A stretch of 64,000 nucleotides of DNA. It comes from Blastomyces gilchristii SLH14081. Taxonomy: Eukaryota; Ascomycota; Eurotiomycetes; Onygenales; Ajellomycetaceae. The position numbers and the translations under genes are program-made. The notes under the pieces were generated by a model. The model was not told where the DNA came from and ran no database searches. It saw only the letters and a list, made by a program, of their open reading frames with translations. The DNA is taken from the NCBI RefSeq assembly GCF_000003855.2, contig NW_003101676.1:2924796-2988795 (forward strand), read 5' to 3'. Shown here piece after piece: positions 1-64,000 of this stretch (its first letter is position 1; the number at the start of each line of letters is the position of its first letter).

Positions 1-1340
1 AATAATGTCAACAAGGCGTCGCAAAACCATGGCTAGGATCCTCTGAAGCTTAGGTGGGGAACTCCGAATTGACACGCCCTGAGACATTCCAATATCCTCC
101 ATAACTCGAGGACCCGGGAAGTCAATCACAAGACTGCCAGTTCGAAGGTCAAGTTTGAGGACTCGAACTTTTTCTAAGAATGCGTTCGTCTCCTCCATGA
201 GCTCATCTGAAATCCTTTGACTGTTTTCAATAAGTTGTAATATTGATGGAGCTTGTAGTGCGCGAGGAAGCGTGCCGTTGGAGAGGAGATGTCGCACTGT
301 GTTTCGAGAAGTAAGGGTAGGATCAAAATTTGTTCGATCGTTTACGAATTGTATGTTGTTTTGAAGGCAAGTAGATGTTAAGCGTGACTTTGGGAAGGAA
401 TTAAGCGGACGGAATAGGTAAATACCCCCCTCTGCGATAGGGAGTATAAGATCTTCACGGAAGTGATGGGACGGACCGGTCGCCGAATAGCGATCCGGCT
501 GTAATCGTTTCGAACTTCGACCATAGCGGTCCCTAGCTCCAGCAGATTTTACCCTCCTTTGCCCATCTACTAACCAGACGGAGGAACCACTCTCTGCTAC
601 TCCATAAATACTATGGCATTCTGGTATATGGCCTACGCTGGCTACACCCTTGAGGCCGGTTGCCTGGCGTTGTCCTCGGGCTACTCGACTCAGAACCGTT
701 TCAATATTATCGTCCAGGTGGTGTCCCAAAAATAGCGCTCGTGAATTGTAGTCCCTGCAAGCTTTTCCAAGAATTTGATAGCGGAGTTTCCGGGCGACAG
801 TTTCAAAATCGGTGAAGCTGGACGGGTGAGCTCCGCCGGGCCAACTAAGCGTAAGAATGGAAGGGTCAAAACCTAAAGCGCAAGCAAAAAATGGAACTGA
901 CAATTAGCACCTGCATTCAAATAGTAAAAATTCAAATTACAAGGATTGAATAGAATATATCATTGCAAAATCATACCAAGGTCTTTAAGCCAATCTGCCA
1001 CTTTGTGTGCCTCCTCCGTGCTGCCCTCTCTAGCCAAATGGTCGACAATAAAGGGCTTCACCTTTAGGTCAGGAATCAAGCGTTCAGATATCAACTGTTT
1101 GCAGAGGAAAGCCAAAGCCATCGAGTCAGGACCTCCACTGACAGCCAGTCCTAAAATCCACGGAATTAGCAAAATGTATACGAAGGATTGAACCTGAGCT
1201 TTTTCATGCGAACCTATTCTTGACGGCACACTTGGTGTCGACACGCCTCGCCATCTTTCCCATAGATTTGTTACGGCCTCACAAAACTCTTTTGGGGAAA
1301 TTGGGCTGCTGCTTTCCGGCCGTAATGCTCTCAGCGCCAT
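1..1340 (-). CDS. tRNA(Ile)-lysidine synthetase (TilS/MesJ family), 3' end outside the window
   Basis: PP-loop ATPase that, in the TilS family, joins lysine to the wobble cytidine of tRNA-Ile(CAU); in a fungus the likely site is the mitochondrion (inference). Exons read 1340-1214, 1150-977 and 872-1. The 63 bp intron 1151-1213 is in frame; removing it joins SRI to [13 protein letters not shown], the intact SGGxDS ATP-binding loop at about residue 45. The 104 bp intron 873-976 joins WLKDL to GFDPSIL. A second conserved block, [18 protein letters not shown], lies near 720-770. The start is the ATG at 1340. About 391 codons are visible and the frame is still open at base 1, so the C-terminus is missing. 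It is divergent from the carrier gene at 1974. Confidence 0.85.
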
Positions 1341-1418
1341 CTAAATCGTAGTCAAGCTGGCGGAGCTTGCCGTTGTTGCTCCGTTATCAAAAATTTTTCA
1401 CTATTCGTCGGTGTCAAT

Positions 1419-1430
1419 ATCACGTGATAA
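1419..1430. promoter_or_regulatory. TATCACGTGATA palindrome in a divergent promoter
   Basis: A perfect 12-base palindrome with a CACGTG core lies in the 633 bp between the divergent TilS (start 1340) and SAM-carrier (start 1974) genes. TCACGTGA is the core bound by bHLH factors such as Cbf1, which controls sulfur-amino-acid genes in yeast. A link to the SAM carrier is inference. The rest of 1341-1973 shows no gene. Confidence 0.4.
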
Positions 1431-1973
1431 CGTTGATTTTAAAACCGCTATTGAATTTCAACGCAATCCTGAGATGACTTAACTATTATGAGTTACCTGT
1501 TGCTAATTGTTTCCCCTAAAATGCCCAACTACCTAGATAGGTCCCACTGAACCTTACGAATTTGTATTAAACTTCCCTGTGGTTAGAGATCACCCGGTTT
1601 ATACCAAAAGGGAAAAGGAAGATATAAGTATTTCAATCTATCCATAAAGTTGGTATCAATTTGTAATTCTTTTCGAGGTTCTCTACATTGACTATAGCCG
1701 GTCTTTCGGGGTTTTTATGAAAGGAGAATCGTTCGACTCAAGAAAGGTTCGGCAATCGGGAATGATTTGCCGCCTTTGGCAACTCGGCAAGCCGAGATTC
1801 CAAAGCTATTTTTTTCCGATGACAACAACCACAGCGAACCCTAGTTAGCGTAGATTATTCTTGGTCCCAACCAAACCTCACCTAACTCACTAATGTAAGT
1901 TACATGTCATTGGTGACGGCGATGATGACGTGAAAACTGTTCTGTTACATCAATTCGACAACCCGCAAGCGCC

Positions 1974-3085
1974 ATGGCCGCGATTGAGCCGTCTGAACCG
2001 GAGCGGACTTCCGCAGCCGATCCGTCCCTCTGGACGAGGTCGCTCATAGTATGTTCATTTCTTAATAATAATACAATAATCCCTGCGCCCAAATTACTTG
2101 TGACTTACATTCTCTACTTTCTCCCTACTAGTCCGGGGCTGTGGCTGGTCTTACAGTCGACCTCTCCCTCTACCCGCTCGATACCATAAAGACCCGCCTC
2201 CAGCAAGCGCGGAAACACACTGGGTCGTTCACGAAACACGCTACCCCGTCCCTCCGCCAAACCGTGCGCGGAATCTATGCTGGCTTGCCCTCAGTCCTCC
2301 TCGGCTCCGCCCCTTCCGCCGCGAGCTTTTTCATCGTCTACGACGGCGTAAACCGCTACCTTCTCCCAACCCCGTCATCCTCGACTTCCACCCCCGTCTC
2401 CTGGCAGCATGCAATCCTCACACACTCCCTCGCGTCATCCCTTGGCGAAATATCCGCGTGCGCTGTCCGAGTTCCTACGGAGGTAATAAAGCAACGCGCC
2501 CAGGCTGGGTTGTTTGGTGGATCCACGCTTCGTGCGCTTAAGGATATCCTCTCATTGCGGCACGCGGGCTCCGGGAGTGCCAATGACACGCGGAGGCGAG
2601 GGCTGGGCCTCGTTATAAGAGAATTATACCGCGGCACGGCCATCACGATTGCGCGCGAGATCCCGTTCACCGTCTTGCAGTTTACAATGTGGGAAACGAT
2701 GAAAGATGCATATGCGTCCCGAGCTTCGGGAACAGATGCCCACACCGTCCCCGGGTCCGGATCAACTGGGGTGGGTGCCGGACCGAGTGCGTTATTTGGC
2801 AGCATTGCGGGAGCTGTTGCTGCGGGGCTGACGACTCCGCTTGATGTTGTCAAAACTAGAGTCATGCTTGCGAGGAGAGGCGGCAGCGAGCATATACGGG
2901 TGCGGGATGTTGTGCGCGGGATCATGAAGGAGGAAGAATTTGGCGCGTTCTGGAGGGGAGTTGGGCCGAGGGTTGCGTGGATTGGGATAGGAGGGGCTGT
3001 GTTCTTGGGCAGTTACCAATTTACTTCGAACATGCTTCAAATGAGGCAGACTGGCAAGATATACACTGGATCAGATCCTCTATGA
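1974..3085 (+). CDS. PET8: Mitochondrial carrier, probable S-adenosylmethionine transporter (Pet8/SAMC type)
   Basis: Inner-membrane carrier, 342 aa, that probably exchanges cytosolic S-adenosylmethionine for mitochondrial S-adenosylhomocysteine. Exons are 1974-2048 and 2132-3085; the 83 bp intron (GTATGT...CTACTAG) falls inside the first conserved helix and joins WTRSLI to [11 protein letters not shown]. Three carrier signatures are visible: [20 protein letters not shown] and PLDVVKTRV. The middle one, with PTE in place of PxD, is typical of the SAM-carrier subfamily. [10 protein letters not shown] near the C-terminus fits helix 6. Ser/Thr- and Gly-rich loops follow the first and second repeats. 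The start is the ATG at 1974, since the second exon alone would lack the first helix. Substrate is assigned by family only. Confidence 0.85.
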
Positions 3086-3395
3086 TGGTTGAAACAGGAA
3101 AAAGAATTAAATTATCCTGGGACACGAGGGATGAATGTACAGTATATTACATTTTACGGCATTTAGATTTTGCTATTTCTATCCATAGACATGTGAATAC
3201 TATACGTAACAATTCAACTCAGTTTCATAAAAAAACACTTAGAGGATAAGAGATAGAGTGCATTACTAGAACTGCTATTCACTGTTGCGCCTATCGTTCG
3301 ATTTGTCTACCTGAACATCTTCGTTCTTTTCTGCAATCCTAATGCTGAAGCTTTCATAACTCTATTGTTTTCCCCCTCTCCTTTCCCATTTGCTT

Positions 3396-4229
3396 TCAAG
3401 CTTTCTTCACCATCCATGCCAACTCCTTGGCTTGTTCAGGCGTCAATAGTTCTTCCAAAGTCCCAGGCAACATGAAATCGTTATCCTGGTACTCGAATCC
3501 GGGGACGACGGTCTAAACAATTTTAGTGGTAAATTAGCAAATAACGAACTGAGCAACCCAATGCTTGAGACGAAAATAACCAAATAAAACTAAAAGTAAC
3601 ACCCAAAAACTTGAAAAAAAAAAAAAAAAAAAAAATGAAAAAAAAATGAAAAAAAAAAAAAAGAAAGAAATTCTCCATACCTCGCTAATCAGCAATCCCT
3701 CTGTATCTTTCCCTGCCTCATGATCTGGTAGCAGATAGCTACCCTTGAACTTCCCCCCCTCAACAATCCACTGTAACTTTTCACCAGCCGCAATATTCTT
3801 CCCCACCACAAAAGTTTCAATCCTCGCTTTGGCCCCCTCTTCCACCTCGCCCGCATGGATGATTACATATCTCCCCCGCCCACGGTGCAAGGTATGCACA
3901 GTCCGTGACCGATTCCTGTGGAAGACACCTAATGGTCTTCCAGGGGTGAGATAGTAGAAAATAGAAGTGCTGGCGGAGCGGGTGGAATCGTCACCGACAG
4001 CTTGAGCGGTGGCATGGCCTGGTTGATGACGGTACGGCTTAGTATCTTTGAGGAACGGGTTTGGGACGCGGAGAGGGTCCCTGTCGGTTTCGATGAAGTA
4101 TCCGCCCTCGATGTGCGTTTGGAGGCTGAGGATGTTGATTGTCTGTTGGGCTGCGGGGAGTTCTGTGGCGGGGGCTGAGGCGGGGGGATACACGGGTTTG
4201 ATATCTGAGAGTGGCGGGGTGGTGTCCAT
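3396..4229 (-). CDS. DUF985 (cupin_5) domain protein
   Basis: RmlC-like cupin of the DUF985 family, 221 aa; biochemical role unknown. Exons are 4229-3681 and 3512-3396. The 168 bp intron 3513-3680 contains two long A/T homopolymer runs (about 3615-3663), and splicing joins GLLISE to TVVPGFEYQD, matching the family's C-terminal motif. HIEGGYFIETDRD near residue 40 and the cupin strand LHRGRGRYVIIHAG near residue 110 are diagnostic. The N-terminal 25 residues are Pro/Ala-rich and probably disordered. It converges with the carrier gene (311 bp between stops). Without splicing, the frame would run into a false Phe-rich tail. Confidence 0.85.
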
Positions 4230-5442
4230 CTTTTATTGTGGTTATTGATTGTATTTGTTTTTATTTCGCTTTCTTAACTTTTTATCTCTTTATAAATTTG
4301 TTTTCGTGGTCTGTTTCCCTTCCTGCTATGAATTTCCTTTCGCTTCCTGGGTGGTCGTGGTAGTGACGATGTTTATGTGAGATAGACTAAATAGTTAGTT
4401 AACTAGAAGAAAGAGGGGCAGCAACAACTTCTTCTATCTTTCAAACAAAGCAGGCCAGACCATGTTTTATGCTGGGGTAAACCAACGAATTAAGGTATCT
4501 GCTGCTGCTAGAAGAATGATGTATCCGAAAGTTAACTTACTGATTAAGTGAATTCGTTTTCTATTGGGCAGTAATTAAATATCCGATCCCTGCTGGAAAC
4601 GTCCCAACAAAGATAAAACACCCGATGTTGACTTCTCTCGCTTCTTTGTAGCCCTGTTAAACTCCTGACTCCTGTGTCCGTACAACTTCAGAAACACTCT
4701 GTGCATGGATGACCATACGATAGATATTTGTATGGCTAGATATCTGATGTCCCTCTCCAGAGACACTTCACATCTCAAGCGCCGGAGTCGATGATGACTG
4801 CCAACACAAGAATTTGTGAAGTCCAGAGGTAAGAGCATTATTTAAATTAGTGTGAATTGAAACTGACAGGGTCATATCACACGATATACGGAGAAGATGG
4901 AATGGCATTTAATATTATTACTTATGAAAAATCGCTGACTTTGGATGACTGTTGCCGGTGTTTACATTTATCTATCCATACAGGTTACAGTTTCTCCGTA
5001 CATTTTGAGAAAAATATAACTCCTCGATACAGGGCCTGTAATCTCAGCTATTGGAATGGCGAGGTTTCGTTGGTGCGGAGTGTACCAAGCCACTTGGCAT
5101 GTATTGGTATTACACTTCATCACCCGCTGTTACTAGCCCGGTGCACGGCCACTTAACCTTCCTTACTTAAACAATCGCAAAGCCATCCATTCTCCGTCTG
5201 TTGCTCCTCCGCCACAACACCACCACCACATTGATGGATGAATCCAGAGCTCGATGCAGTCTGACCAGCCGCCTGGGATGATTTAATTGTTTTATCTGCT
5301 GTGAATTTCGACTGTTCTCCCCGCCGGTGCCCTATCCCATGGCTTGGTCTATTTGTCTCGATTCTGCCGCCGCCTGAGTTCGCCGTGCGCATGCTGGCTC
5401 GCGTCCTATCATTACCGATTGCTCCTCCATAAGATACCCTCG
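4230..5442. other. Intergenic, divergent promoters of the cupin and WDR48-like genes
   Basis: I see no gene here. The short open frames at 4575-4838 and 4857-5156 lack an ATG start or any recognisable domain. The last 200 bp before 5443 are pyrimidine-rich, as expected for the leader of the WD40 gene. Confidence 0.5.
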
Positions 5443-8400
5443 ATGGCGAGAAAGTCTAGCCAGCGAGTCAGCTATGGTATGTTAGCTCACTCCTGTTGTT
5501 CGTTTCTAAAGAATAACATCTGCTGTGCTGCAATGGGCTGCTAACTCCACTCTCTCTGCCCCTCTAGTGCTGCCTATGCCAGATGCCCCAGGGGGGCATC
5601 GCCTAGGTGTCAATGGGCTGGCGGTCGACACTGGAAGTTCAATCCTGTGAGTGCAAAGAACCGTTATGCTTTATATTAGAACCCGCCGGATGCAATTTCG
5701 CCCAACCTTGGCGCAAACGTTTTCTGGCTCCCAACCATGTCATCATTGCACATGTTCAACCAACAACTAACTTACCTGTCGCATAGGTATTCGGCTGGTC
5801 GCGATGGAGTTATCTGTGCCTGGGACTTAAACCTTGATCTCAAGTCGGGCGGCGTTTCTAACCACTTCTCCTCCGCCTCGTCAGGCACTACATCCTCTAA
5901 TGCCGTCTCCAATTCGAGTTCCAAAACTGTAGAAGCAACAACTTTCCGCCGCCAGGTTCAGGCACATACACATTGGATAAATGATATTGTCCTTGCCCAA
6001 AACAACTCAACCCTCGTTTCTGCATCATCCGATACGACTGTTAGGGTATGGCGGCCAGAATCACAAGATTTGCAGCTACCCCCTTCGATCGGCAAGCACG
6101 GCGACTATGTAAAATGTCTCGCGACACCAGAATTGCATTCTGAATGGGTTGCGTCTGGTGGTTTGGATCACAAAATATATCTATGGGATCTGAACGGAGC
6201 TGGAGAGAGGTTAAAAATTGACTTATCTGAAGATGAGCTTGCAACTAAAGGTTCTGTGTATGCCCTGAGCACAAAAGGCTCCATATTAGCAAGCGGAGGC
6301 CCAGAATGCGTCGTTCGCGTATGGGATCACAGATCAGGGAAACTGATCACGAAATTTGTTGGCCACACAGACAATGTGCGAGACATATTAATCAACCAGG
6401 ATGGAGATACAATCATGACCGCATCCTCTGACCAGACGGTCAAAATCTGGTCCATGACAGCTGGCCGATGCATGCATACTCTGACCATGCATAATGACAG
6501 TGTCTGGTCGCTGTATTCCGATCATCCTCAATTATCCGTATTCTACTCGAGTGATAGATCAGGTTTGGTTGCTAAAACGGACTGTCGAAGGGCTGCAGAC
6601 TTTGACCAGGGTGTCTGTGTGGCCGCGCTGCAGGAAAATGACGGAGTCGTGCAGGTTGTTGCTGCGGGTGATTATATCTGGACTGCAACACCAAAATCAA
6701 GTATCAACCGATGGAATGATGTCGACACGACTGCTGAAGTTGATTTGCCGCCCTCGTCACAGCATCGACATACTTCTAGCACTGTCTCGTGTCAAAGCAC
6801 TGGTGATATTAAACCTTCTTTTGAAGTTTCAGAGTCCGCGCCATCGCCACGGAGACTCCCACGCAGCTCCATTCTACAATTATCAAATGCGGCCCCAGCT
6901 GTGGGGGGACGGATCGTCCATGAAATGGTACTTGACGATGACCTGGAGTTGGTAACCCCTCTCCAAGCGCTGCCTGAAGAAACAATAGTGGGACAAAACG
7001 GCTTAATCAAACACGTTCTACTCAAAGACAGGAGGCGTGCGCTTACTCAGGATACTGCCGGGGAGGTAGTACTCTGGGATCTCATAAAGGTAAGCGAGAA
7101 ACAGAAGACCACGATGAGAAATATTCCATTCTAACGGGAAATTTCGCCAGTGTATTCCAATTAAATCGTTTGGGAAGCGTCACTTAGATGATGTCACTTC
7201 TGAAGTTAACACGATAGACACCATAGCGAACTGGTGTACCTTGGACACGCGGACGGGAAGACTCTCTGTGATCCTAGAAGCTAATCGTTGTTTTGATGGT
7301 GAAATTTATGCTGATGAGGCAGGTCTTGATGACCTGAGCCAGTTCAAGGAAGATCAAAGGAGTATGTTTAATGTCCCTTTCGGGCAGATAAGTAGAGTCG
7401 GTATAGATAGTTAACGTTATTTTCGGAACAGTTAACCTTGGAAAATGGGTTCTTCGATATTTATTCGCCAGCCTCATTGATGAAGAAATCAAACGAGATG
7501 CAGCATATCAACAGACTCTAGAAGCGAAGGCAAAGGAGACGCAAGGGATTTCTCGACTGAACGCCCCTGATTCAATAGATATTCCGAAAATAGTAGCCGA
7601 GGGGGTAGCCGAAGCTGGAGCTTCCAGCGCAACACGAACGGCCAATGGAATGCACCACCCTGTCACACCTGGGCTTTCCATTGGATTCGTCACCCCTGGA
7701 GGGCAATCATCTTTTTCTGATTTTGGGAATAGTACGTTAACGTCGACTTCTGGAGTCCACGGTGGTGGAAAGGACCAAACCGATTATTTTGCTTCCTCTG
7801 CCAACACGCACACGATCGACTCTCCGGATCCAAATCCGAAGTCTCCGGTCCCACCAGAGGATGAATCACAATCACAGCTGGGAACCTCGCCAGCCGATAC
7901 AGAGAAAGAAGATAAGCCGGGCAAACGAAGTGGATCTCGTTTCGGTAAAAAGTTCCAAATGTCCTTTCCCAAAAAACTGGGAAGAACTTCCACTGAAACG
8001 AAGCCAATCATCGAAGTGAAGGTTGAAGAGGAGTCTGACGACAAGTCGTTTGAAAAAGAGAAAGTGTATGACGAAAACCTAAGCGGCGTTATTGAAAAGA
8101 TGAGATTTGAATATGAAGAAGCGTTGAACGAACACCCGGAGCAGCCGTTGTCTACTAGGATCACCCCGAGCGAAGAAAATGAGACACCGACCCTAACCTT
8201 ACCACCAAATACAGCAATACTTATACAAGAAGAACACCCCGATTCAGCTGTTCCAGCAGACCTCTATCGAGGGACGGTGGGGACTGTAGGCGCGGATGCC
8301 GATATGCTTGAGAAAGCCGCACCTAAATGGCTCGGAGAGTTCCTTCTACGAGTAAGTTTTTTCTCAGTTCTTCTGGTTATTATGGTTATCTCCAAATTAA

Positions 8401-9228
8401 CGAAAGTAATCCATTAACTTGTCCCCGCAGAACACGATACCCTTCAAAGAAGTATCCAAGGTCGCATTTTCTTTGAAACCCTATAACGACCTACTCCCTC
8501 CAGTTGTGAAGCCTGATACGTATGTTATTACCAAACCTCCTTCCCCGTTCTCATTTTTGGTAGTTAACATTAAACCTTGGAGCTCCAGTCTCTCAACGAA
8601 CACCAACCCCTCCCGCCTAAATGCCAACCGTATGCTCCGCGCCAAAAAGATCCTCGCATATGTTGCCGAACGCATCGACCCGCAAAACCCTGATGACCCG
8701 GATGCAAACACTCTGAAACCGGAAGAATATTTGGAACTATACTGCCAAAATACTGTAGGTTCCCAGTCCCACTGCTACTATTTCGTCACAGATCAGGACT
8801 TCCCCTCTCTGAAGACAAAAACCAAAACATGGACTCTTTCCTACATGCACGTGCACTGTACATACCTCGAAGCTCTTCCAAGCTAACCAAACATAACCTT
8901 CCGAAAGCTTATCCCACACGACATGACCCTCTCCACAATCCGCACCCACATCTGGCGGACCGGTAACGACATGATCCTCTTGTACAAAGCCAACGGCAAG
9001 CGGGAGATTCCAATTCCAGGCTCCGAGGCCGCAGCAGCGTCAGCGCGCGCCTCAACGTCAGCTTCGGATGCAAAACCTGGGAACAACGATGATACAGATT
9101 TGCCGCAGAAAATGTCGACGCTTGGTGTGTCGGGCGCCTCTGAAGCTAATATAGCAGGCGCTGGTATTGGTGGTTCTAGCTCGGTGACATCGGCGACGTC
9201 TAGGTCGGTGTCTGGGACGGAGATATGA
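5443..9228 (+). CDS. WDR48/Duf1/Bun107-type WD40 protein
   Basis: Homologue of WDR48 (UAF1), yeast Duf1 and fission-yeast Bun107, which bind and activate ubiquitin-specific proteases. Exons are 5443-5476, 5568-5646, 5787-7089, 7151-7361, 7432-8351, 8431-8519, 8589-8754 and 8908-9228, giving 1040 aa. All junctions keep phase. The N-terminus ([20 protein letters not shown]) is split over exons 1-2; WD repeats occupy about residues 35-420, for example [14 protein letters not shown] and [12 protein letters not shown]. The C-terminal half carries the WDR48-specific DUF3337 region, ending with [18 protein letters not shown] Ser/Gly-rich tail follows. The 69 bp intron 8520-8588 is in frame and could be missed. 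A 200-residue low-complexity acidic insert lies near 7650-8250. Confidence 0.9.
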
Positions 9229-9990
9229 GGTGAATTCATTTCATATTTTTTTGTTCATAATATTCTTTCCTCTGAGAAGCTATTACGATAATTTTTCGTT
9301 TTACTTTTTCACACTATTTATTATTTCATTTATCCCCTTGTTAGGCTGTTCCGTTTTGTGAGTTGCCCATTTTGCAAAACCGCTCTGGAGCAAGCCGCTA
9401 GTTCTGTGACACTCTGAGGGAGAGGATACCCGAGTCCTTCTAATACACAGCGGATTGGTTACTATTCTTCTTCAACTTCCTTGTTTATGTTTTTAACCTT
9501 CTGATTGCAATGTGATATGTATATACGTATATACATTCAAGCGGAACACAATTTGGCGATGCTGCCTGAGGAAATCCATATCGATGGATTTCCGAATTAT
9601 TGTCAAGACACTCCTACATCTGATCCTGCTACACCTCACGCGCGGAAACGCAGAGAAGTGAAAATAAACAAAAGCACAATGAGCGAAACCCAACCCGTTC
9701 CTCCCAGGCTAGCATACATATCTACAACCTCTTATCACTCCACAGTTCCAATCTCCCTCAACCCTTTCGTCAATGCCTGCAAACGCGTAAACTCCTGCCC
9801 ATCCTCCCCCAAGCCCCCAAGCAAACGCACCGCCCCCTCGCCACCATGATAGGGAATGAAAATATTTTATGCCAGTAACAGAGTTACAACTTAAATTCTT
9901 AGTACTAATCATAACTTTTGAAAGAATCCTCCATAGACTAGCTGAATTTGGTTCATATCATGTTGATGATTCTGGATGTGATAAATGAAT
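9229..9990. other. Intergenic, 3' flank of the WDR48-like gene
   Basis: No recognisable gene. An open frame at 9664-9849 (+) ends in a Pro/Ser-rich stretch, and the opposite strand reads Gly/Trp-rich; neither has a domain I recognise, so it is not called. Confidence 0.4.
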
Positions 9991-10096
9991 CGGGTTTAGG
10001 CGCAGTGGTTAGTTCTCCGCAGGGTGTTGACACGAGTCCAAGTGTCAAGGTTTCACCAGGGCCAACATCATCACACACTGCCTACCTACACCCAAG

Positions 10097-10279
10097 ATGG
10101 CATCCTCCTTTGTTGTGTCTTTATGGGTTCAACTGATGCGGCTTTCTTTGATAAAGCAGATGTGCTTTGATGCAGGAGTGAGACTACTATATTTGCTGCT
10201 CTATTCATCAGATATGAACTCAATAGAGAAATTGTTTGCTGAGTTGAAGGCTTACATTAAGAAGAGCTCATCTTTATGA
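10097..10279 (+). mobile_element. Relic of a Tc1/mariner-type (DDE_3) transposase
   Basis: The 60-residue frame includes MCFDAGVRLLYLLLYSSDMNSIEKLFAELKAYIKK, shown here in parts: CFDAGVRLLYL, YSSDMNSIEK and LFAELKAYIKK. This matches the C-terminal DDE segment of Tc1/mariner transposases, where the usual text is close to YSPDLNPIE plus an AELK helix. Upstream fragments such as FDKADVL are in other frames, so the copy is broken. No terminal repeats could be matched. It sits at the left edge of the CpG-free block and is probably part of the same dead repeat. Confidence 0.65.
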
Positions 10280-11280
10280 GAAGAGCTCTAGTTAGAGTGT
10301 CAGTGTTTTCCTTCAATAATATGTTGATGTTGTCAGTGTAAGATATTTTGTTGATCTCATCCACTCAGAATCAAATGAATGTCATTTGTTGTCATTTGAG
10401 AGCATCATAAATGTGATTCCTGCTGCAAAATTTATAAATGCAAATGCATGTTTTGAGTGTTCACATAGATGACTGAAAGATCTCATGCATATAAATCCAG
10501 TATCAAAATCTGATGGTCAGATTTGAGATCAGACTTTTTCAATATTCTCAGAGCTTCTACAAGTCATTTACAAGTGTGAGAGAGTTACTGCATCTCAAAT
10601 GCTCAAAGTCTCTCAATCAACTGAGGTTTCTCTGGCTTCAATAAAACTCTCTTTACTAAGACTCAAGAGTATGTATAATAATATATCTTTGATGCTTCTT
10701 TATTCATTTTACTCACCTCACCTTCTCTTGACATTTTATCAGGTTTCAAGGCTCACTTTTTCAGACTAGACATCAGTATCATAATCAATTCTCACTTTAT
10801 TATCAAGAAAAAACAAATTTTTCATCTTTGTCATAATCACTAAAACTGCATGATTCAGAATCACTCAAACACATTTGACACAAAACTGTAAGAAAACTGC
10901 AAAGATTATCTTCTGCAAAGTGAACTACTGAATCACTTCAATCTTTTACTGTTAGATGAATGAGATGATGTGACTCCCTGAGGAGGACTGATATAATTCC
11001 AAGCTCAGATACAAGAATGGTTTCTTTAGCAGTATGTTTAACTTCTCTCTTGACATTTATTTATGGGAAAGTATGAATAGTTCAAGCAACCTGCAATTCA
11101 TCTGAAATGTACTCAATGCTCATCTTGACACTGAGGGCTATATACAACTTTGGCAAGGACAATTATGACAAGAAGGTGGTCTTTGATATTCTGAAATGAA
11201 TTTTCTGTTCTCCAGAGCCCTTCAAGGAGCTCACTGTGAGAGGAAAGCAGTGACTGATTTAGTTAGGAACAGGTGTGAAA
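10139..11280. repeat. CpG-free block of decayed repetitive DNA
   Basis: Reading every line, I find no CG dinucleotide between the one near 10138 and the one at 11281, about 1.14 kb, while flanking genes are CpG-rich. TG and CA are abundant and base composition is only moderately AT-rich, so the pattern is loss of CpG by deamination. It is not the extreme TpA enrichment of classical RIP. All frames are closed. A possible TG...CA unit at about 10322-10733 could be an LTR, but I cannot prove it. Confidence 0.7.
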
Positions 11281-12700
11281 CGTGTGCGGTAATATCTTTT
11301 CCAGGCTTTGCTAGTACAAGACTGAGTGAGGTATATGCCTAGAGAGAGTTCGCGTATTTGGTAGTTCTTTTGGATGTGTAGGCTGAGTGTTCTGTGACAG
11401 ATTTAAGTACCATAGTAGCTTGATAACTGGGTGGGGAATAAATGGCAGAGTGTTGGATCATGGAGCGAATTTTGCAAAGCACTCTGAAGTTGTATTAACC
11501 ACAATGAAAGAGGTGCTGTATCCCAGCTCTTTTCATAGGACCAAACGATGAACAAATTCCATTCAAAACCAACAACATCGTTGATAGGAATGAGAAATGG
11601 GATCGGAACGTGATCTGAGATTAGACCAGTATTAAGGCAGCCTACCTCTATAGTGACATTTGGGTCAAATGGGTATTCGGGTTCGATTCCCACAGGGGTG
11701 ATACATCAAAATCCGATCAGGTCAAGATTGAAAAACCAGAACTCAAGCATCTCAGGTTCTTAATGAATAAAGAGGTGTACTAAATAAATAAATTTGCTTT
11801 CAATTCTGGGCTGGGATCATGTACTCGCGAGTCTCGAAAATTGTCACTCTCTGTATTTCCTATATTTCATGTTATCTTGGTTTGGTTTCAACACCTTTAC
11901 AGAGTATTTCCTCCTGCATAACCAACTCTTGGCCTGTATTTATCATTGTACTGTACAAGGACTCATCATAAGCTCCGCTTGCATATGAGTATAATGGAAG
12001 AATAATAATAATAACGAATGCAAAGTATGCATTAATGACAATACAGATAAAGAAATAAAAGTGAATTCATTCATTTCTTTGAAAGGGAAAAAAAAACACT
12101 CATGCAATTCATGCAATTGAATCATCAACTCTGATATCATCATGTCATGTCATGACATTTTCTGGCTATTTCCTTTTTGAAATATTAGTGATACCACCCA
12201 GCCTCATACTTGTTTAATAATGTTCATTTTCCCAGCTTAATCACTGGGTCAATCAGCCAGATACACAAGAGACATATAGATTATTGTATTGTGGAAAGCA
12301 ATTGAGGAAGAGAAAGAAAGGGGTGGAAAAAAGGCGGAAGCGAAATAATATAATCGTCATCTGAAGAAAAGAAAAAATTAAGAAAACAACAACTATAAAA
12401 AGGGCTAGTTGGAAAAATTTAAAGCACACACGTATGGAATTTTTTTTTTTCGTTATGCCTTTGCCCCGGCTTCGAGGGTTTTGTGAAGGAAGGCGGGAGT
12501 GCCGCTAGATATTCGAGGGAGGGTCGAGTTTTAAGTTATCTTTCGTAGTGGGGCAATGGCTTCGAGAGAATTGGGAATGGCACCGTTAACATAGCATCAT
12601 CGGGGTAAAACAATTTATATACACACCCCGGCCATCCATATGGGGATGGGGAGGGAAAATATAAAAAAAATAGACTCATTAATTTAACAGTCGAAGAGCC
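11281..12700. other. Gene-poor flank, 3' side of the HAL-type kinase
   Basis: No gene recognised. A tRNA B-box-like sequence (GGGTTCGATTCCC) lies at 11679-11691 but no cloverleaf can be drawn. From about 12020 to 12325 CpG is again absent. The last 350 bp probably hold the kinase 3' UTR. Confidence 0.4.
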
Positions 12701-15342
12701 TCACGGCTTGACCTTTTTATTATTATCGTTGGCTGGAGGTGGAGCTGCGGATGGTGGTTCCAAGACATGCGTGTGGTTCGCCGCATGAACCACAGTGCCG
12801 CATTCTTTCTGATAACAAACCTGACAGCTTCGGACCCACGAATCGGCCAGCACATCTTGTAGCGTTGCACGCTCCCGAGGATTCAGCTTGAGCATGTGGG
12901 CGATCAGGGGTCGTGTTTCCCGGGGCAGAATACGCAGGAGACGCCAGGGGCCTTTTATAACTTCTGGGCGCTGACCTGCCTGGCCTACTTGGGAAGATGA
13001 TTGCGATGGAGGAATCTCACTTTTCGGTTGGCTTTCATCGCTCTTGGTGTTCTGGTCGGCGGCATTTGTGACGTTAGAGGATAGTCGAGACCTTGACCTA
13101 GACCGAGAGTGATTGCGATGGCGACTTGACGAACGAGCATCTTCATTTCTCTCATTGGCGCGAGGGGGTTGTCTCTTGGATGCATCAATCACGCTTGGGA
13201 GATCCGGCGTTGAACGTGGACGAGTTTTTAGAAGGCCGATCGTCTCAGATTCAGAACGCTGATGGCTAGGGGGCGAGGCAAAGAGCTTGAAAGAATTGTC
13301 GGTCATGCGTGGTTGTTTCCATGGAAATCGACGTAGGGACATGCAGCAGAAAATTATCGCTAACGACCATATATCGGTTGGACGGGGGTCGTAGCGCTTC
13401 TCATCGTAAACTTCAGGTGCCAAATACGGATCGGAACCGACAACTCCTAATTTGCATTCTGTTAGTGAGACGAGACGGAAAGAAGTAGAAGAGGAGATTA
13501 TGCAATCCATTTGGGGGGAGGGGGTAACAGGGGTAACAAACCAGTTGCGAGCACAATGTCGTTCTCAAAAGGATATCTGAAAACAACGGCACTTCCAAAA
13601 TCAATCAGTTTCATGATCCCTCGATCGCTGACAACAACATTGTCCAATTTCAAGTCTCTATGCGCCAGACCCATCCCATGCAGATAAACAACACCGCTGA
13701 GAATTTGCAAAAACGAACAGGCGATTTCTTCTCTCGTCATTCTTCCGGTCATGACAATCGCGAAAAGATCGTAGGGGGCAAACTCCATGACTTCGTACCA
13801 CCGCCCACCCTCGTTGATGATATCCATTGTCTCAATTATGTTGCCGTGATGCAATGTTGATCCGATACAGAACTCTGCCGTCACTTTTTTGGAGTAATCC
13901 TTTTCATTCTCCCATGAATGGCGATCTCGGAATTGCTTCACAGCAAAAGTGACACCATCCGAATTACGCTTCAGCAACCGAACTGAGCCTCCTGCGCCGG
14001 ATCCTAGCACTCTACCTAACTTGCCATATTTTGACTGAAGACCATGATCATCTGCAAACGGTATAGATACAGGGGCCGGTTGGAACTGAGGATGTTTCGC
14101 GGATTTCGGGGAATCCTTCTTCGAGAAGCTGGACGCGGGTGAACCGCTACGCTTATGTTTATTGCCCATCCGGAAAAAGCGTTTCAGCTCCGACATAGAT
14201 CCGGAACTTTTGCCATCGTGTGGCCCGCCAGAATCACCGAGTCGGCTATCCTTTCTTCCAGGGAAGAAGCTACCCCGTTTTTCATAGGCTTTAAGGTCGC
14301 CTCCGCTAGCTGATCGAGGAATGCGCGCAGGAGACCGCGACTGGTTCGCTCGGCGCTTGGCATCTACACTTGCAAAAACAAAGCGAGGATCAATCTGAGA
14401 GAGGCTCTTAGGCTGAGGGGGTCTCCGGGTTCGAGAGTAAGGGTCATTGTGATCTCCACCGGGAGTAGTTGCCCCTGAGACAGGCGTACTCCAGCCCGGT
14501 TCACACTTCTGGGTTGGGGGAGGGCTCGGCTCGCGGGACTCAGGTTCGGAAGACTGGGCTAGGTAAAATTTTGGTTTGCGAGTGCGAGATTGTCTAGCGT
14601 CATCCGCAGCGGAAGCATCTGCGTACTTAGTCGATGAAGGTTCAGAGGAAGGTGAAGGGCGGGACCCAGCCCCAATAGAGTCGTATCCTTTTCCGGGTAC
14701 GTCATTTGATAGCGATGTCTGTGGAGTGAACTCGGACTGTTCCGACGTCCCGATCCCATCTCTATAGTCAGTTTGGTCTCCCTGTTTTCCCTCACGGCTT
14801 CCAGAGCCGGTAGGGGTAAGTACCGGGGACTGAGCCCCTGATATAGTAGGGGAGATCGGGACAGATCTACTATGATCCCGAAAGCTCCGAATACTACCCG
14901 AATCTTTTGAAGGAACCTGAAACACGTCTTTGTTAGTAAACGGAACCGGGGAGTATAAAAAGAGTATATAAACAACACGTAGAAGCTAGCCCGACAACTT
15001 TTGCGGATGAAGAGCGGAAACACAGACGCGTCTCAAAGGCTGGACACGGGGGGAGGGGGGGAAGGGGCAGAGTAGGAAGTTCTTAGAATTAGCACATACC
15101 CTTGAGGCGGGGAGGGAAACAGGATCAAAAGAGAAATTTTGCAACCGGGCCTCCTGTAGCCTGGACTTCTGAAGCTGTATGGAAAGAGACTGTATCTCGT
15201 CGTTCGGGGGTTGGAGAGTATTAGAAGGCTCGTTGCTTTCTTGGGCAGAGATGGCAGGCTCGATTTCTTGGTTTACAGAGGCGAAACGGACGGCCTGCTG
15301 GCCATGCTGTGATGACGGTCGGGAACTCGAATTCGTCGCCAT
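12701..15342 (-). CDS. HAL/NPR1-family serine/threonine protein kinase
   Basis: Fungal-specific kinase of the Hal4-Hal5/Npr1/Oca2 group, which in yeast controls potassium uptake and plasma-membrane transporters. Exons are 15342-15100, 14916-13542 and 13446-12701 (787 aa). Introns are 183 bp (SLPASR to VPSKDSG) and 95 bp (DIVLATG to [11 protein letters not shown]). The first 300 residues are Ser/Pro-rich and likely disordered. The kinase domain starts near [19 protein letters not shown] and shows [16 protein letters not shown] and APE, all catalytic residues intact. A Ser/Arg-rich insert of about 90 residues interrupts the C-lobe, which resumes at [12 protein letters not shown]. The start is the first in-frame ATG (15342); the longer frame begins with GTG. 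Exact paralogue is uncertain. Confidence 0.85.
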
Positions 15343-17098
15343 CGCGGAATGGATTGGGTGCTGGTGCTGCTGAGGGTGATGGTGATGTTGATGATGGGGA
15401 GGGGGTTGATTGTCTCTACCCGTAGGTGGAGAGTCTGTAAGGTTGAGGTTCACGTCAATGAAGAATGAACTATAAAAATGGACGAGATTGCCGCAGAGGC
15501 CGGGAAGGGGCCATCAGGGCAAGGTTTTCTTTTCCTTTCGTTTCTTTTTTTCTCTCTTTCATCCCTTGTAACCAGTGTTTTTTGGTATTGTAGTGTAGTG
15601 GAGCGTCAGACGTACCTTCGTGCTGGGAGGACTCGGAAGCCATGGTCGTGAAGAGTGTGGGAAAAGCAACAGGACGCCTCGAGACACATTACCTACCCCT
15701 CGACTGATGCTCCCGGGAGAATTGATGATGATGATGGTGGTGCGGATAGCCTCGAATTGGACGGGGTGGATCGTGACGGGTTTTGTTTGCCCAAAAAAAA
15801 TATAAAATATAAAATATAAAATAAATATAAAATAAAATAAAAAAGATAAAGAGGAGGGGCGGGCGGAAGGCGGATGTGGCTGAAATGGGTAACCCACGCC
15901 GCAGACAAGAAGAGATATCAGAACAAACTACTCCGTACGCTGTAAGCTTCAGAAACCAAAGGACGGTCTGCACGATCAATGGGATCAGGATGCTGGTGAC
16001 TGTGCTCCAGGGCGCGGACAACGAAAGGCTTAGCAGCGTCTGTTGGTCTGTTGGTCTGTTGGATGGTTGATAAGCAGGCTGCGGACGATGCGACGGGCGA
16101 CGTGGATGACGGATGGGATGGCGGATGGGAAGACGGAGTCACAATTGCCCGCTAGGTTAAGCTAAACGCTAACTAGCTAATGATACATCAATATCCACTC
16201 TACGGGCTAAACACACCAACCACCCACCCCACCACCCTAACCGTGGGCTTCCTTTTTTGCCTGCTGTTTTGTTTGGCAAAACAACTCTCGACCGGGCTCA
16301 GAGATTCCGCAAAACCACGGCTTCGGCGTGCGTCAAGAAAGAGCTCGACTGTGGCTGTGGACTGCGGACTGCGAAAAGGGAGTTGAGTGGCTTTTAGACT
16401 CCCTGAGATGAAGTAGAGATATTTTAAGGGCATGGGAAAATATTTTTCAACCCCGAGAAAGGTTATTTTGAATTGTTCCAGATAACATTTCATCTTCTAA
16501 CTATAACTATAGGAATCTTGACAGGCGCAGGACCAAACGCTGTAGTATATATACATACATTTCAAGGTTGTACAACATATAATTACAGTATTCCCCGGGT
16601 GTCTGTGTCTGTGTCTGTGCTACCCTACCAGTATTATTCTGTCGAAGAAGTTATCCAATATCTGAATACCTCGGGCATTGTGAACTGTACATTTGGTTAT
16701 ACGCATTTTGCAGGGGGATTGCCCCAATTCCAGCCAATCTCCCTCCCACCATCTACTCTATACACACCCTAGTGTCTCATAGAAACAAAAAGAACAAGCT
16801 TTCTTAAGGTGGAGAAATTGAGTCCCTAAATGTTCATATATATAATACACAAGATACAACGTTACAGGGGAATCCTTCGCTAGTCACGGCAAAAAATATG
16901 CAACATCTCCCCCTGTTATGGCCCCAATAAAAATATACAGCAAAGAAATGCCCATTTTCCCGAAAAACGCCGTCGCAATTGACACCTTCCTTCCCAAGAA
17001 AGGGGAAGGGGTTAATAGAAGGGAAAAAAAAAAAAAAGAGTATATCAGTAAATGATCACTCCCCGAGATATGCGCACAAAAGAGATGATTTGAAAGGC
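15343..17098. other. Intergenic between kinase promoter and uL11m 3' end
   Basis: No gene recognised. It holds an A/T low-complexity tract at about 15797-15848 on the promoter side of the kinase. Pyrimidine-rich and A-rich stretches lie near 17020-17040, by the 3' end of the ribosomal protein gene. Confidence 0.5.
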
Positions 17099-17650
17099 TC
17101 AAGGGACAACCTCAATGCCGACCGACTTCGCCTGGGCGATGATACTTTTGCACAGTGACTGCAAACTTGTTCCAGACAACCGGATCTCTGACTGCTTGAT
17201 CTTTGCGATCTCGTACACATGCTTCAGCGACACTTTGCCGATGAAGTCCTTGCCTGGGTTTTCCGTGCCCCGCAGCCGGCCCTTGCGTATCTCTACATCT
17301 GCGGCTTTGAGCAACAGCCAGGATGTGGTGGGGGTTCGGAGGTCGAAGGTAAACGATCGATCGGGGCGGACGGTGACGAGGGCTGGAATCGGAGTCCCGG
17401 TTTCGATGTGGGCGGTGCGAGCGTTGAATTCCTGTTTGTGTATTATTAAGAAATTAGGAACGAAAACAGCAGCACCGACAGCCATCAATTGATGGATAAC
17501 CGTAACTGTGATGGTACATACCTTGCAGAAATCCATACTCTTCACACCTTTACTTCCGAGGGCGGGGCCAACGGGGGGACTGGGGCTGGCCTGTCCCGCT
17601 CCCACGATGAGCTTGACGATCAGCTCCCTTGCGGCGGCTTTCTGGGCCAT
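17099..17650 (-). CDS. MRPL19: Mitochondrial large-subunit ribosomal protein uL11m
   Basis: Bacterial-type L11 of the mitoribosome, 153 aa, which binds the GTPase-associated region of large-subunit rRNA. Exons are 17650-17522 and 17431-17099. The 90 bp intron is in frame and would add a false hydrophobic stretch if read through; splicing joins SMDFCK to EFNARTAH. The Pro-rich L11 N-terminal motif [17 protein letters not shown] is present, and the C-terminal RNA-binding domain includes [11 protein letters not shown]. Length agrees with the family (about 140-160 aa). It is divergent from svf1 with 646 bp between starts; that gap is pyrimidine-rich near 18200-18290 and carries the palindrome GTACGGAGTACTCTGTAC at 17999-18016. 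Confidence 0.92.
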
Positions 17651-18296
17651 TGTGTATGGATGGGAGAGGGATGGAGGGCGTGGTCAAGGGCAAGGGTAAA
17701 GGCAAAGACAGCCACTTCGATTTCAAGTGGTCGTTCTCGATGGGAGGAAATCTTGTGAGAGCTGCTGGTGGTGCATTGATGCTTAATGCCCTGATGTCGC
17801 TTTTCTTTTTTTTTTTCCCTGTTGGGGAATTTTGGCGGCTGCAGATCCACCGACAGGGATAAGTCTACTTAGCGCCCGCTTAAAATAGCCGCGTCGAAGC
17901 TAGCCGCATTGGCTGACTAATCTTATCAAACCCCCCCTGCTTTCTTCTTTTTCTATCTCTTGTCTCTGGGTTTAATATTAAATTATTTTTTTATTGTTGT
18001 ACGGAGTACTCTGTACTATTAAGTCAGATAGCTCCTTTCCTCTGCCCCGCCGCTGCTTCCGCTCGCTGGCCCAGCTGGCGCTTTTGTTGCTTTGCCCTTG
18101 CCACGCCTGCGGCCCCCTCTTACCGCATCCGGCATAGCCCCGGAGCCCTTGTTTCTCCAGCGGGAATCACTCACTGTGCAGCCGCCGGCTACCATCAGCT
18201 AAACTACTTGTTTTGCTTCCAACATCTCTTCTCTTCTCCCCCTCAGTATTTCTCTTATTTCTTTCTCCTAGATCGGTTCGTTATTCCTCTCTCATC

Positions 18297-19783
18297 ATGA
18301 ACTGGTTCAAACAGACGTAGGTGAAGCTCCGGTTTCCCTTGGTTGATACCCATTTTGAGCCTGCTGCTTACATTCTACTACTTCTTCTATTTAGATTGGC
18401 CAATGTTGCGGGGACGCAGGAACCCATATATGGCCCGGAGGCCATCCAGTCAGTGACGGTGCAGGCGAAGTCGCTGGGTACCCCATACCGGGAGTTAACG
18501 AAGGACGATTTGCGATGGAGGGCGATGCAGTCTACCTGCGTCGAGACCCAGACCTTCTATCTCTTCTCCGACAGTGGGGAGCTAGCTATGCTTCAGGTTA
18601 TCTATAGCAATGTCGCGTGAGCAAATACTCGGGGGAGATGCTGGAGCTCTCTTACTTTTCTACTTTTTATGTTTGTTTGCTTGCTTCCCGGTTGAAAACA
18701 GATTTGCTAAGCCATTGCGATTGTATGGATGTTTTCCTTTGGTCCACAGTGGAATCCACACGACCTGCCATTTCAACTCCAAGATTTACGGCACGGACGG
18801 TAAGACACCGCATAAATGGTGCACCGACTCTGTTCAAAACTACATGTTCGATGAAGACATGCTCTCCTTCGGCGGAGACAACATTGCTCTCACGCTCAAT
18901 GCTGAAGGCGATACCTACTCCGTCAAGTCAGCCATGAACGAGGAAAGCCTCGTCAACGTCACTTTGAAACGCACCGCGCCCGGTTTTGCGGTTGGACGAA
19001 ATGGCACCTCGAACTTTGGTACCGACCCCGAAAATCCGTGGGGGAGCATGCGTCATGTGTTTTGGCCACGATGCCAGGTTGAGGGTACCATTGTTACGCC
19101 TGAGAGGGAAATTGACTTCAAAGGCCGTGGGCTGTTCATTCATGCCCTCCAGGGCATGAAGCCTCATCACCTTGGTATGTTCTTTTTGTGTCTTTGATGC
19201 GATTTTTTCTTATATGTGTGGTATGAAGGCTAACGTTTTCATCAGCTGCACGGTGGAATTTTGGAGCGTTCCAATCTCCAACGTACTCTGCAGTGTTCAT
19301 GGAGTACACCACCCCTCCTTCATACGGCTCCACCATTGTGAGTGTTGGTGGCATTGCGAAGGACGGCGAGCTCGTTGTTGCGGGTCCAGTGAATCCCGCG
19401 ATCCATCTCGATTCTGTAGAAGATACCTACAACGACTGGCCGGAACCCAAGTCGATTAAGTTCACCTGGGATGGGAAATCGAAGGACGATAAAGATGTCG
19501 AAGCAGTTTTGGAAGGTTCTCTGGGCCAACGCCTTGATCGCGTTGATGTTATGGCAGAGGTTCCAGGGCTTATAAAATCTATCGTCGGAAGCGTTGCGGG
19601 AACAAGACCATACATTTACCAGGTGAGCACGAGGTAGTGGCACGCTACGTATACTAAGACTATGATTCTAATATTATTTTATAGTTTTCGCCTCAAGACA
19701 AGCTCTCCCTAAAGATTCGCGTTGGGGACACCGAGGATACAGAGCGAGGCACGCTCTATTCGGAGGCAACTTTCATTTCTTAG
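18297..19783 (+). CDS. SVF1: Svf1-like survival factor
   Basis: Lipocalin-fold Svf1 family protein, 380 aa. In yeast Svf1 supports survival under oxidative stress and carries ceramide between ER and Golgi. Exons are 18297-18316, 18395-18616, 18750-19174, 19246-19622 and 19685-19783, all in phase. The first exon encodes only MNWFKQ and two bases. Splicing yields [20 protein letters not shown], the typical family N-terminus, which in yeast forms a membrane-binding helix. Later blocks include [10 protein letters not shown] and the C-terminal [17 protein letters not shown]. The start choice rests on this N-terminus; the exon 2 frame alone lacks it. Confidence 0.9.
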
Positions 19784-20623
19784 ACCTTGCCCGATTTTCT
19801 TTTTTCTTCTCTTGAATGTAATCAAAGACGAAGAATTCTGTCATTATCACGGTTGACCCATGAATTGGCGTTGGGATTCTCCTTTTTTTAAATTCTATCT
19901 TTTAATCGTTCGCTCCCCTCGTTATATCTTTATTTTTAATCAATTTTGAAAACGCCGTTTCATGCATTAAACGCCTAAAGCCCTACCCATATATGCCAAC
20001 GATCCCCTGTTTTGATTTCTTACGTTACCTTGATAGGCCTTGATAATGCCTTCCCACCCCTTATAATATTCTTATTACTATGAAATGGAATAACACTGGA
20101 CGGTGTCGTCTCCGCCGTTCTGCCTAGGTACTCGAATTTCCACTATTATTTTGTTAATTTCCTCTTCTTTCATCTAAGGTCCCCTGAGATTAGGAGGGAA
20201 GTCCTGCTTCCCGCTACCGTGAACTGATTACAGCCTATCTACACATCCCATAATTGTCTTGTTAGGCCCCTTTTCCTAACCTCAATTCACTCATACAACA
20301 CATCCATCCTCTTCAACACCTATCAACACCAACACATCAGACCATAGAACACCCTACCTTACTACTCTCCCCCTATTCTAATGCCTTTTTCTTCCTTTCA
20401 CCCAACGATCACCAGCCTCTCTGATCTTGTTACTCTCACGAACAGCACAACCAAACCCAAAACTAGCCCTTATCTCATTTTCTGAAGACAGCGCTTCATT
20501 CCTCCAAGTCTTCTCACATCCAATCCACTTCCTACAGTACCTGCCATCTACAATACCAGGAGGAAACCCCTTCTCTAAACCCCCCCGGTGTCACAAGAAC
20601 GCAACAAAAAAGAGCGACAAGAA
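19784..20623. other. Intergenic, upstream of the H4 variant
   Basis: No gene. The last 350 bp are C- and A-rich with few G, resembling a long 5' leader. A 34-codon frame starts at 20381 but has no known domain. Confidence 0.45.
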
Positions 20624-22232
20624 ATGGACACTATTCATCCGCACCGCAACCTTAACCCCAAAAACGTTGCCAGATTTGTTCCAAGACGCCTGAAGTGAGT
20701 GATGAAATGCCCAATAGCATAATACTTCTATATGGGATTGTTCAGGCAGGGCCCATGCTATGTTTTCTACTCTACCCTTCTTCAGGGGTAGCCCTCCCAT
20801 TTTCCAATGGCTTTTCTGCTTTCATGTGGGAGAATAGAAGATTTAGAAACTGACTCTCATATGCTTCTACGGCTTCTAGAAAGTGTTTGAGAGATAACAT
20901 CATGGGCGTCAGTAAGTATTAACTGCTCTTGAGGGAAAGGTTGCACATTTCTCTCCCTCACTCGCAGCTTTTTCTTTTGCTCCTCTTAATCGAACGAAGG
21001 ACCATGAGAACGATATAAAACACATAGGTATAGGGATTGATCCGGAGACTAACGTTGAGTGCCCTTTTTTCCTTTTTAATTATAGCCAAGCCCGCGATTC
21101 GGTAGGTCGATTTCAAAAAATAAATTCCCACATATCCACCAATCCAGCCCTTGAGAGTACCGCGAGGTCCCCAACCTCCAACTCCTTTTTTGGTTAAAGG
21201 CATTCAAACCGTCGAAAGATCTTTTTGATGTGTGGGGGGAAATGTTCCCCGTGCACAGCGCTCGTTTTATCGGATATATTATCCCCTTTAATTTCTGGAT
21301 ATCTAAAAGATCAACTCTTCTAACCCCCCCCCCCAATCCTCAGTCGTCTCGCCCGTCGCGGTGGTGTGGTCCGCATGCAGAAGGATATCTACGATACCAT
21401 TCGGTCTGTGATACTCATGCGTCTTCGCGAGGTGTGTTCATCTTCTGCTCCTCGACTTCGTCTTTGGAGCGGTTTCTCCCGATTTTTTGCATTTGATTTC
21501 CTACTCTAAGGTGCATGGGAACGATAAGGGTGAGAGAGTTGGGAAAATATATATATATATGAGGTTGGCTAATGTTCCTTTTTTTTCTTCGAATCACCTA
21601 CAGATTATTCGAAAACTCGTCGTTTTGTTGGAAGGATCGAAGTATCCTAATAAGGAGCGTAAGGTATTCTTGTTGTCTTTCTTCGCTTTCACATTCCATT
21701 TTTTCAATTCTATATGTTGTTGTTTTCCGAAAAAGAAAATCCAGGTGGAAGATATATAAATGGACTGTAGCTGACCAGAAACTCATCTACTCGTGAATAC
21801 TCCAGACTATTACAGTTCGGGATGTAAGTCCTCCCTTTGCATTTATATGTCATACATTCTATTTATTCTATTTTTGCAAATCCGAGCAAATCTCACCAAA
21901 AAAAAAAAAAAAAGGGATTGGATAGTTGTGCTTGATTTGCATATATTGTAGAGCACCTTTTCTTGGATTTTATCCTTTCTCGGTATGATATTGCTAACCG
22001 ATTATACCCTCCGTTGTCCGTGAAAGGTGGCGTTTATCCTGCAAGAAGTAAGTGATACTTATTTTGCTTATCGCCATGGTTTTATGAATCTGGGTTGGCC
22101 CTGGGACCGTCTTTTCTGACTGAGGAAAGAGAGGATGGGGAATTCTGAATTCACAAACTGAAGTTGGAACGCCAGCTAACACTTGTACCCATTCGAATAT
22201 AGATGGGGAATCCCGTCTACGGTTTCGAATAG
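20624..22232 (+). CDS. Divergent histone H4 variant in eight exons
   Basis: Histone-fold protein, 111 aa, recognised by TKPAIRRLARRGGV, identical to canonical H4 over its first 13 residues. Exons are 20624-20694, 20880-20911, 21086-21101, 21344-21431, 21604-21663, 21806-21823, 22027-22047 and 22203-22232, each with GT-AG borders and correct phase, total 336 nt. H4 landmarks run in order: RRLKKCLRDNIMGV (canonical KRHRKILRDNIQGI), RMQKDIYDTIR, IIRKLVVLLEG, ERKTITVRDVAFILQE (canonical RKTVTSLDVVYALKR) and GNPVYGFE at the end (canonical GRTLYGFGG). The tail, MDTIHPHRNLNPKNVARFVP, lacks the GK repeats that carry K5, K8, K12 and K16 in H4. There is a small insertion before ERKT. Exons of 16, 18 and 21 nt explain why no long frame exists. 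Expression is unproven, but intact phase over eight exons argues for a working gene. Confidence 0.82.
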
Positions 22233-23118
22233 GCCAGGATTCTGCGTGGTACAGACGTCTATCTATTGAAGAACCGAGGCAGAGAATAGATTCCGTCTGG
22301 AAAACGCTTGCATTGTGTTCGGACTTCGACGACTTCGGTGCTCTGTTATGCTGACTCGAGGAATGCCATAAGGGATGGGGATATCTGTCAAATGTGTGTG
22401 TGGAGGAACGATTTATGGGCGATTTCTCTTATTTCCTCTTTTGTGTTTTTTGCTGTTGTCTGTATGAAGGGAATGCAATTGCAATTGCGGACGACAGACG
22501 AAATATTTACAATGTAGGGGGGGATATGAGACCTGAACTGGGATGGATTGTCTGTTTGTTTTTCGGGTTTGGCTGTTTGTTTGAAGTTGTTTGACTTCGA
22601 GGAAAAAGGGGTTGCAGGTGCATGCTGTACGGATTGGAAAATGGGGAAGGCATAACGGACAATGGAGTATCTAAATGTCATCTAACTTTTGCGATATGGG
22701 CTTTTTTCCTAAAATGCACTTATTAGTGTTTCTACCGTTCCTTTACTCAATCCCAGTTTTCTGGCCTGCGCTTTTGAGCGTGGGTGGCGCTTGTTGACTA
22801 GGTTGATATTTCTGAGTGAAGGAAATGGATTCTTGCGGCGTGATCGTTAAATTTACAGAGCTATCAGAAACTCTACCGGCGATAGCGCTCTTAAAGTGAA
22901 CGAGATGCGTGGATGAATCATCCCGTACACACTTCATATCATTAAACCATTCTTAGGGAGGAAAGGATCCGTCCTTGTAGCTACATGTCCCATCCTCATT
23001 ATCCCACATGTAGCAAGAAATTATATTTTATACATCTTCGAATCATAAAAAAAAAAGCCAGTAAAGGGACTACAGGAACAAACAAAATTCCTAAACCAAA
23101 AATCAGAGGCAAGCAACA
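22233..23118. other. Intergenic between the H4 variant and the molybdoenzyme pseudogene
   Basis: Convergent 3' flanks. I see no gene or repeat here. Confidence 0.4.
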
Positions 23119-26100
23119 TTACTTCGTCCGCTCACGAATCTGCCCGGCAATACTCGATTCCGGCATATGCAGATCCCCCTGCTTCACCATCGGCACCAGC
23201 AGTGTCTGCGGACTCTTAACCTTAACATGCTGCGTCGCCCACGCCTTCTGCCGTTGAATCCCACTCTGAGCAAACGAAACAGCCTCCACAAATTGTTCAT
23301 CCCAGATGGCCATGCTTGCCGGCTGCAGTCCCGTCAAGTGACCCTCGATGTATGTACGTGAGGAAGACATCCAATGACTGCAGCGCTTCTAGAGGCTCAT
23401 ATGGATCGTTCGTATAAGTCTTGTGGAAGAAGATGGCGTCGCGAAGCCGCTGTGCGACGGAGCGCCCATATTCTCGGTTCTCGTGATATTTGTCGATCAG
23501 GGGCTGGAAGGTTTGGAGGGCTTCGGTTCACGATCTGACACATGACGCCAAGACCTGATTGGACTTCCAGGTCGTGGACGAGTCGGGGAATCAGATCTCT
23601 GTACATTTCTATGAGCATTTCTAGTGCCTCGTGTGTCACGCCCATCCATCGCTCAGGGAAGCGTAGGCGTTGTTGTGATGGAAGCTCCGTCGCGTGCTGG
23701 GCCGAACCCTGGTTCTTTTCGATATTCTCAACTGCTCTGGTCTGCTCTTCTTTGGCATGTTTGGTCCGTTTGCGAGTGCCTTCCTTTTGGACACATTTCT
23801 CGATGCAGACGGCTCCGGACTTGAACATTTGTTGCTTGGAGATGATGTCCCATTGCTCTAAGTTGAGTTAGCATTGATCTTAAACCTCTTGGGTAGGCTT
23901 AAAAAGCCAAATGATGATACAGATTCATAACTTACCAATAGTTAATTCATTTGCCGCACGAGCTCTGTCGTCCTTACCATCAAAGTAGTCAAAATGGAAA
24001 GGTATGAACACATGTCCCTTGGCGATATCGCGGATGGCGACTGCTAACTCAACACTGCCGCGGCGCGACCGCCCAACGACATCTCCCCGTCCGCTAGATG
24101 TAAAGCTTTCGCGTCCACCCGAGAAATATGAATGACTGGCTCTGGGTCTTGCATCCTGAAGCCGCTTCGAGCGTCCAGTCTTTGTCCGTGTGTGGAAATG
24201 ATAGACATTTCTTCCAGTGGTCAGATGAAGAGAGTAACTACTGGTCGGCCTACCACTTCAATGGGTGGCTTGTAGTGAGCTGCTTTCAAAATTGCTCTGC
24301 CTCCAGGATTCATTCCCATGTACTGTTGTTCCGTGTAGGGCGCGCCGGTCTCCAGATCATGTCCGAACGACTCGCAGTATTGCGCGTCTGTGAAGAATTT
24401 GACATCTTCTAACAAACGTTCTTTGCCATGGGGATATTCTGCTGTGCATGGCCACTGTATCCCCGACCCCCCGGTCAATTTATCATATGACAAAGCGCTG
24501 CAGTCCAGCGGGCGGCCGAACGACATCCGCTTCCATGCTTCAAACACCTCTTCAAAATGCGTGTACGGAATGAACGGCTCGCCATCTTCATTCCTGAAAT
24601 CCATTCTCTTTGCAAAGTCAAGTCAGATATCCAGGTCGACTTTGGCTTCGCCGGTAGGGTCCACTGCTTTCTGAGATAGATGCATAGTCCGATCAGCGTT
24701 GGTGAAGCATCCAGTCTTACCTTACCTCCCCATTGAGCTGCGGGGAGAACCACATCTGAAAAAGCTGCAGTTTCTGTTAGGAAGATATCTTGCGTCATCA
24801 CAAATAAGTCTGGTTTAGATAATAAATTCCGAATCCTGTGTAGATTCGAAAGACCGACGAGCGGATTGGTTCCGGAAATCCAGAACATTTCAATGGAACC
24901 ATTTCAATGAAGCTGAGCATGTTCCGTCTATGAGCTGGCTAGTTCCAGTGAGGCATTTGGATCGTGTTGATGTTCCAAATATCAGCTATTGCTTGCATAT
25001 GTTTAGGATTCTGGAAGTTCCGAAATCCTGGGATCTCCACATCGCAACCAGTCTCGCGGTTGTTCTGCGTCGTGGGGTGTCCGTTCATCTAGAGGATCCC
25101 GCTACCAGGCTTACCGATCTTTCCCAACAGGAGGTTGATTTTATTGATCTGACAGGGGCTGCCAGTAGCTTGGTTGGACCCATAAACGCCCTGAAGCGCG
25201 GTAGACAGTAGAGAAGGAGTGGTTCCAATAATTTTCGCAGCTTATTTCAGCTTTGCCTTGGGGACGCCAGTAATTTTTTCCACGTAATCAGGTGTAACTA
25301 TACTTATCCACCACCTTACGAAGAGCATCTATGCCCACCACATGCTTCGAAACGAACTCCCAATCGATCCAGTCATTTTCAAAGAGTAGATGCTGCAGGC
25401 CATTGAACAAAGAAAGATTTGTCCCGTTCTTGGCTGCTCTGTGGCTCTTGTTGCCGTTTCCGATTTTCTAGGATCGGCGACAATGAGCGCTGGTGGGCTG
25501 GGGCCGTCCAGACGGTGACCATCGCAGCCGAAAGATTCCCGCATGCAGGCCGCAGCGGTTGCTGTACATAGACGGGTATTTCCATCTCTGTTTGAGATAT
25601 ACTTAGTTGGTCTTGACAGCCGGGAAGGGTTTTAAATCAAGGGACTATGATGGATGATGCACGTACATGTGCAATGTATTCAAACCGGCCTTGCCAACCA
25701 TTGCAAAGACGTAGTATTCCCCCAGGAACAGCTGTCCAGAGGCATAAAACCCAATGCCGTGGTTCGTCAACCGTGCTTGGACCTCCTTTGTTTTTTCGAA
25801 AATTAATAACATGGCTTCATCCCATGAGGCTCGCTGGAGCTTTCCATCTCGACGTATAAGCGGGTATTTGAGACGATCAGGGTGGTTTATGGAAACCCAG
25901 CTGCACACGACAAAAGTCAGCAGCGGAAACCTTTGAAGAATAGTTCCGGCCAAATAATGAGGACGATAATAAAAAAAGAAAGAAACAGTTGAATAGAATA
26001 GTAATCTGCTCATCCATTCAGGCCCTTTGGGCCCAGTCTCCCCGGACACACGCCCGCGCACCCTGACCACTTTTCCATCTTTCACTCCAATATCCAACCC

Positions 26101-26280
26101 ACAGCCATTGCTGTGAAGGAATGTTTTAATCGGCGAATGAACACCCTAGAAAACTCAAGAGAAAGGTTAATAATATAAAGATCCCCATCAGGAGTCTCGG
26201 TGAGATGGTCGTCACGTCGTTGGGGCCAGCCATGTTTGTATGGCTTGCGCGCACCCCATATGTCCTTGATAGAGTCGTGA
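23119..26280 (-). pseudogene. Decayed bis-MGD molybdopterin oxidoreductase (prokaryotic nitrate-reductase-like)
   Basis: DMSO-reductase-superfamily enzyme of the NasA/NarB-like group common in bacteria. Order from the N-terminus: KDIWGARKPYKHGWPQRR (26270-26215), HSNGCGLDIGVKDGK (about 26110), WDEAMLLIF, then a 79 bp intron 25588-25666 leading to GNTRLCTATAA with the probable molybdenum-ligand Cys, NLSLFNGLQHLLFEND, TPSLLSTALQGVY, TNPLVGLSNLHRIRNLL, DVVLPAAQW, GGSGIQWPC, TGRNVYHFHTRTKTGR, a 78 bp intron 23858-23935, EQWDIISKQQMFKSG, and a helical C-terminal region with ERWMGVTHEALEML. Lesions: an in-frame loss of roughly 35-40 codons after ESFGCDGH; stops at 25242-25244, 25089-25091, 24939-24941 and 24623-24625; a CTTAC tandem duplication at 24716-24725; several further frameshifts. 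Only one Cys of the CxxCxxxC cluster motif is visible. Substrate unknown. Confidence 0.88.
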
Positions 26281-26610
26281 GGCTGGTTTGGAGCCGCTGT
26301 CTCTGTCTCTGTCTCTGGTTGGTGTGTCTTTTTCCAGATAGATTACATCACGGATCGCTAGATATTCAAATCAATTGCATCTCTCAAGGCCGTAATTGAT
26401 GTTGTGATGCACAGTCAAAGTGACGATCGATATTTAGTATGTACAATGGATCTCTTTGATAACATAAATATAGTAAGCCAAAGACGTCTCTCCCGTCAGA
26501 ACCCAGCGCCTAGAGCCCGCTTAATCTTCGCCTTCATTGCGCGTGAGTTGCTCTCAATTCATCTCTCTGCACGACAAGTACTGGCCTTCTGCCATGTCAA
26601 GCGATTTGAA

Positions 26611-27631
26611 ATGTCATCAACGTCGTGGCAGAGTGATATTCCCAAGTCCGACACGTTTTCTGGGTCTACGAAGCTCGAGGTTAAAAGACTTGCGGGAGAT
26701 CAGTGTTGGGCGTGCGGTGCTCCCAATCCCCAAGTCTGCCATGTGTTTGGGAAAGAGGATCCGCAGGTGAGTAAACAATGCCTCAAATATGGATCTAATC
26801 GGAGATGGGGTAATAAATAATTTCCTACTACCGCTACAGATACAACTAAATATGGTACAATGCAATCTCATCCACTTTGACTTAACCTCAGCCGAGAATG
26901 GGATCGCACTATGTGCAGGCTTCCACGTCCAGTTTGACCAGACGGCTGACCCCGGATTTGTTTTGTTACCTGTGGACTTGCAGTACTTTATTGATGTTGA
27001 GCTTGATGATATTCAGGAGAAAAAGCTTGCATTGAAGAATGGGAAGGATGTCGATGTCCACCGAAGAGTCCCAACAGTTGTAGAATACAAGGCCCACCAG
27101 CACAATGATGGAAAGGTCCCTGCCAACGCAAGTGGAGGATTGTACCGACCAAATTTTCTACAGAACTACCTAGTTGGCGGTCGCCTTCCTTCTAATGTAC
27201 TAAATACCCTCTCAACTCCAAAACAATGGCACGGCGCGCCGGTGGCAACACTCCGACGGGGAATACTGGTGTTAGGGGGTGGTCGAGTACAATCTCTGGA
27301 CGCAGAAACTCGCTCACAACTTGAATTGCTTCAAAATTTGTACTTCCTGAATGATGAAGAGTACTCCCCAGCAGACTATAGCAAGTAGATGCAGTCAGTA
27401 GTGTAACGGGGGCAGAAGAGATCCCTAGATGATGAATAGGGTAGACCAAATAAGTTGCCAAAGCTCAACAATTTAGAGTATGAGTTGGAAAATAAGAGTG
27501 CGGATGAAGACATCACTTCCCGGCGATGTCCCCCTGATGCTATTAACGCGCCCCCGCAGTTGGGTATTGGGACCCGGCCTGACCGCGGAGGAGGCAGTAT
27601 TGCGCTACGCTCCCTGTTGTCTCACAAGTGA
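26611..27631 (+). CDS. HNH-endonuclease-domain protein
   Basis: Fungal HNH-domain protein of unknown role, about 295 aa. Exons are 26611-26766, 26840-27384 and probably 27445-27631. The zinc/HNH signature is QCWACGAPNPQVCHVFGKED, then FDLTSAENGIALCAGFHVQFD split as FDLTSAENGIALC and FHVQFD, keeping Cys pairs, the Asn and both His. GFVLLPVDLQYFI follows, as in this family. Without the third exon the frame stops at 27388; the 60 bp intron 27385-27444 continues it in phase for 61 residues ending GGGSIALRSLLSHK. The start is ATG 26611; an in-frame ATG at 26407 is possible but its stretch looks non-coding. It lies inside the decayed molybdenum locus but shows no stop or frameshift, so it is probably independent. 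Confidence 0.7.
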
Positions 27632-28343
27632 GAGATTTAGAGTAAATATTTACTGTCTTTTTCCTCTACCACCCTGAGCGGTCATTCTGATATACCAAAC
27701 AGCATTCCACCTGTTGAACTCAAATGCCCACCCATATCGCATACATGCATACTGGTTTTGTAAGTGGTCTCGATATTGTAGTAATTCTAATATTTTACTT
27801 CTTGCATGCTCTAAAGGTTGTTGGGGGGTATTTGAACACGGCGCGCCCCCAATTTGATGCCAAAAACTGCAAAGTTAGACGCGCCAGAGGAAGTTTTACA
27901 AAGAACGTTGGGATGCAATGAGAAGGAAGGTTCGTTCCACGGATATAAATCAATGATAGTCACTTACTGTGTGGTCACCCTCCCCCCGGCCACTGACGTA
28001 TATCAAAAATGGGATTGTGGAAAAGACAATTGAGACATGATGGTTTCATTTTCAAAAAAAAAAAAAAAAGAAAAAGAAAAAGAAAAAGAAAAGAAAAAAC
28101 TTCTTTGTTTCTGTTTTCTTCTGTTGAAAAAATTGAGAAAATAATCCCATTAGCGGCAGGTAGACAAATCATATTAACATCTATTCTCACCCAACACAGT
28201 CGCACACTGAAAAAAAGGGGTAAATCTACAATTTTACCCCTATTTGTCGCCATACGTAAAACATCAACAAATAGTCCTCTGCGCTGCTATATATATCCAT
28301 ATATATATGATTCATCCCGTAAAATAACTTTCCACAACCCCAA
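27632..28343. other. Intergenic with an A/G simple repeat
   Basis: No gene. A poly-A run followed by AAAAAG units lies at about 28054-28098, and a run of TATATA-type sequence at about 28288-28310 just upstream of the mobA relic. Confidence 0.5.
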
Positions 28344-29187
28344 ATGCCTCTCCAGGCCCTCATCCTCGCCGGCGGCCAGTCATCGCGCATTGGAGCGCGC
28401 AAGGAACTGCTCCGGCTAACGAGCAATTCGCCACCGCTTTTCCTGCACCTTGCGCTGGTTCTGAAAAGAGCATGCCCGGAGCTGGATGTGGTTCACGTCT
28501 CGTTGAAGGACCGGACCGGGACGCTGTATCTGATGTACTGCAGGCATTGAGGGAGCAGGCGGGACATGTGTACTCTCTATGGCCGGAGGAGTCCTCCAGC
28601 AATGGATGTTGTGTTGTCATTTCACACTCTTCCCCGGGCTACAGCTGCGCAAGTGGTGGGGATGATGGTGGTGGTGATGGGGATGACATGATAATGTCAG
28701 GAGCAAGATAGCCATCAATTTCCGATTCGTATAAGATGATAGCCCAGCCGCAGAAAACGAAAATATCTGTGCCCCAAACCGAAAGTCAGCGTATAACGAC
28801 ATCGGGCCCCCGCCGTGGCCCTCCTGGTGGCTCACACCAGTGATCCGGCCTCAATATGGCTCGTGGTAGCATGGGATTTCCCCCTCCTGGCTCCTCGTGC
28901 TGTACGGTGCACGGTGCTTGCGCGAGCAACACTTTACCACCGGTGTCGATGGCACTTTTGGTTCTTCTTCCTCTCCTTCTAGGCGACAGACCTTGACGTG
29001 CTACCGCAATGCGCAGGGCCACTACGAGCCCCCGTTCGCCATATGGACGCCTGCGGCTCTTGGGATCTTAGATGCCAATATGAAGTGGGGTAACACGGGT
29101 CCGCGGATTGTTATTCAGGAACTTGATTCCAGAGGACTTGGGGAGTTGAGGGTGGTGGTGGTGGTGGTGCCGCGGGAGGAAATGTAG
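28344..29187 (+). pseudogene. mobA: mobA-like molybdenum cofactor guanylyltransferase, frameshifted
   Basis: MobA attaches GMP to molybdopterin to make the guanine-dinucleotide cofactor used by prokaryotic DMSO-reductase-type enzymes. The N-terminal nucleotide-binding motif LILAGGQSSRIGARKELLRL is intact from the ATG at 28344. After VVHVSLKDR the homology moves to another frame (DAVSDVLQALREQAG, about 28510-28560), then to a third with AVALLVAHTSDPASIWLVVA and WDFPLLAPRAV at about 28805-28895, and finally to CYRNAQGHYEPPFAIWTPAA and NTGPRIVIQEL at about 29000-29120. The Asp of the family's VxxCDxP-type motif is kept although the preceding residue is Trp. No single intron scheme explains the frame changes, since the first shift falls within a few codons. 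Part of the decayed molybdenum locus with the genes on either side. Confidence 0.8.
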
Positions 29188-29304
29188 TTGTTAAATGCGA
29201 AATACGATCGAGGAGTGCGGGGACGCGGTGAGGCTATTTAGGGAAGGGGTAGGGAAAAATCTATAAGGATGGAAGCTATAGTTACAGGTTATTAATTATT
29301 ACAG

Positions 29305-30498
29305 TTAGATGTCCGGCTTTAAAAATAAGCCATGGAATAAAGCACGCCCTCCTCCCATCAGGGGGTAAATATCAACACCATCCCCCCCATGAGCTCTGCA
29401 CGATCCGGGTGGATATGCATGCACCCGGCAATCCGCGCCCAGGAATGGCCTAAGTTTACCGGAACTATGGTCTACAACGATGCCGACCTCCATTGCACAC
29501 TGGTCTCCTCGAGAAAGCACTTCCCCAGCACAAAATACGTCGTTATCCGCTGGAAATGATGCAACCAATTTTCTATTCGCAGGGATACCATTTAGCATAT
29601 TAGCGCCATCGTCTCTGCGTGTACTTTCCTTTGCTTCATTCAGTTTATCAGGATGATTATTATTCCTGTGTTGGTGATGTTCCACGAGAGACCGGATTAT
29701 GCCCCGGACAGGCTGTTCAGATGGTTGCGACATCAGCGTGCGAAGATATGGCACGACGAGAAACTTAAGGCAAGCAACACTGGCGACGGGGTTTCCGGGT
29801 AGACCGAAGAATGCAACTTTTTCCTCTTCTTCCCCTTACTTTCTCTTCTTCCTTGTTCACAGGGTCAATGCCATTGATCCAGGAGTAAAAGGAACCATCG
29901 CGAATAGGGCAGGATGGCCCGGCCGCATGGCAACCCTATGGAAAATTATAGAGGCATTCAACCTCTTCAGTGCTTCAGGGATGAAATCGAATTTGCCCAC
30001 AGAGACGCCGCCGGTGGTGATGAGCAAGTCATACTACCGCCTTCCCTGTCGTCCCTGTAGACGGGATAGAATCTTCTCAGCTGCAATCTGGCCGTTATCC
30101 TCCATCGCCCCAAGAAAGTCCACGTCGCACCCTTGCGCTTCTAACACTGCGTAGATAAAAGGGCCATTGACATCCGGGATCCCAAAGTGACCACGACCAC
30201 GATCACCAATACTACCACCACAATAATTGATCAGCTTCGACTCAGTTGAGAAGACACCCACACGCAGCCTCCGCAAAACCCTCACCGTCTCAACTCCACC
30301 GAAGCCAACGCCATCACATGCGGTGGGCGAATAACCGCATTTTCCTCAGTGATCACGTCCCCCTTCTGAAAATCTTCCCCCTTCAGCCGCTTATTCTGAT
30401 TAGGCCTCGCGGGTTTCAAGACACGGACGGCACGCAGCAGTCGAAGGGGTGTTCATCCCTAGCAGGAGCACCGGCAGCAGCAGAAGAAGAAGAAGAAG

Positions 30499-30529
<31 letters not shown>

Positions 30530-30868
30530 GGGCGGAAACCTAGCTCCAGTCATAATTTCCACATAGGGGTATACCCCCTTCTGGCTCTGCGGATAATATA
30601 TCCAGGGGAGGGGCTCATCGCCCGCCGCGATAGTGCCTTTGACGGCAAAGATGACGGGATTTCCGGTCATTATCAGAGGCAGTCCTCGTTGCCTTTGAGC
30701 TTAATGTGTAGCCATCCATGGTGGATGGAGTCCCATTGTGGTGTAGAGAGGGGCGAGAGATGGGTGTCTTTTGATATGCGGTTTAGGGCTTTGTGCGGAG
30801 GAGGAAAGGGAGGATGTCGCGGCCTCCGCTTTGACGAGGTGGATGGCTTCTTTGTACAAGTTACTCAT
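29305..30868 (-). pseudogene. moeA: moeA-like molybdenum-insertion protein, frameshifted
   Basis: MoeA inserts molybdate into adenylylated molybdopterin. In eukaryotes it is normally fused to a MogA-like domain (CnxE/gephyrin); here it stands alone, as in bacteria. From the ATG at 30868: LYKEAIHLVKAEA, TMDGYTLSSKATRTAS, then another frame with FAVKGTIAAGDEPLP and GVYPYVEIMTGARFPP, a run of serines from a GAA repeat (30482-30528), GEDFQKGDVITEENAVIRPP, FSTESKLINYCGGSIGDRGR, GIPDVNGPFIYAVLEAQGCD, a TAG stop at 30034-30036, DLLITTGGVSVGKFDFIPEA, MRPGHPALFAM, FFGLPGNPVASVACLKF, and the C-terminal domain to 29305. At least three frameshifts and one internal stop are visible. It converges with the mobA relic 117 bp away. 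Confidence 0.85.
30482..30528. repeat. GAA trinucleotide microsatellite inside the moeA relic
   Basis: About 15 perfect GAA/TTC units in 47 bp. On the minus strand they read as a serine run placed directly after the conserved EIMTGARFPP motif, in a region where MoeA needs an ordered domain, so the expansion probably followed loss of constraint. Confidence 0.9.
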
Positions 30869-31473
30869 GGATTGGATATGCGAGATACCAGATATTTATG
30901 AATGTATGTACAAAAGGAAGCCGTTTGCTGAGAGGGGTTTAGCAAATAACTACAATATATCTTTTGCATGTTAATAGTTCTGATTACTATGGCAGCCCTG
31001 ACAGCTCTCTCGACGGATGTTCCTTGATGATTTTTGTAGGAGTGATTGTGACTTTGTGACGGCGGGGGAAGGGCATCGATCGCCGGGGCACCAGAGCAGG
31101 TTTACTACGGAGTAGAGTAACTTACTCCACTAAGTTACAGGGCTAGCCTAGCTAGCTACGTAGGTTAAGCTAGTTAACTAGTTAACCTTATGGTAAGTTA
31201 CTGTACATAACACACTCTCCGTTTCAGATTCAGGAAGTGTTTCGGATTTCTATTTTCTTCTTGGCTGGAGGGGTGGAAATAAATAAATAGAACTAAGTAT
31301 AAATAAAATAATATAAAAATAGTTAAATGTTGGTATCTCATGTCACATTCCAAACACGCCCCCAAGAAACAAAACAAGACAAAGAATAGATAAGTATATC
31401 GTAGGTATCATGTAGAATGGTAATATTTATATAAAAACAAAATATAATAATATAATAAAAATAATAAAAATAT
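30869..31473. other. Intergenic with a fold-back sequence
   Basis: Flank of the moeA relic and 3' flank of the GNAT gene. Apart from the inverted repeat at 31117-31201 and an A/T-rich stretch at about 31275-31325, nothing is recognised. Confidence 0.4.
31117..31201. repeat. Short fold-back sequence (GTAACTTAC ... GTAAGTTAC)
   Basis: Nine-base arms at 31117-31125 and 31193-31201 are exact reverse complements and enclose further small palindromes (GCTAGC, GTTAAC, AGTTAACTAGTTAAC). The motif AGTTAACTAGTTA recurs at about 54397-54409 beside the large inverted-repeat element. It may be a very small non-autonomous element or only a palindrome-rich spacer. Confidence 0.4.
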
Positions 31474-32946
31474 CTACCACCCCCTCTCCTCCAAAATAAT
31501 CCTTTCCAAAAACCGCCTCGCCCACCGATCATGCTCCAGGAACTTCCCATGAAACATCCCAGGCAACACCTGCGTCGCATTCGCATGATCGTCCGCGAAG
31601 ACAGGCCCATCAAGGTTCCTCAGCCGACAGAGCCCCACCGCCTCCTCAAGCAACCGCGTCCCAACCCCGCACCGCCGATGCGACTCCTTCACGCTCCACG
31701 CCCGGATAATCCCCGTCCACCTCGCTGAGCTCTTCCGCCTCGATGACCGCGGTCTGGGTAGGAGAAAGCCCGCTGCCCCCATGCTAGCGTTGTTGGTAGT
31801 AGTAGCATCAACACCACAAACACTACCACCAGCACCAGCGCCAGTAGTAGTACTGGTAGTAGTGGAGGTAGAAGAAATAGGAGCAGGAACACTCTTCGTC
31901 TTCGCGATCCTCAGCACAAGAACGCCCACAATCTCTCCCGCACACCTCGCCACGAGCACCTCATCGCGCCGCTGCGAGACGCCATTCACCGAGCTGGCGG
32001 CGAGCCAGGCCCGGGTGCCCACGTCCTCGGCGAGCGCACTGTAGCCGCGGACCATGTACTGGATTGCGAGGAGGGTGAGCAGGCTGCAGAGGGACCAGAG
32101 GGTGAGCATGAGGATGAGGTCGCTGGGCGGGGAGCCCGTGTAGAGCAGTTTGGCGATGGTGAGGAAGAGCATGAGCGAGGTGGCGAGGATGGAGGGGTGG
32201 GAGAGGATGCATTTTGCGGCTAGGTGGCGTTGTTGGGAGACGGTGTCGGCGATTAGGTGGAGGGCTGTGTGGATTTCGTCGGCGGTTGTGGCGGTGGAGG
32301 TTGTTAGGTTTTGTAGTAATATTGTTGCAGTAGTTGTTGTTGAAGGGTTGGAGGGGGTTGTTTTCTTGAATGTGCTCGAGTTCTCATGGTGTAATGGCGT
32401 GTTTCGTGGTAGATATGGTGTTCCATTGAGAGCTGAGCGGGAGAGGGAGGTCCTTTTCGTTTCTGCTAAGGGGTGAGTGAAGGGGTTTAGAGGGTCCGGT
32501 GTATATGTAACGGGGATGAGAGGTGAGGGTGGAAGTAGGTCTTCGTTCAAAGAGGATATCTGGAGATTTGTTCGTAGGGATGATAGGAAGGCTGTTGATA
32601 TATATATAAGTATTAGCAGTTGTTTATAACTATCTACAAAAGCGAACCCCCGCAAGAACGATATCGCAGAACCAATAATCAATAAACACATATTATAGCA
32701 AAAAGCAAAACTTGATCGCCCATATTCGAAGACTTAAAAGTAAAAACTAAAATAAAATAAAATAAAACAATAGAACCCACCAAGCGGAATCCGCAAGCCG
32801 GGAATCTGATCCCCTACATCCCAAGCTGGCAGACTGAGGTCATGTACATGTACATGCAGCAGTGGGACCCGCGAGAGCATGGAGCTAGACGACGACGTCG
32901 AAGAGTGTCCTGCAACACTTGGTCGAAGCCTTGCTGGGCGTTTCAT
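31474..32946 (-). CDS. Membrane-associated GNAT-family N-acetyltransferase
   Basis: Predicted 427 aa GNAT acetyltransferase with two hydrophobic segments (SLMLFLTIAKLLY and LILMLTLWSLCSLLTLLAIQ) ahead of the catalytic domain, so probably anchored to a membrane. Exons are 32946-32781 and 32591-31474; the 189 bp intron with GTGGGT donor joins LRIPL to AFLSSLRTNLQ. The acetyl-CoA-binding segment reads RRCGVGTRLLEEAV, preceded by IIRAWSVKESH, and a conserved C-terminal block is LPGMFHGKFLEHDRWARRFL. A Thr/Ser/Gly-rich insert of about 50 residues interrupts the domain. Substrate unknown. The start is the ATG at 32946, giving a Ser-rich N-terminus. Confidence 0.75.
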
Positions 32947-34576
32947 GGCTATGAAAAAGACGCAGCCCGAGAAAAGAATACAGATGCGAGGGAGCGGGTA
33001 TTTATTTATTCCATGGACAGTTCAGGGTTAAGGGGGGGGAAAATAAAGAATAAATTGAAAAAAAAAAGAAATAAAACATCTAAAACATTGAATTATAAAT
33101 GTTTAACAGCTTAAAACAGAAGCAGAAGCAGAATGAGATATAGTAAGGAAGGGGAGGAGGAGCGGATGAGAAGAGGAGAGAAGGAAGAAAAATCACATTC
33201 TCTCTGTTAAAAGAGCAGAATAGCACATAGATAGAGAGAGAGAGAGAGACGGATTTGGTTGGTAGTGAGTTTCAAGAAAAATCCAGACCAGCTGAGACGT
33301 AATATACACGGAGTATATGGTATAGAGAAATCGAACTGGTTAAATGTTTTTTTTTTACAACGACAACCGAGAAAGTGGAAAAGAAAAAGCGCGAATGGCG
33401 AAAGGTTGCAAGATAGATCGGCCTGGACAGAACCTCACTCACTAACCTGGCGGGGTCCAACTGACTCCCTAGCTTTCTCACACCGACCGTCGTTAGCCTC
33501 TACAAACGCCACCAACTGGCAACCAGCAACAGCCAACGAGCGCGGGGAACTACTCATCAATGTCATCATCCATGGATGTGCTGATCACGGCGAACCGTCT
33601 GCTAAAATGTCTGGACTAATGAGAAGAAGGAGGGGCGGACGATACGATCCACTTAGAACGCGAAATCGATGGGGCCCGTTTGCAGTTAACAGCTTAACAT
33701 CGAGGAGATGGGCGGTTGTGAGCTAACGGGGAATAAATAATCAGGCCTCGGGACTGTGGGGTAAATAATTAACTCTTTGAACTCTGTTGCATGCGTTGCC
33801 CAGGAGAGGAGAGTTGGATGAAGCTCGGTGGTAGAGGGAGGAGTTGTGAAGAACTTGATGCAGTTTGACTTGGCCCTGATACTGATGGTCTGAGAGAGTT
33901 AATCTAGTGCATTTAATAGCTGGCCCCGAGGACGACTTAATTACAAAATAGAGATACGACTAGACAAGAGAGTAGCGGAGAAGGTAAAAACAAGAGAAAC
34001 ATAAATCTCAATATAAAATAAAACATGCGAGAATTAAACGACAATGACAAAGAAAAAGAGACCGAGCAATACAAAGGAGAACCATATGTGGGAGAGAGAA
34101 GCCTCATGTTAGCTTGTCAAGTACATAGTACATAGCAATACATTAAAAACGAAAGGGAGAATAAAAACCGGAAATTGTTAAAACCCAAAAAACCCCGCCA
34201 CCATTTGACACAAAAAAGATCACAACAAGATGATGGTTAAAACAACAAGAGAACTTGAAATTGAAAAGAGGGGAAAAGAAGAATGTTGAAAAAAGATTGT
34301 GGAATGTGAATGGGCCAAGGAACGGGAAATTGCATTCTGGGTATATCCTCCTTTTTGCCAGGACAAAGAAAGCTTGAAATAAGAAAAGAGAAGAAAAAGA
34401 AAAGAAAAAAGACCAGAGAATGTCGTCTCCGAAGCGCTTGGACTCGGAATTTATTCGGGCTGGAAGAGGTTCAATTTGCCCTCAGGACTGGCTCCAATAA
34501 TAAAAGCATTCCCCAAGGGGTGGAGGGAATGTGGTGTATGTTGCAAGAGAGCAAAATTCGGAGGTCGCAGTAGTTC
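32947..34576. other. Intergenic between the GNAT promoter and the dynein 3' end
   Basis: No convincing gene. The stretch is purine-rich on the plus strand with a GA microsatellite at about 33231-33250 and A-rich runs at 33056-33070 and 34386-34410. The open frames at 33259-33726 and 34310-34573 have no recognisable domain. Confidence 0.5.
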
Positions 34577-37500
34577 TTACAAAGCTGCAGCCTCAACCAT
34601 TAACTGTTCTCCCTCATCAAGTAGATTGGTCACCTTGGCCAGGTTCTCAATCATCGTCTTGCCATACCCAACAAGTAGAAGCTTTTCCGCATTGGCCGGT
34701 AGTCCCAAATATGTCGGTGGTTCACGTTCAGGCAATTGATTGACCCATTCAGTAAAGTTTCGCATACTAGTACCCGAGGGTAGCTTGAGGCAATCATCAT
34801 CTTCAATGCCAGGCACTAGGTTATGTTCATCTTCGAAAGCGGCTGGAGTTAGGAGGCTGTTGACAAGATTTTCAAGAAGTTGGAAATCCCCGCTGTCGTC
34901 GATTTTACCACCGTAGGTTTCGGTAATTAGGGTGCGGAGCAGGTCCCAGGGGAATTTCTGCGGCGCAACGTTGGAACGGCCTTGAGCAATCGAATCGACC
35001 CACGTGTCGAGTATAAATGCGGAACATTCATACTGTTGAAATTTTTGAGATATTAGTGATATGCTACCAGTAGGAAGGAGGTTAGTGGTAAATAGAATGA
35101 AACCTACATCGCTATCGTTGAATTCCCAGAAACCCTTCCATCCCATGCTAGGCGCGTACCGTAGTCTCTCTTGAACAACTGCATGTAGGAATGAGAGCAG
35201 CAGATAGATACGGGCTTTCTCCACAGGAGGTTTGCTGGCTCGGATGGATAAGGAAGAGAGGGAATCCTTCATATTGGCGCGTATGCCAGCTGGTTGTTCG
35301 TACATCAGCACGCGGGAAGCTCGAATTAAATTGACGGGTATCTTAGGACTAGACTCCATGGACAGGAAAAGTCTGAAATTGCTGTGAGGTTTGAGAGAGT
35401 CAAGACGTTTTTCAAGACTCTGAAGCCAGGACGGCGCGAGATGTACGTTCTTGACAAGGACCCAGGTGCCAGTTGCAGCCGCGTTGCTGATGGCTTTGTC
35501 TGCGCTTTCAACTCCCTCATTTGAGCCCATGGCGATGTTTGCACAGGTCGCGTGCATCCGTTCGACAAGTCCATCTACCTTGTAACTGGCATCAAAACCA
35601 GGGCTTGAGCTGAGGGAAATCGGGGCGGTTGCAGTAACTTGTTCAACAACATCCTTAAGATCTCCGCTTCCGTCAAAGAGATCCCTTCCAAAGACTTCGG
35701 TAACAAATCTTTCGGCAGTAGGGACAAATCTGTCAACGCGGAAGAGTTTCACTAGGAGAAGCGACCGGAGTTGCTGGTCACGGGAGCTGACGTCTTCCTC
35801 CCAGACAGCAGGGACAAAGTTTTCAGCAAACTCTTCTGTGAAGAATTTCTCCCAAGCCTCTGGAGGAACCGATGGGAAAGATGACTTGAAGATCGACATC
35901 TGCGAAGCAGTCGCCATTACGGAATCTTTGAGGTTTCTGTCTAAGGAAACATCGCACCCCTCGACACTCATATCCAAGATTGTGTCAATGATCCCCTTAT
36001 CCATGGAATAGGGAGATGCTTGGGCTAAAAGCATGGCGAGGGTTATTCGGTCCTTCTGGAGAAGACCAAAGGAAGTCCTTTGGTAGGCAGTAATGAACAG
36101 GTCACGGAGGATGATGTTGACTCTTGCAGCATGGTCCTTTTCCTGGGCAAGACGTTTATTCTGATGGAGTACCGTGTTAAAGATGTCGACAAAGTACTGC
36201 AGAGAGAATTGGTAGAAATGATTAAGATGGTGAAGTTGTTCCAGAACAGCGAACACGGCACTACATGACCGCGCAATAATGTTGTACTGAAGCGTAATAT
36301 TTTCAACTTCGGTCATGACACCTTCGGTCTCGACCATCTTATTCGAAATTTCACCAGCTTCCTTCTTCAATGTCTCAAGGGTTTCGATAACATTGTCGTC
36401 ATCGAGGATGTTACCCCTGGATTCGTTCAAGGCTTGAAGAAGACGCTTCTCCAATTGGCGCAAGTGAATCTTAAATTCACCTTGGAGTTTAATGAGGTTA
36501 GTTCGGCGTTCATCAACATCGGGCCGTTCGAACTTAAGCACTTCATTAAGCGACTGAGTCTGGAGACTGCTCTGGGTGACAGTGAAGTTAACGAAGGTTG
36601 TTCTACTGCAGATGTCTGGCGCGAAAGTTGCAGACGGGTCTCTTGTCGATAGGAACAATTTGAAAGCGGGCGAAAAGTCAATTTCCTGCCTTCCCAGCTG
36701 GATGAGGACACGGCCTCCAGTCTTTTGGTATTCTTTGTTGAGAACGTGATTGAGAATTGGATCCAGGTATTCAGCATCTTGGATAAGAATTGGGTTTCCA
36801 AACCGCAATGCGCTCTCCAGCTGCTTGATAAACGAGTCGTCTAGGAAGCTAGTAACAGTAAGTTTGCGGTCTTTGCTTTCTTTCTGCAAAAATTCGGTAA
36901 CACGGCCAGAGGGGTCGATGATAAGAGGATATCTATTGAAGCGTTTCAAGATAATAGCGTTTTCCGTGCAGAGGTCGTCAACCGGAAGCGAATGGTCTTG
37001 CCAGGAAAGCCTCTCATCTGCATTCGAGAGGTACTCAGTGATGGGATTGTGGGGCTTGAAGCTGATACCTGACAGGCTTAGTTGGTACACCCAGTCATCG
37101 ATCATTGCCTTTCGGAACTGTTGATCATATAAACCGCCATATGCGAGGAAGGCCGCGGCAATAAGGACATCTCCGACTAGGGTGGATATCTGCGTCTCGA
37201 AGGACTTGCTTCCTTCCTCCCAACGAGACCTTTCAGAAGACAGACTGTCCAGCAAACGGACACTTCTATCGACTTTGAACTGGACACGGGACATTTCGGT
37301 CTTAATGGCTTGGGTTTCGCTAATAAGTCCCGCATACTCAGTCTTGTATGTGGCAATGCTGCTCTCCAAAGTGTTGATAGTATTCTCGATGGCCTGTGCT
37401 TCCGCCTTGGTTTGCAATGCCTGTTGTTCTAGTTGATCGACTTCGCCTCGGAGGGGCCCAACTCTATCCAGGATTTCGGAGTAGTTCACCTGAGCTTCAA

Positions 37501-40500
37501 CCCACTTGACTAGGGGACCGCAAGCTTTGCTAGCGTGGTATACTCTCTCGAATGTGAATTCGTCTTTGGAAAGGTAATCCACATTCATCTTGTTCCTCAG
37601 GCTGCGGGTCATCTGTTTTTCGTTGTTGTAATTGACAATACTTGCAATAAAGTCATCTCTCCGAATGATCGCCTGGATCGTTTTCCAGCTGTCCACTTTA
37701 TGGCCAAGCAGAGTGCAAACCGACTCCAACGCGAGCCGAACACTTGCAGGCGGACTTCCCATAGCACGAACTTCAGTGAGGTGCTGTCGTTTGATATTGC
37801 TAACACTCTTCTGGGCTTCAAGGACAGCAGGTTCAGCTCGAGCAAGATCGCCCAAGACAATTTCCTTTCGACGAGCTACTTCCTGCTCTTGCTTTTCAAG
37901 TGCCGCCTGGATTTCAAGGGAAGCGGCTTTACGTCGTTCGGCCTCTTGTTGGTCGGCAACCATCCGCTGCAGTTTTTCGTTTGCTTCCACATCCTTCTGT
38001 TCGAGTTGACGTTTCTTCTCGGCAAGGCTTTGGCGCAATTCGCTGACCTTCTCCACAGTATCGCGGAGCTTCTCGAGACCGACGTTCAGATGGCGCTGTT
38101 GTTCTTCCAAGTCTTCACGTTTTTCATTGAAAAGTTTCACATATTGAGCGACGAAGTCAAGGTAATGGCGTGGCGTAAGGTAAGTGATTCGACCTTGCTG
38201 CTTTTGTAGGCGTTGGTTGAATTTCTGAAGAGAGTAATGGATGTAAACCATCGAGTTAATGATGGTGTCTCGATGTGAAGCAGGAAGATTAAGACCACGA
38301 TAAGCGACTGGGATGCTATCGGGGGCAACGAAGTTGGCCTTGTCAAGATCCACAGATTGAGTAAGCTCAGAGCCGACTTGGAAGAGAGCTTGGTCAGACC
38401 AGTCGCCGAGCCAGTTAAGCACGCATCGATTGAAAAGCGCAGGACTTGTTGCAGCTTTCGAAGAGAGGCCATCCTCGGGGGGATTCATGGTAAATACAAC
38501 ATGGAGATTCTTGACAATTTGTTGCGTGAACCATTTATAAAGCTCCTCTTGAGAATCTAGCAGCAGCCCTTGTCTCTGCGCACCCTCCTTACAAGCCGTC
38601 ATCAACGATGCAAATTCATCGCCTTCGAAGAGGCCAGGAACTTCCGCGTTGGCGAGAAGAGTATTCATCCGTTCGAGGAAGCCGGAATCAAGAACGTTGG
38701 ATTCGTCCATAATGAAGCATATCTTCTCACCCTTGCATCCTGCTCGGCGCAGAACACTCCTGAGATCCTCATCGAAATCTTCGGCTGAGTACTTGCCATG
38801 AACCTTGATCTGGAAGACTTTCAACCCATTCATCCAAGCAACGAAGCGGGATAATGTCGTTTTACCGCTTCCGCTTACTCCAATGAGGATGAGATGTCCT
38901 TGGGGCTGACGGAACACACGATCAATGCGGAGAGCATGCTCTAGAACATCATTAAATAGCACAAGAGGCACGTCAACCTCTTCCTCACAGAAGGTCTTAA
39001 GTCTTGCTTTGACGAAGTCGCGAAGCTGCTCTTGTTCAACCGGGACATAGTGCTTAGATAGCCAGTTCGAAAACAAGATAGGCGCTTGTAATGCCTTCTG
39101 TTCGTCCATTGTCGGGAAGTTCTCGAGTGCAATTCGCTTCACAGCATCCGAGGTCCATGCTCTCTCCTCTTCATCGACAAGTCGATCCTGGAACAAGCGC
39201 AAAGCTTCATGGGCCCAGATCCGAACGAGACCCTCGAGAGACAGCGTTTCCAAAGGTTTTATTGCTTCATAAACACCGCGAACCCATCTTGTTAGTTCTC
39301 GGGGAGAGTAAACATAATGAGGTTGGATCTGTGTCGTGAATCTTGTTTGAGACTCCAGGTAGAATTGAACCATAGCCTTGGTTAAAGCTTCAGAGTATCC
39401 ACGGAGTAGAGGTATAATCTTGAGTACGGCAGAATTGAAAGTTCCATAAATCTGCATAAGAGAGAGCTCCCCAGGGTAATCAACCATAATAAGCGGGGCA
39501 TGACGGAGGAAACGCTCGCCAAGCGGAGTACGGCCAGCGTCAGTCGGAGGATTACAAGCACCGACGAACTGGATGCGATCTAAGGTCACCCAAGTTTTGT
39601 CTGTTGTCCGCCAGAAACCGTTTTGCTCAACAAGCTGTCTAAGGAAGGAAATTGCGCGTTGGGTTCCGTATTGATCAGGGGCCGGAAGATTTATTTCGTC
39701 ACAGAATATCACCAGCCAACGACCAATTTGGTTGGGTGACATAACAACACCATTGAGAGTTTTCTTGTACTCGCAGTATTGTTCGAACGTCTTAATAAGG
39801 AGATCCGGAGTCGTAGCACTAGAAAAGTTAAGTCCAACCACCTCCATATTTGGAAGTTTCCTCAAGGCAGAGAACAACGTCATGGTCTTTCCGGAACCAG
39901 GAGGGCCACAGAGTAGGAGTGGTTTATGTTCCGCAAGCCATGAATAGAGTACATCTTCATGGCGCACTGTGTCCAAGGTAGGAATAATGACATCCGTTTG
40001 CGTGATGGAGTGAGTATTTATCTCGACAGATGGCACTTGTGATTGCCAACTCACCCATTCAGCTTTGGGAAGTGAGACGTCAAAGTCTATGAGGGACGAA
40101 GTTTCGTTGAGTAAGGGAGAGTCAATTGTCGAAAATCCCGTGACATATTGGCCAAAGGATTTTCGGTCACCTAAGGGGCAGTCACCCGTGAGAGACCAAA
40201 CAAGGGCAAGTAGAAGCTTCTTCGACATGTAGGACTCGGCTCTCTCTGGGTCCAATGGGAAATCAATATGCTGAATATTGTACTCAAGGATATTTCGGCA
40301 GGACTTGTTCAATAAGCTGAAGAGGGTATTAAGAGCCCGAATATCACTGAATTCCATGATGTGGTTATATTTCTTTGCCTCTTCGAGCGCTTTGAGGATG
40401 AGGTCATCGCTCTGGAGGAGACCCTCCAGCAAGTTTGCAAGCATCCTCTGAGTTTCCAATGTCTTTGCGGATGATTGGCCAGATGGAACACTATCATCAT

Positions 40501-43500
40501 CAAGGTCTTCAAAGGTTCTAGTTTTCAACGACTCGACATAGTTGGTCACCATCATATTCGGGGTTACTGTGTCATCGCTAAACCAGACCATACCGCATCG
40601 ACTAACAGTAGCAAGAGTGGCGTATTTAAGGGTCTCAACTTCGAACATAATCCGCACATTTGCAGGCAGATTGAGACGTTCACCGTTTGGAAGAGTGAGT
40701 AGTTTGTTGTCATCCAACACGCTGTTCAGGTTCTCAACCCACTCCGGGTCAACATCTCCATCGAAAACAATCCAGTGTCGTTTTGAATCCTCCCCTCGAA
40801 GGTTATCGACAATTTTTCTTAAAATTCCGGTGAAGAGACCATCTGTCCATTCTCGAGTAGTGCTTTCAAGGTTACCATAGAGGGCCTCCTTAGACATGAC
40901 CTTCGAGTCTATAACATGGCAAACTCCTTCTACCCCCTCCACTCTCTGCATTGCCTCGAGCAGCATCTTCCAGGCCGCACTCTTGCCCGAACCCGATCTC
41001 CCCACCATCATGACACCGTGGTGGATGCCCTGAATCTGGTAAAGCTGCAAAGTCTTCGCGATCCATGTGTCACTAGCAACGTAATGATTTTCCATAGCGA
41101 TATCGCGAATGGCCTGCGCCAGCTTCTCGAAGTTAGCCGGAACATACTCAACTCCAGGGAAGTCTTCAACCTGGATCTCCAACATAGTCTCAACATCTTC
41201 ACGAATCAGTTTTGGCGCGATTGTCTCCCTAATACTCTGGACGATAATTTGGGGTTCTATAATTTCATTGGGTCCTAGGTCGCCATCGGAATTTGCAAGC
41301 CTTAACCGCTTCAGTCCACCAGAGCTGACAAGCACACTCTTCAAAGCACGTAGACCAAAGTCATAGTGGGCTTGCTTCGTCAAGCGTTTGGCGCAATGCT
41401 CAAAGAATGGCACGGTTTGTCTAGATAAAGGCTTGGCTTGTTTGAATCCCTGGGAAAAGAGCATGACCTCAGCGATTAATTCCTTATCGGGCTTAGACAT
41501 AGCGACGCTACGGAATAGCTTCTTCAAGTTGTCGGGAAGGTTAGATCGTCCAGCGTATCCAGGGTTCATGGTGATGAAAATGCCCGTGTTCAAGTTGACC
41601 CGTAAGCGGCGACCTACAAGCTCAATTTGAGCCTTTTCCTCATCACTACTATTTTTCAGCCCAATCTGGATATTTTGAATTTGTTGCGAAACAGCAGATA
41701 ATATCCTCTCCTCCAGACGGTTAAACTCATCAAAACAACCCCATGCACCCACTTGACAAATACCCAAGAATATTCTGCCCATGGCTTGGAAGTCAAATGT
41801 ATCGTCACAGCAGAAAACAAGGGTAAACCGACCCAGCTGGAGGCCCAGAGCTTTGACTGACTCGGTTTTTCCGGTTCCAGCCGGCCCGTACGGAGAGCCA
41901 CCCAGTCGTTGACACAGCGCTTGAGTAAGTGTCAAGAAACAGCGATCTGTCAAAGGAGTTCGTACGAGGCGCTCGGGAACACCAAGGTATTCGAAGCCAT
42001 AATCCAGCTTCGCGTTGGCCATGTGGACGTGAAGTCGTTGTAGGAAGTCTCCTTGAGACTGGTATACATAACGCATCTGTAGAAGCCAGAGGTAATGTGT
42101 TGGTGAGGTGGCGTTGTGCTTGATTAGCTTGGCAATAGAGTCTCGTTGATGGACAAATTCCGTAATCAGATGTTCACATTTCTTTCTAGTGATGGGGTCC
42201 AAATCTCCCAGGACGGTTACGGCAAGCAGGTCCAGAACCCGCACCTCCGCATCGTAGAGCGCGGGTAAGCCACTTCCACCCGCCTCAAGGGCGGATTGGA
42301 CAGCCTGGGTCCAGACGGCTTGGCTGCTAAGAACGACAATCTGAGCGGGATAGTTGGCAATGAAGTCGCTAAATGCAGTTTGGTCGACTTCGGGGGCGTG
42401 ATAGATTGGTTCAAATTGTTCAATAGCCTCCGCAAGCAGTTCGGCCAATGTTAGCTTCATATTAGTATCCAAGGCGCTAAGCCAGTCATTGATCCTTGGT
42501 GTTTTAATAGGCGAAACCTCTCGCTTCAGTCTTACTTCCTCCCCTTCCTTTGAGCTGAATCCAACGATATTCCCGTCGTCATCCATCAACAAGCCAGACA
42601 ATCCAGCAAACATCTTCTTGAAGTGTTTGGCAACACGGAGAGTGTCGTTGCTGTTACCAATAATTTCCAGGAGATCCTCATCACCAACGAAGTAGAATCT
42701 TGGAAATGACATGCGTTCTCGCTCCAAGTACTCTCCAAGAGCCTTTTGGATTTTGTGAAGAAGCTCCGCCAATCGCTCTAGGGACTTTTGGACTCCAGTG
42801 ATAGCAAGAATATCTAGGACGAATGGAGACTTGTAGACCTTCTTCATGACAGCGAAAAACTCGGAATTGATATTTTGGAACCGGCCAGACTCGACAGGGA
42901 GCAAATGTTTGATATCCGCATTACCAGTGAAAACGCCCTCAAGATATACCCACTGTCGTTGAACATCAATCCAGACATCGAAGAGAACATGGACTCTGTT
43001 TAGTTTATCTTCCCAAGAACTAGCTTCTTCCTCGAACTCTTTGTAGTAAGGTGAATGCCTCATGGCTTGAAGAGAGTTGAGGTTCTCGCTGCATTTAGCG
43101 AACAGGTCGTCGAAGCCCTTGATCAAGCGGCATTTGTTCTGGTAGTTGACAAGATCGAGAGAATAATTTTGCCATGTTTCCCGAACCATTTTCAAGAATT
43201 CTTCTAGAGCCATTTCGCCCTGTGCTTGGGCGATGATATCACGAATAACGGGTTCGCTGGAAGCGAGCTGTAGATCCCAAACGTCACCAAGTGTTAGGGA
43301 AACTTGGGAGAACCGTTTGCCTGGCTTAAGGGCTTTAAAGATCTTTTGCCAGTGTCGCTCTCGGACAGCTTCGGACTTCATATCTGAAAGCAGAGGATTG
43401 ACTTTGAGGAGCTGGCGCAAAATGGTCTGGATGTGCTCAAAGGCAGCATATTGCCGCATCCGACTGGGCATTTCCTTTGTCATTTTGATAAGTCCATCAA

Positions 43501-46500
43501 GCGATTGGCGAAGTTTTCTCGGTTGGACACTGTTCCAAAGCACGTCCCTAAGTTCGTTCAAGCTTTTCCAGATCGTCGACAATGCTGCCCAGACTGACAT
43601 AAAGTCCTGCACTTCTTCAAGAACAGCCACAAGAGCCGTTTCCGGGCTCCCGGGCAAGTCAAGGGCCTCCTTCGCCTTCGTGACCATTTCTGATTCAGAG
43701 CGGAGGTTTTCCAATCGGGATTGGAAGGAGCTTAGTGTTCTTGAAGCCTCCTCCGGCGGGATAGAGCCGGATACTGGCTTCTCCTCATTCCACTGGTTGA
43801 TTATTTCGGCGATCTTGTTACTAATCACACGGTCCTCTGCAATGATCTTCGCCTGGAGAGCATCAGTCTGGTCTTGCACGATCTTGCTCTTTCGTTCAAG
43901 AAGCTCGCTGAGCGCGTTCCAGTCATCCCGAACTTGTTCAACATGTAACCAGTCGCTGGGGAAGTGGTAACGTTGTCGAGCCAAGGTTGCCTGACCCTGG
44001 AGGAAGAGTTCGACTTCCGGACCCCATACTCGCGCCTTTCGCTTGCACTGTTGAACGCTTGTGATGAACGACACGGCGTGTGCAGTTGACGACGCTTCCA
44101 GTGTCTGGCTTTCCAGGTCTCTCTTGGCAGTGACAATTTCATCATGGACTTCGCGCATTCGAGTAGCAAATTTCCCACCAAATTTGTGCAAGATTTCATG
44201 TTGCCATTGGTCATATCTCGCGTTGACCCTTGTCTGCACTTGCTCGTAATCGATTCTAACATTGCCGAAGGATTTGCCAACTTCAGAGGTATCGAATGTC
44301 GCGCGACTTTTACGGATTTCCTGTAGAAGTTGCAGCCATTGCGACAAGTCGTCACCCAGCACGTCATACACCTGGGATGCCTGAAGATCCCACAAGGATT
44401 GGAACTGAAGCCATTTGTCCACGTAGTCCGAGATGTCGTCTAGCCTGGCCCCAATTACAGTATACACTTCGACTAATTCACTAGTGCAGTATTGAGGGAG
44501 ATTTGTGAAGTGGGTTTCGGATAGTCGAGCCTTCTCAGTCTCAATTGACATCTTGTATCGCGCCGACTTAATTTTTTCCAGGTTGCAAAGAACGCCAACC
44601 CACTGGTCGAAGTGTGCAAACCAGCTAGCTCTTGCGTATTCGAGAGGAGGATCCAGGCGAAGTACTTGATTTCTCATGGAAATCTCGTGGAAAAGCTTGG
44701 GGAACTCAATCGTGTATGTTTGCGTTTCGGCATCATTTGCTGTCTTCGAGATTGGAGCATACGGCCTCCGTTGGACACCGTTCTCGTCATATTTGATTTC
44801 TTGGAAGGCTATAATCCACTCTCTTATCGCCCGATGTAAGCGTTCTTGTAGAATGAGTTCGATTGTCTTGTTCATATTCGAAACCCAATAGCCGAGATTC
44901 ACATAGTTCTCCAGATTCAGCTTATCAACAGAATTCTGGATTTCATCCAGTCGCTGGCGGAAGATGGACGCATCATAAGGGCAAGTCTTAAGGTCGGCAA
45001 TAGCCTTCTGAATGCTCTCGTTAATTACAAACAGTGTTGACGTTTTCGACTGAAGGACAAAGGCAGAGGCAGCGAATTCGCGAACAAATTGGACATGTTT
45101 GCTTTCACTTCGACCCTGGGCCAGTGAGGGATCAACTGCCCCATTAGCCATCACTTGCTTGATGTGGAGCTCATAAGAATGAATAAATGACTCCCAGCGC
45201 AACGGAAGGCCCTTCATAATTAAAGCCTGGACATCATTTTTGTAACCGCTCAAAAGAATGGAGACCTCAGCCATAGACGAGATCGAACGCATTGTTTGTA
45301 AGACGGTTCGAACACTTTCAATTAAGCTAATTGCATATGGATATACTCGTTTCGCTTCTTTGGAGATCGTGTTGATAGCATGAGGAACTTGGTAATTGAG
45401 CCAGACAAGGTTTCTAACTTCCTTAAAAAGCACAATAATCTGCGGGTCGAAATTAACGTCAAGCTCAAGAGTATTTCCCGTGGCACGATTGCGGAAGATC
45501 TTAAACAGCCGGCCAGAAATCGTAATATTTCGTCGTTGAACATCCTGTAACCAGTTCTGGAATATAGGTCGCGTGTCAAGCTTCTTTCGGAACATGTTAC
45601 TTTCAGCTTGGAGTTTCTGCCCTTCAGCATGCAAGTCCCAGTCTTCTCCTAGAACGTCTTCGACTTTCCTCATATAGCCATCGAGTTGCCGCTCAATCTG
45701 ACGAGCCCAGACGATTGCACCGGATACCGGGGGCAGATCTCGCAGTTGCGCCATTGGGTGTGCTTGGGAATGGCCATACTGCTGCTTGAATCTCTCGTGC
45801 AGTCTTGCGATATCGTTCTTAACTAGTTCGATCAATTCAGATTGGTGTATACTAATAGCGCTTCGAATCTTGGGTCGAACGAGCAAGGCGTTGAATTTCG
45901 AAAAGACGCGGAACATCTCTGTGGCATTCTTCGCAGTTGCCAGGCGGTCCTTAAGTCGGGCAATTATCGAATTTTCCACTCTAGAAGTGCGTTCATTATA
46001 CGAGGCTTCGGCCTGGATCCATATCTGAGTACCTTCTTCAGATACATCGAGAACGTCGACATCTTTCAAGGACGCATAAGCTTGAGAAACTTCATCCAGG
46101 GCATCGACATCGCCGATTTCCTCCACAACCACAGCTCCATCGGCATCAGCACCTGACGACATGCTGGCGTTGGGTCCAAGGACGTTCACGATAGTGCGCT
46201 GCAGTTGTTCGTGATTGTTGCGGAAGGTGTTGATGTACTTCAGTCGATCTTGAATAGCGCTGTGTCTTGGCTCAACTTTGATAGAGATGAATTTTTCGTT
46301 CCGCCGTCTTATGGCATCACGAGCAACATTCGTGAATTCTTTCACATTCTCATCCCAAGCGCGCCAGATAACCTGAGCTGACCGCATCAAAGCGCGGAAT
46401 TCCTTAAATCCAAGGTGCATGATAGATCGTCCGTGTATCAGGGTGCGGATTTGGGTATCCAAATCTCCCGATATTGCCTCCACAAGCAACAGAGAACGCT

Positions 46501-47785
46501 TGATAGGATACGGGCAAATACGGAGTTTCTTGTTCAAATGGGAGAAAATGAGATTCAATGCATCGTGCACCTTCTGCAGGGAGGTGGCTGACAAGAGTTC
46601 ATCGAGGGGGAAATCTCGCATGAGTTGATTGTATTTCTGAACCGTTTCAGCGGTTTCCTTCAATCCCGTATCTGCCGAAAAGCTAAGTGTTACATTAAAC
46701 CGTTTTGCATGTCGCAGGATATCCATGGTAAGCTGCACCCCATCACTTCGTAGCTGGTCCTCGATCGCCTCCAGGGCCGTTTCCATTGATAACCAAAAAT
46801 TGATTTCCTGGATTGCGGATCCCTTGATATCGTCTCTGGACATTTGAGTGGTAGTCTGGATTGATTTGATCCACCCATTCACAATGTTCTGAATGCTGTT
46901 AAGGACAATGGTATTTTCAAGCACAGATGCCGGTATGAGCTCAGTAGAAGGTTTAATACCTCGTGCTAGAGCCTCGTCCAGTGCTCCCTGGACAACTTCA
47001 TGCAAGGGAAGATTCAGCACAGGAATTTCAATGTTCTCCTGTAACTGCAGCAGGCTTGATTTCAGCTCCGCAATCTTCTTCTTTGTCACAGGAACTCCCG
47101 TCTTTGCATCGCTATCGCCCCTTCCTTTCACACCGTTAACTGCTTCCTGGCCACTGGTATAGGCATCAAAATATGGTCCCAGAACATGGTTAACAAAGGT
47201 ATGAAGTGTCTGAAGCGGAGAAACAGTAGTAGTGCCCTGACTCAGAGCCATGTGCATCGGCGACAGGAAGCCCGGAAGATTCGTGGCATGAACTTGGGCG
47301 GATATTGGGACATTTGGATCCAAAGGCTGAAGTTGCCTCGTAAAGGCCATCGATGAAACGGTTGTAGGGGTAAGGGATAACTCGAGGGTAAGAGTATAGA
47401 TATACCTGGTTGGAGAAGCTGTTCAAACAAAAACATATCAGTGTCAGCTCTCTATTCAACTCATGCATCCCACATAGCATAATAAGAAGTAGATAAACAT
47501 ACGGGAACCCTCCTCCGTCCCATTTGTCTGTTCAGTTTCAACAGCATCTTTCTGGACATATAACGCAACCTGAGATTCGGATGCGAAACGAGAGCACCGT
47601 TGGATAGTCTCAGGGTACTTGGCCTTGGACAAGAAGCTTCCAGCGCTCTCCAAATCTGTTTTCAGCGCATCGAGCGTACTCTGCAGGGTCTCCGTTAAAT
47701 ATTGGACAACGGTAGCTGGATCAACAGATGGAGGTTGACTGGGCGGCGTTAGGCCGTTGGGCACCCCTGGAAGAATGACCTCCAT
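34577..47785 (-). CDS. nudA: Cytoplasmic dynein heavy chain (NudA/DYN1)
   Basis: Motor subunit of cytoplasmic dynein, 4349 aa, moving nuclei, endosomes and vesicles towards microtubule minus ends. Exons are 47785-47503, 47418-35108 and 35032-34577. The 84 bp first intron joins NGTEEGSP to [14 protein letters not shown]. The last, 75 bp, is in frame inside a giant open frame: removing 35033-35107 restores [20 protein letters not shown]. Four P-loops are seen: GPAGTGKT (AAA1, about residue 1937), GRSGSGKS (AAA2, 2237), GPPGSGKT (AAA3, 2603) and GVSGSGKT (AAA4, 2943). A coiled-coil stalk with the microtubule-binding domain covers about 3200-3430. Length matches fungal dyneins (about 4,340 aa) and no break is seen. 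Confidence 0.96.
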
Positions 47786-48451
47786 ACTGGAACATAAACA
47801 ATAAGTATGTAGATTGGTGGATGGAATTCATGAGGGGATTTAGCGGAGGAAGAGCAGGCTCCAGAGCCTATTGCACATCGACCGATATGGGGTGGTCGTT
47901 TATTCGTGTTGTGGATAAGTTGTAGATGTGTACCACCGCTGATAGAGGGAAGTGGTTGCAGTGAGCCTGTAAATGAGCGCTGGCTGTAGGTAACCTTTTG
48001 GTTGCACGCGGCGTGTTCTTTGGTCACGGGACTGGGTGTCAGGGGCTAATACGCTAGTCCGCTCTAGGCTTAACTCGGTGCCTGCAGCCATTTCGCTGGA
48101 ACCTTTCGGGCGTGCCTTGCGTATTCAGGCGATGGCGTCTGCAAGTGACTATGCTATGTATGTACGCTGTACGCTGCAACTCCCACATTTCAGGGGAACC
48201 AAAATTATATCTGGAAGATTTCATCTGGTTTTCATTCTAGTTTACTGTACGGAGTACGGAGTACATCGATGTCCATTTATTAAGCATCAACTATCTAGCA
48301 CGCAATTTCAAAAACAACCTTTGGAAAAGAATGCAAATAACTAAAAAGTAAGAAAAAAGTAAATATGGGCTGGCTATCTTGAAACGCACTCCTTAAATCT
48401 CCGAATGATGGAAAAAAGAAATCCCGCTCCAAAAAAGGGGTAAATTAATAA
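47786..48451. promoter_or_regulatory. Dynein upstream region and Dicer 3' flank
   Basis: No gene. It contains GTACGGAGTACGGAGTAC at 48247-48264, one of several ACGGAGTA palindromic motifs in intergenic DNA of this window (also near 17999, 31106 and 33309). Confidence 0.4.
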
Positions 48452-51400
48452 TTATCCACATATAGGCTTCACATTCTTGAGACTGCAGTTTTCCTCCTCC
48501 CCCTTGTTGACTACACAATCACAACCATATATTTCGCGGAATTTGAATGGAGCAAGTCCTTCCAATTTCGCAAGCGCAGCCTCGCTGGCTTTAATCTTTG
48601 CATACCGTACAGATGAAGCAATACCTTCGGCTACAAACTCGTCGTGGACGATAACCGCTGCGTATACTCGTGGCTCTGTGCCATCCACCATTTGCACCTC
48701 ACCGGCCTTCAAACAGTAGCTGGTGCATCCGAAATCGATCGTTAGCCGGTTGTGAAAGTATGTCTGCAACTTATGTTAGCCACCGGCCTTGTACATGAAG
48801 TTGTGCGAGGGAGAAGAGGACATACCGTTGGGTGTTTGTTTGCAAAGGTGTCGTAAATGCTCATATCCTCAAAGTACTGTTTGAGGTGTTGCTGGAAGAA
48901 ATCCTCCACCACCTCAAATTTGAAGTTCGAATCGACAAATATCGCTCCAATGTATGCCTCTAGCATATCCGGCAAGCACTGCAACACTCATCAGCCGCTG
49001 ACTTCTGTGCTCCCCAAAATTATTCCACCACATACGTACCTTTGGCGGATCACTCGTTGTGGTCCAGGCATCTGGGGAGTTGTTGCTATCAGCCTCCGCA
49101 AGTTCAATCTCCTCCACGTATCTAGTGATTTGGCCCAAAAGAGCGTTGCTGAAATATATAAGGTGTCTATGTAACCCTAGCTTAACAGCAACTGCACCCA
49201 GAAACTTATTTGATACCATAGCCATCTATTGGACTGTTAGTTTTTAGTCTGTTACTTCAATCTGACTGGAAAAGTACCTTATGTTCTGTGAGCCACTGAG
49301 GATCCCGATCTGGATAACGGTGATACAGATATTCAACACAAACCATATCGAGTAAAGAATCTCCTAAAAACTCTAGACGCTGATAGCATGGAACTCTACT
49401 CCATGCTGATGGGAACGAAGCGTGTGTGAATGCGGAACGGAGCAACCTTGGGTACCGGAACTGATATCCTAAGCGGTCGCCAATTTGCTTAGCCAAATCC
49501 AATTGACCCGCATCCGCTTGGGCGATTTGATAGTCTGGTAGTGAATATAGGTTGACATAACAATTCCACTCCGAAGCTCGGTGGTCGTCGCTGTTCACGA
49601 ATGTAGTTACTGCTTTGACTGCTGAATCAAACCGATGTGCCTTTCCTCCTGATAACAAAGAAGCGCCGATCAGCGCCTCGCAAATGTCGGCGATCGTTTT
49701 GTCGCCCAAAGAATGTTTGTTTTGCGATTCCGATTTGGCTTTTCCTTGGAGGAGCTTAATCCCCTCGGGGTACCAGTTTCGTCTATAAAGCATTATTGTC
49801 AGCTGTGAGCACGAAAATCCAGTTACGGGCGCTTTGAAAAACGGACCTGGAAAACCCCTGTGTGCGGATAAACTCGTAGAGTTTAATTCTAACAGCAGTA
49901 TTGAACAGATTCTGATTGCATATCAGACACATTCGTTTAACGTGAAAATCATATTCGTCGTTGTCAGGGTTCATGGCAAACAGCGAGATGGAGGTAGCCA
50001 TCTTCAGAAAACAGTCTCCAAGGAACTCCAGCCGTTCGTAGTTCTTACCCATGCCTCGTTGGAAATGAATTTGTTCCCCTCGGTGCTCTTCGGTGTTATC
50101 TGAGTCCTTTGTAAGGGCTTCCAGAGCGAGATGCGTTTTGATATTTATATGGAGCATGTCGCATGCCTCTAGAGAAATCAAGTAGGACTCTAGCCGACTT
50201 ATGATGGCCGGGAAAGCGAAGGCAAACGCAGCAACTGGGGCGGGCAACTACGAAAAACATCAGTCTTGAAAATTATCCCCTCATGGAAGCGAATCTTACA
50301 GCTGAGATCCTCAGAGGTTCCGGGCAAATATAATAGGTCGTTCCTTCCCCTTTTTCCTGTTCTGTCTCCCTATCCAGAAGATTTCGGCGAAGTCGAACCA
50401 ATTCAGCTCGAAAAACTGGCTGCTTCCAGTCGCATTCTCCTAGAAACTTTAGACGGGAGTTCTTAAACAGACTAAGACAATAATTCATTATGTTTTCCAT
50501 GTACCTTCTCTTCGCCATCGTTGCTGGAGGGTGATCTGAGGGGCTTAGGCTCGGTTCCACCGTGGACGTGAAGTAGCGATATCTGCCGTCCCATTTGTCG
50601 AAAAGAAATCGGTTTTCCACAGCGCTGGTTGGCATACCGGGAAACCATCGTATCTCGGGATTGTGCTCCACATACTGAAGAATACTTACGTCGAGAAGTT
50701 CTCGGGGATCCACATTTCCTGAGATGTCGGTGTCTCCAGAGTTTAACCTTACCGGGCAAAGCCAATAAGTCATCATGGCCGGTTGATATTCGTATACTTT
50801 GTGAAAGAGATCTTGGAATATCCTGAGGGTGAAAGTAGTGAGCAGATCCAACTCGGCTTCCGAGACTCGTAACGAGGTGCGCAGGGGAACCGAAATAACA
50901 TCGACTTCAATGTCATCCTCAAGATACAATGGGAATTTGGGAAACCTTGGAAGGGCATCTCGTGTGAACAAAAGGAGAGGGTGGTATTCTCGCCGTAATT
51001 TGCCCGTTGGCCTCAAGGTCAAAAAAGTGGCATATATTTCCTTCGGAATGGTGCCACGAGCATTCTCCCACAGCTTAGGCTTCACAATCATATCATATTG
51101 ATTTGCTTTCTTCGATTTTATGGCTAATTTCGCATTTCTCATAGCCGGCAGTCTCTTGTGATACTTTGACACGAAATGGTCATCGAGGAGCCCATTCTTT
51201 CTAAGCATCAAACATGTTTCGAAAGCAGCAGATTGTTTGGCATGCAATTTCCGTGCCGACGGTTTACCCGTCATGCCCCGGAAAGGGGATTTTTCAGGGA
51301 GACTAGCTTCGCAAACAAAGGCACCGTCAATTCGCTCGATAAAGTAATTCACTTGTGCCGACATATCGTTCTCATATTGCTTGGAAATATTAGCCTCCAT

Positions 51401-53818
51401 GTAGCGCCCTCGGGCAGACACTCTTACCAGAGAGCTTGCGTAATGTGCAAGGACAGCAAGGGAAGACTCATAGGTCAACTTTGCGCCTGTGCTGTGGATG
51501 GTGAAAGAATTACGGTATCGTTCATTATCCAGAATCATTCCTAAATCATCACTACTACCTCGAATAATCCTGTCTTCGGGGAGAGCTTCGCAGAACCGCC
51601 GCATGATATTCTTGACGACGTTAGTCCACCGGTACGTATGAATTCCTAGTTTTTATGCCTCACCTCTGCTCGCTGGACCTCCTCGACACTTGATGAGTGT
51701 ATAAGATTATCTCGTTCCACCATATGCGCGTACTACGGATTAAAGTTAGATGGGAATGCCAAATCCTGAGCAGAACGTCATACTATAGAGTGGGAATGTC
51801 GAGCTCGTCCACGGCTTTGGACATACTGAATCATGGTCGAATTCAGATCGAACCTAGGACCAAGGTGAGTCTCATACTTTTTGCGGATGTAAGGGATTGT
51901 TCTCACCTAATAACCAGGTTGCAATCTGGTATATCCAGTCCCTCTTCAGCAACAGAGGTTGCAAACTTCACCCGTTAGAAAAGCGAATAATATCCTCTTG
52001 AGAATACGAAAACTCCAACAAGCGTACCAGGCAATTGAGCTCCCCTTTGCGAAACTTCAACAGTGTCAAAAACTGCTGCCGGAAAGAGAAGTTTGCGCCC
52101 CCAATTCCGTCATGTCGGACCCCTATGAGAACCCCCGTTCGCATGTGCTGTGTTCCGATCCGAGAAAACAGTTCTGCTAACAACCTCGCTGTATATCGTT
52201 GCTGTATGAATACAATACATTTCGTGTCCGTGTGCCGTTCAAAGTACATGGAAAGCTCATGACTCAATAGTCGCACTTTCGAGCTCAGGTGTTCAGTGCA
52301 ATCAACCGGAGTATAAAAGGCGTGACTTTTGATCAACTGCGCAGCTTCTCGAAGAAGGTCAATCGCTTCGTCAGCTCCTTTGAGCTGATTTCCAGACCTA
52401 GACTGCATGTAGCTCTTAGAGATCTTGCCTTCGAGCTTGGGCAATTCTGCCTCGTCCAGAGCGAATGTCCACAGCCAATCCGAACACCATCTCCCCAGTG
52501 TCGAGCTTGCCTCCAAGGCAAACGAGAATATCTTTTCTAGTTCACGGATCCTGCCAAAACGTGATTGCATAGATTTGTACAACTCAGTCTCGGAAGGGTC
52601 ATCAAGTCTATCATATACCCACATCTGCTCATTTGGCCGTGGTATCGCTTGCCGCAAAGCATTTAGGTTGGACGCGGTTGCAATCTGACTGTCAAGTAGT
52701 GCCTCAAGAGTCCTAGTCAAAGGGGTTAGCTGAAATAGAAGTCATATGTCCCGTAGAGATACCGCACATTGCAGCTTTTACCACATCCACCTTCGCGTCA
52801 ACCGGCGATGCCGTCATTCCAAATATCTTGGGTCTGTTTTGAACTACAATCTTTTGCAAATAGAAGTCTTTGATAATCCTATATATCCCGTCAGCTCCGG
52901 TAGTAGGGTAGGTCATATATATTGGGTCTCCTTACCTGGCATACGGGTGGTCCTTTTTAGCATGATGGGCCTCGTCGAAAATAAGAAGATTGATCCGTTC
53001 CATTTGGATAAACGAACGGAGCAGACATTGATGTAGAACTTCGGCGGTACAGACAATAATCATATTCCTGGAGAAATGCTTGTCCCAGGTATCCTTGCTC
53101 CATAAGTCAGTCTGCATAGCTCCGCAGAATTTATCGATATTTTGATCAATATTTGCTTTCAAAACCGCGGCCTGTTGATATACTAGGGTAACGGTATCGA
53201 CCTAGTGACTAATTTTCAGATATTAAGCTACTCTCTAAACCCGGAACAGCCAGGACAAACCAGAAAGAATGATATACGAGGTGGTTTGCCATTGGCTCGA
53301 TCAGCTAATTCGTTTTGAATCATTTGCTTAAGCAAAAGCACTGCGATCAATGTTTTGCCCGATCCTATGAATGTTAATATCTATAGGAGAATGAAATGCA
53401 GCAAAAGACATACCCGTATCCAGTACAGCAATAGTATTCGCCGTCTTTGCTTTCTCAAAAAGTTCCAGCTGATACTCTCTTGGGTCATGGATAACAGAGG
53501 TAAAATCTTGTTTGTCAATTAAATTATTCATAGACAGCTCACTATCGTGCTTAGCTCTCGCTGCTCGTTGGATATCCTCCGTCATAATGGTTTCAGTTCT
53601 GCTGGACAGACTAAATAATAATACCGTCCATCAGAAAATGCAAGGTTCAGGGAATAAGGAGATACGCACAGCGCCTTGAATTTGGCATTTTGCTTCTGTC
53701 GTCGATGTTCTGCGTTCAGCGGAGCCTGATCAGAGTTTTCTAACTCGTTATTTGATCCCTCTGGTCCTGAAGCATCATCATGCCTCCCGGCGGTCTGGTC
53801 TATATCCATGGCACTCAT
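48452..53818 (-). CDS. dcl1: Dicer-like protein 1
   Basis: RNase III enzyme that cuts double-stranded RNA into small RNAs for silencing; 1525 aa. Fifteen exons from the 5' end: 53818-53670, 53610-53414, 53364-53261, 53201-52936, 52878-52768, 52712-52028, 51965-51907, 51853-51784, 51732-51664, 51610-50300, 50247-49847, 49782-49278, 49225-49040, 48978-48826, 48763-48452, with introns of 49-64 bp all in phase. Helicase motifs: [51 protein letters not shown]. Two RNase III signatures follow: [14 protein letters not shown] (about 1080) and [14 protein letters not shown] (about 1277). A C-terminal double-stranded-RNA-binding segment with [14 protein letters not shown] marks the Dcl1 rather than Dcl2 class. 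The start is ATG 53818 (MSAMDIDQ); ATG 53809 is also possible. Intron 49783-49846 has an unusual GTCCGT donor. Confidence 0.93.
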
Positions 53819-54446
53819 CGCTGCCCCTGCCTTATTAATCACCTTGTCCTGACACGAGCTTGGAATGGAGTCGGGACTAGCCGCAGTGCAGAAGGTTACC
53901 TATCTTGAAGGGTATAGAGCAAAGGAATAGAAGATTCTGTGCCGCAGACGTGAAGGAGGGGGGAAAGTACTGTACCTAGGTACAACAAGTAGTGGACGCT
54001 ATTCGATGGATTTTTGAAAACAGTGAAAAGAAAAGATAGAAAAGAAGTCTGAGATAAAGTCAAAGAATAACATTAAATAAATTGTAGCTTTATCTAAAGA
54101 TAAGCAAACAAAGCAGTATGTATCAGTATCAGCTGCAGGAAATGTTGGACGACTAACTACACTGTGTTTGCTGTCGTGATTAAAGAACATCAAAGCGGGA
54201 AATAACATAAAAATATGTTTAATCTCACTAGCTGAGCGGATACATACACCATATTCATCGGAATATGCACCTTATGAGAACAGAGTATGGCAATGCAGGT
54301 TAATAGTTAATGAAGGCTTGAACCGTGAAGTTGCCCCGCACATACGCACGCATAGTATGTCTAGACACATTTGTCACTGTAGACTGCCGTAATATTAGTT
54401 AACTAGTTACCTAGGTAACAAGGTTAGAAGGTTACCTAGATAACTA
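53819..54446. promoter_or_regulatory. Dicer upstream region
   Basis: No gene. The distal part (54390-54446) is rich in GTTAACTAGTTA-type palindromes and adjoins the inverted-repeat element. Confidence 0.35.
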
Positions 54447-55381
54447 ACATAATCAACCACCTAACGCTCGTTTCCACCTAACGCTCGCCTTTGTAAATCA
54501 ATTACAATCAACTTTAAATGTTAATATCTCAATAAATATTCATTATTTTAATTTTTTAATTTGTAATCTATAAATATCAAGACTTATAGTATAATATAAT
54601 TTAAAATTATTATAATATAGTTAAAATTGATTAAAATATAGATTCAATTAGAAAATAAAATACAGTATAATAAAATATATAATATTTTATTATAAATTAA
54701 GAAATATGTATTATATATTATTGAAAATAATAATTCTTATATAAATATATTATAATTTAATAAATATTAAATTATTTTATATAAGAATTCTATATTTTAA
54801 TTTTTAAGAATTTTTTTATTTTTTTATTATAATTTTTTTTATAAATTACAAGTAAAATATTGAAAACTCTTGAAATTTTAAATTTTGAAAAATAATTTAT
54901 TAAATATAAATATATTTAAATAATTTAATATAATAATTTATTTAAATTACAATTTTAAAGTATAATACATAGTTATTACAAAAATAGTATTTTAAAATAT
55001 AAGATTTTATATAAAAATTTAAATAAATTAATAATAAATAAGAATTTCAAGATAAAATTTTATATTTTATTAAAAATATATATAATCTATAAGATATTTA
55101 ATTTTTATATGAAAATAATTTATATTTATAAATATATTTATAAATATAGACTGTGTATTTTATTTTAAAATAATATTTTAAAAAGCTTAATAAATTAATA
55201 ATTATATGTTATTTTCTCATAGAAATTTAATATAATATAATATATATCTATGAATTATTGTTCTGTTTTTTAGAATAGTTTTAAATAAATATTCATTGAG
55301 ATATGAATATTTGAAGTTGATTGTAATTGATTTACAAAGGCGAGCGTTAGGTGGAAACGAGCGTTAGGTGGTTGATTATGT
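54447..55381. mobile_element. 935 bp AT-saturated element with about 100 bp terminal inverted repeats
   Basis: The left end (ACATAATCAACCACCTAACG...) and the reverse complement of the right end are identical for about 70 bases, to about 54515 and 55313, then agree at most positions to about 54545 and 55283, with mainly C/T and G/A differences. TA dinucleotides flank both ends (54445-54446 and 55382-55383), as after Tc1/mariner insertion. Each arm contains a tandem CCACCTAACGCTCG repeat. The roughly 740 bp core is almost only A and T, has no CpG and no open frame. It is probably a non-autonomous or internally mutated DNA transposon lying between dcl1 and the Tap42 gene. Confidence 0.85.
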
Positions 55382-55538
55382 TAACTAACTCATCACATGA
55401 CCCCGATCTCCCGCATGGGGAAAGTTCACAAGCAACAGCAGCTACAGCTACACACATTCTAACAGCGATATCTCTCATTATTAAGGACCTTCAACCTACC
55501 ATTACCTCCCGTATATACATGTTTCAGTAGCTTAAGCC

Positions 55539-56778
55539 ATGGATTCACAGCCCGAAACCCTCCACGCCCTCTTCTCCCGCGCAAAATCCCACAGGAAAGC
55601 TCTAGACTCACCAGAATCAGAAGATCCCCCACCTCTTGGCGACGTGATAGCAGAATTCGAGGAATGCCAACGGCGCATTGCCCAGCTCTCCCTCTTCAGT
55701 ACCAATGAATCATTAGATGATGTTACCACCGGGGACCTACAGTGCGTAATCCTGTCTATGTTCTAAATTATTATTATTATTATTATTATTTTTATTTTTT
55801 TAAGGAGCAAGTGAGGCTAAGAAAATGCTCCAGGTACCTGACCGTTGATTATATCCTTGCCGATCTTCTCCAAAAGTCATACGACACCGACCGTCTTAAA
55901 AGTCTCCAGCGGTCGCAGGACGAATATGAAAAGTACCTAGAGAGCCTAGATCAATATGGTCTCCTCTCACCGGAGGACAAGAAGCTCTACGAACGATATA
56001 CCGAGAACCCCCGCTTCTTCAGCATAGCTCCATTAAATGATGCAGCGGCGCGGAGAAATATCAAAGTATCCAGGTTTCGAGATGAAAAGGAGCTGAAGCA
56101 GCGGCTAGAGGTATATATGAACTATAATCCACTCCGTGTTTGTCTCTGACTCCTCCGATTGTACTCGTGCTAAATATGACTTCAAAAATTGGGCAGTATC
56201 TTTCACAAAGCCAAAACAGCTTGCAAGCCGATGAAGATCTAGCTCGACAATTATATCTAGCTGAAATTAAACTCTATACACACCAGACATTCCAAGCCCT
56301 GGACATGTTATCACAGGAACTATCCATGCTCGCAAGTGCGCAGGCCGCCGCCCCACCCACCAATCCCGTTCACAATAATGATCCTAGACTACGCAGCCCC
56401 AGTGATTCATCGGGCTTTTCCGATCGATTGGATGTAGGACTCGCCCAGAATATTCGTGGGGGGAGGACAGGGCCTCTTCTAAGCAAAACCGGCGTACCAC
56501 TACAGCCATTCGTTCTCACAAGTAAACGCACGGAAATTCGAAAAGGAGTTTTCCGACCCGGCCACAACCTCCCAACCATGTCGATTGATGAATATCTAGA
56601 GGAGGAAAAGAAAAGGGGAGGCATCATTGAGGGTGGTGGAGAACAATCCGGCCAGCCAAAGGAAATTGACGAAGATGATATAGAAAAGGCCGATGAAGAA
56701 ACTATGAAAGCAAGGGCGTGGGATGAGTTCACCGAGGATAATCCGCGAGGGTCCGGTAACACCTTGAACAGAGGCTGA
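55539..56778 (+). CDS. TAP42: Tap42/alpha4-type PP2A-associated protein
   Basis: Binds catalytic subunits of type 2A phosphatases in the TOR pathway; 353 aa. Exons are 55539-55741, 55834-56110 and 56197-56778. The first intron contains an ATT microsatellite (about 55768-55798), the second joins LKQRLE to YLSQSQNSLQ. The N-terminal helical domain (YLTVDYILADLLQKSYDTDR, EYEKYLESLDQYGLL) and the conserved C-terminal tail ETMKARAWDEFTEDNPRGSG followed by NTLNRG identify the family. TMSIDEYLEEEKKRG is the typical linker before the tail. Only 156 bp separate its start from the inverted-repeat element. Confidence 0.93.
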
Positions 56779-56937
56779 TAACTGCGGTCCAAAGTCTTTT
56801 GAAGGTGCCATTGACTTTATTCCATTAGCCAATGTCGTCCTGCATTAGCTATCCAGCTATTCTAGGCCCCAGCAACGGAGGAGTAGTTAAATTACTCCTA
56901 AAATCGCGATACATTATCAGCGAATGGTTAGGCATTT

Positions 56938-58227
56938 TCACCACATATTCATGGAATGGAGTGCACGTACACGCAAGGGAAACTTTTGCCTTTCCAATTC
57001 TGGCCACTTAGCCAGGAATAATTCAAACAATTCGCGAGTCAGAATTTCATATCCCTTCAGCGGGAAAAAACCCAATGTCAGCTTCATGAATCCCTCCCAT
57101 CCAGTCCAAACACGCAAAAACAGGGCAAGGGACAGTCAACACACCTTACTCCCAAAATGCAACCCATCGACAAAGAACTCTTTCCCAAACTCCGTCGCAC
57201 CAGGCAATCCAGAACCCGGAAGCTTCTCCTGAATGTCCAACTCGTGGAATCCCTCCTCCATAACTCCTTGCTCCTTGCACTTGGCCTTCGTAACAGCGGT
57301 CCAAAAATCCAGTACCGCCACACGATCCGTTTTCCCTTCAAACTCCTTTCCTATCTCCACAATCTTTTCCGCAAAAAGGCGCTTTGAAGCCCACGTCTTG
57401 TATCCCCTGCCTAACTTTGCTATGGACTGCATGACTTCGGCGACTTCAGGAAGGTCATCAGCAGGCTCCATTCCGGGAGATGGTACGTCAACGGGTGGAG
57501 GAGTGATCAGTATGACTTTGGTGCTCTGTGCACTGGGGTGGTCCAGGATACTATTCACATAATGTCGGATGTGTTCTTCGAATTCTAGGAGGGGCACGTA
57601 AGGACCTGAGGATAAGAGACAGGCATCGTTGGCGCCTAGGAAAATGGTAATGAATAAGGGGGCGGGGGCTCCACGGTCTGTTATAACATTGATAATCTCC
57701 CTTTCAAATATGCGACGGAGGGTTTTTGTGGTTTGACTAGATTTGGGAGGGAGATAATTATTTAGATTTAAAGCAATTACATTGGAAACGAAGGGGCGTA
57801 TGGATATGGGATGGAAGATGGGTATATTTGGACGAGTTAAATCTCAGCAGCACGAAGCAGGGCGAGCAGCATATTTGCTCCCTTCCTCACATAAGGGTAC
57901 AATGGAACCACCTGGACTATGCTTACCCAGAATATCCTGCGTTAAATAATGAATCAGTCCTATACTAAAAACAAAAATTCCCCCCCCGCGATCGAAACCC
58001 TCTAATCCAACCCCCGGGTGTCCCCAATTTCGCTGCTTCCAAAAAAGAAATAGCGCGTAAGGCACATGCATACACACACCTTCATTTACAATCTCAACCC
58101 TCCCATGATAATATTCCTCCAACTTCCACGCAAACCCATTATTCGACTCATAGCAGGCCCGCTCAGTCAGCGAGTCTCCGAACAGATAGATGCGTGGGTA
58201 ATCATTTGGTGTTGAACTTTTAGTCAT
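56938..58227 (-). CDS. IAH1: SGNH/GDSL esterase, isoamyl-acetate-hydrolysing type
   Basis: GDSL hydrolase related to yeast Iah1, which splits acetate esters; 288 aa. Exons are 58227-58080, 57927-57936 (10 nt), 57736-57145 and 57054-56938. Block I is YLFGDSLTERACYE with the catalytic Ser. The 10-nt exon encodes YSG with the split Gly codon of block II, restoring NEGYSGQTTKTLRRIFE. Block III is FLGANDACLL and block V FVDGLHFGSKG with the catalytic Asp and His. The last exon (117 nt) ends KFPLRVRALHSMNMW; its C-terminus is less conserved, so its exact end is less certain. Read without splicing, three unrelated frames result. Confidence 0.85.
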
Positions 58228-58791
58228 TGTTTTAATAGTAAAATGAACAGTGGGCGGGTATTAAATATAAATACTAAACGGCGGGGGAAAGTATAAAAGT
58301 TGTTGATCGGAATTTGGAGGGGAGTTTTACGCCCAGGAACCAGAGAACAGCTGGGAATTCAGCAGTGGGAATTAGAGGAGATAATGGGAGATGGATGTTC
58401 AATCGAATGTTGTCGATTGATTGATGTATTTAAGGCTGCTGCCGCTGGTCGTTTCAAGCTGCCGGTGTCGCATTTGAGTCACATGATAGAACTCCTTCCA
58501 GCAGGCAGAAGGCATCCATTCATATGAAAATTCCTTCCTGCTCCACGGTATGAGAATGATACATAGATGGCTATGGAATCGGATCATGGTCATTATCATA
58601 GTAATGCATTGTGGCGCTAGCAAGTGCTATATATCAAAGCTGAATCCTCGCTATAAACATCAGAGGGGAATTTTGGGGTATTGCACAGATGTATTGAACA
58701 CAAACTCAATAGATATCATATATCAGATAACCGAAGAGGCTGGCTACATAAGACCTAGGCGGCCTGGTCAAGTAGTCAAATGCCCCCGCAG
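58228..58791. other. Intergenic, esterase promoter and HEM3 3' flank
   Basis: I see no gene or repeat. Short frames at 58300-58527 and 58550-58828 have no domain. Confidence 0.45.
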
Positions 58792-60004
58792 CTACTCCGC
58801 TCCCCATGCCTTCTTCTTCTTCTGCTGAATCTCCGCCAGTATTCTCCCAGCACCCAGCGTAACCAACTCATCGGCAACCTGCTTCCCAAACACCTCTGCC
58901 TCCTCCCCAGATTTAACATCCTTATCCTTCTCAATCTCCACAGCTTCTTTCCCATCTACACTCGCCACTATGGCCCGAAGCCTCAAATTCTCTTTGCCTT
59001 CCGAATCCTGCACCCATTCCGTCTCAACCCCAAGGGGCGCGCTACAACCCCCTTCCAACGTCCTCAGTAGGTTCCTCTCGGCCAAGCACGCAAGAGTAGT
59101 CTTCTTATCCCCAATCTTCTCCACCATCTGCTTCATATGTTCATCATCTGCGCGTATCTCAATCCCTAGCCCGCCCTGACCCACAGCATGCAGCATCTTG
59201 CCATGCTTCGAGTCGAGGTAGTAGGTGATACGGTCGCCCTGGCCAGTCCGCAGCAGGCCCGCTGCAGCCAGGATGAGACAGCTAAAAGGCCCATCTTCCG
59301 CATCGAGTTTTGCTAAACGAGTATCGATATTGCCTCTTACGTCCTTTGCTATGAGTTGTGGGTAGTGTCGTGATAGCTGCGCGATGCGGCGTACTGAGGA
59401 GGTACCCACAACGGATCCTGCGGGGAGCTCTGCTAGGGCCATACTTGGCAGGCCCTTCTTGATAACCAGCACATCTCGAGGATCCTCTCGGGGCATCATA
59501 GCACCGAGAATGCATGTTTCGGGGATTTGCGTTGGGACATCTGTTGAAGAAGAAAACGGATTGGTTAGCACTACTGGGAAGAAAATTGAAAATAATAATA
59601 ATAATAATAATAAAAGAGGGACGGAAACAACAACTAGAAGCGAAGAGAGGAAATGGTAAATTCTTTATTTAAGAGCAAAGAAATAGGCAAATACGGGAAA
59701 ACAACGCACCTTTCAAAGAATGAACAACAAGATCAATCTGTTTCGCGACCAATAGTTCCTCAAGCTCCTCCGTCCAGAGATTCTTTGACGTGAATTCGCG
59801 TAGCGGGGTGACTTTATCAAGGTCTGCTGCGGCGTCCTTGGTGAGGATGTTGAATTCGTATTGTGGCCAGGCGGCTTTCAGGGCGTCTCGCACGAGATCC
59901 GTTTGCACGAGAGCGAGTTTTGATCTGCGTGTGCCAATTGTGAAAGTGGTCTTCGTCGGTGACGTTTCCGACGCGGGGTGAGTCTGTGGAGGGGTAGATG
60001 TCAT
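58792..60004 (-). CDS. HEM3: Porphobilinogen deaminase (hydroxymethylbilane synthase)
   Basis: Third enzyme of haem synthesis in this route: joins four porphobilinogens into hydroxymethylbilane in the cytosol. Exons are 60004-59710 and 59540-58792 (347 aa). The 169 bp intron contains an AAT microsatellite (about 59589-59611) and splicing restores LVVHSLKDVPTQIPE, a substrate-binding block. FTIGTRRSKLALVQTD starts the domain, VRGNIDTRLAKLD and TYYLDSKHGKMLHAVGQGGL follow, and LRTLEGGCSAPLGV holds the Cys that carries the dipyrromethane cofactor. A Lys/Glu-rich stretch ends the protein (QQKKKKAWGAE). It is divergent from the Lon gene. Confidence 0.95.
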
Positions 60005-60889
60005 TGCTCAAGTGGTTGAGATCGGATATTATTATGTAGTTAACTATTACTGAAGTAATACAGGCTTGAGTGGAGGCATTAACAAGCCAATTTATCTATC
60101 AAGAATAGTAGAATATCTGTGGAGGAGTAAAGTGGGTATATTTCTTGAAGCGTTGGACTGGAATGTGATGAGCGTAACTAATGAAATATTTATTTTTGGA
60201 TGGTTTGTTTTTAACATGCCGAAAAGAAATTCCGCCACCAAACTCTCATATTAGTTAGTTAACTATACATAACTACAAAGATACAATAACTTATTTACGG
60301 GGCTACCTTAGCTGAGATGGTAAAGAGAGGGTGGAGAAATCGCATATCCGACGCCAAAACATTTATCACAAGACAATAATAATAGTAATAGTTAATCTAG
60401 ATCTACGGATTATTAACTTGTTATCGCCATCTTCACAACTATTCTGGGCTGTTCTGGCGCTGTCAAAATTAACCTCGGCACCAGGCGGGTGGGATAGCCT
60501 CAACTTCCTCCGCCGCCGCCGTCGCCGCCCGCCCCCAGCGCAACATCATAAACTCTTGTTGCTCCCATTCCTCAACTCTCCTCCCCCCACTCCCACCACT
60601 CCTCGCTGCTGCCACGGTGTTGCTGATCCAACAACTTTCCACTTCTCTCAATTGTCCTATGAGTGGCCGCTGCGCCTTATCTATTCTCCCGTGTTACACC
60701 TACTTACTACCTGCTCTCTTATCCCGGCTCTCGTCCCTCTCACAAGGTCTAGCTAGACCTTGCTAGTTGCCTCTGCTCATTCAGTTAGCTGTTATAGTCA
60801 ACAAGGACGCCTTTCTCCGCATTTTTAGTGCGATAACTATCTAAACGCTCCTTCATACTCTAGAAGAAATCCATCGAGCTTCTGCCATC
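60005..60889. promoter_or_regulatory. Divergent promoter between HEM3 and Lon
   Basis: No gene. The stretch from about 60500 to 60620 is pyrimidine-rich with CCGCCGCCG runs. Near 60745-60765 is the inverted repeat AAGGTCTAGCTAGACCTT. The Lon leader follows. Confidence 0.4.
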
Positions 60890-63856
60890 ATGGGTACCAA
60901 CCCGTCGAGATCAACAAACCTGGCTTTGCTGCCGTTAGCCAGAGATTCTGTCCTACTGCCCGGTGTCACCCTCCGTATTCCGCTGTCAGACCGTCCTGAT
61001 ATCCCCCTGCTCCTTACCTCTCTCTTCAGCAAAAGCTCGTCGAAGACTGGAAATGCCACTCTTGTTGGCTGTGTTCCTCTCAATTCGCCCTTCCTGAGCA
61101 AGGATGGCAAGCAGCTGTTGGAAAATGTGGACAGAGCGAGCACACGATCAACAGCTTCTAAAACAATCGATCCAGCTAAGGCGTCCAGGCACGATCTCTT
61201 CGGCTATGGCACAGTAGCTAAGGTAGCCGGCGTCCAGGGAAGACCAAACAGTGAGCCATATCTACTTGTGGAAGGCTTGAGAAGGTTTTCGATTCGCAAA
61301 GTTACCAAGGAGACACCCTTCTTTGAGGCGGATATCACGATGCATGATGAAATCGGTAAGCAGCCTGGTGCCCATTGTTCAAATACCGTCCATGTATATA
61401 TAAAATCGCACATAAAACTAATAGATATCGAAAACATAGTCGCCCTTGCCACCGACATCGAAATCGTAACACTCTTCGACCAGGTCAAACGGCTGTCAAG
61501 AGAGCTTTTAGCTTTCCTCAGGCTCACGTCCTTCTTTTCCCACCAAGCCAACGGCATATCACCTCTGATTGCTCGACGGTTCGAACTTTTTATTGCCAAA
61601 AAGAATATTTCGCAAGCAGGAACACTCGCTGATTTTATGACGGATGTTGTGGAAACTACATTCGAAGAAAAGCTACAGGTTCTGGCTTCGGTTGACCTGA
61701 AGACTAGGCTAGAAAAGGTCGTTGAGCTTTTGTCAAGACAAGTTCAAGGCATGAGAAATAATATCAAGGTGACTTCCATCACCACATCGAGTAATCCTTC
61801 GAATTTTGGCGTTGATATCAATCAGTTGGACCCGCGGCAAAGAGAACTCCTCTCCAGGCGCTCTATGACGGGAATGAACGGGTTTCCACCTGGGATTAAC
61901 GGAGGCATGGGGGATGGTGGTGAAGAAAAAGAACCGAATGAAATAGATGAACTCCAGCAGAAGCTTCAAGATGCCAAGCTAAGCCCGGAAGCCCAGAAGG
62001 TAGCAGATCGAGAACTCAAACGGCTCCGTAAGATGAATCCTGCCAATGCTGAATATGGCGTCTGCCGAACCTACTTGGAGAATCTGGCTGAGATCCCTTG
62101 GACTAAGGTCACTGAGGACCAATTGGGTATCGAAACACTCCAGAGAGCCCGGAAACAGCTGGACGATGATCACTATGGTCTGGAAAAAATTAAAAAGCGC
62201 CTACTGGAATACTTGGCAGTTCTTAAGTTAAAGCAAACTCTCAACAACGACGTTGACAATCAAATTTCGAAGCTCTCAACGGATTTGGACGTTTCTGAGA
62301 GCCGCAGCGAGGATGAAGCCGAATCTAAATCTGATTTTGACCGGGACGCTATAGAAACTAAGTTACAGCTTCTCAAATCAAAGCGTATGGCAGATAAATC
62401 TCCAATTATGCTCCTGGTTGGCCCTCCTGGTACCGGAAAGACCAGCCTGGCCAAGTCAGTTGCCACGGCACTTGGCCGCAAATTCCATCGTATTTCTCTT
62501 GGAGGTGTGAGGGATGAGGCTGAGATTCGTGGACACCGGAGGACCTATGTCGCTGCCATGCCTGGGCTGATCGTGAATGGGCTAAAGAAAGTGGGTGTCG
62601 CCAACCCAGTTTTCTTGCTTGATGAGATTGACAAAGTGGGCGGTTCCAATTTCCACGGCGATCCATCAGCTGCCATGTTGGAAGTCCTTGACCCAGAGCA
62701 GAACCATAGCTTCACAGATCACTACATCAACATTCCCATCGATCTGAGTAAGGTATTGTTCATCGCAACCGCGAACTCTTTAGATACCATTCCTCCGCCC
62801 CTCCTAGATCGTATGGAAACGATCCAACTCTCCGGTTACACAACCATTGAGAAAAAGCATATTGCCTCCCGCCATCTCGTGCCCAAACAGATCCGCACGA
62901 ACGGCCTCTCGGACGGCCAAGTTCTCCTCTCAGACGAAGTCCTCGAGAAAGTCATCACAGCCTACACCCGCGAGTCCGGCGTCCGCAATCTGGAACGCGA
63001 AATTGGCTCCGTCTGCCGTTACAAAGCCGTCCAATACGCCGACGCGAAGGACGCTTCCAAAGAAGACACATACAACCCGCATGTCTCCATCGAAGACCTC
63101 GACGAGATCCTCGGCATCGAACGCTTCGACGAAGAAATCGCAGAAAAACACGCGCGGCCGGGCATCGTGACGGGTCTCGTCGCCTACTCCACCGGCGGCC
63201 AGGGTAGCATCCTCTTTATTGAAGTGGCTGACATGCCCGGCAGCGGCAGTGTGCAGCTTACCGGCAAGCTGGGTGATGTGTTGAAAGAATCCGTCGAGGT
63301 AGCACTTACCTGGGTCAAAGCGCACTCGTTCGACTTAGGATTGACCCACGACCCTAACGAGGACATCATGAAACATCGCAGCTTGCATGTGCACTGCCCA
63401 TCCGGAGCGATCCCGAAGGATGGACCTTCGGCCGGCCTCGCACATACCATCGCCTTGATCTCTCTATTCTCTGGCAAGACGGTGCCACCAGACGTCGCCA
63501 TGACGGGTGAGATATCTCTTCGTGGCCGCGTGATGCCTGTTGGTGGCATTAAAGAGAAGCTCATCGGCGCGCACCGTGCGGGCGTGAAGACGGTGTTGCT
63601 CCCTGAACATAATCGCAAGGATGTACGAGAAGTGCCTGCTGAGGTTAAGAATAGTTTGGAGATTGTGCATGTCAAGTAAGCTCCGACCCCGTTTTGCTTT
63701 TGATTTATTGAATCGAAATTGCCTCTTTTCCGCCATGTTCTCCGCCATGTTGCTAACAGTTTTAACCACAGGCACATCTGGGAAGCAATCCGGCACATTT
63801 GGCCGCATGCGCACTGGCCAGGCGAACACACGCCGATGCTTGAGAGCAGATTATAA
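60890..63856 (+). CDS. Peroxisomal Lon protease homologue
   Basis: ATP-dependent Ser-Lys protease and chaperone of the peroxisomal matrix, 928 aa. Exons are 60890-61355, 61440-63675 and 63772-63856. The first intron is in frame and may end at 61424 instead of 61439; I prefer 61439 because a CTAAT branch-like site lies 15-20 bases before it. The last intron adds the exon ending MLESRL, whose SRL is a classic type 1 peroxisomal targeting signal; without it the frame would stop at IVHVK. The N-domain covers about 1-320; Walker A is [15 protein letters not shown], Walker B FLLDEIDK, the catalytic Ser is in [11 protein letters not shown] and the Lys in [14 protein letters not shown]. No mitochondrial presequence is seen. 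Confidence 0.93.
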
Positions 63857-64000
63857 TTCCTCATTTTCTGACCCTGCGGTTTTACCGTGTGTCAGTCCTT
63901 CGTCAATGAAAGAAAGTATCCCACTGAGCAAGATTGCATAATTAGCGAACGGTGTTTGATCTTTTATTTATTGGTTCTTTATTGTTGTTCTTTCCTTTGT

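Follow-up and report, generated by a model that had tools for sequence, protein, structure and literature searches.

Mo insertion in eukaryotes is performed by the MoeA domain of the fused proteins CnxE, Cnx1 and gephyrin. The fungal assimilatory nitrate reductase NiaD belongs to the sulfite oxidase family. An excerpt of one source describes the Mo/W-bisPGD family as exclusive to prokaryotes (PMC10609526), and an excerpt of another describes MobA as having no eukaryotic counterpart (PMC9370521). Among the matches listed in our search of titles and abstract openings of the open-access literature, there was no paper on a fungal MobA or Mo/W-bisPGD enzyme. The locus of Blastomyces gilchristii described here compares with these systems in two respects. 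Its MoeA stands alone and groups with bacterial proteins, whereas CnxE, Cnx1 and gephyrin are fused. Its oxidoreductase has a Mo fold unrelated to that of NiaD, although the two may catalyze the same reaction. The genome also carries a NiaD-like gene (C2) with dimerisation, cytochrome b5 and apparent reductase parts.

Three decayed genes, for an oxidoreductase, a MobA-like guanylyltransferase and a stand-alone MoeA, lie at 23122-30880 of the window, i.e. the whole stretch of 64,000 nucleotides that was analysed (Table 1). The sequence-only reading had proposed that three prokaryotic-type genes of one pathway are clustered here and that all three were lost. The clustering was borne out by domain and tblastn matches. 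So was the loss, as each gene carries breaks and no open reading frame (ORF) is left in the oxidoreductase, MobA or MoeA. The same reading had called the system complete, which is slightly overstated, as no gene for a dedicated transporter or for the early steps was seen in the window. References for HPP, FNT, MOT1, MoaA, MoaE, FdhD, NarK and NirB had no match in the window at 0.01. Thus, transport and the early steps must be supplied by the fungus's own genes. The HNH-endonuclease-like ORFs within the locus are probably unrelated to the molybdenum system. Their HNH_2 match was weak (0.012) and lay in 26771-27388, while 26362-26820 gave no HNH_2 match. RIP was considered as the cause of decay and rejected: TpA/ApT was 0.55-0.59 in the three genes versus 0.59-0.68 in three intact neighbours, and there was no RIP signature.

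Table 1. Features of the decayed molybdenum gene locus (positions in the window)
Feature	Position	Strand	Basis or remark
Mo/W-bisPGD (DMSO-reductase superfamily) oxidoreductase pseudogene, C-terminal helical tail	23122..26276	-	Pfam, NCBIfam, tblastn
C-terminal part with helical tail	23122..23857	-	Hymenobacter tail ORF match
Canonical spliceosomal intron, 78 bases, GTAAGT...GCTAAC...TAG	23858..23935	-	Flanks read on
Mo-ligand motif piece DGNTRLCT	25518..25586	-	Ligand Cys kept
Canonical spliceosomal intron, 79 bases, GTACGT...ACTAAG...CAG	25588..25666	-	Flanks join in one frame
HNH-endonuclease-like ORFs	26362..27388	+	Between oxidoreductase and MobA; weak HNH_2 match
MobA-like molybdenum cofactor guanylyltransferase pseudogene	28344..29187	+	PF12804
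Stand-alone MoeA pseudogene	about 30880-29308	-	MoCF_biosynth and end of MoeA_N
Trinucleotide tract in MoeA pseudogene	near 30482-30528		

Two pieces of the oxidoreductase matched PF00384 (2.6e-11 and 2.1e-8, both above the Pfam cut-off), and the NCBIfam models of formate dehydrogenase alpha and NasC matched its pieces down to 4e-15. In tblastn, an intact relative from Halomonas sp. KO116 (WP_035556002.1, 942 aa) aligned over six stretches that together span most of the gene, with a best linked E of 2.9e-139. This protein has the same helical tail, and the bacterial family that includes it has the motifs SNGCGLDIGVK, DGNTRLCT, MNGxPTxQNxRE and FHTRTKTGRS in common with the window. The fungal gene differs from these bacterial genes in having introns and in being broken now. 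Identity to 79 bacterial ORFs was 42-51% over the aligned pieces. The bacterial relatives form a broad family that is frequently annotated as nitrate reductase. The tail, matched at 23445-23194 by a Hymenobacter tail ORF (tblastn, 2.8e-5), is fused in the fungal gene; in bacteria it is either fused or a separate small ORF.

The cysteine of DGNTRLCT, the Mo ligand in solved relatives, is present in the window, in all 40 family members and in all four outgroups. It is followed by Thr in the window and in 40/40 relatives. Formate dehydrogenase alpha has His after the Mo-ligand residue, although this is a weak criterion, as the FdhF outgroup itself has Gln there. NasC and NasA have four Fe-S cysteines. 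Among the 40 relatives, the first three are Cys in 34, whereas at the fourth 36 have Gly and four have Asp. In the window, the first position is outside coverage, the second is His, the third is Cys and the fourth is likewise Gly, as it is in one of the four outgroups. Four intact relatives scored 352-459 bits with the NasC and NasA NCBIfam models, whose equivalog cut-offs are 1000 and 1100, and 492-525 bits with TIGR01591 (formate dehydrogenase alpha), whose cut-off is 666.25. A family search of the genome, limited to best candidates, revealed no DMSO-reductase-type gene besides the window exons and NDUFS1 of complex I. The latter accounts for a second PF00384 locus (C21), which was rejected as a further gene of this type.

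We consider that a fungal ancestor acquired the bacterial oxidoreductase, MobA and MoeA, most simply as one cluster, used them and later lost them (probability roughly 0.7). The set taken up would have comprised a cytoplasmic Mo/W-bisPGD oxidoreductase, MobA and a separate MoeA. Molybdopterin would have been synthesized by the Moa/Cnx enzymes of the fungus itself, the extra MoeA would have inserted molybdate, and MobA would have added GMP. We infer that bis-MGD was formed in this way and, together with an Fe-S cluster, was used by the oxidoreductase, whose substrate for reduction was probably nitrate or some comparable oxyanion. The whole branch would have been lost later, while the genes of the ordinary molybdenum pathway were retained.

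Bacterial clusters bear on how the genes arrived. The oxidoreductase, mobA and moeA were linked in four of the 85 bacterial loci surveyed (L025, L057, L068 and L073). L025 is a cluster of about 10 kb in a Deltaproteobacteria MAG (JACQAW010000098.1, genome G001), which holds a moeB-like gene, mobA, moaE, moeA, a MOT1 molybdate transporter gene, moaA, the oxidoreductase and an HPP gene. It resembles the window in carrying the three genes in one stretch and in having a MoeA among the closest to that of the window. It differs by its moaA, moaE, moeB-like, MOT1 and HPP genes; among these, MoaA, MoaE, MOT1 and HPP were the references without a match in the window. An HPP-family gene was near the oxidoreductase in 25/85 loci. 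Among 58 genomes from the same class as G001, only four, G001 included, had an oxidoreductase match at 1e-80. The other three loci (Curtobacterium / Naasia) share the linkage, with mobA and moeA within 2 kb after the oxidoreductase, but the MoeAs of L057 and L073, both Microbacteriaceae, are only about 24-25% identical to the window MoeA and are distant from it in the tree. An actinobacterial donor, hinted at previously, was therefore not supported, as the window MoeA groups with the Deltaproteobacteria MAG. Microbacteriaceae nonetheless carry the linked trio. Several observations weigh against the favoured explanation: the small share of bacterial loci with all three genes, the nitrate reductase cut-offs that four intact relatives miss, the His at one Fe-S position, the weakness of the later MobA pieces, and the fact that the MoeA nearest by identity is a G001 paralogue on another contig (0.343), ahead of the in-cluster copy (0.337).

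It is also possible, though unlikely, that each of the three genes had a different bacterial source and that they were brought together only after their arrival in the fungus, like fungal metabolic gene clusters. MobA is on the strand opposite to the oxidoreductase, with the HNH-like ORFs in between, and the small number of bacterial loci with the linked trio also fits this explanation. So does the oxidoreductase tree. The window was placed beside L077 by FastTree (0.786), its node support was 47 in IQ-TREE, and the base of the tree was not resolved; thus, one donor common to the oxidoreductase and MoeA is not established. However, the window MoeA is sister to two MoeAs of G001 (FastTree support 0.993, ultrafast bootstrap 94), and it is in G001 that mobA and moeA accompany the oxidoreductase. 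Moreover, the linkage occurs in two unrelated bacterial groups, which makes a single transfer simpler. The proposal that the trio was acquired as a unit is favoured by the bacterial linkage and by the grouping of MoeA with those of G001, and weakened by the oxidoreductase tree and by the shortness of MobA, which prevents its placement; arrival as a unit is likely but not proven.

When three stops are read through, the MoeA pseudogene matches MoCF_biosynth at 2.6e-23; a further match, at 2.2e-5, is to the end of MoeA_N. It has no adjoining MogA, C7 giving one MoCF match. In C14, two MoCF matches surround an uninterrupted MoeA frame of 614 codons, apparently the fungus's own fused MogA-MoeA (CnxE). 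The MobA pseudogene contains a PF12804 match with the N-terminal nucleotide-binding motif (1.2e-6; 29.2 bits versus a Pfam cut-off of 27). A whole-genome PF12804 search scored this piece and its neighbours 27.2 and, among best candidates only, gave no second match. Could MoeA be an old duplicate of CnxE and the PF12804 gene some other nucleotidyltransferase, leaving the oxidoreductase alone as foreign? The window MoeA does match the fungus's own CnxE at 2.7e-22, and its best solved relative is plant Cnx1. Three MobA pieces matched MobA models in order, the later two weakly (3.9e-6, 0.0036 and 0.047); these matches come from fragments, and all were below the equivalog cut-off for full-length MobA. 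However, the window MoeA is placed away from CnxE, the sole eukaryotic MoeA included in the tree, and identity is 34% to the G001 MoeAs versus 27% to CnxE. In addition, the first PF12804 piece had five NCBIfam matches below 1e-3, all to Moco nucleotidyltransferases: four MobA-type models and one cytidylyltransferase. We regard the duplicate explanation as improbable. Judged by its sequence, the window MoeA is bacterial-type, stand-alone and distinct from the fungus's own CnxE.

The oxidoreductase survives as 15 collinear pieces with nine frameshifts and four internal stops. Near 25503-25518, about 100 bases, or 33 alignment columns, are lost to a deletion. None of the three genes is unbroken, and the genome search, limited to best candidates, found no intact copy, as would be expected if bacterial DNA had been inserted by chance and had merely decayed without ever functioning in the fungus. 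Two observations speak against this explanation, which we regard as slightly less probable still than the duplicate one. First, the oxidoreductase has two canonical introns, each set within a conserved stretch. The joined flanks read LNTLHIDGNTRLCTA at intron 25588-25666 and AANELTIEQWDIISKQ at intron 23858-23935, both matching bacterial relatives. Such introns need a period of use after arrival. Second, the consensus residue was kept in 166 of 218 near-invariant columns (at least 95% conserved) compared with 219 of 482 other columns. From the retained residues and the introns we infer that the oxidoreductase worked as a nuclear gene in the fungal lineage before it decayed. Bacterial contamination, or a living gene with sequencing errors, is hardly credible: apart from the bacterial affinity nothing speaks for it, whereas the locus has introns and is flanked by fungal housekeeping genes within a 3.2-Mb contig, and the unbroken adjoining dynein-like ORF of 4281 codons means that the error rate cannot account for nine frameshifts in about 3 kb.

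A decayed, intron-bearing enzyme found with its cofactor genes in a fungus implies that the prokaryote-only rule has, or had, an exception. It points to past use, in some fungal lineage, of a molybdenum cofactor type regarded as confined to bacteria and archaea. There is about an even chance that living fungi with intact oxidoreductase-mobA-moeA clusters make bis-MGD for nitrate or oxyanion reduction, which would give a eukaryote a second molybdenum cofactor pathway, with the window representing a lineage that lost it. The manufacture and use of bis-MGD by eukaryotes thereby becomes a directly testable question.

None of the 130 pattern-matching stretches of viral contigs encodes a relative. 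In the plasmid search, the first and third MobA pieces had no match. The second had eight (E 0.7-5), one of which is an NTP-transferase gene in a Komagataeibacter Moco cluster. Two Persicobacter stretches with weak matches have no annotated feature and were left out of the trees. In the search for further remains of the bacterial cluster, 45 of 76 listed ORFs, all from gene-poor parts of the window, had Svf1 and ribosomal L11 as their only matches.

The sequence-only reading had claimed that an oxidoreductase of the Mo/W-bisPGD (DMSO-reductase) superfamily, a MobA-like gene and a stand-alone MoeA lie within 8 kb, all decayed, and we confirmed this arrangement at 23122-30880. The best reading is that they are the remains of a horizontally acquired bis-MGD branch that was later lost, to which we assign a probability of roughly 0.7. 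The oxidoreductase changes frame at nine junctions, with at most 8 bases between pieces, and contains four internal stops. One more frame change, from 26184 to 26118, might be an intron or a shift, and 33 alignment columns are absent directly after the piece carrying the Mo ligand. The three MobA pieces are in order on MobA models (positions 178-230 and 252-291 on one model, 282-325 on another), the last two being weak matches. No RIP signature was seen in the decayed genes. The MoeA remains also contain a long trinucleotide tract (30482-30528).

Decayed genes and intervening ORFs in the window
Feature	Position	Strand	Observation
Oxidoreductase pseudogene	26276 to 23122	minus	15 collinear pieces
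HNH-endonuclease-like ORFs, likely intron inside	26362-27388		between oxidoreductase and MobA
MobA-like pseudogene	28344-29187	plus	first piece above Pfam cut-off
MoeA pseudogene	~30880 to 29308	minus	3 inner stops in main frame, further frame changes

Contamination and passive recent insertion were both disfavoured, because the oxidoreductase gene has introns inside it. By the rules for ascomycete introns, the stretches 25588-25666 and 23858-23935 carry intron-type donor, branch-like and acceptor sequences and split conserved parts. The reading frame continues across these two introns into LNTLHIDGNTRLCTA and AANELTIEQWDIISKQ, which match bacterial relatives. A further possible intron, without a normal donor, lies at 26014-25893. 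The window (G000:C7:2924796-2988795) belongs to a genome of 74.8 Mb in 75 contigs, and housekeeping genes flank the trio. Svf1 and ribosomal L11 form one flank; the other has a 4281-codon ORF that reads as dynein heavy chain, Dicer, porphobilinogen deaminase and Lon protease. Dicer is adjoined by an AT-rich block (53400-56000, 32% GC).

A one-frame reading of the window oxidoreductase with X at stops (P0001) matched 40 plasmid records, and 15 of the 25 among the matches listed were annotated as nitrate reductase. For the bacterial comparison, 85 loci were used, namely the best 80 of at least 575 relatives from a genome scan and five plasmid loci. In 79 of them the oxidoreductase ORF reached 730 aa or more, and the identity of these to the window was 42-51% over up to 728 columns. 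A second alignment combined 40 relatives with four outgroups. Here the window agreed with the consensus at 166 of the 218 columns conserved to at least 95%, versus 219 of 482 other columns, and the Mo-ligand Cys was retained. Where typical NasA has its fourth Fe-S cysteine, all 40 bacterial relatives have Gly or Asp, and six of them also replace the other three cysteines, by Ser, His and Asp. Bacterial members carry the helical tail fused to the oxidoreductase, as in Halomonas (942 aa), or encode it in an adjoining small ORF (Hymenobacter, Deinococcus, Rhodococcus), a separate tail-like ORF being present in 63 of these 85 best-match and plasmid loci; the fungal oxidoreductase has the tail of the fused form, as in Halomonas. 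Four intact relatives that were tested fell below the NCBIfam cut-offs of every nitrate reductase and formate dehydrogenase model. Judged by its Fe-S positions, the bacterial family is a distinct type without a curated model. The Mycobacterium smegmatis nitrate reductases, as described in PMC7816997, were considered candidate members.

Linkage of the three genes was also observed in bacteria. The Deltaproteobacteria MAG locus L025 holds, in about 10 kb, moeB-like, mobA, moaE, moeA, MOT1 molybdate transporter, moaA, oxidoreductase and HPP genes. Near the oxidoreductase, MobA-type genes were found in six and MoeA in four of the 85 loci (best 80 of at least 575, plus five), and the full trio in four: L025 and the Microbacteriaceae loci L057, L068 and L073. 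The trio is thus present in two unrelated bacterial groups, although uncommon. The three Microbacteriaceae loci keep the members of the trio within about 2 kb of one another, likely a dedicated cofactor unit. Only four of 58 genomes in the class of the MAG (G001) matched the oxidoreductase at 1e-80, the three besides G001 with 32-39% identity; in bacteria, too, the gene therefore has a patchy distribution.

If the bis-MGD branch was acquired and lost, it probably arrived by a single transfer of a linked set. The MoeA comparison comprised 38 distinct sequences in 39 rows (one entered twice). The fungus's own CnxE was the sole eukaryotic sequence in the tree; plasmids and other loci contributed eight, and 23 oxidoreductase-bearing genomes 30 loci. 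The window MoeA clustered with both G001 MoeAs (FastTree 0.993, ultrafast bootstrap 94), at 34% identity to these and 27% to the own CnxE. The G001 MoeA with the highest identity (0.343) is a paralogue on a different contig; that of the cluster has 0.337. The oxidoreductase trees gave a less clear picture. In the first, built from the 79 loci, the window stood beside the bacterial locus L077 (0.786), and in the second it lay without resolution at the family base with L077 and L025 (support 47).

PMC10609526 restricts the Mo/W-bisPGD family to prokaryotes, and in PMC9370521 MoaB and MobAB are named as exceptions, MobA having no counterpart in eukaryotes. Among the open-access papers listed by full-text searches, none reported MobA or a Mo/W-bisPGD enzyme in a fungus. 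The lasting value of the finding hinges on intact copies in other fungi. Among the best candidates across the whole genome, PF00384 matched only the window oxidoreductase exons and complex I NDUFS1. The latter had its best score with the 7zm7 chain (1187 bits), against 974 bits for the 6gcs chain; these chains come from Chaetomium and Yarrowia, respectively, in keeping with a filamentous ascomycete. The window MobA was the only PF12804 match in the corresponding search. PF03453 and PF00994 together revealed the window MoeA and an apparent MogA-MoeA fusion on contig C14, PF00994 having an additional short match on C2, and a MoaA-type gene was located on C19. PF00174 marked three loci. The one at C2:532-533 kb resembles NiaD: it has a dimerisation domain, a cytochrome b5 domain and sequence that reads like the reductase part. 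No nitrite reductase (fungal NiiA) was seen: PF01077 and PF03460 matched a single, sulfite-reductase-like locus in the genome (G000:C14:234587-235633). The genome may therefore have lost nitrate assimilation entirely, even though it has a NiaD-like gene.

There is about an even chance that the oxidoreductase would have acted on nitrate or a similar oxyanion, as suggested indirectly by the family's annotated name and a nearby HPP gene in some bacterial loci. HPP-family membrane proteins, which we take to be nitrite transporters, are encoded near the oxidoreductase in at least 25 of the 85 loci (best 80 of at least 575, plus five), at least 24 of them within 3 kb; formate/nitrite transporter genes occur in at least two of these loci, FdhD in at least two and NarK in at least one. 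All such neighbour counts are lower bounds, with 64 of the 85 loci exceeding 15 kb and a few reference proteins as queries. One HPP-family gene lies elsewhere on C7, the contig of the window.
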